Shown here one piece after another: positions 1 through 64,000 of a stretch of 64,000 nucleotides of DNA. The notes below the pieces were generated by a model. It was not told where the DNA came from. It did not search any database and saw nothing but the letters and a program-made list of their open reading frames with translations. Numbering within the stretch: the stretch's first letter is position 1; every line of letters begins with the position of its first letter. The DNA comes from Pogonophryne albipinna (taxonomy: Eukaryota; Chordata; Actinopteri; Perciformes; Artedidraconidae), in NCBI GenBank assembly GCA_028583405.1, contig CM053246.1:22974412-23038411 (forward strand), in the 5' to 3' direction. A program made the translations under genes and the position numbers.

Positions 1-3000
1 GCCATACGATCCTCCTCCACCTCTACACTCACAAAGTGGACTTCCCCGTCATTGATCGCACTCTCCGCCTTCAGGCTCGCAAAGTTATTGAGTTGAACTG
101 TGACCTTGCCGTCCTCCAGCCACAGGTGCAGATACTGGCTGCTGCTGTTGGCGAGCGCCAGGAGGAGTCCGCTGTTCCTCCGTGTGCGCAGGAAGAGGGA
201 GATGGAGAGGCCATCACCCAGATCATCGGTGACAGTGAAAGATGCGTAACTTTGAGAGTCATCGGTTCCAAAGCGCGTCGTCACATGTTCTGCAAAAAAG
301 GTGAATAAGATTAGACCGCAAAATGTTTCAGATTAAAGACGAGAGAAAAGTGACTTGGTTGTTTGTAAGCTTTAGAAAAACACCTTCTTGACTTTTTCAG
401 CTATGCCATAGTGTAAGGTTTTATACATTTAAGGATGTATTTAACAGTTCGAAATAGGGAAAAGGAGGAAAAACCTAAAACTTGACCAAAGATATAAGAG
501 AGCTGGGGTGCATGTAACTTAATGTCACTATCCAGCACAGTACAAAAAGAGCTTACACTCACAAATCAAACTTGTAATAGCATTTATTCGTTTTTGTGTT
601 GTTTTTTCTGATCTGTGGAGAGCAAACTGTCCAAACCAAATATTAAAACGATACTGTAATTTCGATTGATTTAAATTCTAGCAGGATAAATGAACATGTA
701 GGGACTAATATTGACGCAGTTTATGTTGAGGTTTCTAGAAGAACAGGTAACTAAAGAGGACATTTCAGCAGCCACCAGCCCTCATGTTGTATTTCCCAGT
801 CAGCACTTTCCACTGTGGGATGATCACCTTATAAAGCAGCAAGGAGACTGGGAACACACAAAGTTAAAGCAGGGAGCACATGCAATGTGTGAAAGGTCAT
901 ATGACCAGGGTTCATGCATGTCGATGCTAGTGTACAGGTGAGCATTTGTTCACATGTGAGTAACCGTGTGTGATCGGTAATCTGCTTGGATACACTCAAG
1001 AGGCTATACATGTCCTCGGTGAACTGTTCAATATTACCAGGGGGAACGTGAGTGACTCATATAAACACTTTATCATTCTACTTGGTTATTTTAACGTGTT
1101 TTTAAATCAGAGTAATTAACAGTTTACTGTCTCCATGTTCTGTATATTTCCAAAATAGAATCCCTTATAACCTTAATCCAGTACGCCAGATAAGAGGATC
1201 TCTGCCTCCGTCCATTACTGTGTCTTTTTATTGGCCTGTACGTCCTTATCTCTTCTTAATCACCAGTAACTAGGTTGTATCTAATTAGCCTCTAGAGAAA
1301 TGTGGTGAGAGTGACCTGCTATATTCCCCTCCAATCTCAAAGTTGAAAGAGATCTATATCTGCTTTTGGTGATTTTATATCTCAAACTTCAAAAAAGTGT
1401 TTTACTTAGCATTGCTGCTATTTGACTGTCCTGCTAAAGTCTATTAGTTGATTACTGAAAACATACCCTCCTCACAGTCCTGCCCCTCATAAGGCCTTGG
1501 ACATCGGCACTGGTAGCTCTGCCACAGGTTGACACACTGTCCTCCATTTTGGCAAGGTACATCCAGGCAGCGGTCCCTGTGGCTGCAGCCGGGGGACACA
1601 TTAACAGCAGAGTCGCTCAGCCATTCCCCGGGGACAATGAGCTGCCAGTCCACAAACACATCCCGCATGCATCCAATGAATGCTAGAAGTGGAGAGACCT
1701 CACCCGGGGCATTTAAGTCCTGAAGCACTCCTCCAATAAAAGTGTTCTGAGGAGGTGACACCAGCCTGGCCATGGTGCTTTGGACTGAGGCCACCTGGTG
1801 ACATGACTGGCTCCCACAGCTCCCATTATCATCCAAGAGAGTCAAACTGAGCATCCAGCTCCCCAGCACTGCTTCCACAGTGTGCCACTCTCCATCTGTG
1901 ACATTGTGTGGAAGCTCCAGGACCTGGCTTGGGCTCTCTGCTTCATCCCCAGCAGAGGCCTCCTTCCTGAGTGTGAGACGAAGCTGCCCCTCGTGCAGCT
2001 CCAGACTCAACAGCAGCCCCCTGCTGTTACTCTGGAACAACAACGCTCTTGGTAGAGATGTCTTGAAGCTGAGGGTAATGTTGCAGGACACCACAGCATC
2101 CACCAGGGGACTCTGCAGCAGCAGATAGCCTCTGCGCTCAAAGGAGAAGGTGGTGGGGGTCCCACACACGGGTCCAGTGTAACCAGGTGAGCAGGAACAG
2201 GTATATCCATTAAACCCATCCAACAGGAAAGGAGAGCAGGAGCCTTGGTTCTCACATTTATGTCCCTCACAGCCTTCTATCCTCACATCACAGTTTACAC
2301 CTCCATAGAGGACGCCATCATGACTCTGTTTTTGGCAGTGGCACATGTAACCTCCAACATGGCTCTCACAACTGCCCCCATTGTGGCAGGGACTGGGGTC
2401 ACACTGGTCTATCACCTCCTGGCAGAGGGAACCTGTAAGCAAAAGAAAGCAGAACAACTAATAAAACTCAAATCCCCTTAGACTGTGTTTCTGTCGTTAA
2501 ACAACTTACAGCTGCAGTGTTGGACTTTTCATGTTAATTCATTTCTGTTTCATTCTAGACCTTGACAAACAAGTTCACACAATGCTGATAAAGCCTATCG
2601 CTGCAAAGTGAAGTTGTGGTGTCTGTTGTCGGTGGCGACTGTCCCACTGGTCCCGCTGGTGCAAGTATGCCTGCATGTGAACTGGCTCACTGCACTTCCT
2701 CCGCCCCAAACGGTACTCTTAAACTTTTAATGTGAACCTTTTTAGAAGACCAGTAGGATCTATTGGTTATTCATCATAATGTTTCCATCTAAGGATTTTT
2801 GTTTTTGTTAGCTTAGAATAAGCCTTTTACATCTACATGGAGCAGGTCGTCTTCACTGCAATCCGCCATTTAAGTTGTTAATGTTACCTAAAGGACAATG
2901 TGTGGAAGCGGAGGGGTATTCAGCTGTTTTCCAATCTGCGACCTCACCATTAGATGCCTCTTAGTCTTGCTCTTTTTATCCTTCCTCTTAATGCTGATTT

Positions 3001-6000
3001 TCTTTTTTATCTTAAGCTTCTAATCAAAAAACTTGCACCAAGTTTGACTCACAGGATGTTGAATTTGCCTGCATCCATCCCTTTTGCTCTCTGTGTTACC
3101 ATTTTGCAAATGCACCAATGCAGTATCTTGTGCTTGGTGTCACACAAAAAAGAACCAGTGTGGTTTTTCCACTGAAATGTGTGCAAAATTGAATCCTAAA
3201 ACCCGCCAATGAGTAAGCATTTGGTTCCCTTGTCTTGAAGTCAATCGTTTTTGCCTGAAATGTGTGGTTAAGTAAGCTTAGAAGAGATTTTCACATTTTG
3301 TTCTACCTTATTAAGTGTGTCAGTAAATACCCCAATTGAGAACCTGGGACATTTGACGACCTTAAAAACGATTGCTAACAAGTGGTTAAATTAGACTACT
3401 TCAAAAATTATCATGACAAACCCTAGTCATCCTTTAGCTTAGCGGTGTTGACATTAAGTCAAGCGTCCTTGATGTCCTGTAGTATATTTCTAGCCAAACA
3501 TTACATTCACGCTATAGAAATCATAAAAGCTTTTATTTATGATCTTGCTGAACAAAACATGTAATGTCTTGTTGGCCCGTAGATTATTTTCTGCAATAAT
3601 CCAAAACCCAAATAAAATAATTCCAGTGACTTTTTGTCAAGGGAATGAATATAATGGTAATTTTCTGGGACGGCCTAGAAAAGGATGTCATCCTTGCAGT
3701 GTCATTATTCCTTGTTCAGTGGTGTTGTAGGAAATAGATCTCCCTGTTTACAACCATCAAGTCACACTCATCCACTTGTAATAGGCTATAATTGGGGCCT
3801 AACACACAACGTTAAATTTGCCCGAGCAGAAGTCAAATTGTCAGGTATTTAAACCAGTGTTCAATACTTGTGGGGTGTATTACTCTTTACAACGGTTAAT
3901 TGTCCATGTCTTGCGCATTTAATATTATCTGAAAGCTTTGTTAATTTTTGTGCATGTTTTTATCTCCAGAAATGTACGTGTGGTTATGCTATATGCTGTA
4001 TACAGTATGCATCAGCATTTTAAATTTGTGATGTAGAAAAGTGGTTGGATTTTAAAGCTAAAATGAATGCAATGAGTAGGCCCTTTGCCATATGATGCAA
4101 CAACTATAGATTATATAGTACAACACAGGAAATTGTAGAACAATTAAGTTTCAGCATGTATTTGTTCAATATTGGTATAAGAACCCGCAAAAGAAAAAAA
4201 GAATGAAATACCTATTATGTATAAAACCTTTACTAAATATCTATTAATAAAAAACGGTCCTTGTTATTACCTGTTCCAAGCAATACAATCCCCCAAATCC
4301 ATGGTGCGGGTGTCCACATCATGCAGTCACCTTTTCCTCCAGGATAGCCCCAGAATCCTCTAACTGCAACATATTAGTTTGTGTGTGTCCATGCCATCCC
4401 AGTGGAGGTCTGCTCCTTGTCTACCTCGCTACAACAATGTAGGGCTGAGTGGTTCTAGTCAGGAGACCAGCAAAGCCAGATCCTGGGGATTAGGCTAATG
4501 CTATTTGTCCACCTTACTGAATCAGTAACACAGTGACTGGCAGATAGTCAATTTTTAGAACACAACTCTCAGCAGGCAGCAGCTCACCGTCTTATCTACA
4601 TAGTAAGATCAAGTCTTGTGTAATCAGAAAACTGTAATTTTCTGCCTTTGCAACTGAAAAGTATAATCTGATGTAACAACCTGAACCTGCCATAGGAAAA
4701 ATCTTCTCTTGACTACAATGCACCATACAGTACAATATACTGTGAAAGTGTAAATGTGGTAAATGTAATATGGATTATTCATATGACCTGCAGACAAAAT
4801 GTCATAAACCCAACTACTAATTTAGGTAATTTGTTATATGATAGTATCAGTTGTACCTCACCTTATCACTCAAACTTGAAACTACACACAACAGTATGGC
4901 AGCGAGACAAAAATACGTACATAAAACATACATAATATAACACGGAAAACTGTGTGACTATAACATCACAGATAAAATAAAATAAAAGTGTTTTGTATTC
5001 TACCACTGGGGGGCGCTAACCAATCAGATTGGCAATAGCAAACCTTACTCTCACAATGCTTCCCTGGAATCCCCTGCTGGAACAGACTGACCTTTAACAG
5101 CTTTGATTGAATAGCCTCATTGTTTGCCTCACCTGTTATGTTGTGAAGGTATATATGTGTGTCCATTTTAGATACATTTGCCAGTCTATTTATATATAGA
5201 TTTATATTCTATATTTTGAATATGTATTTTGAATAATAGCCATATATTCTTATTTTTGGATTTACCCTCTCAACTTGCTATTGCTTCCATTTGAAACTGT
5301 GTAAGTTTCCTGCTCAGACATCTTACTGTGCATATTAATAGACCCGTGAAAGACATAATGATAATGTAATTACCTGTAGTTCCTGGAGGACAGCTGCAGA
5401 TGTAGCCCGCAGCATGCTGCTGGTCATAGTGTTCGGGCAGCAGAGGCTCGCTGCCATACAGAGGCTGCCACGACCTCTCCATGCAGCGGCCTCCATGCAT
5501 GCAGGGCTGGCTGCCACACTCGTTGATGTCAATATCACACTGACGCCCCTCAAACCCTGGAATGTTAGACAGTTAGAAAGTGTTGGCCATTTGAAAAATG
5601 TTTGCGTTTTAACACACATAACTTATTATACATACAAATAATATCACGTGTTGATTAAGTAAATTACTCAGAACTTATGTTTGAATGAGGCTTCATGCAG
5701 CTGTAAGCTTAATTAATTAATCGTTTTACTTGGCACCGCCGTGAGTGGCAGCCTGTTTAGCAGCTCTCCTTTGTTTCTACTTTTTCTTGTCTTTTCTCAA
5801 TTTTGTTTCACTACTAATACTTTTTATTGGAGTTAATTGTAAATGTTGGGACACTGATTTCCAACTTGTATATATTATTGGTTTTTATCACACATACATA
5901 TAAATATATTTAACAATCCGGACTCAAATATGTTTATATGTTCATTTAATTAATTTCTTATTTTAACAGTTACTTACCTGTATATAATTGTAATTGTATC

Positions 6001-9000
6001 TTTAATTGTATTAATCTTGAGTGAATCTGTGCTGTCCTGTTCTTCAATATCACCCTGTTGCTGCTTAAACTCCTGAATTTCCCCACAGGGATTAATAAAG
6101 GTCTATTTTATCTTATCTTATTTTAATTATGGTCGGATTCATTTTTAAAGGGGACATAATGCTAATTTTCGGTTTCATAGTTATATATTAGGTTTCTACT
6201 AGCTTTAATGTAATGTTTACAATGTGGGACCTTTTAGCATACTTCTGTCCTTGCCAAATCATTCAACAGCAGATATTTCGACTCATTCTCTGCTCACAAA
6301 TTCATTTTTCATCTGATCTGTTTTTGCCAGACCCATATCTCTTGATATTTAAGATACATACCTTTTAAAACTTCAAAAGCTGTAACTAAGAAATACATTG
6401 TTTTCCCTAATATTTGATCCAGAGAAGTGCTTCATGTACCTGGCCAGCAGTCACAGCTGTAGTCACCCTGGTTGTCCTGGCAGGTGGCGCTGTTGAAGCA
6501 GGGGTCAGAGAGGCAGGCTGGGAGTGGGGTCTCACAGTGTCTGCCAGTGAAGGCTGGGTGAGAGCAGTCACAGCTGGAGCTAAAACAAGCAAGGATTCAC
6601 AAATCACATGAGGTAAATGAATAAGAGTATTTCCTCCACGCTTTGTTTGTAAGTCGAAACATATTAGGAAATCTGTACAGTACAAAACCATTTGTCTTTT
6701 AACACTTGGCAAGAGATACAATATTTTATTTCCAGCGACTAGAGATGTGCCACTTACTCGTTCACCCCATCTATACACAGCGCCCCATTTTGGCATGGCT
6801 GCTCTTGGCACTCGTCAATGTTGATTTCGCATTGGTGTCCTTGGAAACCGGGCAGGCAGGTGCAAGTGAAGCCACCAGCGTAGTCGTGGCAACTACCGCC
6901 ATTGAGACATGGCTGTGATTGACACTCATCAATCTGGACCTCACAAATGGCCCCTGTGAACATCAAAGCAGGACAGATGTCAGAGGGCGAGTGGGCTTGC
7001 TGCATAGACTGAGGGCAGGGGGCAAAAATGGACAAAGCTTTCATGTGTACTGGCTGTGATCATGTGTGGATTGCTCCTTTTATTTCAAAGCGCGGCTTCT
7101 GCAGCAGCTCTAAAACCAGTATATTGTGTACAATACAAATGTATCGACAAATGTATCTCTGCAATAAAGATATCCTATCATCTTTATGCTTAATGCTTTC
7201 AAGCTCCTTTCAGCAGACTGATACAATGGGGTTTAACTAGTTCATCTATTCTTCATTGGGTAGATTTATTTTTAGATTTTAAAATGAAATCAAGACATCA
7301 GTGTAGGGAAGATTTCAAAGTAAACATTAACTACTCCGGATGACTATAAATAATTGTATTTAACTTCCACTTGGCCAGTTTTCTATGACAACAAGAATCT
7401 ATAGCCATGCTAGCTGTGACCACATGGGTGACCTATACAACATTTCACACATTAAAAAACAATCCCACACATATCTTCTATCATAAAAGCTACGTGTTAT
7501 GTTAGGATTTAAATTAGCTAGTCTCATTGTTGCTCCTGGGAGACCCAGAATGTATTTTTTTTCCCTCACCAGTGAACCCAGGAGAACACAGACAGGAGAA
7601 CCGGCCCACTCGGTCCACGCAGGTAGCTCCGTTCCTGCAGGGCTGTGAGGCACACTCATTCACGTCGATCTGACAGTGTGCACCTTGAAACCCCGGCACA
7701 CAGAAGCACGAGTAGTCGTCTCTGCGGATCCTGCATATCGCACTGTTCTGGCACGGGTTTGGTGAGCACTGGTCCACTGGTGAACGCGGCCTGTCAGGAG
7801 ATGCACCTATAAAGTGATCAAATTAAAAAATACTGATATCACGGAATATAATTTCTTTAATCTTGATACTGCAGATTAACAGAATCTTGATTGCTATATT
7901 AGTTTAATCATTTCTGCAATAAAGCTCATTTATTTTCTGTTTAAATTAGATGAGAAACAATGTAGCAGCTGTCAGTACAAGGACTTTAAACTTAAGGGTC
8001 TCTCAAGGCGTTATGGCTGGCTGCCATGGTAACTTATTTAACTGTTTGGCTTCAGTGTTCAATCTGTTACCATGGCAATTGCATGAACAGAAGATCTGAG
8101 GCGACACTTTACGGTGTGCTTTAATCAGCAAGACATCAATGCCACGCTGACAGAGGTTTAGGTGTCAATTCATTGAACACATGCTGTTCATACTAATAAG
8201 AGGATCAACACTTGATCCTTCCCAATAACAACAATGAAAAGCAATCATTGTATCTTTATAGATTAGATAATGTCGTAAATAGATATGTATATTTCCAAAC
8301 CTTAATATGTCTAGAACTGTGTTAGGAAAGTCATATTTAGCTTGGAAGTTATGGGAGCAACAACTCACAAAGTGGAATGTGCGGTAGTATAAGGATAGTA
8401 TTTTCTGTAATCTTGACAGCTAACTTGTCAAATCTTTAAAAAAACATTTTTGAGATAACTTGATTTCAATGGATTTCCAACATCATGATTTTATAAAGTT
8501 AAAATAATGTTTTAAATGGTTAAACAATGTACCACTGTGATCGGATGACCACACTTCTTAAAACCTCTTATCTCTGATGATGCATTGCTTATATTTAATG
8601 TCTACATTGAGACTTGTACAGCTCTTACATATGCAAGAAAACTTCAAAGACAAATAGGTACCAAAAGGAATCTCAATATTGCCTTACTCCAGTCAGAACA
8701 ACTGGCTCCAGAAGCAACGGTCCTCATAATACATGGAACACGCATGAGGGGCCACAGGGGCATGATGCCACTACAAAGACACTTCAAATCAGTTTAACAA
8801 GTGTTGCCTCTATTAATAATCAGACTGTACCACATTTCTTAAAGAAAAAGTGTGTTTTGCATGAGGGGTGCAAGCATGATTCGTCATAATCATGAAAAAT
8901 AAATGTAGCAACACTGATATGAGCAGAGATATTCTAATAAAATCCTCACAGATGATAATCACACACAGTAATCATGCCTCAAGAGCACAATCAGGCAGAG

Positions 9001-10249
9001 TGCAGACTATAAGAGAAGAGAGCAATTACACTTTGTGCTCCATCTGCACCAACTCGGGCACCAATTTTTCTTCTGTCTTTGGTTAAGGTCAATCAATTCC
9101 CCAGTCAGTTGGCAGGGTTCTCCCCGAGCAGATTATAATACATGTCTAGATGTATAGGTATAGTCCGAGGTCCTGGGGTGGGATGCAGATCATGGGTTGT
9201 GTTTATGTTCTGACCATATGCCAAAATGATCTTTCATTACAACCAGGATCAGCCAAGTAAATTCAGAAGGCATGCTCCAGCAGTGCATACATTATAAAAA
9301 CACATGACTTAAAACCATGGTGAAAGAAATTGGCAAGGACTATCTGTGTATTATTTTAAAGGAAACCACAACAGGTGGTGTAGTATTTGCTCTTTACTGA
9401 ATCCGCTGGTCTTTCAGTATTGCCCTGGGGCAGAGTTCAGAGGAGAGATAGGCCAAGATGGAACTCCAGCCAACCACACATCCCCTACCACAGCATGTAA
9501 GGCTTTTTCATATGCTAATGAGCTCTACGGGGCTTTGTTTGGTCCTATCTGGAGGCCCTCAAATGGCACATGTGAGGCACCTGACAGATGCATGTTTCTG
9601 TGTAGCTGTCTGTTTGTTTCAGAGGTGATAAGAAGACATGTTATTGTTGGATGTTTTGTAAAGCCGAAGACACATATAGTGCCATCGACCCATCACTTAT
9701 CGATATACCCACCAACCCCCCAATCCTCAAACACACCCTAGGGTCACTATGCTGCCCCCCATTGTTAGATTCCTTTCTGTCCTTACAAAATGTAGACATC
9801 ACTATGCGATGATGTAAACCCTCACAGTCTTAATTGATATTCCAAGCATGGACTGGTTAAAATACAAGCCAATTACTCGACTGAAATTAAAATCACAGTG
9901 CTGGTTTCAATCTCTACACCGTTAAAATGAAACTTTAGCAAGAAAGTTATAATATTTGACTTATATTTTAATTAGTGTTGTAACTTGCATGCATGAGAAA
10001 ATTGATAATTATAGTATGCAACAACAATCTAGTTTTGCAGGTGTTGAAATGCCAACAAAAAAAAATGAAAAAAAAGCACTGATGATCAGTTTACTTTTAT
10101 ATAGCTACAACATCACATCACACGTTTTTATGGTAGCTTACATTAACTCAAGGGAGATGAAACAATTACTCACCATCTATCACAAACAGTGAAGAGATTA
10201 CAATTGTGCATGCAAGTAATTCCAAATTATGATAGTGAATTAAATCCAT
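1..10249 (-). CDS. crb1: Crumbs-family cell polarity protein, 5' part (crb1-like)
   Basis: Crumbs proteins are single-pass apical membrane proteins that organise the Crumbs-Pals1-Patj complex in epithelia and photoreceptors. Seven coding exons read on the minus strand: 10249-10174 (signal peptide, start codon at 10249), 7806-7570, 6953-6758, 6579-6440, 5556-5374, 2432-1467 and 289-1 (runs off the window). All boundaries are GT-AG and phases join without a break, mostly phase 1 as usual for EGF modules. The roughly 695 residues give a signal peptide, eight EGF-like repeats (several with calcium-binding DxNEC or DxDEC starts), a laminin-G domain and another EGF (both in the large exon 6), then the start of a second laminin-G domain. 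The C-terminal laminin-G, EGF, transmembrane and short cytoplasmic parts lie beyond the left edge. The choice of crb1 over crb2 rests on exon layout and is inferred. Only two EGF repeats are visible in exon 2. Confidence 0.88.
4271..4322 (-). CDS. crb1: Candidate alternative first exon of the crumbs gene, encoding a signal peptide
   Basis: Between crumbs exons 5 and 6, two adjacent ATG codons (4322-4317) open a 17-codon reading frame, [17 protein letters not shown], that ends in phase 1 at a GTAATA donor (4270). Exon 6 starts in phase 1, so joining gives a hydrophobic leader followed directly by GSLCQE and the EGF domains of exon 6. This has the form of a secretion signal. Mammalian CRB1 has a photoreceptor-enriched isoform, CRB1-B, with its own 5' exon that skips the early EGF repeats; this exon has the position and content expected for a fish counterpart. 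A possible acceptor (TTGCAG) lies before the frame and the frame is open from there, so an ordinary cassette exon is the alternative. No transcript evidence is available here. Confidence 0.6.
4487..4492 (+). promoter_or_regulatory. OTX/CRX-type homeodomain site upstream of the candidate alternative first exon
   Basis: GGATTA (reverse complement TAATCC) is the core bound by the photoreceptor factors CRX and OTX2. It lies about 165 bp upstream of the alternative ATG. A second GGATTA is at 4772-4777. The 6-base core is common by chance, so this only supports, and does not prove, a retinal promoter. Confidence 0.3.
5003..5018 (+). promoter_or_regulatory. CTCF-like motif in crumbs intron 5
   Basis: CCACTGGGGGGCGCTA closely matches the core CTCF consensus (CCASYAGRKGGCRS type). 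It lies between exon 5 and the candidate alternative first exon. Single motif match; binding is not shown. Confidence 0.35.
6045..6124 (+). repeat. Interspersed retroposon tail in crumbs intron 4
   Basis: The segment has the fish retroposon 3'-end form, with CCCCACAGGGATTAATAAAGG followed by a TCTTA-type short repeat. Similar tails occur in the opposite orientation near 45.26, 46.07 and 60.79 kb. The family is not assigned. Confidence 0.55.
7807..10173. other. Crumbs intron 1, no additional feature seen
   Basis: I looked on the minus strand for further cysteine-spaced EGF exons with usable splice sites and phase 1 and found none. This means exon 2 carries only two EGF repeats in this assembly. 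The segment is AT-rich and looks like ordinary intron. Confidence 0.5.
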
Positions 10250-11069
10250 AATCGTGACAGGAAATCATCCTGATCGTTGTAAAATCCTTGTCATTCACAG
10301 AGCCACTGCTTCTGCCTGCTGCCTGCGGCTCATCTGTTGTCATCTCCAGATCCACTTGATGCACACTTCTCTTCTTGATGGAGCGCCATCAAGAGCCTCC
10401 ATCACACGAGATAATAATAAAAAAAAGAGCACAGCGTGGTCTTCAACAGGCTGCACTCCCCCTCCCCCGTGCAGAGGCGGAGTTTGGTAAAGTTTGAATT
10501 TGACAGATTAATAACTCATAAACCAGTCGTTGTTAAAACACAAACCAAGGCTATTAACAACTGTAAGGTAGACAAGGAGCTAGAAACTAATTTCCGTTCA
10601 AATAAGTCTATACATGACGTCTTCCGAGCTGGACCACTTACATTGGTGTCTATCTGCAGCCAGAGGAGAGAAGAGTGCGCAGGGACCGTCTACTACAAAG
10701 TGCTACATTGAAAAAACACACTACACAACATTCAATAACTTCCCTGACAGTTGAGTGCTACCGTAACCACTTCACACGTATTGCAAAGGAATACGCTTTT
10801 CAAAATTATTCCTGTTGGTGATTCAATTCGGTTTTCCATTAAAGAACGTGTTACAAAACAATGTTTTTCTCCTAAACATAAATTAAATATGAACGAGCTT
10901 CTGTGTCCCCCGGATAGCGGTGGGCGTTCCCATGGCAACGCGACCAGGAAGTTGAACCTCAGGGGAGAGAGTAGGACGATTTCTTCCCTTTTTTGGGAAA
11001 TAATGCTACGTTTTCGTCTTCATGGCTTTGTCAAAAACCTCTTTGTAACATCTCCACGTTGATTTCAGG
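10250..11069. promoter_or_regulatory. Divergent promoter region between crumbs and axdnd1
   Basis: The crumbs ATG (10249, minus) and axdnd1 ATG (11070, plus) are 820 bp apart head to head, so their promoters must share this interval unless a non-coding first exon lies elsewhere. It holds an RFX X-box at 10926-10939 and moderately GC-rich patches near 10440-10490 and 10900-10980. No clear TATA box was seen for either gene. Confidence 0.6.
10926..10939 (+). promoter_or_regulatory. RFX X-box upstream of axdnd1
   Basis: GTTCCCATGGCAAC fits the X-box consensus GTTNCCATGGNAAC bound by RFX factors. It ends 130 bp before the axdnd1 ATG. RFX factors, often with FOXJ1, drive motile-cilium genes, and X-boxes usually sit within a few hundred bases of the start. 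The position and the axonemal nature of the gene make this a likely functional site. Confidence 0.7.
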
Positions 11070-20519
<9,450 letters not shown>

Positions 20520-20977
20520 TTTGAATAAGATCAGGACATGTCACAACGTTATATGTATGTCCAGTAAATGTCTAGTGAACTATTTAAAAAAAATCACTTA
20601 AAGAGTTTTACGTTTCTTTGTTTATTACAAGAGTTAACACTCCATCAAAATCACATCCATGTAAACCAGTAAAGGAAAGCCACAGAGGGTATTATGACTT
20701 TTGGTGCATATTAACAGCACATTTACTGTCTCACAAGTTTACAAATTATTGTAGCACATACAAGAAAAGACAAAAAGCATCACTCATCAGCACTAGCATC
20801 AAAGCTAAGATATTTCAAGTATCAGGAGATTGTCCTATATTCAGACTGCTTGCTGTTGTATGATAATTAATATCGTCATATTACCATTTATCTAATGGTT
20901 TGCTGTGGTTGTGTTAAATCTTGTGTTATGCCTTTGACACCAACTAAGGGCAAAATAGGTTTTGTTTTCTTAAAAAG

Positions 20978-20983
20978 AATAAA
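20978..20983 (+). terminator. axdnd1 poly(A) signal
   Basis: AATAAA about 460 bp after the axdnd1 stop codon, on the coding strand. It faces the opposing nphs2 signal at 21030-21035. Confidence 0.6.
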
Positions 20984-21029
20984 GTGTCTGCAGACATACA
21001 ATCTAAAAAAGTAATACTTTTCTGTGGCC

Positions 21030-21035
21030 TTTATT
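21030..21035 (-). terminator. nphs2 poly(A) signal
   Basis: TTTATT on the plus strand reads AATAAA on the minus strand, about 330 bp past the nphs2 stop. The two convergent 3' UTRs therefore end within about 50 bp of each other or overlap slightly. Confidence 0.5.
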
Positions 21036-21363
21036 ATAAATATGTGGAAATTGTGAAATTAATAAACAAATCCAGTTCACACTAGATGCTATCACACCCT
21101 TCAGCACTCACGCTCACCAGTGTAAACCAATCAAATCTCAAAGCACTCAGGATTGATTGAATATAAACTAATATTTTTAAATTGTACTTAAACAAACAAT
21201 GATTTGTTGTAAAGGTTACCTTCTTTAAAATAATGAAGAATACCTCTGGAAACCCATCCATGAGGTAAGAATTATTGGCTCGCATTGCGATCTATATTTC
21301 AACATTAATAGCTTTTATGGCAAAACAATCGTTCACATCATTGGCGAGTCTGTATCTGTCGTC

Positions 21364-24300
21364 CTACCCTCTCCTTCTACAGCTGGGAGGAGGTGGGGGT
21401 AGGGATGAGAGGTCAGGGGTCACGCTGAGGAGATCGGGGGGGATTGGAAGGACCAGGGCTGGTTGGAGCAGACGGAGGGAAGCCCTGAACCCCTCCCAGG
21501 CATCTCTCTCCCCTTCTGCTGCTTTCACCTGGTGGAGGGAAGTATACTGCTGTTGGAAACATGCTAGCTTTACGAATGCACAAATGGTCTCTCTGGCCGA
21601 GGTAAACATCAGTTGGAAGGCTAAACCAAGGCCAAGCTCTGGGCTGAAAAAACATTACAAGATGATTTAAGATGAAAACTGAAACCATGTTGCATTGAAT
21701 GTGTTGCAAGGTATTGATCAGAAAGAATCAGAAAGGTATTATGATTCTGATTCTGGACAGAGATAATAAGTATTTTATACTACCATTAGGTAACTTTGAT
21801 CATTTGTTTTTTGTGGGAACCATACAATCCATTAACATTAAAAAAATGTTGTAATATAAAACAATAAACATACAACTTAAAAAAGCTGGTATACAGTGGT
21901 TACTCACTCTGACCTGGCGTTGTCTCTTGGCCTCGGCCTCGGCAGCCAGACTCTGCTGTAACTCCACAGGAAAACTGAGCTCGTCTCTGACAGAAAATCA
22001 AACACAAGCCTGGTCAGCAGGAAAATCACAGTACACCACAAATCACTACATTCATCCTTGCTGTTTACCAGGAAAAATCAAAGCTTTCAGAGGAACAAGA
22101 CTTTGCACACAATACTTTATGCTATTTTTGACAGTTGATAACCTGTTTTAATAATAATATATTTTATTTATTAATCGCTTTATCAAGTGCTCAAAGACAC
22201 CTATCTTTTGGACTGACAGGTCATCATCCTATTTTCATATATTCAAGTGTTCAACATAAATGGTCACCCAGTGTAGGAGGCGCAGCAAAACCTCACTCTA
22301 CCCCCACAGTCAAATGTAGACCAACTGTCATTGCTTCCACATGAAGTAATGTGCTTTGCGATTTTTTTTTTTATTTCTTCCAGTGGAATTCCCCAGCTGA
22401 GACAGATCCAGCCGAGGAAGGTTAATTAGAAATACATGATATTTTGTATCTTCAGTCTTACATGTCTGCTCTCTCCACCCTGATGCCCCAGCGGCAAGCA
22501 ACAGAGTCAACCGCTGCCTGTATCTGCTGTCCGATCCTCCTCCTGTGCAGCAGGATGTGGCTGAACGTGTGTTGGGCGAGGATGTCTCTGACCATGGCCT
22601 GGACCAGAGTCTGCAGCACTGTGGTCAGACTGGACAGGGCCGTGCTGCACAGAGCCACGTTCTCAATCTGGTAATAACACACTGCGCTCAGCTCGGGCCT
22701 CACCATGTCCTTCGTCACCACCTGGGTAAAGACATACGAGAATTAAGTAGCCTAATCCAATTAAAGCCTTGTCACTGTCTGTTTAATTAGTTTAGCAGGG
22801 GGCCGCTTCCTTTACTAATCATCCTAAAAGGTTAAGAAACACTGTGAGAAAGATAAAACTTCTGGGAAGACGCATTAGAGAAAGTTACTGGCTGATAAAA
22901 TGTCCAGCCATATAAAATACGTTAAATCTCTTTGTGGACTTTGAAAAATGTACTGTATGCTCAGGGAAAGCAACATTAATATACAAAACACATAATTAAT
23001 TACCATATTTAATTCATTTTCCTTTATTTAAAAATGTTGTGCTTAATGTGAATATGTCAGTTTTTCAGTGTTGAACCCTGGAACACTCAAAAATTATATA
23101 ATAATAATATGAATACAATGTAATGCAATTATTAATAAAATGGGGTGTGTGTGTGTGTCTACAGAAGGTCCAGTTGTGATAGACACGGTTCGCCACTGCA
23201 GTTTTGGTTTGTTTGTGGTTATTTACCGTGTGAGGAGGAACCTTGAGCATTTGTAGTCGGATATCAACTTTGTGACACACATCAAGGAGTGGGAGGTAGA
23301 AAAGAAGGCCTGAAAATAGAAGTAAGATGGGTTTCATCTCAGGACAGATTTATATTTTAAATATATATATATTGAATAATATAATTAATTTTATTATGAC
23401 TTTGACAAAAACTTTAGAACTGACTTATGGGGTCAATGCTTTACATTATTTGACTTTATGATCACTAGCCATCCAAAACGCACAGTAATTAAATCCACAG
23501 AAATATCAGGCAACTGTTTTGCATTAAACACTCAGTAGTTGGTGAGAACCTGGTCCTCTGGGTCTTCCTCGCAGGAGGTGACCCAGTCTGAAGATCACAG
23601 CTCTCTCATGCTCCCTCACTACCTGTCAATCAAAATGACAGACATGAGTCAGTCCATGTGAAGGGGAGACAGTCATGGCTGCAGTATTCTGCTCAAATAC
23701 CAAAGCTGTTAGTGGTCCAAGTGTCAATAAGGCCAGTTTTATGCAAGGCTTTTGGACACTAACAGTCAGAATGTGACAGTACATAGATACATTGTTTTTG
23801 CGTGAGTAGTAAACACATTGGATTAGAAATAAGAAATATATATGACGTGAAGGTACTGACTTCCGCAATTCCCGATATTAACTAATTTGTCCAAATATTT
23901 TACTTCCTGTCAAAGTGAAAAAGGTTAAAACAACATTAATCCTCAGACTAAACTTTAACGATAACATTATCACACTTTAATTTCTCCATCACAAACTGCA
24001 TCTGCCCAGTTGTTAATCCTTGAATCTTTTTTATGTAGATTATTATGAGGTGTTTCTTTTGTAGGTCTGTGGTGTGGTGTAGTTCCTACTTTGACACAGA
24101 ACCAAATGGAAATGGGGAGGACGAGAAGAACCAGAGCAAAGACGAAGACCATCAGCATCCACTCAAACACTCCCAGGTTTTTGCGCTTCAGACCTGCAAA
24201 GATCCACACTACTTATTATGGAGCAATTCCAACCAGATACTCAGATTAAACATATTTAAGAGTCATTTTCCAATTTTTTTTGTCTGATTTGTCTAATAAA

Positions 24301-24731
24301 TGCTGGAATAGAAGTGGAATTAACTAATTGAATTTATTTATATCATTACTATCTTAAATATCTCCAGAACAACAAGCTGGGAAAAACTTTTCTTCATGCT
24401 TTGATTTACCGTCCTCCTGCTCTGCTGCCTCCAGGAGCCCCAGGTTGTCCTCCTTGACCACCTCCTCTCTCACGCTGTCTATGTCCACCACAGTGGAACT
24501 CACCTTCACTTCTGTCTCCTGCTCCACCTTTACCTCATTGGTCTCTGTCTGTTTCTCCTTTTTCTGTCTCTCTTTTCTCACCGAAGACGCCTCCGGGACC
24601 CGTCCTGCCTTTGATGGCCTTTGTCTGTGACTTCTAGGAGGCAGTGAGGCTCCGCTGTCCCTCTCCTTCCTGGGTGTCATTCTAGATCTCGGTGGGAGAC
24701 CGGGGTGGACATGATCAGAAGACTTATCCAT
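21364..24731 (-). CDS. nphs2: Podocin, stomatin/PHB-family slit-diaphragm protein
   Basis: Podocin is a hairpin membrane protein that scaffolds nephrin at the kidney slit diaphragm. Coding exons on the minus strand: 24731-24410, 24193-24090, 23622-23550, 23309-23227, 22721-22462, 21986-21908 and 21528-21364, giving 361 residues. The N-terminus is charged and cytosolic. The hairpin segment is FVFALVLLVLPISIWFCVKV and keeps the central proline. The PHB domain follows (VREHERAVIFRLGHLL, FYLPLLDVCHKVDIRLQML, VALCSTALSSLTTVLQTL). The last exon begins VKAAEGERDAWEGF, as in stomatins, and ends LVLPIPPDLLSV plus a Pro-rich tail. The conserved stretch expected between these, with the family's LRYLxTL motif, is absent, and the total is about 22 residues shorter than I recall for human podocin (383). 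The start is the first ATG of a long open frame. The neighbour axdnd1 supports orthology. Confidence 0.92.
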
Positions 24732-25211
24732 ACTGGCTGTGCAGTTAAAAGCATATGAGTGATGTCTGTTGGGGTGCTTCAGCTATATGGGTTAGTGGAC
24801 GGTTTCCTTTTGTAGAGAAAGCAGAAAGCAAGGAGAAATGTTTTGATTTGTTCTGCTGTGAGTTCTTCCTCAGACTTAAGGTCTGTGAGATGAGTCAGTG
24901 CGGCTGCCGTCCACTGTCAGAATACATGTGAGATAAATTAGGCTTGACTGTTTGAATGTGGGAGTAGCACAGCGGTGGGAGTGACACTTACCACCCTCTC
25001 TATTGTGGTGATAAGTTGTACCCTGTACCTTAGCCAATACAATTTAAATCGAAAGAAAACAAAACACTTCTGTATGTAGCACTTAGAAAGGTTTGGCTTA
25101 TTTGAATCCAATGCAGAAGCACTAAGAATGGCTAGGCCTATTGAAAGCTGAAGTACTTGAAAGATTCTTGCTATTTTAAGTTTGTGTCATCATGATTGCT
25201 CTTATTATCAA
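24732..25211. other. nphs2 upstream region
   Basis: This unique sequence between the podocin start codon and the assembly gap presumably holds the promoter and 5' UTR. I saw no strong TATA box and no other reading frame worth reporting. Confidence 0.4.
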
Positions 25212-26047
25212 NNNNNNNNNNNNNNNNNNNNNNNNNNNNNNNNNNNNNNNNNNNNNNNNNNNNNNNNNNNNNNNNNNNNNNNNNNNNNNNNNNNNNNNNN
25301 NNNNNNNNNNNNNNNNNNNNNNNNNNNNNNNNNNNNNNNNNNNNNNNNNNNNNNNNNNNNNNNNNNNNNNNNNNNNNNNNNNNNNNNNNNNNNNNNNNNN
25401 NNNNNNNNNNNNNNNNNNNNNNNNNNNNNNNNNNNNNNNNNNNNNNNNNNNNNNNNNNNNNNNNNNNNNNNNNNNNNNNNNNNNNNNNNNNNNNNNNNNN
25501 NNNNNNNNNNNNNNNNNNNNNNNNNNNNNNNNNNNNNNNNNNNNNNNNNNNNNNNNNNNNNNNNNNNNNNNNNNNNNNNNNNNNNNNNNNNNNNNNNNNN
25601 NNNNNNNNNNNNNNNNNNNNNNNNNNNNNNNNNNNNNNNNNNNNNNNNNNNNNNNNNNNNNNNNNNNNNNNNNNNNNNNNNNNNNNNNNNNNNNNNNNNN
25701 NNNNNNNNNNNNNNNNNNNNNNNNNNNNNNNNNNNNNNNNNNNNNNNNNNNNNNNNNNNNNNNNNNNNNNNNNNNNNNNNNNNNNNNNNNNNNNNNNNNN
25801 NNNNNNNNNNNNNNNNNNNNNNNNNNNNNNNNNNNNNNNNNNNNNNNNNNNNNNNNNNNNNNNNNNNNNNNNNNNNNNNNNNNNNNNNNNNNNNNNNNNN
25901 NNNNNNNNNNNNNNNNNNNNNNNNNNNNNNNNNNNNNNNNNNNNNNNNNNNNNNNNNNNNNNNNNNNNNNNNNNNNNNNNNNNNNNNNNNNNNNNNNNNN
26001 NNNNNNNNNNNNNNNNNNNNNNNNNNNNNNNNNNNNNNNNNNNNNNN
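25212..26047. other. Assembly gap (836 N)
   Basis: A run of N that ends directly on sequence belonging to the tandem array. The gap probably hides the true left edge of the array and perhaps more copies. Reading frames that cross it are meaningless. Confidence 1.
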
Positions 26048-26869
26048 TCAGGATGATCACCGCAAGTAATAAAACCCAACAAGCATATATTTCACTCATA
26101 CGGTAGGGACTTGAAATTGCGAGAACATTAAAACATTCATTAATAACTGCGAAAATATCCACAATTTTAAATACATTTTTATAATATACCAATTATTTTC
26201 AAAATGTGCTGTGCTCAAATGTTAGATCCCTGACTCCTTCTGCTCATGTGTCAAAGTGTCCTTTGGGTGAGACTCTTAACACCAAAATGCTACCTCGATC
26301 AATCGAGCAATTTGCAGGGTAGTGTTCTGCTATAAGTGCTTATGTGTGAGTGGTGACAATTGAAACATATTTATTTTTTGAAATCCCAAACATCACTTTC
26401 AATGTTCCAGTTCCTGTCCAGAAATACCATACCATATATTTAAAAGATAAATAAAATACAGATTTCAGTATTCTGAGCCCTGACTCTCTTCCTCATGGAC
26501 GGCAAAAAACATCAGACATTATACAATAATAATAACAAAGTAAAAACAATAATTGTAGCTTGAGATGGAGTAAGACAAATATTGATAAGCCACACAGCTT
26601 CTGCTTCTGCTTTCCCCTCTTTATAATTTGGGTTCTCATAATTTCCACCCTATTCCAAGGGGAAGCATGATGGTGCCTTTTCTTTCAATTTCTGGCTTTG
26701 TGTTTCTTCACCTCTTACTCGTTTAATATTTTGGAGAGTGCATTTACGTAGTCACGTTCTGCCTCTCTTCCTCTGTTTCTGGCTGTTCTTTTCATACCCT
26801 TGTTTCTCTGAGAAGAGAGAAATACTATTCTAAAAAGGGACATTCATGACCCACTCTGTTCAATTGCAG

Positions 26870-27313
26870 GTTACAGAAGGGATCCATACTGGCGAGCTGG
26901 AGAGCATCCATTCTTTGTATACAAAGTACGTTCCAAAGCGCAAGAAGTTCACGGAGGAGAGCTTTCAGGCACGCCTTCGCCTCGCTGCATTGGATCACAA
27001 CCACAACATCGATCGTGAGCAGGCACAGACCAAGAAGGGGGCACTGCAGTTCAAACTGCAGTACTCGAAGCCTGCTGGAGGATATGTGGTGAAGGCGATG
27101 AAGACACCAAAAAGCTACAACTTCCGAAGAGAAATCATGGTCGGGGTAGTCGATAGGTGTTTATCAGCATCGTCCATGAGGTCCGAACTTGCAGAACACC
27201 GTCATACAGATGCAGAGAAGGAGAAAAGGACACTTGGTGCGCATAAAGGCCTGGTAAAACCATCGAAGGAGGATGCTGTGGCACACCACCTAAGTCGATT
27301 TGTGAACAAGTAA
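26870..27313 (+). pseudogene. Terminal exon of a transposase-like protein, array copy A
   Basis: Following a TTGCAG acceptor, an open frame of 147 codons runs to TAA, then an AATAAATAAAG poly(A) signal about 55 bp on. It begins VTEGIHTGELESIHSLYTKY and continues VPKRKKFTEESFQARLRLAA and LDHNHNIDREQAQTKKG. This resembles, from memory, the C-terminal part of a large family of uncharacterised fish and cnidarian proteins, often with an N-terminal THAP finger, where the motif T-G-x-L-E-x-x-H-S may include the last acidic residue of an RNase-H-like transposase core. No upstream exons occur in the unit, so this is a truncated gene unless they lie in the gap. Confidence 0.6.
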
Positions 27314-27686
27314 TGTCGGTCTCTATGTGTCTGTCGTATATATGAAGTCAGCCTGTGGGGCTCTGTGGCAAATAAATAAAGGACGTCTATGGCTGAAGTA
27401 ATATATGCTGGTAGTATTTGTATATTATTATTTGAAGGGTAAAAACATAGCTTGGTTCAGGAAAATGGTCTTTATTACTTTATGAACATCGAGCACTGAA
27501 AAACATTTGTAGAATCTAGTGAGATACATGTATATGCTTGATAATATAAGTTGTAAATACTGTTCTGATATATCACAAACATTGTATGAATGGTTCCATT
27601 ATCAAAGTAGAATTTTCTTCGCTAGCCTAAATGTCACGATTTCACTGTCAAAGATTTTCCTTCCATGCATGGAATCATTGGTCACA

Positions 27687-28444
27687 TCATATCCCTCCAG
27701 AATATTCAAATCCTTTGTAGGTTACTGATGGGTAGTGACTTCGTATCCAATTCACAACACAGGCAGGTATCGGCACTCTGTTCCCTTTTCCAAGGAAACC
27801 TCTAGTCCAGATGGTGAATTGCCGAAAAGCTGTTAGTCTGTAGAGGCTGAAATAAATAGGATACACCTATAAATACAAATCATTTAATTTAAAACAATTA
27901 TATATTTTTAAATAGGGCCTACACTTACTCGCTATTTATTGGTCGTTCGAGGGTTGCTGCACGCACGTCTCGTAGCGATACCATTGCGATCGCCAACATA
28001 TCATTCTCGATGGAAACCATAGGGAACAGTCGGTGTTCCATGATACACTGGAGATTATTCCCGTCTGAATTGAGCATGTGGTCGATACCAATTCCCCTGC
28101 AACATCTACATTCATTTTCCGATGGCATAACCACACAATTGTTACATGTACACCAATCTGTGTTGTCCATTCGTCCCGGGTTTTGAGCAACATCTTCTTC
28201 CTCTGAGACCGAGTCGGTACTGGAAACTGGTGGTATCCCACTCGGCGAGTTCAGAACCGTCGGTACTTTCGGCGGATTCCGGATCGTATGCCACTCTAGT
28301 ATTTGACCGAATCGGTTCATAAGCATAGGCCATGGGATGCCTGGTAACTGTAGATGCTTCCACATCAATGTCATCTCCCGACGAATAGTCAAATTCATCG
28401 TTCAAAACGCCGATCTCATTACAAAATTCCTCCAACGCTGCCAT
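27687..28444 (-). pseudogene. P2X7 C-terminal (ballast) domain gene, array copy A, frameshifted
   Basis: Same two-exon gene as the intact copy B: exon 1 28444-27929, exon 2 27846-27687. Near 28223 this copy has GGAAACTGG where copy B has GGAACTGG. The extra base shifts the frame after the acidic N-terminal part ([17 protein letters not shown]), before the cysteine-rich domain. Splice sites and exon 2 are otherwise intact. A sequencing or assembly error cannot be excluded next to a gap. Confidence 0.7.
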
Positions 28445-29678
28445 ATCTGCTACGTTGTGTTGACTTCCGGTATGGATACCCGGAGCGAGGACCCACACAG
28501 TGACGTCACCATTTGGGACTCCCCTAATGGCAGCGGCCTGGTCCTTGGTATTCCCCACCCGGCCGGCGGATAATTAATTTTCTTTTGGCGAGTAATATCA
28601 TATACAATAAATATTACGATCAATATCCATTGTAAAATGAATAAACTACCGGAATATTAAAGCTGTAATGGTGTTTCCTTTCCCCTTTAATGTGTACATG
28701 CTTTTTGGTGTCAATAGCATCATGGGGGCCATCTGCTGCAGAAAATACACACAATTAAGAGATCCTGGAGAGATAGACTTTTTTTTTTTTTTAATCTAGT
28801 GTCAATAAAGTGGTGTTAGAGGAATCAGTTCACAGTGCAAGGATGACAAATATCCTTCATTCAGGATGATCACCGCAAGTAATAAAACCCAACAAGCATA
28901 TATTTCACTCATACGGTAGGGACTTGAAATTGCGAGAACATTAAAACATTCATTAATAACTGCGAAATATCCACAATTTTAAATACATTTTTTAATATAC
29001 CAATTATTTTCAAATGTGCTGTGCTCAAATGTTAGATCCCTGACTCCTTCTGCTCATGTGTCAAAGTGTCCTTGGGTGAGACTCTTAACACCAAAATGCT
29101 CCTCGATCAATCGAGCAATTTGCAGGGTAGTGTTCTGCTATAAGTGCTTATGTGTGAGTGGTGACAATTGAAACATATTTATTTTTTGAAATCCCAAACA
29201 TCACTTTCAATGTTCCAGTTCCTGTCCAGAAATACCATACCATATATTTAAAAGATAAATAAAATACAGATTTCAGTATTCTGAGCCCTGACTCTCTTCC
29301 TCATGGACGGCAAAAAACATCAGACATTATACAATAATAATAACAAAGTAAAAACAATAATTGTAGCTTGAGATGGAGTAAGACAAATATTGATAAGCCA
29401 CACAGCTTCTGCTTCTGCTTTCCCCTCTTTATAATTTGGGTCTTCATAATTTCCACCCTATTCCAAGGGGAAGCATGATGGTGCCTTTTCTTTTCAATTT
29501 CTGGCTTTGTGTTTCTTCACCTCTTACTCGTTTAATATTTTGGAGAGTGCATTTACGTAGTCACGTTCTGCCTCTCTTCCTCTGTTTCTGGCTGTTCTTT
29601 TCATACCCTTGTTTCTCTGAGAAGAGAAGAAATACTATTCTAAAAAGGACATTCATGACCCACTCTGTTCAATTGCAG

Positions 29679-30122
29679 GTTACAGAAGGGATCCATACTG
29701 GCGAGCTGGAGAGCATCCATTCTTTGTATACAAAGTACGTTCCAAAGCGCAAGAAGTTCACGGAGGAGAGCTTTCAGGCACGCCTTCGCCTCGCTGCATT
29801 GGATCACAACCACAACATCGATCGTGAGCAGGCACAGACCAAGAAGGGGGCACTGCAGTTCAAACTGCAGTACTCGAAGCCTGCTGGAGGATATGTGGTG
29901 AAGGCGATGAAGACACCAAAAAGCTACAACTTCCGAAGAGAAATCATGGTCGGGGTAGTCGATAGGTGTTTATCAGCATCGTCCATGAGGTCCGAACTTG
30001 CAGAACACCGTCATACAGATGCAGAGAAGGAGAAAAGGACACTTGGTGCGCATAAAGGCCTGGTAAAACCATCGAAGGAGGATGCTGTGGCACACCACCT
30101 AAGTCGATTTGTGAACAAGTAA
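29679..30122 (+). pseudogene. Terminal exon of a transposase-like protein, array copy B
   Basis: Same length and protein as copy A, with the same acceptor and poly(A) signal. The reading frame can be extended upstream to 29436, but that part is the intron and repeat DNA before the acceptor. Preservation of 147 codons in two copies is consistent either with a recent duplication or with constraint; the DNA is too similar to tell. Upstream exons are missing here too. Confidence 0.6.
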
Positions 30123-30495
30123 TGTCGGTCTCTATGTGTCTGTCGTATATATGAAGTCAGCCTGTGGGGCTCTGTGGCAAATAAATAAAGGACGTCTATG
30201 GCTGAAGTAATATATGCTGGTAGTATTTGTATATTATTATTTGAAGGGTAAAAACATAGCTTGGTTCAGGAAAATGGTCTTTATTACTTTATGAACATCG
30301 AGCACTGAAAAACATTTGTAGAATCTAGTGAGATACATGTATATGCTTGATAATATAAGTTGTAAATACTGTTCTGATATATCACAAACATTGTATGAAT
30401 GGTTCCATTATCAAAGTAGAATTTTCTTCGCTAGCCTAAATGTCACGATTTCACTGTCAAAGATTTTCCTTCCATGCATGGAATCATTGGTCACA

Positions 30496-31252
30496 TCATA
30501 TCCCTCCAGAATATTCAAATCCTTTGTAGGTTACTGATGGGTAGTGACTTCGTATCCGATTCACAACACAGGCATGTATCGGCACTCTGTTCCCTTTTCC
30601 AAGGAAACCTCTAGTCCAGATGGTGAATTGCCGATAAGCTGTTAGTCTGTAGAGGCTGAAATAAATAGGATACACCTATAAATACAAATCATTTAATTTA
30701 AAACAATTATATATTTTTAAATAGGGCCTACACTTACTCGCTATTTATTGGTCGTTCGAGGGTTGCTGCACGCACGTCTCGTAGCGATACCATTGCGATC
30801 GCCAACATATCATTCTCGATGGAAACCATAGGAAACAGTCGGTGTTCCATGATACACTGGAGATTATTCCCGTCTGAATTGAGCATGTGGTCGATACCAA
30901 TTCCCCTGCAACATCTACATTCATTTTCCGATGGCATAACCACACAATTGTTACATGTACACCAATCTGTGTTGTCCATTCGTCCCGGGTTTTGAGCAAC
31001 ATCTTCTTCCTCTGAGACCGAGTCGGTACTGGAACTGGTGGTATCCCACTCGGCGAGTTCAGAACCGTCGGTACTTTCGGCGGATTCCGGATCGTATGCC
31101 ACTCTAGTATTTGACCGAATCGGTTCATAAGCATAGGCCATGGGATGCCTGGTAACTGTAGATGCTTCCACATCAATGTCATCTCCCGACGAATAGTCAA
31201 ATTCATCGTTCAAAACGCCGATCTCATTACAAAATTCCTCCATCGCTGCCAT
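30496..31252 (-). CDS. P2X7 C-terminal (ballast) domain protein, intact array copy B
   Basis: A two-exon gene of 224 residues: exon 1 31252-30738, donor GTAAGT, exon 2 30655-30496, joined in phase 2. The N-terminal 90 or so residues are acidic ([13 protein letters not shown]). The rest matches the zinc-binding cytosolic ballast domain of the P2X7 receptor: [25 protein letters not shown], then [20 protein letters not shown] and VPIPACVVNWIR. No channel or transmembrane region is present. Free-standing ballast-domain genes are known to be numerous in fish, and P2X7 is thought to have captured one. I chose the start [10 protein letters not shown] at 31252; the frame stays open to 31414, but that part is not preserved in copy A and overlaps likely promoter motifs. 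It faces a transposase-like exon tail to tail. Confidence 0.8.
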
Positions 31253-31308
31253 ATCTGCTACGTTGTGTTGACTTCCGGTATGGATACCCGGAGCGAGGAC
31301 CCACACAG

Positions 31309-31316
31309 TGACGTCA
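31309..31316 (+). promoter_or_regulatory. CRE palindrome upstream of the ballast-domain gene
   Basis: TGACGTCA, a full CREB/ATF site, lies about 60 bp upstream of the chosen start codon in copy B and again in copy A at 28501-28508. An ETS-type CCGGAAG (minus strand) lies between it and the ATG, and the surroundings are GC-rich. Together these look like a small TATA-less promoter carried by each array unit. Confidence 0.5.
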
Positions 31317-31667
31317 CCATTTGGGACTCCCCTAATGGCCGCGGCCTGGTCCCGGTATTCCCCACCCGGCCGGCGGATAATTAATTTTCTTTTGGCGAGT
31401 AATATCATATACAATAAATATTACGATCAATATCCATTGTAAAATGAATAAACTACCGGAATATTAAAGCTTTAATGGTGTTTCCTTTCCCCTTTAATGT
31501 GTACATGCTTTTTGGTGTCAATAGCATCATGGGGGCCATCTGCTGCAGAAAATACACACAATTAAGAGATCCTGGAGAGATAGACTTTTTTTTTTTTTTA
31601 ATCTAGTGTCAATAAAGTGGTGTTAGAGGAATCAGTTCACAGTGCAAGGATGACAAATATCCTTCAT

Positions 31668-32456
31668 TCAGGATGATCACCGCAAGTAATAAAACCCAAC
31701 AAGCATATATTTCACTCATACGGTAGGGACTTGAAATGGCGAGAACATTAAAACATTCATTAATAACTGCGAAATATCCACAATTTTAAATACATTTTTT
31801 AATATACCAATTATTTTCAAATGTGCTGTGCTCAAATGTTAGATCCCTGACTCCTTCTGCTCATGTGTCAAAGTGTCCTTGGGTGAGACTCTTAACACCA
31901 AAATGCTCCTCGATCAATCGAGCAATTTGCAGGGTAGTGTTCTGCTATAAGTGCTTATGTGTGAGTGGTGACAATTGAAACATATTTATTTTTTGAAATC
32001 CCAAATATCACTTTCAATGTTCCAGTTCCTGTCCAGAAATACCATACCATATATTTAAAAGATAAATAAAATACAGATTTCAGTATTCTGAGCCCTGACT
32101 CTCTTCCTCATGGACGGCAAAAAACATCAGACATTATACAATAATAATAACAAAGTAAAAACAATAATTGTAGCTTGAGATGGAGTAAGACAAATATTGA
32201 TAAGCCACACAGCATCTGCTTCTGCTTTCCCCTCTTTATAATTTGGGTCTTCATAATTTCCACCCTATTCCAAGGGGAAGCATGATGGTGCCTTTTCTTT
32301 TCAATTTCTGGCTTTGTGTTTCTTCACCTCTTACTCGTTTAATATTTTGGAGAGTGCATTTACGTAGTCACGTTCTGCCTCTCTTCCTCTGTTTCTGGCT
32401 GTTCTTTTCATACCCTTGTTTCTCTGAGAAGAGAAGAAATACTATTCTAAAAAGGA
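31668..32456. repeat. Truncated third array unit (copy C)
   Basis: It matches copies A and B closely up to CTAAAAAGGA and then diverges. It contains only the non-coding part before the plus-strand exon and lacks both genes. The break may be the original insertion boundary or a later deletion. Confidence 0.85.
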
Positions 32457-33295
32457 GCTGACACATGGTGTCTCTTCACTTGTACACTTGAGGGGTCAGA
32501 GTTCATATGGTGAGGGATTCCATGAGCGGTATGCGCCGGCCTGTTAATAGAACTGCTCGGGTCTTGATAGATTCAGTGGGGAAGTTCATGAGATCTTTCT
32601 CGAGGGTTATCAAGAATAACTTTTATCCAATGACCTTTTCCCTCTCTGTCTGTGTCTGTGTATTCTCTTGTTCCGATTAACCCAGCCAAATCTTTTTTCT
32701 TGTTTTGTATCTATATCTACGCCGGGAACCGGAGTCGAGGCTGATCCTCTTGCTGTAGTCCTGTGTCTTGGATCCTCTATCCTGAGTTCTGGATTAAGTC
32801 GTGGACTTCGGGTCGTGGCTGAACCTGTCTCTGCGGTCCTGCCTTGGGTCTCGTCATGCTGCTTCCCTGATGGCTTCCACAGGATTGTAGCTGACATCCT
32901 CGTGGATTCATCTTCTTATTACAGACACATGTATTTCCTAACATTCGGTCTATATGCTGTAAAATGTATTATCTCTTCGATTTACACACGGCATCTATTG
33001 CACGTCTGTCCGTCCTGGGAGAGGGATCCCTCCTCTGTTGCTCTCCCTGAGATTTCTCCCATTTTTTCCCCTTAAACTGTGGGTTTTCTCTGGAAGTTTT
33101 TCCTTGTACGATGTGAGGGTCTAAGGATAGAGGGTGTCGTTTTTTCTCATACTGATATTCTGAACAATCTGTGCTGTTGTATTTGCTGTAAAGTGTCTCT
33201 ACTGTAGGCTTTTTTAATTATATGTACAGCACTTTGGCTCGACCAAAAATCGTTTATAAATGTGCTATATAAATAAAACTTGAGTTGATTTGATT
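32457..33295 (+). repeat. High-copy teleost interspersed repeat
   Basis: From about 32990 the text (GGGAGAGGGATCCCTCCTCT, TGTGAGGGTCTAAGGATAG, then a GTGCTATATAAATAAAACTTG end) has the form of a very common fish repeat tail. It follows the broken edge of the tandem array directly. The family is not assigned, and how far the repeat extends left of 32990 is uncertain. Confidence 0.6.
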
Positions 33296-35010
33296 TCCAA
33301 AGATTCAATGTTCACCCTTGGTGTACACGGGTCAATAGATTAAATTAAGTGACTGTAACACAACATGCCGTGAGACTGGGCTGTGTATTTAGAGTATTAA
33401 ATGTAAGGTGGTCTTACATTTTTAGAAGTTGAATCCCTTGTTTAGTTCTGACAAAAGACTTCCCCACATGGAATTGTATGAAGATTTGTCAAATTCTTTG
33501 TAACAGATACATAAATAAGTGTTCCCTGCAGTGTAAGCAAGTCTATTACTTACCATAGTTTAGTCTAGAAACCGGTGTGTTGCCCCGTGAAAGTGTTTTG
33601 GCTTGTTATTGCAGATGCCTGCCTCTACTGCATTCACATTCATAACACATCTCTGGCACATATTTCAATCCCTTGTCTCAAAAGGAGGCTTGCCTTGTGA
33701 CACAAAGAGCAGCATGGAAGCAGACTGTGCTGGCAGGCCCTGGCAGTGGACACCTTGGATCCATCCCTTATCTGCCTGAACTGTAATCCTGTCAACTTCA
33801 ATAAGTCTCCCGATATTGTATATGGTATATCAAGAAACTGACACTCACCGCTGCAAGACCACATTGCCTATTAACAGAGTATATGAAGTCGAGAAATTAT
33901 TGAAGATCTACATCAACAAAACTGATCAAAGACGATACAAACCATGGCATAATGTCGATTATCTGTGTCAGTTATGACAGTGTGATTACCATGACACACG
34001 ACATAACTGAGTAGATTTGAAACCAACAGTGGCGGAGCAGATACTGTATGGGACTGTAGGCTTAGCTACACACTTATGAAATAACTCAGTCTAAGCATTG
34101 AGCTATTATGGAAGCACTGCCCTTAATTAGATGAAGACATAAACTCTTTAGATGAGTCGATAAGAAGTAGCCGCCTAATGTGATCTCCAGCAGATTGAAA
34201 AGCATTTAAGGCGAAGTACCAGTGACTGCGCAAATGGGATTGTGGCAACTGCTTTGGTCCCATCAGCATTCAGCTGCTCTACCCGCAGCGATGTGGCTGA
34301 CCCAGGGGAAAAAGGACAGAGTGATTACTGACGCACACAGAAGGCCTTTCAAAAACTAGGTAGGTTTTCCTTTCATAACTTCCTGTGCAAGATAGGAGGA
34401 ATATCTCCTCAACACATTTCTACCTTATTAAAATACAGCTGTGACAAATTGTTATTTACTATAGTGAGCTTCTTGTTTGTCTCTTCACGGGGTAATTTAA
34501 AAGCTGCTCTGTCACTGTGTCTGTCCGTATTTGACTTTACGCAGCTATATTTATCGCATGGATTAATTTATGGCAACTAAAATTGTACTAAGTAGATAAA
34601 TGACAGGTTGAATTACTGAGATTACTGTGAAGTGTGACTTAACCTGCCAGCAAAGAGAACACGAGTAATGTCTGTGAGGCTGTTCAGCTTGTAAAGATGC
34701 TCACAATGCCAATGCAAATATACTTTTGGTATGAAGTTTGCTATGTTTAGCATGTTGGTTTAGCGTGTTAGCATGAATACATTTGCTAATTAGCACTAAA
34801 TACAAAGTAATTCTGAGACTCAGGGGTCTTACAAAAAAGGACAAATGTAAGTGTTGGACCAGATGATGGTGATAGATACAAAGTTAGAGAAGTCTTTACA
34901 ATGTTCTCCTCAAGGGGGCATACATATCTGTGACACATGCCATTGTAAATCCATCAAACAGTGCAAAAATATTTTAGCTAAAACAACTTCATTTTGCCCT
35001 AAAGTTACAA
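33296..35010. other. Intergenic, nothing recognised
   Basis: AT-rich DNA. Short reading frames lack codon structure or recognisable domains, and no RNA gene or repeat was identified. Confidence 0.4.
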
Positions 35011-35080
35011 GATAATAATAATGATAATAATAATAGGCGCCTTTCAAGGCTCTCAAGGTCGCCGTACAAACACACAAAAA
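35011..35080 (-). repeat. Interspersed repeat tail with (AAT)n
   Basis: A degenerate AAT run followed by AGGCGCCTTTCAAGGCTCTC and AAGGTCGCCGTAC is a recurring teleost repeat end, read from the minus strand. Family not assigned. Confidence 0.45.
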
Positions 35081-37879
35081 AACTAGATATACAATCCATA
35101 ACACCAGCATAAGAAACATAAACAAGACAATGCAGTATATACAAATAAAATAAATTAAACAGAGGATCACCCAAGTTATAGGTTTCATCATCTGGGGAGT
35201 GTTTTTATTACTTTGAATTCATTGTCTTATTTTCTCTGTGCAGGTACTTTGTTAAAAATATTCATTCACTTTGCCTCAATTCCAAAGACAAAAACTAAAT
35301 AAATAAATAATAAGAGATGAAAAGGTAGATGAAAGCTGATTTGTGAGAGAGACAAAGGGGGCTAAAGTATTTCATGGTAATAGTTCCTCTTACACTGCTT
35401 CATGAAAAAAAGAAAACCTGAATAACAGATTAAAAAACAAACCAAATAGAAAAACAAGATCAGTATATTGGCAATAACACGGTCCAAAATTGGGCCATTA
35501 CATTTTTATTTTAGTTTATATGATTGCACTGTTCAATCCATCTCCATCTTTTAGAGGCTATGGGTCCATCCAATAGTTGTTGAGTTATTTCAGTCTGGGC
35601 GTCTGACAAATTGAGATCGCCATCCCTGGAGACACTTAAAAAATGCAAAGAAATGCTGGCAAGGAGGATTGAGTCGAAGATAAAATCAAACATTAAACAG
35701 AGAATTCCCAATACTCCGATATTGCAATACACCAAGATGAAATTACTCGTGAATCATGAGTCAGATCCTCCACAAATGTTTCAATAAAATGAAATGACAA
35801 AGTGGGGGAAATAAATGGCACCATGGATAAGATCAGCATGACAAATGATTGATTTGCATGCTTGTTTTTTCCATTTTACAGGAAGCCACGCAGGCCTCCT
35901 GAGTGTGTCTGCATGACAGCTTTGTAGCCTGTCATGTGGACTATATGCCACAGTCACCCTCTGCAGATATACAGTTGTAACCTAATCTACTAATAGTTCA
36001 AGTCCTGGGACAAAGCCCTGACAGAACTGTACACTGCTCGCTCGGCATCAATCAAAACTGTCACACTTATCTCATGGCAGATAAAGGTTTCCAACAGAAA
36101 GCGTTCATCATTTTTTTCTGTCGTGGTTTCAAATGAACCTGAGCAACCATTTTATGTCTTAGGTGTGGATTGTGCCATGTTAGGGGTTACCATTTCATGA
36201 TATAAAATAATGGAATAGGCTCACAACTGTGTCCAAATATTTAGATTTTTCTTCTCTCAATTATGCTTTTTTTTCTGAATTTTGTAATATGAATCTTGTA
36301 CAATCTGGATCTGTTAAATCATAGTCCTGGCTTATCAATTAAAGTTCAAATAAGACAAACAAACATTTTATTATAAAGCACATGGAGGGAGGAGTGTGTA
36401 GCTAAGTGAGTCTGATACAAATAAGTGGCAGCTCAAAATGATTCTTTGTTTTTGTGTTACTGATGAATCTGAGATACAGTATCAGGTAGATTTGCATTAG
36501 AAACCAAGGCATATTCCTCTCCTGCAGTGTAATGAAGTTTAGAAAAAGTACTAAAGTAGGACAGAGAGCAGTGAGAGAAGGACATTTTTAAAGAACACAG
36601 TTGTATTCATGAGGCATTGCAGCTCGACTGTTCTTCCGAGTTAAGACGAGCACTTATAATGCGTTGGACTTTTTCAAGTGTAAAGCAATTGGCTGTGTAA
36701 AAGTCACTTTTCAGTTTCTTTTCTTGTGTAAACGTGGATGATGATTGGATGATTTTCTGACAGCATTCATTCTCTCCCATCCGTTCCAGAAGTGTGTGTG
36801 GTGTGGTTTTGGTTTTTCTTCAAATAGTAGCAAAAAATGAACTTCAAATTCTCCTCTACGGATACCAAAACATCTAACAATGGTGAATGCATTTATATTT
36901 CGGTAGAGTGCTGCATTTTAGAAGGCACTTCAGCAGTGTTATGTTCAGCTTGTTACTTCTTGTGGGCAGAGAGGTGGCCATAACTCCGCACATTGCCTAT
37001 TACTTTGTTTTTTCCCTCATGGTTTGCATCTATTATTAATGCATTACTTGAATCCCTATAAATTACCATCAAGCACATTCCCACGCATGCCCAATAAACT
37101 GTGAGGGGGTGACAGTACTGTAATATTTATTAGTGTGTTAGAAAGTCATGCAATATCAAGGAGGCTGGACTGATCTACAGTGAGAGTGGCTTCAGATTCC
37201 ATTATTGTTAGGCTAATGCTTTTTCATTGCTATGACTGATGGAGAGTGCCATGGCAATTGTTGGGGGATGTAGTTCTGGCGCAACAACTTCTCAACACCA
37301 GGGAGTGTTGGGTAATATTGTGTCCTCCTGGATCAGCGGTGGTTCATTCCTCCATGCTACGCTGCTTTCAATGCCGGAGCTTAATAATAAGCCTGTCAGC
37401 TTGATTTAAAAAGCCTCTGGCAGTGTTATGAGAGACACCATCAGATTTACAATAATTCATAAATCTCAAGCAATAAAGGATAAATCAATAGAGGTGTGAT
37501 GTTAAACTGTTTTCAGTCTCCATTCTCTCGGTGTCAGAGCTCTGAGGAGAGACACAATTCAATTGTGGAGGCTCTGCAGAACAAATATACTTATTTTGTT
37601 GGCAGTGACATATCTCCTTTTTAGCATACATTTTCAGCACTAAACTCAGAGGTCTATGGATGTGATTGGAAAGTGTTTAACTAGACTACAATTAACTGAA
37701 TTATATCATGACTTGATGTGTTCTCCTAGCTAAACTGTATGCATTGTTATGTACAATTATTTGTATGTTTTTGTTTGGCCTTATGATGGCTACAATTGGA
37801 TGACTATTTTAGTTTTCACTTCATTGTAAATTGCATGAAATTATGAGCTGTTTTGTTGTACTTTAGTTTTGTTTTATGC
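35081..37879. other. Intergenic, nothing recognised
   Basis: Low-GC DNA without a supported coding exon or structured repeat. Confidence 0.4.
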
Positions 37880-37970
37880 ATGTTTTGTGTGTGTGAGGAT
37901 CCCAGGAAGAATAGACAATGCACATGCTAGTGCTAATGGGGATCCTAATAAAGAATAGAATTTAAAAAAC
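37880..37970 (+). repeat. Interspersed repeat 3' tail
   Basis: GTGTGTGAGGATCCCAGGAA and GCTAATGGGGATCCTAATAA have the form of the 3' end of an abundant fish retroposon. Family not assigned. Confidence 0.5.
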
Positions 37971-40348
<2,378 letters not shown>

Positions 40349-40757
40349 CAATAGCGCATTTAGTGTGAAAGAGAGACCGGTGCCAGCAGGGACCGTGTTG
40401 TTAGCATCTGGTTAGCTAGCTGCACTAACGGACATAAGGAGCTGTTTCCACAACAAGCTGGAGGAGAGCTCTCCTCTCAGACTGAGACTCAGGTGAGCTA
40501 AAGGACTCTCTGAGTGTTATAGTTAATTTTAGTCTAAGTTATCTCAGTGGGTCTCAAACGGTTTGGTCACAAAGTATTCAAAAGATTATTTCCGCGGCAC
40601 ACCTTGGTATGATCATTATAGTTATAAAAAAAATAAGAGAATAAAGGAGAAACAGTAATGAAATACTATATGGCAGTAAAACAATAATAGAGTTTGAAAG
40701 GGGAGTGATTTCTAAAATATCCATAAAGAAAAAGAAAATCTGTTTCCAGTTCTGTTT

Positions 40758-41537
40758 CATATAGATGAGAGAAACAAATGCGTCACTTCCGGGCAAAAAT
40801 AACGGCTCCGCCCACTTTTGGGGGAAAACAACGCTGTCAGTTGAACGGCGGTCAATACAAATTCTGAAGTTTTTGCCAATCTGGTCAGAAATGTAAGAAA
40901 ACCGGAGACTTTTGGATCTTCAAATAGCCCGAATCCAATGGCCAGACAGGCAAACAATTGCATTAAGCCATTAGAAATCGACGATCGGGCTCGATATATG
41001 GTTAAATATAGCAGTAGGCGATCGATTTTCATAGATGAGAGTAAGATCTACATGACTTTACGGCCCCGCCCACTTTTGGGGGAAACAACGCTGTCATTTG
41101 AATGGCGATCGAGCCTGAAGCCACAGAGCTCTTCTGTTACTGTCCTTTCTTCTTAGAGGAAGTACAGAAACACTGAACTCTTGATTATTTTTTATGTTTG
41201 AGGTGCAATAAACGACACAGCAGCTTTTTGGCATGTTAAAACTATTATGTTCCGCCTCGCTCATGAGAGTAACAGCTGGAGAAATTACAGGCTCGCCTAC
41301 TGATTTTAATTTTACCATATATGGAGACCGATTGTCGATTTCCAATGATAGATTGTAATTGTTTGCCTGACTGGCCATCGTAATCGAGCTCTTTGAAGAT
41401 CCAAAAATCCACGGTTTTCAAAAACTTCAGAATTTGTATTGACCGCCATTCAAATGACAGTGTTGTTTTCCCCCAAAAGTGGGCGGGGCCGTATTTTTTG
41501 CCCGGAAGTGACGTAGGTGTTACTCTCATCTATGGTT
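40758..41537. mobile_element. Inverted cluster of MITE-like element copies enclosing a THAP exon fragment
   Basis: A segment with ATAGATGAGAG, CACTTCCGGGCAAAAA, CCGCCCACTTTTGGGGGAAA and TCAATACAAATTCTGAAGTT occurs on the plus strand at about 40758-41028. Its first part recurs at about 41029-41112, and a longer copy is inverted at about 41265-41537. The outer ends read TAGATGAGAG and CTCTCATCTA. The middle (41113-41264) is not part of the repeat and encodes a THAP-like start. The simplest reading is an internally deleted THAP-bearing DNA transposon (41029-41537) beside a second, non-autonomous copy. Confidence 0.75.
41110..41234 (-). pseudogene. THAP zinc-finger first exon fragment inside the inverted element
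   Basis: An ATG at 41234 opens MPKSCCVVYCTSNIKNNQEF, followed about 13 residues on by NRRALWLQ. This matches the start of a THAP domain: the N-terminal Cys residues of the C2CH finger, and the Arg-x-x-W-x-x-A-like helix. It then runs into the opposite terminal repeat after LWLQ, so the rest of the finger is gone. THAP fingers are found at the N-terminus of P-element and Kolobok-type transposases and of host THAP proteins. The fragment is too short for a family assignment. Confidence 0.5.
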
Positions 41538-42779
41538 GCTGAGAGATGTATCCATAGATCTCTTAATGTTGCTCTCAAAGTGCACCAGATTGATGCTTTT
41601 AACTTCAATGTTAAATGGGATCATCCCCCCGGACCCCACTAGAGGAGGTGAGGTCCGCCCCCCACTCATAAAAAAATAGCACTTTACCCCTGCCTATATG
41701 CCGTGAGCTGATTATCGAGCCTTCATTAACAGTCGCAGGTGTACTGTGTGTTTGCGTGTGGGGAGTGTTGTAGTACAAAATTCCACTGTAGTGCCGCGGC
41801 CGCCGCCACTGTGGGCTAATCCCTGAATGTTTTCAGGTCCAGGTGACGCCGCTGTATAGGATCATCATGAAGTGTACATGTAATGAGTGGCTATTGGAAT
41901 AACTTATATTGTCTCTGTGCGATGAAAAATCATGTGTCATGATAAAAAAAAAACCCTTCAACAATCAGCCAGGGATATGTGTAATCGCCACATGGAAGAG
42001 ACCTTCCCAAGCAAAGACCCCCTGCTCAAAAACACAATTTTCTTGGCTATTGGTCCAGCGTCCGGCCGACTGCCAATGCAAGTAATGTATTTTGTGAAAA
42101 GTAATGTCAATATATTTTGTCGGGAAATATCACTCTAGCCTCCTCATGTGCATGAGCTCCATACGAGACACTGTCACAATGCCTAGCAGGGGCATGTTGC
42201 AGTCTTGCAAATAATTGGATTATCATAAGGCTTCTAGCCTCTGAGAGGAAGTGTGCAAACAGTGTCAGACCTCAGCTCTTGGCAGAGAGTCAAAGTCACA
42301 ATACCACAGGGAAGATGTACTTGTTAGAAAAAGTCAGGTTTTGAAAATGTTACTTAAGGACAAATTGAAGTAGTAATGACATCACTACATTTCAAATACC
42401 AAGAGTAAAATTACTCATTACGCATAATGTGCCATTTCAGAATAATGTGTATTATTCCATTATAGGTAAAGGTGGGCCTGAGTTTAATTACTTTATATTC
42501 TGCTTGGCAGCCTGTGGTTCTCCGCCTGGGTTTAATTATAGTCTCATCTTCCTATAATATTAAACAATAACCAATTTTGAATGACTTTGTGTTATTAATC
42601 TGAACCTGAAAGTATATATCATGTTAAGATTTAAAATACATGAACTGGAGTAAGGTATAAAATACAATATTTGACTGGATTGTAGTGAAAAACAACTACA
42701 TGACTAATTGTAATGAAGCTTAGCGCAAGTTCAATGAGGAAAACCAATCCTCTGGTGTTACACGTCATTTCAATACTCT
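41538..42779. other. Intergenic, nothing recognised
   Basis: Contains a short GC-rich patch at about 41610-41830 with GCCGCGGCCGCCGCC but no exon with usable splice sites. Confidence 0.35.
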
Positions 42780-44050
42780 CTCCTCTCCCAATAAGTGATC
42801 GGGGGCATTACTCCCCAGCTAGCCAATCATCGCACCCGCTAACCCCTTTAAATCTGCTCTCCCCTCCCTGTCAGTCGTCATTTCCGGCGTCAACGCACAA
42901 GCAGGAGCAGGGCTTCGACCCAGCTGAGGGCTTCGACTCAGCTCCAGGCATATATTCATCAGCTCCGCAGTCTTGCGGATTAAGCTACAGGCGGCGTTCC
43001 CCAGTCGGCTAGCGGTTCCAGCCGGCCACCCCGCAAACCCGGACGCGGGAGGAAAGACAAGGAAATCGGGCTCCATGGAAGTTCCTCCGGCTTAATGGAA
43101 TTGGCCTACTTCACGCAAACAATTGTAACTACTACCCGTTACAATGCTCAGTAAGTAACGCAGTTCCAAGCTTCAACACAGTCACGGATGCTGCCCCACC
43201 CGCTGGTTTCGGGGGGTTTCTTTCAGGGAAAAAGAGAAGTTCATGTAAGATGATAGAAGACAGTCTTAATCACCCAATCAAGTATATCAGCATCTATGAC
43301 TCACACTGGCACACTTAACTGCTAATTAAGCTAGACTATATCATGGGTCATGTCTCAGTATTTAACTAGGCTAAGTGTATGTTTTTTCTGCGTGCACCCT
43401 GCACTTCATTCATATTCTTGGGTTCATGCTCACCTGGCTCGTGTTAAGCCGGGTTACAGTATGATATTCATGCATCACTGTACTCAAGCTAACAGCTCTC
43501 GGGCATTGTATCGTCTACATCTCCCTCTTCGCCCGGACATCGGCTCGTGCTGCCAATCCAAGATCTCTCCAGTTTACCTATGGTAAATATGCATATAACT
43601 GGTGGTGGTGTCTTAATAGCATATCAGGGCTTTCGTTCAGATAGGTGCTGCCAATCAAGGCATTTCTCCCTCATCCCTGCAACTCGGACGGTGGTCCTCC
43701 TCTGCCTTCATATCCCGCATTTGCCCGGACATCAGTGCGTGCTGGCTATCCAAGGTCTCAAACACTAAACTCTGTAATTATGCATATAACTGGTGGTGGT
43801 TTCATAGCACGTCAGCATGTATACGTGTCACTGTGTTCATGTTTAACCCTCCTCCACCCCTTCGCCTCCCGTCTCCTAATACAGGGCCAAGCTAAAAACT
43901 TCTCCCTTCAGACCAGACCGAACCACTTATCACCACCACCAGTGTCTAGACCCCGGGGGGTTCATCGGAGCGGTTTTCCCCTCCTGAATGATCATCCTGC
44001 AAACCGGGGCCTAATCGCCAAACATCATTTCATTCTCTTGTAGTAATCCG
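42780..44050. repeat. GC-rich block with ~191-bp internal duplication, unidentified element
   Basis: Base composition rises clearly above the flanks. CCCGGACATCNNNNCGTGCTG is followed by CCAANNTCTC and ATGCATATAACTGGTGGTGG at about 43532 and again at 43723, so there are at least two diverged units. Plus-strand frames run through it (42713-43012, 43645-44043) without a recognisable domain. It resembles the body or LTR of a retroelement more than a host gene, but I cannot name it. Confidence 0.4.
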
Positions 44051-45261
44051 TCAATCACTATTCCCTCATATCAGGCGTCCCGGTAATAAACATGTATTTC
44101 ATACATCACGTCTCTCCTGATTGAACTATTGTTACTCTCCACCACAGGAAACTTGAAAACCGATAACCGGTAATCTTTGGCATTAACTGGACTGTGTGGA
44201 ACATGTTTATTTTGCGTCAAAGCCACTTTGTCTTCTCATCTCTGCTGAGAGCGAGGAGCCGACTGCCTACAGCTCTTATTAGAAGTCTCATTACTGTGCG
44301 CCGGCTCTATCCCACTGTGTTTTTCACAGAAGACCTTTGTGTTCCATGAATTCAATATTTTATTCTAGTCCTGCCAGGCACCTCATACATATACATTATG
44401 CCCACACAATTACAGGCATATAATAAAGAACTGAGCAGAAGGTTATGCAAAAGTCTCTGTTCTAACTTATCATAAAGTAAAATGTATCATCAAAGAAACT
44501 TCTTCAGATGTTATGAATTTCTAAAACTATTCGTCCATGTACATACCCAGAATCACAATCTGAAAAATAATACAAAGGAATAATTAAATGTATTATTAAC
44601 TGGTTGACATTAACAAAATAACAATTCTATCCTTGTTGATTCTCTAAAGCTCTGCATTGCGTTCTTTGTTAACCCACAAAGAAAATTCCCACAAATTGCT
44701 ATTGCTGAAAATAATGAAAACATGTTCCTTTTGAATCAGAATCAAAATGAGACTTGTTAGGCATTGTTAGTCGCAGGATGAAATCACTGAATGGGTCTCT
44801 CTCATTTTAGACAAGTTTAACACACATGGTAATAGCTTGGAGGTTCACTAAATTATTCTCATGACTTTCCTCACCCTGTATTCTCTTCCATTCATTATCA
44901 TGTCCTGATTAAAACACTAATGAGAGGGAGCTGAGGATGAAAGTGCTGCCATTCATGTCTTTTTTTTACATTTACAATTCTAATGTTATTATGTGACTAG
45001 GTGTGTGTGTGAGCAAGTGGCACATCTTTATATTAATAGTCAGTGGCTTAAACACTGATGCACAAAGTAATACAGAATCTAAAACATATAAAGAAACACA
45101 ATAACACAATTGCTTCTCATTGTAGCATGTCGAAAATAAAGATAAAAAGAAACAAGGGATTTTAGAGTTTCCTTTTAAGATTGGTCTTAAACTGCAGGGT
45201 GAATCTGAAAGCATTTGTTTATCTCAACACTAAAAGAGATGACAAGGACAAGTCTCCTCTT
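44051..45261. other. Intergenic, nothing recognised
   Basis: AT-rich DNA with no supported exon. Confidence 0.35.
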
Positions 45262-45444
45262 ATAAGATAAGATAGTACTTTATTGATCCTAATTTGAGAA
45301 TTGTTTGTGTTGCAGCAGCATAAAAAGACATGGCATTGTACAATACAAATTAAAAGACAAGAAATAAACAAGAAAGTAGAAAATATACATGTTGAATTTA
45401 CAAATGAACAAGAACAAGATATAAAGCAAGGTATTATACATACA
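45262..45444 (-). repeat. Retroposon tail, copy 1 of a direct pair
   Basis: ATAAGATAAGATAGTACTTT begins a 183-bp segment that recurs almost unchanged at 46064-46247. The TTATTGATCC part is the reverse complement of the common fish GGGATTAATAAA-type retroposon end. Confidence 0.75.
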
Positions 45445-46063
45445 TAAGTATGTGACAGAGGGAATATTAAATATTAAACTGAATATATAAATGTAAAATG
45501 TACAGTGCGATTTTATTCCAAGAGAAACTATGGAGCAGAATTATCTAGATCTGTTCTGTATTGTTGTATGTTTGTGATGTCAGTAATGAGAAATGTATTT
45601 TATTTTGGGTATTTTTTCTGGCTTAACCTGAAATATTGTGTGGTGGTATGGGTGTTGTTTTTGTCAAGCTTTAGGAGCAAAGTATTGCTGTCGTGTCATC
45701 TGCATATTTCAGGATGGTAATCAGCAGAGAGTGTCCTAACAAGACGAATGGCAGTATCAGTTGTTTCAGCAAGTACGCCACAACAACTTGTGTTTATGTC
45801 TTAGGGACAAAGTCTTCTGATGGAGGCACTGATTGTGATTACGTTAAAAAAAATGAGAAAGTCATGTGCTGTAATGAACGTCAGATTCTTTTTAGGGAGG
45901 ATGTTGCTGATGGATGGGGGCTCAAAATATGGGACTTTTACACAGGAAGTCATAGTTTGTTCCCCATTTCCAACCGACCATAACCATGACTGTTACCTAC
46001 CTTAACGTAGTCTTTATCATTGGTACGGTGACCATAATGCACATTGAACCTAAAAGTAATAGA

Positions 46064-46247
46064 ATAAGATAAGATAGTACTTTATTGATCCCAATTTGGG
46101 AAATGTTTGTGTTGCAGCAGAATAAAAAGACATGGCATTGTACAATACAAATTAAAAGACAAGAAATAAACAAGAAAGTAGAAAATATACAGGTTGAATT
46201 TACAAATGAACAAGAACAAGATATAAAGCAAGGTGCTATACATACAC
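46064..46247 (-). repeat. Retroposon tail, copy 2 of a direct pair
   Basis: Nearly identical to 45262-45444, including the shared part after the retroposon end (GACATGGCATTGTACAATAC through AGATATAAAGCAAGGT). Its right end passes directly into the transposon end at 46248. Near-identity over unique-looking sequence suggests local duplication or two recent insertions of one family. Confidence 0.75.
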
Positions 46248-46565
46248 TGAACAAAAATATAAACGCAACACTTTTGTTTTTGCTCCCATTTTTCATGAGA
46301 TGAACTCAAAGATCTAAAACATTTTCTATATACACAAAATAACCATTTCTCTCAAATATTGTTCACAAATCTGAACAAATCTGTGATAGTGAGCACTTCT
46401 CCTTTGCCGAGATAATCCATCCCACCTCACAGGTGTGGCATATCAAGATGCTGATTAGACAGCATGATTATTGCACAGGTGTGCCTTAGGCTGGCCACAA
46501 TAAAAGGCCACTCTGAAACGTGCAGTTTTGCTTTATTGGGGGGGTCCAAAAACCAGTCAGTATCT
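46248..46565 (+). mobile_element. Terminal part of a fish DNA transposon
   Basis: ACTGAACAAAAATATAAACG followed by CAACACTTTTGTTTTTGCTC is a terminal sequence I recognise as widespread in fish genomes. The body continues through the CACAGGTGTGGCATATCAAG region. No transposase is encoded. I do not assign the superfamily. Confidence 0.6.
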
Positions 46566-46572
46566 GGTGTGA

Positions 46573-46714
46573 GGGGTAGGGTTAGGGTTAGGGTAATGTT
46601 GTGAATCGAGTGGCCTGTGTTCGTCGTCCATAACATACGCCTGCCCATACCATAACCCCACCACCACCATGGGCCACTCGATTCACAACATTGCCTTAAC
46701 CCTAACCCTACCCC
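46573..46714. repeat. Hairpin inverted repeat with telomere-like GGGTTA motifs
   Basis: The left arm (46573-46615) contains GGGTTAGGGTTAGGG, then ATGTTGTGAATCGAGTGGCC. The right arm (46672-46714) is its near-exact reverse complement, with CTTAACCCTAACCC. The loop is about 56 bp. The right arm reads on from transposon-like sequence, so the left arm appears to be an inverted duplicate. Confidence 0.85.
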
Positions 46715-46724
46715 CTACCAGTAT

Positions 46725-47080
46725 TATGTACAATGGTATATAGTATATTATCACATAGTATAGTAAAGTACAGAATAGAATAACAGTAAAAATATATGTA
46801 CAATGGTATATAGTATAGTATATTATAGTACAAAATAGTATAGTAGATATTAGTATAGTTTATAATGGTGTACTTCAGAATAGAATAGTTAGTGAAAAAT
46901 AGTATATTTTAATACATTAGGCCTATATTATGTATTCTAGTATTGTATGGTATAATAGAGTATATTATAGTATGTTCAAATATAATATATACTAGTATAG
47001 TACTGCATAGTATTTAATAGTATAGTGTAGTATTGCATTGTATAGTATATTATGGCATAGTGTAGTATCGTATACACTTT
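46725..47080. repeat. AT-rich degenerate TATAGTA low-complexity tract
   Basis: Imperfect repeats of TATAGTA, TAGTATA and ACAATGGTATATAGTAT fill about 350 bp directly after the hairpin. Confidence 0.8.
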
Positions 47081-49705
47081 AGAAACCTTTTCCATAAAAA
47101 AGTGTATTAAGTATATAAGTAATATGATGTAACTGTGCAGAGGTTGGTGAGAAGGGACTTCCCTCTGATCACCCTAATGCTGCAAAGCTGCTCTCATCAT
47201 GTCGGAGTAACTTTAATAAATCCAGTGTGTACCTGCAGGGCTCTGCTTGTGTATTCAGCTTCACCTCAAATCAAAAATGCGCTAAGCCAGCGACTGATCT
47301 ATCTATGGGGTGTGGAGACACTGCAGGACTTTGTCTTTCCTCTTTCTCAAATCCTTGAAAATCCTTTACACAGCCATGTGTACTGGGCAAAAACAAATAC
47401 AAAGAGGAAAACAGTATGAATGCAAAGTGGAAAGTTCCTCTCAGAAGTCCTGAGTGACGCAGCCAGGAAGACGTCCACATCGCAGCTGGAGCTAAATTAT
47501 TGGCTGACTTTGACACAGTAGACTTTCAAGAGGATTTATTTAATTTTATGCTCTAGTTGAGGTTGAAAAAAATCATGAATCATTTTGTTATCTTTCCTTA
47601 TATTCCTCTGATGAATTATGTTGAAACAAAGCTTTCCTGCAACAGTTTAGTGTGGATAGGTTTAAAAGCATTTCAGTGTCAGAGGATGGATCTGCGGAAC
47701 TTCTAAATAATTTCTCTTAGGTATATCATTTTTTAAGTGGTCCCAAAAGCTGTAACAAACATAATCTAATATCTCTTTAGAGCTTTGTGATATATTTGCA
47801 ATTATAATTGTATTCATTACATTTTTGGAACAGCTTATCCCAAAAGTTATCACTGTGTTGAGCTACTGCAGAGTTTCAGCTAAAGGGTATGTAGCAAACA
47901 CAATATTTTTCATTCTTTTACCCGTTCACCCAGCCAGAAGAACTTCATTTTCTTAAAGCTCTGGAGAGCAGAATATCCAATTCATAAGGGTCACTGCCAT
48001 TGCATTTCGGCACAACACAGATGTGCCACAGCTATTTTGCCCTCTGTTTGCCCTGCTGTGTTTGTGCAATTTTCCTCCTGTGGTGGCCTCCATGTTTATC
48101 ACCCTTATCTCCCATGGCCTGGCCACTGCTGAGCGGAGCTGAGCTGTGAACACACTTGAGACCTGTGAAGCTTGTCAGGACCCCTGACTCACGGCCTACC
48201 TTTTTACTTTAACAAAGGCACTGACCACCTTTCAGATATTATTCAATAGTGTGATGAAGGATTTCACTACATATCTGCATCTACAATAAACTAAATGTAA
48301 AAGGAATGTGAGTTGATGTGGGTACAAGGAAATGTAACCCAGTGAACTGAGCATGAGCTGTGTCACATTTAACATTGGGATAACATTAGCATAAATAATT
48401 AAATACTGATTTGCAGCACATCATGAGTTCCATATATAATACTATAGACGCAGTTCTGTATTTTAATGTGATTATGTGTTGACTCTTGATCAGCTGGGGA
48501 TTATCACTGTCAAATCAATCGACAGTAAGGAGAATACTTACTTCCGGGTCTAAAATTCTCCGTTATCCAATGGGAATGGACGCTCACATTGCCTTTAAGA
48601 GCAGCCGACATGGACGGATGCGGTGCTTCCCTGGGTGTCAAATACCACCACTGATGGGAATACATTGCAATCAGTTGAAAGCTCTTTGCGTCCGTTCATG
48701 AAGCTGAAGGAGACTCGGCGCGTCACAACTGCACGCCATAGGACCCTGAACAAGCGTCGCTTTTGGACGATCAGGGAGTGAGACTTTGTTGACTTTGACA
48801 TTAGATATCTTTGGAATTCCAAATGCGTTCTGTATGCAAATGGTATAAATGTTTTATACTAAAGTATTGGTGCTGCATGGAGATTAATAGCAGCTTGGCA
48901 GTGCATAGGCTGTTGAATTAGCATTCCCCGTCTCTTGGGCTCTGTTCGGCTCCTGTCTGCCAGAGAGATGATAGGTCCTGCTCTGCAGACAGGGACATCC
49001 CAGAATAAGTGACATGCCATCTCTGCATTAACTGTTAATGCGTATAGGGCTCAGTTACATATCTGCATTGAACACTAAAGTCAGTGGAGCACTCTGCAGC
49101 CTATGCAGATGTGTACAAATGGTTTGGTGGTACTGAGTATGCATTAATGACAGCACTATTAAATAGCAACTGAACTGCATTACAACAGCCTCGTCAAAGT
49201 TGAATGTTGGCTTTATGAAGTGTTATATAAAAGTATATACGTTATAGTCAGTATTGCACAAAACTAACAATAACCTCCTCCAGCAGTGCGGTGTGAGATT
49301 TTCCCTTTAGTGAACACAATAAAAGTGTGTGAAAGAAGAAGAAGAAAAAAGACCATTACCTTGCAATTGCTGTGACACTCCAGGGAGCCTCACACAATCC
49401 TTTCACAGTCTTTTTAATCTTTAGTCCATATCCATTGTTCATGTTCCAATAACAATCCTATAATTATGTTTAGAACATGTCTTTTGTTATTGCAAAGCTT
49501 TGAGGACTCCTATATGGTCTGTTTTTTGTGTTGATTTGGAGGTTTGATATTCCGCAGAGGCAGAAGTCTGTATAAATTGCCTGTGTAATTACTAGCAGCG
49601 CTTTACAAATGACCCGGTCAATATTGTTGGTTGGCCTGGAGAAAAAGACGAGGAAAAGCACCCAAAAAAGTTTCTTGTTTCTTTTAGTGATATGTATTTA
49701 TTTAT
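47081..49705. other. Intergenic, nothing firmly recognised
   Basis: A GC-richer patch at about 48530-48790 contains an ETS-like CTTCCGG and several short frames, perhaps an old repeat, but no intact exon. The rest is AT-rich and featureless. Confidence 0.35.
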
Positions 49706-49717
49706 TAGTTTATTCCA

Positions 49718-51184
49718 TCCATCCATCCATCTTCTCCCGCTTATCCGTGGTCGGGTCGCGGGGGTAGCAGTTCCAGCAGAGAGCCCCAAACTTTCTTTTC
49801 CCTGGCCACATCAACCAGCTCTGACTGGGGGATCCCAAGGCGCTCCCAGGCCAGCGAAGAGATATAATCCCTCCACCTGGTCCTAGGTCTACCCCTTGGT
49901 CTCTTCCCAGCTGGACGTGCCTGGAACACCTCCCTAGGGAGGCGCCCAGGTGGCATCCTTACTAGGTGCCTGAACCACCTCAACTGGCTCCTTTCGACGC
50001 GAAGGAGGAGCGGTTCAACTCCGAGTCCCTCCCGGATGACTGAACTTCTCACCTTATACCTAAGGGAGACACCAGCCACCCTGCGGAGAAAACCCATCCC
50101 GGCCGCTTGTATCCGCGATCTCGTTCTTTCGGTCATGACCCATCCTTCATGACCATAGGTGAGGGTAGGAACAAAAATGGCCCGGTAGACAGCGAGCTTT
50201 GCCTTCTGGCTTAGCTCCCTTTTCGTCACAACGGTGCGGTAAAGCGACTGCAGTACCGCTCCCGCTGCTCCGATTCTCCGGCCCATCTCACGCTCCATTG
50301 TTCCTTCACTCGAGAACAAGACACCGAGATACTTGAACTCCTTCACTTGGGGTAAGGATTCATTCCCTACTTGGAGTGGACAGTCCATCGGTTTCCTGCT
50401 GAGAACCATGGCCTCAGATTTGGAGGTGCTGATCCTCATCCCAGCCGCTTCACACTCGGTTGCGAACCGATCCAGTGAGTGCTGAAGGTCGCAGACCGAT
50501 GAAGCCTCTAGAACCACATCATCTGCAAAAAGCAGTGGTGCAAACCGAACTGCAGACCCCCTCCCCCACGACTACGCCTCGAAATCCGATCCATGTATAT
50601 TACAAACAGGATTGGTGACAAAGCGCAGCCCTGGCGGAGGCCAACCCTCACCGGAAATGGGTCCGGCTTACTGCCGAGGACCCGGACACAGCTCTCGCTT
50701 TGGGAGTACAGAGATTGGATGGCCCTGAGTAGAGACCCCCTCACTCCATACTCCCGCAGCACCTCCCACAGTAACTCCCTGGGAACTCCATCATACGCCT
50801 TCTCCAAGTCTATAAAACACATGTAGACCGGATAAGCGTACTCCCAGGCCCCCTCCAGGATCCTTTGCGAGAGTAAAAAGCTGATCCGTCGTTCCACGAC
50901 CAGGACGGATTCCGCATTGTTCCTCCTCAATCTGAGGTTCGACAATCGGCCTGACCCTCCTTTCGAGTACCTTAGAGTAAACTTTCTCGGGGAGGCTGAG
51001 TAGTGTGATGCCTCTGTAATTGGCACACACCCTCTGATCCCCCTTTTTAAAAAGGGGAACCACCATCCCGGTCTGCCACTCCTTCGGTACTGTTTCCGAC
51101 TTCCACGCAACGTTGATGAGACGTGTCAACCATGACAGTCCCTCAACACCCAGAGCCTTCAGCATTTCTGGGCGGATCTCTCTC
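49718..51184 (-). mobile_element. 5'-truncated non-LTR retrotransposon (LINE), 3' half of reverse transcriptase
   Basis: Minus-strand frames at 51165-50791, 51110-50508 and 50517-49741 together encode an endonuclease-type LINE reverse transcriptase: PKEWQTGMVVPLFKKGD, NYRGITLLS, CFIDLEKAYDGVPRELLW, LRQGCALSPILF, then the C-terminal KEFKYLGVLFSSEGTMEREM, GWVMTERTRSRIQAAGMGF and RPRGRPRTRWRDYI. Frame breaks separate the pieces and the YADD region is damaged, so it is inactive. The 3' end is a (GGAT)n tail, plus strand CCATCCATCCATCC. TAGTTTATTCCA is found on both sides (49706-49717 and 51185-51196), a 12-bp target-site duplication. The tandem-repeat tail suggests an RTE-like clade, but clade assignment is uncertain. 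Confidence 0.92.
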
Positions 51185-51196
51185 TAGTTTATTCCA

Positions 51197-53524
51197 CTCA
51201 TGGCAATTATTATAAAACAGAACATGTACACTTTATGCAGTTTTTGTAGCCCATGATGGAAGTTATTGCTGATCATCAAGTGTAAAAAACTATTTTGGAA
51301 AATGACAACTCTTAAGATAACAGTCTATACATCACAATGTAAGCAGGAAGTCTACATAAAGTATATATTAAATACACATGGTGTACCTTTGTTTTGTCCT
51401 TTTCTTTAAAATAATTTAGTGTTGGTTTACAGTACTAAATTCCCTTGATAAATATCATATTTAGTTATATTTTCCAAATCATTTCAGGCTGCTATATAAT
51501 GAACGGAATAAGGTGGAAAAAGGGACACTTTATTGCCTCGTCCTTTGTGTTTATTGCTGGATTATGACATTATATTGCATGACTGAAAATGCAATATAAA
51601 GTGTGTTTGTATTATAGCATTTGTACTGTCTTTTGTTTTCTGGATTGTTTCTGAAAGCATTGTGTCTCTTCTATAATTACTTAGTAATTAAAGTCTTTAG
51701 CCATTGCTTCTCCATTAATAAGCCTTTTATGCTCGTAATCAAATAATTTATGTTCAAAACATAATAGTTCATATTATAAACAGTAAGTCATAGACTATTG
51801 AGATGAGAACCTGGTCATGCTCATCATAATTATATTATCTGTTCAGCACCTCTCTCCCTTTTTGTTGAATTTGAGCTGACCATTTCCACTTTCTACTTGT
51901 TGTAAAATGTAGTCAAAGAAACTATCAGCGTTTGTATTTTGTTATGTTCCCATGAAGATAGCCATCTACACCACATTATATAGAGTCAAAACTGAGGACA
52001 ATGCCTTTACTGTAAGTAGAAATGAGTAACTGGTAAGAGAATGACGTTTTTTCTATTTTGTCTGTTGTGCCCGGAAAACAAGATAGTGCAGCATTTATAC
52101 ATTTTTCATGAACAAAACTCTCTGCTGATTGTCCCTCTGCCATCCCAAGGCAGCAGTTTCAAAATGAACTTGGTCCCTTGGGAGTGGAGCCCTATTATAT
52201 GATTTACCGACTGGATCCTCGAGGGAAGTTTTCTGGACGCTGCCTCTGGACACTGCTACCCTTCTGCTACACTTCCTCCCATTACGATCACAGCTGAAAG
52301 GCTCGAAGCTCAGAAAGCGAAGGACAAGTAGAGTATGGCGCTGTGGGACTTTTGTGAGCACAGAGCTGCTTTAACACTCTGACCAGTGGGAACACACTTT
52401 GGAGAGTCATCAGAGAGTTGGCAACACATTGCTGTAATCCTGAATGCATTAACCTTGATCCCCCATCTTGGCTTACTGCAGGAAACAGGTGGGCAATGCA
52501 GTGGGAAGATGGGAAAATAAAGATGCAATTTGTCTTCTATGAAATGAAGGGGTTTGGTCGACCGAAATACTACATAGAATCTTCTCTTGTGAGGGCATTT
52601 GCCATAGAGACTTTGATCAAATAGAAGAGGAAGCAAACCAAACATTAATCACAATCAGTGTTCTTTGGCTGAGAAAGCACTTAACCTGACGATACCATGC
52701 CCAAAGGCAAGACTGAATGCTCACGCCTTTGGAAAAAAAAAGCTTGCTAATTCGTCAAAAAGTCTGTGGAAAGCATTGTTTTGTAAATGAGCTGTACTCC
52801 TCAACTATTGAGTCCACAGTTCATCTTTCACTGAGAACCTTAATACCCTCCGGCTTGGGACAGGTGCTGTGCAAATTGCTTCCTTTAAATGATTGATGAG
52901 GGAAGCTCTGTCCGTGTTGAGACTAAGACTGAAGTCTATGTGGCACAAAAGTAGGAGATTTAGATTCAGCATGGAAATCATGAAAAAAACTAAGACCCCA
53001 AAGGAGAAAATGACTGAGCTTTAAGGATCATCAAATGTGCATTAAGCGACATCTGACTGATCAACCTCAGCTAATTGACTCAACTGGCTTCCAAATGTGA
53101 ACTTCTACTGCAGAATAATGCAGTAAATAATAATAATCAGTAGATGTGTTAAATATAAAGTCAGAATTCAAGATAGAGTATTGATTTGTGAAGCAGGTGT
53201 GAATGCAGTTAGGTGCCGACAACTTCTACACAGAAATTGAACGCCAGCAATCCAGTTCTTCTCGGGTCACAGTTCTCTCTCTTGAAACACTGCAGTAAAA
53301 TAGTTTTTGCGCGATAGCTTTTCAAATTAACTTTGTATTATTCAGCCTCACAGTATCACCGTATTCTCAATTGGGGTTATTTGTTTTTCAAAAGTGTTTT
53401 GTTGTACTCACACTTAAAACACTGGATTTACAATTTACAAACATATTCCAGAATACTTGTGTGCTTTGGCATTTAAGATAACCATAAGGTAGGTCACCAG
53501 TAACTACATGAAATAAAACTATAG
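51197..53524. other. Intergenic, nothing recognised
   Basis: AT-rich DNA with no supported exon or repeat family. Confidence 0.4.
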
Positions 53525-53640
53525 GGCAGGCCTATTCAAATGGCGGCCCACGGGCCAGATGCGGCCCAGAACCAACTCCCGAGTGGCCCAGCCTCCCGTA
53601 GCCAAATTCCTACACTAGTACAGACAATGAACGCAACACT
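53525..53640 (+). mobile_element. hAT-type transposon left end (interrupted)
   Basis: CAGGCCTATTCAAATGGCGG followed by CCCACGGGCCAGATGCGGCC has the look of the terminal sequence of GTF2IRD2/ZBED-like hAT elements. The matching transposase remnant resumes at 56541 after an unrelated 2.9-kb insert. Confidence 0.5.
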
Positions 53641-54276
53641 CCGCGTTGCATAGAAACCAGCGCCATATAGATAGAAGAGTTACGACAACGGAAGACCAAA
53701 AACGGTTATCGTCACGTGGTTCATGTAGACGAGGATCGTTCCCCGGAAGTTCATGGCGGGCAATGTGAATGCAATGATAACAGGAGATAGAACTACGATT
53801 TTTGGTAATTATTAGTGAATAAAGGTTTTGATTTGCAATATTTATACAACAAATCGATATGTGTATGTATTTACATCAATATGTTTTAAAAAATAAAATA
53901 GAATTTGCTAATATTAAGTGATAATATTAGGATTAGTGTGAACAACAAGTTTACATGTTAGGCTAACAGTGCCTTGGTTAAAGAGCCTGTTGCTGTTTAT
54001 TTATAGCTTTGAATTCTTTAAAACCAATATTATCTTCTTAAACTTGTATGGTAGTCAGGAGCATCACTTTCTAATGTTTATTGATATATTTAGAGGGAGG
54101 GGATCTAAAGTAATGCTTTAAAATTCAGATTAGATTAATTTCTACCATTTTCTTAAATTCATGGTAGTTTCAGTAATCCCATGGTAATTGAGGACACAAG
54201 TTATCTAAATGACTAATGTCATCTTTATGGCTTACAGAAAGGACAGGAGACCGACAGGTGACTATCAAAGGACTAG

Positions 54277-54310
54277 CAGCAGCAGCAGCAGCATGATGAT
54301 GATGATGATG
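54277..54310 (+). repeat. Short (AGC)n(ATG)n triplet repeat
   Basis: About six AGC units followed by six ATG units, within the THAP element upstream of its first THAP exon. Confidence 0.8.
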
Positions 54311-54445
54311 TTAAATGTGTTGTTTTAGGAACATCCATTGCACATACATGGAATTCAATAAACATTGAATAGCATATCATGCAGTTTGTCTGTGCCTTTT
54401 CCTCCGTGTTGTCCTGGTTTGCTGTGCTGCCTCCTAGTCGCCACC

Positions 54446-55311
54446 ATGGTTTGCTGTGCTGCCTGGGGATGCTCAAATCGCTCCGAGAAAGGAGTACGAA
54501 TGTACGGCTTCCCCACTGACACAGAGCGGAGGAAGCAGGAGCAATGTCACGACCAACAGCAAAAAAATATGTGATTTATATACAAACACTGCATTTGCAC
54601 TTTTTCACAAAACGAAAACCACACCATTGGGAAAGCTTAATGTTTTGTTTAATACAAAAAAACAGGGAAAGGCTTGAAAAACACTGAGAGTTGAGACTCA
54701 GGGTGCAGGTCTCAGTGCAGGTATTCAGGCTCCATTGAATCCCCCTCTGGTTCTTGTGCTGAAAGAGGGAGTAACAGACAGGAGAAAGGGTTATACACAC
54801 CTATATAGCACACCTATTGGATGGGAAATTGCCTTGGGGAGATAAGGTGTGGTCTCTGTTCCCAACTGAAGTTATGGAACTTTATTATTTGTGAGTTTAA
54901 CAAAGAATGACAAATGGCATCAGTAACAGATGTGATATGAATTTCTATAAAGTTGTCTCACATTCTTGGTCATATTTTATATACAGTATGTAATGAGTAT
55001 AACATGTCCAGTAAGTATAAAGTGTTTCCTAATACTGTGTATTCAACCACTATGGAATATGTATGTGGGTCAGACAAAACTGAGTTGTTCTGTGTGTGAA
55101 GTAACCTCAAGTCACTCCGCAGGCACATTTTTTGATGCAGACCAGTTTGTCAAGACAAAAAAGGGCAAGACTAGGCTGAGAGCAGAGGCTATACCCACCA
55201 TCTTCGTGCATCGCCCTGTTGTCAAAAAGAGAAGGGCCCCTGCACCACGATTCACCCCGGGACCTGTATCTACAAAGCCCATAGCTCATGATCACAGCGA
55301 TAGTGTGAAAG
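54446..55311 (+). pseudogene. Degenerate THAP zinc-finger gene
   Basis: Exon with a CTCCTAG acceptor and a perfect Kozak start (GCCACCATGG) encodes MVCCAAWGCSNRSEKG, then VRMYGFPTDTERRKQ. These are the first cysteines, the GxxMYxFP strand and the Arg/Lys helix of a THAP domain. It then hits a stop (about 54572) without the conserved Trp; the adjacent frame (VTTNSKK) suggests a lost base. A second exon (55123-55311, acceptor CCGCAG, donor GTGACA) encodes FFDADQF and RLRAEAIPTIFVHRP, the C-terminal half of the same domain including the AxPTIF motif. The His expected in the Cys-x-x-His pair is out of frame. THAP domains bind DNA; this copy looks inactive. Confidence 0.7.
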
Positions 55312-56540
55312 GTGACACAGGTATAATAAGTATGAACTCTTAGTAACAAAAGTAATATTTCTTATTTTTAAGTGGAATAATTTTTTTAACGTTCGAACAT
55401 TTACAGTGCCATGTCTTCTACTTAAATTAGTCTCAAAGATTGAGGGAAGAAGGGAAGGGATCACTGCCCTCCACCTGCCAGCACCCAGCCAGAGGAGCGC
55501 AAACAACAAAAACAAGCAAGGTGTCCCGTCATGTACCTGGAAGTTTGGGTTGGCAAAATGGAGTAAGAGAGGGACTTGAAAAACCTTGGTGGCTCTCTAC
55601 TCATGTTGTTACAGTTGTCTTGGTTACAGCTCTCAAGTTTTTTTTTGTGCCATTTCCACATCTTTAGAAAATATGAAAAAATTGAAGTGAAATCAACCTC
55701 TTCTCTGGAGAACAAACTTTGATTTCTCTGTCTTGTGAATTTGCAGTCTTGCAGTTTTGCTCCTCCACCTGTAACATCACTGCCCCTCCACCTGCCATAC
55801 AGTAGGTTACTAACAAGATTACTTATATAATACAGTGATAGAATACATGTTTAGTATGCTTACTTATATAAAACAGTAGTATTAAACTTACCTTGTGTTT
55901 TCACTCTCACTTAAGTCCCTCTCCCTTTGCCATCAATCCAAAATCAGCTGACCTGCAACATTATACAGACAGGTAATAATCAACATAATCACAAGGACAC
56001 AATGTGGCTCTGCTAAAAACACTCACTCTTACACGCACCAAAGTTTATATTTATCTAATATTTAACTCCCTCCACCCCCGCATACAATCCCGTTTAGAAG
56101 CCCCTCTTCTCTAATTCAACAACGTTGGACGAAATGACATTAAGAGAACGGAATTTACAATTAAAAGGCTGTTCAACGTGTGTTGCTAACTTGATTCGGT
56201 ATCCTAGCTTAATCTGTTATCTGTAAACGTTCCCTAAATCTACTAATTTAGGGATAATCCACTGACATCCTTAAATACACATGTTAATTTGAATCAGATG
56301 TACTGATAATATCCGCAATATAAATCTTTAAACTTCTTCTTACCTTTAAAAGTCCGTCACGAACGGTCTATTAATGCTGCAACTCTACAGCTCTGCTAGC
56401 CTTGGCGCTAACTTCCGGGGAACGATTGAGAGACTCCACGATCCGCCATTGCTGTAAAAAAGTGGTCCATTGGAGTGAACGGAGATGACGTAACTCTCAG
56501 TCTATATGGCGCTGATAGAAACCACAACGCAGCACGTTTT

Positions 56541-57084
56541 TTGAAAGTGCATCTAGTGGTGCTAGTAACGGTGGTCATATGATAGCAACTCTAAAACATG
56601 TCTCTCTCAACTCTGAAGCGTAAACAAAGACAAAACGGTCATTGATCTTGTGGAGCAGATGCGCGCATTCCAAGTCAAGCTGGACCTTTTCGCGACCGAC
56701 TTGAGTACGGGTCAGATGCTGCATTTTCCGACGCTCCGCAAACACATCACATCCCCAGCACAAATCACGGATGTGATGACAGAATTCATTGCGAGGTTGA
56801 AAGAGAACTTTGCCGGTCGATTGGATGGACTTGCTCTGCCCACAGAGGTGATGGGCTTTGTCAGAGACCCCTTCACTGTTGCAATAGAGGGGGACGTATC
56901 AACCAGAGCAAAGGAAGTGGTCCCCTGCATCGACGAGGGGACATTTATACTGGAACTTATTGACATGCAGTCATCCGTAACCATGGCACAAGAGCAGCGC
57001 ACTAACGGGCCAGCGAAGTTTATGGGATTAGTTTTGTATCATAAAGATAAGGCAACACTTTCGCAGAATAAAGCAAAACTATGA
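56541..57084 (+). pseudogene. hAT transposase fragment (GTF2IRD2/ZBED-like)
   Basis: An open frame reads QMRAFQVKLDLFATDLSTGQ, MLHFPTLRKH, EFIARLKENFAGRLDG, FVRDPFTV and EVVPCIDEGTFILELIDMQS. This matches the region before the C-terminal dimerisation domain of the hAT transposases related to GTF2IRD2 and ZBED5. It loses similarity near 57010 (after NGPAKF), and the start of the protein and the hATC domain are missing. No catalytic function is expected. Confidence 0.8.
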
Positions 57085-57290
57085 GTTTAAAAGAAAAAAA
57101 AACTGAGTCAAGCAAAAGAAAATAAATTTCAAAAATAAAACTATAAGTTGCAAACAAATCATTTGTGTAATCATGTAAACTATAAGTCTTTTTCTTTGTT
57201 TTAACATATGTTTTTGTTTGCAGTTCTTGTTTCTTCTTTCTCAATGATCAGACTTTTGCTCTCGCTGCAGCTTGCTCTTTTGCTTTCCCT

Positions 57291-57330
57291 CATTTAGTGG
57301 GAATGCTGTTAACAGCATTCCCACTAAATG
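57291..57330. repeat. Perfect 40-bp palindrome
   Basis: CATTTAGTGGGAATGCTGTT is followed directly by its exact reverse complement, centred on GTTAAC with no spacer. The half-site GCATTCCCACTA occurs again at about 59431, so the pair may be abutting inverted ends of one repeat family. Confidence 0.95.
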
Positions 57331-58316
57331 TTCTTCTACGGACGAATTTTTATGATTCCGCTGGTATTTTGGCCCTCTTCTCCTCCCGCATTGAACATCG
57401 CAGTAACTCCCTTCAAACATCAAAACGTTCAGCTCGGTCGGGAATCGATGGCTATTACTTTTCTCATTCATAACTTTCATAATTCCAGAGATACATCCCA
57501 TAATACATCACATTTTTAACATTGAAGTCAATGGAGGAAATCTTCAACTTCAACACATTTTCATGCGACTTCAACTGCTAACTGTTCATTCATACTTTCA
57601 CTCAGAAACCTCATTCCAACTTTCAAATGTTACAAATCTTTCTGACATCATTGGTGTAAAACAACTTTTAAATCTGATTCTTACTTTTAGAGATATTAAC
57701 ATTTGTTCAAACCTTGTTTTAGAGGTTTTCTTCACATTTTAACATTAACTAGAGTGCGTGATGTCACACCTAGAGGGTAAGAAATCTTGAAATGTGCCTT
57801 CATATTTAAAAAAAAAACTGCCATAATTCCCAAACCCTACATTCCTGGGACATAATTTTTCATGATAAACGTAGGAAAACATCTCGTAGCTTGAAAAATT
57901 ACAAATAATTAAGCAAAAATAATTCAACAAAATGCCTCTTGAGGGCATGAAGTGACAAAAACGTTCAACATTCCTCCATTGAAGCCCATTGTAATTTCAG
58001 GCAGATATTTCCTCACAGTAGCAGCCGCACACCTTTAGTTAAACTGCCAAAAAGGCCACATTATTAACCCGAAACTACACAACAATTACACTTCAGATAC
58101 TCAACTTCCTTGACATGCTTCACGTTTTGAAATTTCACAGATATCTGTTACGGTTCTTCCACAAAACGTTCACATGTAAGAGGTTTATCTCTCATTCAGA
58201 ACAATGGAAACCTGTGATCTCTACAGAGCTCGTTAGCTCAACTATAAACACCTGTGTAATGGAACACGATGCTGTCATCACTCCAACTGACATGCAGCAG
58301 ACTTCAACAGTCCAGC
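57331..58316. repeat. Body of an unidentified repeat between the palindrome and the 148-bp array
   Basis: No coding capacity was seen. Phrases such as TTGAAGTCAATGGAGGAAAT and CATTGAAGCCCATTGTAATT resemble repeated fish spacer DNA. Probably continuous with the array that follows, ending near 59442. Confidence 0.35.
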
Positions 58317-59128
58317 CGTGAAGACATCTTCGGGACAGTTTTGAGATTTCTTCAAATGCCGTTGCCATGGCAACACAATGCTCGCCTTGAAACACGGTTT
58401 TCTCATAGCTTCAGTGAAAATACTCCAAACAGCCCAGAACTTCACAGGTTTGGTAACGATGCAGCCATCAATGCATCTAAGCGTAGTATGGGGTGTCATG
58501 AAATGCCGTTGCCGTGGCGACAGACCACTCGCCATGAAACACGATGTGGCTGTAAGTCCAATGGACACGGTCCAATCGTCCCCCAATCTTACCTTGTATA
58601 TCACCGGTCCATGCCTCAACAGCTCTACGCCAAATCTGAGATCTCACCATATGCCGTTTCCATGGAAACTCATCCCTCGCCATAAAACATGATGTCGTTA
58701 TAAGTCCAATGGACACGGTCCAATCGTCCCCCAATCTTCCCTTGTATATCACCGGTCCATGCCTCAACAGCTCTACGCCAAATCTGAGATCTCACCATAT
58801 GCCGTTTCCATGGAAACGCATCCCTCACCATAAAACATGATGTCGCTATAACTCCTATGAAAATGTTCAAAAAGTGCTCAAACTTCACATGTGTGCTAAC
58901 ATTCCAGCCTTGAAGACATCTACAGGACAGTTTTGAGATTTCTTCAAATGCCGTTACCATGGCAACAAAGTACTCGCCTTGAAACACGGTTTTCTCATAA
59001 CTTCAGTGAAAATACTCCAAACAGCCCAAGACTTCACAGGTTTGGTAACGATGCAGCCATCAACGCATCTAAGCGTATTATGGGGTGTCATCAAATGCCG
59101 TTGCCATGGCGACAGATCATTCGCCATC
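58317..59128 (+). repeat. Tandem array of ~148-bp monomers, each with an X-box-like palindrome
   Basis: Six palindromic sites of the form GTTNCCATGGNAAC and close variants start at 58361, 58508, 58656, 58804, 58953 and 59100, with steps of 147, 148, 148, 149 and 147 bp. Each is preceded by ATGCC and followed about 10 bp later by CNCGCCNT or a variant and then NAAACA. Monomers 3 and 4 are nearly identical to each other, and monomers 1-2 resemble 5-6, so the order is A-B-C-C-A-B. Long reading frames crossing the array are repeat artefacts. Confidence 0.9.
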
Positions 59129-59232
59129 AAGTTAGTTCAGAAGTTTGCAGTTCAAATATTCTGCTGCTTTTCCAAGCCTTTTTACTTTCTTTTCTTCTCT
59201 CATCACACATTCAAGCCCCCAGTGTTCATGTA

Positions 59233-59395
59233 TCATTTCAATCTAAATTCTTCACTTTCTTCTTGCACATTTCATTTCAATCTAAATTCTTCACTTTCTT
59301 CTTACACATTTCATTTCAATCTAAATTCTTCACTTTCTTCTTACACATTTCATTTTAATCTAAATTCTTCACTTTCTTCTTACACATTACATTTC
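59233..59395 (+). repeat. 39-bp minisatellite, about four units
   Basis: Units read TTTCATTTCAATCTAAATTC then TTCACTTTCTTCTTACACA, nearly identical, with a period of 39 bp. The period is a multiple of three and therefore makes an artificial repeated reading frame. Confidence 0.95.
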
Positions 59396-59479
59396 AGCAT
59401 AGCAGTTTAGCGTCAGCTTTTCAGCATAAAGCATTCCCACTAGCAATTTCTTCAAGAATTGCATTCTCTAGTTTTTTGT

Positions 59480-60360
59480 TTGAGATTCTGACACAAACCT
59501 CCCAGGTGGGCGGGACTTTCAGGGGTGCGTCCCCATTGGCTACTCAGTTTTTGAGTGACAGCCCAGTCCTCCAGCGATTGTACAGTGCAGGCAGCTGCGG
59601 TGCGGTAGTGAGCTGAGCGTGGACAGAAGACCCCCAGAAGAACCAGCATTTCAATTATTATAATACTACAAGTGAAAATATATGTAAGTATTGATCATTT
59701 GTGTTGTTTGTGCTATACGGTCTGTTTCTTTATTGTGTTAAGTGAGAAGTAAAGCTGTGCTATGAAAGTTAGCTTGTGCTACCTTTAGATCCATAACAAT
59801 GCAAGCTAAGTAGCCTAACATAGCTAGCAGTGAGTGAGCGTTCAGACACTGGCGCACACACTCAAACAGATTTGTGTGCCTGACTCTACCAACATGCTTT
59901 CATGATTCTGTTTAGATATGCAAGTATAAGCCATGATAGCTTATTTTATTAACACGCTAATTTGATATGAAAATCAATGGAGGCTGAGTTAACTTTGTAT
60001 GAAAACCTACCGTCCATGAGCTGTGTTTTATTTGTTAACTTCATATTTTTCATTTCCTAAAACATTTATTTTCCTCTCATATTAACAGTGTGGATCATTG
60101 AGACAGCGTGGCGTCCAGAGTCTTATCCCGTTTTCCCACTTCCTCTGAGGGGACAGCACGGAGGGGGGGCATGAAGAAAGAACTGCACCAGCTTCATCCA
60201 CGCTGGCGTTACTGTTATCACTGGCTCAGTGTCATTTCATTTGACCAAATGTCTTTAAATATACATGTAATAGATTTTATTATTATCCACCTTTTTGTTT
60301 TATGTCCTTCTATTTAAAACATTCTTTGAGACTTCATATTCTGGTTCAAATTTCAATAAA
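59480..60360 (+). ncRNA. Possible small two-exon transcription unit
   Basis: A GC-richer segment with GGGCGGGACTTTC (59510) is followed by a candidate exon, an AATATATGTAAGTATTG donor-like site (about 59680), an ATTAACAG acceptor (60088) and an AATAAA signal (60355). The second exon can encode a 69-residue frame from 60108 with no recognisable domain. This has the outline of a short gene or retroposed unit, coding or not. No family is recognised, and the call is tentative. Confidence 0.25.
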
Positions 60361-60779
60361 TGTAATTTGTATAATCACTCTTTTGTCTTTATTCTACATG
60401 AAAATGTTAGAGATTCCATTCAAATCTGTTGATTATTCATATCTTCCTCAGGCTAGGAATAGTATGTCAAATTTTTAATGCTAAATGTATATCATTTTCT
60501 CACAGGATATAGAATGAGACAACACCGGTTTTATCCATTGTGTATGAATGCTTCAGCTCTTCAGACCAACATAGTAAGATGTGAGCATGTTCCTAATAGT
60601 GTTGACATGCAGCCTAGGTCTGGTCTGTTTAATAAAGCAAATCTGCCACTTTTACATTTGTTCAATTAAAGCAGTCTTTCATTGTTTGTCCTAAACATAG
60701 CAATATATGCTTTTGAAATGTAACATGTCTTTGAAAAATAATAGTATACAGCTTAAAAATACAGATGTGTTTTTTTAAT
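60361..60779. other. Nothing recognised
   Basis: AT-rich DNA between the putative small unit and the retroposon tail. Confidence 0.35.
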
Positions 60780-60850
60780 CTATAAAATAAATAGACAGAC
60801 ACTTTATCAATCCCAAATTGGGAAATTATTTAACAGCAGCAGTGTGTTCA
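60780..60850 (-). repeat. Retroposon tail
   Basis: ACACTTTATCAATCCCAAAT followed by TGGGAAATT is the reverse complement of a fish retroposon 3' end, related to those at 45.26 and 46.06 kb. Confidence 0.55.
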
Positions 60851-60999
60851 GGTATTAAAATATTTAAAGTTGGAATAAAGTATGAACTACACATCACAAG
60901 TATAATGCACTGCAATCCATAAGAGAAGTCCGATATGTTCATGAAAACCCCCCAGGAGACACCAACACTAATGTGGCCGAGTGGACTCCGGAGTTTGCT

Positions 61000-61100
61000 G
61001 CATGAGTTGCACCAGAGCCCTAGAGATACTAAGAGTTACGACACTCCCATAGACCTCCGTTGTAAAAAATGGCGGCGCCTACTTCCGGGGTATGGACATA
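61000..61100 (+). mobile_element. Terminus related to the ends of the THAP element at 53.6-56.5 kb
   Basis: ACCAGAGCCCTAGAGATACT followed by AAGAGTTACGACACTCC parallels ACCAGCGCCATATAGATAGA and AGAGTTACGACAAC at the left end of the other element. It continues CCGTTGT, AAAATGGCGG and CTTCCGGGG, as in the right end. It opens toward the THAP gene at 61.9-63.7 kb, so it may be the left end of a second element whose right end is beyond the window. Confidence 0.5.
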
Positions 61101-61933
61101 GAAATAGTTCCAAATATTGTCATTTGGGCGTTGGACCTCATTCACTTACATTACGGCGCGTCGATTAGTTCCAGAGGTAAGTTGCTGAAATATCGAACTC
61201 TTTTGAATTGTCAACTGTCTATATTGTATCAGAGGCCCTTTATGATGCTTATACTGGTCTTCATTTGTATATGCACAGCGTAATTATCTATATTTTATCT
61301 TGGTTGTTACAACCAATTTTGCTAGCATTGCCTGCTAGTAAGCTAGCGCGACTTCGTCAACTTTGAAGGTAAGATTTCAGTAATGAATCGCTAGCAGCTT
61401 ATATATCAATGATGCTGGGTAACTAACAAGCAGGATTTAGATTGATTATGTGTTTTTATTGTTATTTTGGTTTTTATCTGCTGAACCTAACCGTGTCAGC
61501 CATCCTTAGTCGGCTTTTTCTGTATGGTATGACTTGCTGCTAGCGCTAGTAGAAATGAGGTGGCGTTTGTGATAAATATTTCATTTAATATTTCATTGAA
61601 TTTTGGGATATACTAACATTTCATTATGTGACATGTTGACTGTACTTAGTTTTTTTTTTTTACTGTTCCGTATTAACTCATCTGTACTGTACAACTAGCC
61701 TAGCGCTACTTTTTAATGCTTGATGGCATGCTAGGATAGATTCCTTTGTATTGTAATACACACACTAGTTTAATGATTGTTCATCAAAGGTATTATTCAG
61801 TATTAAAAAAATAATAGCCTACTGAACAGGCTACTCTACAGCAGTGAATGAAGGATGAGCCTAAAACATGGTCATGCATCCAAAATGTTTATTTTTAACA
61901 AAATAAACACTTAAAAATAATTAGCACTTTTTT
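61101..61933. other. Non-coding interior of the second THAP element
   Basis: Contains donor-like sites on the plus strand (CCAGAG then GTAAGT at about 61173, and GAAG then GTAAGA at 61365), so a plus-strand non-coding first exon facing the THAP gene is possible. No open frame supports a protein. Confidence 0.35.
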
Positions 61934-63723
61934 TTATTCAGCCTTATATGTCAGCCATGGCTGTTGCTGCTGCTGCTGGCGGAGGCTGCTGCTGCTGAAG
62001 GAGGGTGCTGCTGCTGGAGGAGGGTGCTGCTGCTGGAGGAGGCTGGTGCTGGCAACGTCTGCAGGCGATGACTGCTGAAAGAAGAGGAGGCTGCTGCTGC
62101 TGGAGGGTGCTGCTGCTGGAGGAGGGTGCTGCTGCTGGAGGGTGCTACTGCTGAAGGAGGGTGCTGCTGCTGGAGGAGGGTGCTGCTGAATGAGGGTGCT
62201 GCTGCTGAAGGAGGCTGGTGCTGGACCGGGAATGGAGATGCCAAGTACATCGATGGCAACGAGTAAGGTGTTTGGCAGTGGCCTAGATGTTATGACCTTC
62301 GGTGCAGAGGTCTGTTGGGTCTTCTTTGCCTTCTTACTCTGACTCTTGCTGCCTAGATACCCTTTATGTTTATCCTTCCTCTCAGCCCTGATGCACTTTG
62401 ATGCAATCCTTAACCTCAGCCTGATGTATGTTGAGAGGATTTTTTTCTTCAGGTCATGGCATGAGGGAAGGTTGCTGTCCAGCAACATGGCTTTTTGTTC
62501 CAGCTGTGACACTGCATTTGAGGACTCCATGAGGGAATCGCTCGTCCTCACACGGAACAGCTGCTCCACGTTCTGAACAAGGGTAAAAACCTCCTCAGAT
62601 GGACGGTAATCTGGCTCTAATTTGGTTTGTGTTTTTTTAATGCCGAATTAATCCTTTTCCGGTTTACCAGAGCCCTCTCTGCTCTCTTTCTTAGTAATCT
62701 CTCCCTTCTCAGTTGCCTCATTAGATCCTCCACGTGAGCCCGGTCACAACTGGCCCTTGGCAGTCTGGTCCCTGGAGCACCTGACCCTGGCAAACTGGCC
62801 TCTTCATAGCTGACCTCTGACGGACTGGCTCCTGATCTCTGGTAAGGTGGCCTCTTGATTGTCGGCCCCTGACATACTGACCCCTGGCAGTCTGCTGACA
62901 TCTGTCTCACTCTCTCTCTCTGTTATGTCCCTTTCATTCCCTTGGAACTCCACCTCAATATCTCCCTGAATCTCTGTAACAATAACAAGGCAATCTTGCT
63001 GTTATGTGTGTATGCTGCCTTTACATGTGCACCTATTGTCACTTAAGGGTACACTACACTCCTATAGTGACATGCATCTAAGTTTGTCTATTGGCAATGT
63101 TAAAGTATGAAGAAATCTGTAGATTATCTACATGTGGTATATGAGTCTTCAGAGAATCCCTGAACCCTGGTAGTTTGGTAGCTGTATAATCTGAAGGTTG
63201 CAGTAGGAGTGTAGTCTATCCTTGAATTATATAACATGGGAAACATTGTTAGCTTCATATATCATACCAATGTTTGATGTGCCATAATAGGTGTGGTCAT
63301 CATTCCTGACATTAACAGCTGGAGGCATACTCCTTGACGTGGATTTCCTGTTGGAACAGCATCTGGCCTCAACCTCAAATTTCCTGCTGATTTGTTGCCA
63401 ATATATTGGTCGTCTTCAAAGTGTACCTGTAGGTAGGTAGGTTTGATCAGTTTCCACTGCACACTTCAAATGTCATTGAAGAGTCATAATTCTCTACACT
63501 TGGAAATATGATGCCCTTTAAAATGTTAACAAGTCATGTCACCTCTGTGAACATTACTTATATGACAGAGTTTTCTGCTGTTGTTGTCCTCTGTCAGACA
63601 CAGGTTTTGTCTGTTGACCATTGCCATCCATCTCTTCCTTGGCTCTACGTCCTTAGGGAAGCCATACATCCGGAACCCCTTCTCGGATCGATTAGAGCAT
63701 CCAAATGCTGCACATCCAACCAT
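61934..63723 (-). pseudogene. THAP-domain protein with Gln/Pro/Ser-rich tail, probably broken
   Basis: First exon from ATG 63723 encodes MVGCAAFGCSNRSEKGFRMY, then GFPKDVEPRKRWMAMVNRQ and SRKLCH, most of a THAP C2CH zinc finger. Exon 2 (63426-63331, acceptor CTACAG, donor GTATGC) gives VHFEDDQYIGNKSAGNLRLR and PDAVPT, completing the finger. Exon 3 (about 62980-62617) encodes Pro/Gly repeats and a basic helix (RQLRRERLLRKRAERALV). The last part (to the stop at 61934) contains DYRPSEEVFTLVQNVEQLFR, a basic helix and a repeated QQQHPPPAAAPS tail. I find no good donor after exon 1. Exon 3 needs a frame change, and a further shift lies in an A-run near 62640, so it is likely decayed or mis-assembled. 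THAP proteins are DNA-binding regulators or transposase relatives. Confidence 0.6.
61960..62230 (-). repeat. Coding minisatellite (Gln/Pro/Ala/Ser repeats)
   Basis: Plus strand shows many CTGCTGCTGGAGGAGGGTG-type units of varying length; the minus strand encodes QQQHPPPAAAPS followed by Ser runs, about six times, in the tail of the THAP gene. Unit numbers are likely to vary between individuals and to be misassembled. Confidence 0.85.
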
Positions 63724-64000
63724 GGTATGACCACTGATCTATTAAAATGCAATATAAACGAAAGTGCCATAATATTTGTTGTCGTTGTGCAAACATTTTA
63801 ACATGAATATTGCTATGTCCTCTGTTCAGTCTGCTCCCAACTGTATTCTCTCCCCTTATTCACCACTGTTCCTATTCTTGCTCTGCTTTTTAGGGCCCAG
63901 GAAACAGATGAAGAGGATGTCCCTTTCACAAAGGAACCTTTTTGTTTTTTTCAAAATGGTCAGGCTCCTGGATGCCCTAGAGTTCTGTATTGCTTTTTTG

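What the first reader, a model, noticed from the sequence alone, without database searches (positions are those of the whole stretch)
4271..4322. Fish counterpart of an alternative 5' exon (CRB1-B-like) in the crumbs gene
A 17-codon, signal-peptide-like exon in the phase of exon 6 sits immediately upstream of exon 6, in intron 5. Used as a first exon it would give a crumbs protein with its own leader, skipping five upstream exons and five or six EGF repeats. Mammals have such an isoform (CRB1-B) in photoreceptors. If this is the same exon, the two-promoter design dates back to the fish-tetrapod ancestor.
Basis: partly seen in the sequence, partly recalled or inferred. Interest (0 to 1): 0.78.

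Follow-up and report, generated by a model that had tools for sequence, protein, structure and literature searches.

The report
Fish crb1 photoreceptor-type first exon
This fish crb1 gene has a real second starting exon matching the short photoreceptor form (CRB1-B) known in mammals, and the same fish carries a second crb1 gene that appears to make only that short form, so nature seems to have separated the two versions of a human blindness gene.

Summary
The exon is real. On the minus strand, 4322-4271 encodes [17 protein letters not shown] plus one base and joins exon 6 (2432-1467) in phase. The gene is crb1. In 21 teleost crb1 records this leader is the protein's N-terminus (8-20 of 20 residues identical; 20/20 in Eleginops). 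Three short intron-free contigs from other fish carry both leader and CRB1-B-type tail. The window's own genome holds that tail too, as read-through of the exon-11 donor. CRB1-B and its conservation in vertebrates were already published (PMC7335077).

New here: a second teleost gene, "crb1-like", sister to crb1. In this genome it has a similar leader (identical donor 9-mer), the B tail, and no detectable long-form exons within 27 kb upstream or long-form tails within 18.6 kb downstream. All 34 non-eel crb1-like records held are short-form (a length-filtered search). Both genes share a 13-bp word, GCATTAGCCTAAT, 179 and 157 bp before the ATG (8 of 2000 simulated pairs share one as long), at an OTX/CRX-type TAATCC. 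Transcription start and photoreceptor expression remain untested.

The parts
4271..4322 (-). CRB1-B-type first coding exon: ATG to donor, 17 codons + 1 nt ([18 protein letters not shown])
   Evidence: in phase with exon 6; N-terminus of 21 teleost crb1 records, identical in Eleginops
4489..4501 (-). 13-bp word GCATTAGCCTAAT, overlapping TAATCC, 179 bp upstream of the ATG; the same word lies 157 bp upstream of the ATG of the paralogous B exon on contig C10 (putative promoter element)
   Evidence: shared word >=13 in 8 of 2000 simulated pairs and 3 of 1296 real 500-nt piece pairs
1467..2432 (-). exon 6 (966 nt), first exon shared by the long (A) and short (B) forms; EGF repeats and the first laminin G domain
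5374..5556 (-). exon 5 of the long form, skipped by the B form
6440..6579 (-). exon 4 of the long form
6758..6953 (-). exon 3 of the long form
7570..7806 (-). exon 2 of the long form
10174..10249 (-). exon 1 of the long form (A leader [26 protein letters not shown])
1..289 (-). 5' part of exon 7, cut by the window edge; the gene continues on C5 below 22974412 (L009)

Best explanation
The 52-nt exon is the first coding exon of the short, photoreceptor-type transcript of crb1 (the fish CRB1-B). A second promoter in intron 5 starts the transcript. The exon supplies a new leader that replaces exons 1-5 and about six EGF repeats, and it is spliced in phase 1 to exon 6. At the other end, the exon-11 donor (GAC|GTAAGC) is read through instead of used, giving a different transmembrane and cytoplasmic tail without the ERLI end. 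Shown: the exon, its phase, its conservation as an N-terminus, both ends in this genome, and both ends together in intron-free contigs of other fish. Inferred: promoter activity, leader cleavage, and photoreceptor expression.
For: Exon, phase and in-frame upstream stop. Best named hits are fish crumbs homolog 1, with P0002 (Eleginops) identical over the leader. 21 of the 128 teleost crb1 records held start with the leader. Three records on contigs of 3,240, 5,872 and 3,538 nt (P0078, P0081, P0098) carry leader plus B tail. The B tail reads straight on from exon 11 in this genome. B-type tails occur in a bird, squamates and coelacanth. A paralogue in the same genome has a leader exon at the same position and phase, with the same donor 9-mer. 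A 13-bp upstream word is shared by the two genes. Published CRB1-B has this anatomy: exons 5c to 11 (PMC8657784 passages), own 5' and 3' ends and a putative own promoter (PMC7335077 passages).
Against: No RNA from this species was examined. Most leader records are gene models, and 9 of 21 join the leader to an A-type tail (7 ERLI, 2 ERLV), so the coupling of the two ends is not strict in annotation. The leader varies among teleosts (8-20 of 20 identical). No mammalian CRB1-B leader was available to align. No promoter assay was possible.
Confidence: 0.93

Rival explanations
1. It is an alternative first exon, but not coupled to the B tail: fish use it with whichever 3' end is chosen, so it is not CRB1-B as a unit.
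For: 9 of 21 leader records end in A-type tails and 5 in neither type; 10 of 128 crb1 records have a long-form start with a B tail.
Against: The three cDNA-like contigs all combine leader and B tail; in the paralogue 28 of 34 records have just that combination. Gene models may mix ends freely.
Confidence: 0.2
2. It is (part of) an internal cassette exon between exons 5 and 6.
For: An AG at 4363/4364 would open a 93-nt exon (4363-4271) that is in frame with exons 5 and 6 (sequence).
Against: That acceptor has 10 of 20 pyrimidines against 14-17 of 20 in the gene's six own acceptors in the window. None of the 232 crumbs records held has the leader internally, by three text patterns. In this genome's paralogue the corresponding exon is the only start found.
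Confidence: 0.04
3. It is the start of the crb2b short form (crb2b-sf), that is, the gene is crb2b.
For: Zebrafish crb2b also has an intronic start giving a short form (PMC7044448 passages).
Against: The tree puts this gene with teleost crb1, and crb2 outside with support 100. The genome has two separate crb2-type genes on C6 and C106, and the corresponding intron of each shows no comparable leader.
Confidence: 0.01
4. It is a chance open stretch.
For: 22 ATG-to-phase-1-donor candidates of similar size, itself included, exist on both strands of the window.
Against: All 17 residues, at the same junction, are the N-terminus of the Eleginops protein, and the leader recurs in 21 records.
Confidence: 0.01

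Closest known systems
CRB1-B isoform of mouse and human CRB1 (Ray et al. 2020, PMC7335077)
   Same: Same gene; alternative 5' exon upstream of exon 6; own leader; B-type tail ending the protein at exon 11; about 1000 aa.
   Different: The fish leader sequence could not be aligned to the mammalian one here. The fish gene skips about six EGF repeats. Fish crb1 also has a third tail ending in ERLV.
Teleost crb1-like gene (this genome C10:29485989-29500196; P0214 in Eleginops)
   Same: B-type leader in phase 1 before the same exon, donor CAG|GTAATA, B tail, shared 13-bp upstream word.
   Different: No detectable long-form exons or tails; the exon-11 donor site reads GTCAGC.
Zebrafish crb2b-sf
   Same: Short crumbs form made from an intronic start (PMC7044448).
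   Different: Different gene; no comparable leader found in the corresponding introns of this genome's crb2-type genes.

Membership tests
CRB1-B | the gene is CRB1 and not CRB2 | tested here: met
   Tree of 44 rows, crb2 outside at 100; best named hits are crumbs homolog 1
CRB1-B | alternative 5' exon in the intron before exon 6, in phase | tested here: met
CRB1-B | the exon encodes its own signal peptide | tested here: inconclusive
   No charged residue, hydrophobic core (best Kyte-Doolittle 9-mer 2.04, against 2.99 in the A leader); no signal-peptide predictor was available
CRB1-B | B-type transmembrane and cytoplasmic end in the same gene | tested here: met
   L009 5427-5182 minus, read-through of exon 11
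CRB1-B | unique 5' and 3' ends used together | tested here: inconclusive
   Three intron-free contigs of other fish have both; gene models mix ends; no RNA of this species
CRB1-B | own promoter upstream of the 5' exon | tested here: inconclusive
   Shared 13-bp element and TAATCC only; no assay
CRB1-B | expression in photoreceptors | not testable with these tools
   no expression data
CRB1-B | leader sequence homologous to the mammalian leader | not tested
   no mammalian B leader could be identified among the records returned
crb2b-sf | the gene is crb2b | tested here: not met

The most novel reading that the evidence does not exclude
After the teleost genome duplication the two transcription units inside CRB1 were sorted unequally. 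crb1 (this window) kept both starts and all tails. crb1-like lost the long-form exons, the A tails and a usable exon-11 donor, and became a dedicated CRB1-B gene in the teleosts sampled other than the eel. The B promoter is still recognisable in both by a shared homeodomain-type element (GCATTAGCCTAAT with TAATCC). If so, fish offer a natural separation of the photoreceptor isoform from the glial isoform of a human blindness gene.
Probability: 0.72. Interest if true: 0.75.

Novelty: new member of a known kind. Interest (0 to 1): 0.58.

Why it matters
CRB1 mutations cause Leber congenital amaurosis and retinitis pigmentosa, and the share of each isoform in disease is under discussion (PMC8657784 and PMC12692272, passages). 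A fish crb1 with both units, beside a separate gene that seems to be B only, lets the two forms be removed independently in one animal. It also means that fish crb1 alleles hitting early exons, such as the exon 2 allele icm31 in zebrafish (PMC6493769, passages), would be expected to spare any B form. This mirrors the mouse Crb1-ex1 allele, which does not impact Crb1-B (PMC7335077, passages).

Tried and rejected
Cassette exon: considered because a 93-nt in-frame exon is possible; set aside for its weak acceptor and absence from 232 records.

crb2b short form: rejected by the tree and by separate crb2-type genes. With donors scoring 5 or more in phase 1, the C6 intron (4,306 nt) had only unconvincing ATG-to-donor stretches and the C106 intron (668 nt) none. 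My idea that an intronic short-form start is older than the CRB1/CRB2 split therefore found no support here.

Palindrome TTACTGATTCAGTAA (4528-4514) as an NRL/MAF-type site (recalled): a lead only. The window holds 14 such palindromes, and it is not part of the longest word shared with the paralogue.

TAATCC alone is weak evidence: each of the two upstream regions also holds a second copy (-455 in crb1, -289 in crb1-like).

Leader similarity between crb1 (21 leaders) and crb1-like (26 leaders, of the 29 records with a leader-length start; three with unlike starts, P0194, P0210 and P0222, and five with other short starts were left out): mean BLOSUM62 score 10.0, against 0.6 for crb1 leaders with 38 A leaders picked by a text rule. 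But 54 of 2000 column shuffles reach it, so position and phase carry more weight than the letters.

Loss of the exon-11 donor seen through proteins: the residue coded by the donor GT is not valine in 7 of 33 crb1-like, 1 of 20 teleost crb1 and 0 of 8 non-teleost B tails. Fisher p is 0.06 for 7/33 against 1/28, suggestive only.

Mammalian CRB1-B leader: not obtained. The tetrapod records start elsewhere, the passages seen of the papers do not print it, and no supplement look-ups were allowed.

Genome-wide frequency of the 13-bp word: not completed; also, the pattern I sent would not have matched the crb1 copy, and I did not send a corrected one.

Splice scores use a donor frequency table recalled from memory.

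Full report
What is there. On the minus strand, 4322-4271 reads ATGATGTGGACACCC...GGAACAG followed by GTAATAAC: 17 codons and one base, ending in phase 1. Exon 6 starts at 2432 after TTTTGCTTACAG, so the joined protein reads [28 protein letters not shown]. The same junction with exon 5 gives [12 protein letters not shown]. An in-frame TAA lies 18 codons before the ATG. The long form's exons 1 to 5 are also in the window, joining in phase, and exon 7 runs off the window's low end.

Chance. In intron 5 (2,941 nt) this is the only stretch from an ATG to a phase-1 donor of at least this score and 12-40 codons. There are 22 such stretches, itself included, on both strands of the whole window, so sequence alone is only mildly surprising. 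Ten of 322 intronic GT sites of the gene, itself included, have a donor score as high or higher.

Relatives. A protein search with the leader-exon 6-exon 7 product gave 338 hits, of which 120 were listed. Nearly all named ones are fish "protein crumbs homolog 1" or "Crumbs cell polarity complex component 1"; several are unnamed or hypothetical, and P0108 also carries the label crumbs homolog 2. Adding the listed hits of two later searches, I held 232 records. A FastTree tree of all of them puts 128 in the teleost crb1 clade. In 105 of these the exon 6 part begins more than 45 residues from the start (long-form start), 21 begin with this leader and 2 have another short start. Eleginops is identical over 20 residues, three of them from exon 6; the other 20 leaders share 8 to 19 of 20. 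Of the 21 leader records, 7 end in the B-type tail (...WQNLFQLLSYLILRLDDEPEVDWG), 7 in ERLI, 2 in ERLV and 5 in something else. Three records with source label 'lgn' sit on contigs of 3,240, 5,872 and 3,538 nt with frames of 1,019, 1,028 and 1,029 residues. They carry the leader and the B tail together. In the window's genome the same span, leader to B tail, covers about 9.1 kb with introns. I therefore read those contigs as spliced RNA; that is an inference, since the tool does not say what 'lgn' is.

The other end of the gene. The window lies at C5:22974412-23038411 of its genome. The next 10 kb (L009) hold the rest of crb1. Exon 11 ends ...TGCCAGACGGAC|GTAAGCGACATT. If the donor is ignored, translation runs on as DVSDIYFYVAMLLWQNLFQLLSYLILSMDDEPEVDWGDID and stops. 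The V-S of the B tail is thus coded by the splice donor itself. Two further terminal exons follow, one ending in VERLV and one in PPPMERLI. B-type tails also occur in a swan, squamates and coelacanth, and the swan record joins a long-form start to a B tail.

A second gene. The bird-based, length-limited search (178 hits, 120 listed) turned up a group of about 1,000-aa teleost proteins, most of them named crumbs homolog 1-like. In a 44-row quick tree they form one clade (SH-aLRT 98) beside teleost crb1 (82, not starred), with sturgeon crb1 outside both (100 for the teleost pair), as a teleost-wide duplication would give. Of 35 members, the 34 outside the eel have the short architecture: 29 start 14-25 residues before exon 6 (a length rule; three of these have unlike letters), 5 have other short or incomplete starts, 33 carry the B tail and one is truncated. 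The single eel member (P0199) is long-form with an ERLI end. Twenty-five of the 34 carry an NCBI name without an isoform label (listing, my count), which by NCBI custom (recalled) means one annotated product. A caution: one search admitted only lengths of 408-1298 aa, so long-form crb1-like proteins could have been missed.

Test in the window's own genome. crb1-like lies on C10. I fetched 60 kb around it with no N. Its leader exon is at 29485989-29486037, 16 codons plus one base (MWRFSVHVWTLWLLFA|G), with donor CAG|GTAATA, the same nine bases as the crb1 B exon; in-frame TGA codons lie 13 and 16 codons upstream. No tblastn match (E up to 1e-3) to long-form exons 1-5 of crb1, or to the upstream parts of the eel and tarpon proteins, occurs in the 27.2 kb upstream. 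A text pattern for EGF repeats, run on the plus strand only, gave three hits there that do not look like EGF repeats. No match to either A tail occurs in the 60 kb. The position of the exon-11 donor reads GAT|GTCAGC (score 2.74 against 5.96 in crb1; frequency table recalled), and its codon still gives valine. An ORF with a BTB domain and one with C2H2 fingers lie upstream; from memory this resembles ZBTB41, the neighbour of human CRB1, which I did not test.

A shared upstream element. I had noted TAATCC upstream of the crb1 B exon before finding the paralogue (note). The two 500-nt upstream regions share one 13-base word, GCATTAGCCTAAT, on the same strand, at -179 (crb1) and -157 (crb1-like). 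TAATCC overlaps the end of the word in crb1 (-170) and lies three bases further along in crb1-like (-145); each region also has a second TAATCC elsewhere. Simulated pairs share a word that long in 8 of 2000 cases, and within 25 nt of equal distance in 1 of 2000; of 1,296 real 500-nt piece pairs from the two loci, 3 share one (simple repeats left out). TAATCC is the OTX/CRX-type core (recalled), fitting a photoreceptor promoter, but no activity is shown.

What is known. CRB1-B is described in mouse and human retina, with its own 5' and 3' ends, a putative promoter and photoreceptor expression. The authors state conservation of both ends across vertebrate species, and their methods map zebrafish data (PMC7335077, passages; the figures and supplement were not seen). 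Human CRB1-B has seven exons, 5c to 11 (PMC8657784, passages), which fits the read-through of exon 11 seen here. Zebrafish crb2b has an intronic start for a short form (PMC7044448, passages), but that is a different gene, and the matching introns of this genome's crb2-type genes show no such leader. I found no paper on a B-only crb1 duplicate in fish in the listings, which cover open-licence papers only.

Verdict. The exon is the fish CRB1-B first exon. That is a new member of a known kind. The stronger result is the B-only paralogue, which makes the division of CRB1 into two transcription units visible as two genes.

Noticed in passing
L009 1390-1153 minus (C5:22965801-22965564): A third alternative crb1 3' exon with a TM-like segment and a tail ending VERLV; 18 of 128 teleost crb1 records end this way. 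Its relation to the ERLI tail was not examined.
   Followed up: partly
4363-4271 minus: An AG upstream would open a 93-nt exon in frame with both neighbours, so cassette use cannot be excluded by frame alone.
   Followed up: yes
4528-4514 minus: 15-bp palindrome TTACTGATTCAGTAA, 12 bp upstream of the shared element; MAF/NRL-like by recall.
   Followed up: partly
P0095 (Coregonus), P0101 (Oncorhynchus): Salmonid records named crb1-like but nested in the crb1 clade; P0095 is short-form with the exon-11 donor valine replaced by isoleucine, perhaps a second, independent B-only copy after the salmonid duplication.
   Followed up: no
22458-22742 minus and 24354-24782 minus: Band_7 domain ORF resembling podocin/NPHS2, and an ORF that may be its N-terminal exon (names recalled).
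   Followed up: partly
13983-17839 plus: Coiled-coil-like ORFs of a gene on the opposite strand to crb1; AXDND1-like by recall, no Pfam match in the three ORFs tried.
   Followed up: partly
49741-51122 minus: Two reverse-transcriptase ORFs in different frames (RVT_1), a non-LTR-type element remnant.
   Followed up: no
26834-31420: At least two blocks about 2.8 kb apart repeat the same ORFs, with a hint of a third; one ORF has a below-cutoff P2RX7_C match. A likely repeat next to an assembly gap.
   Followed up: no
about 25208-26047: Run of N (836 N in the window), an assembly gap.
   Followed up: no
about 17000-17350: Long AC/GT dinucleotide repeat.
   Followed up: no
C10 L022 1837-4785 minus; L023 8199-9281 minus: Uninterrupted non-LTR retrotransposon-type ORF (983 aa) and Tc1/mariner-type transposase ORF (361 aa) near crb1-like.
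   Followed up: no
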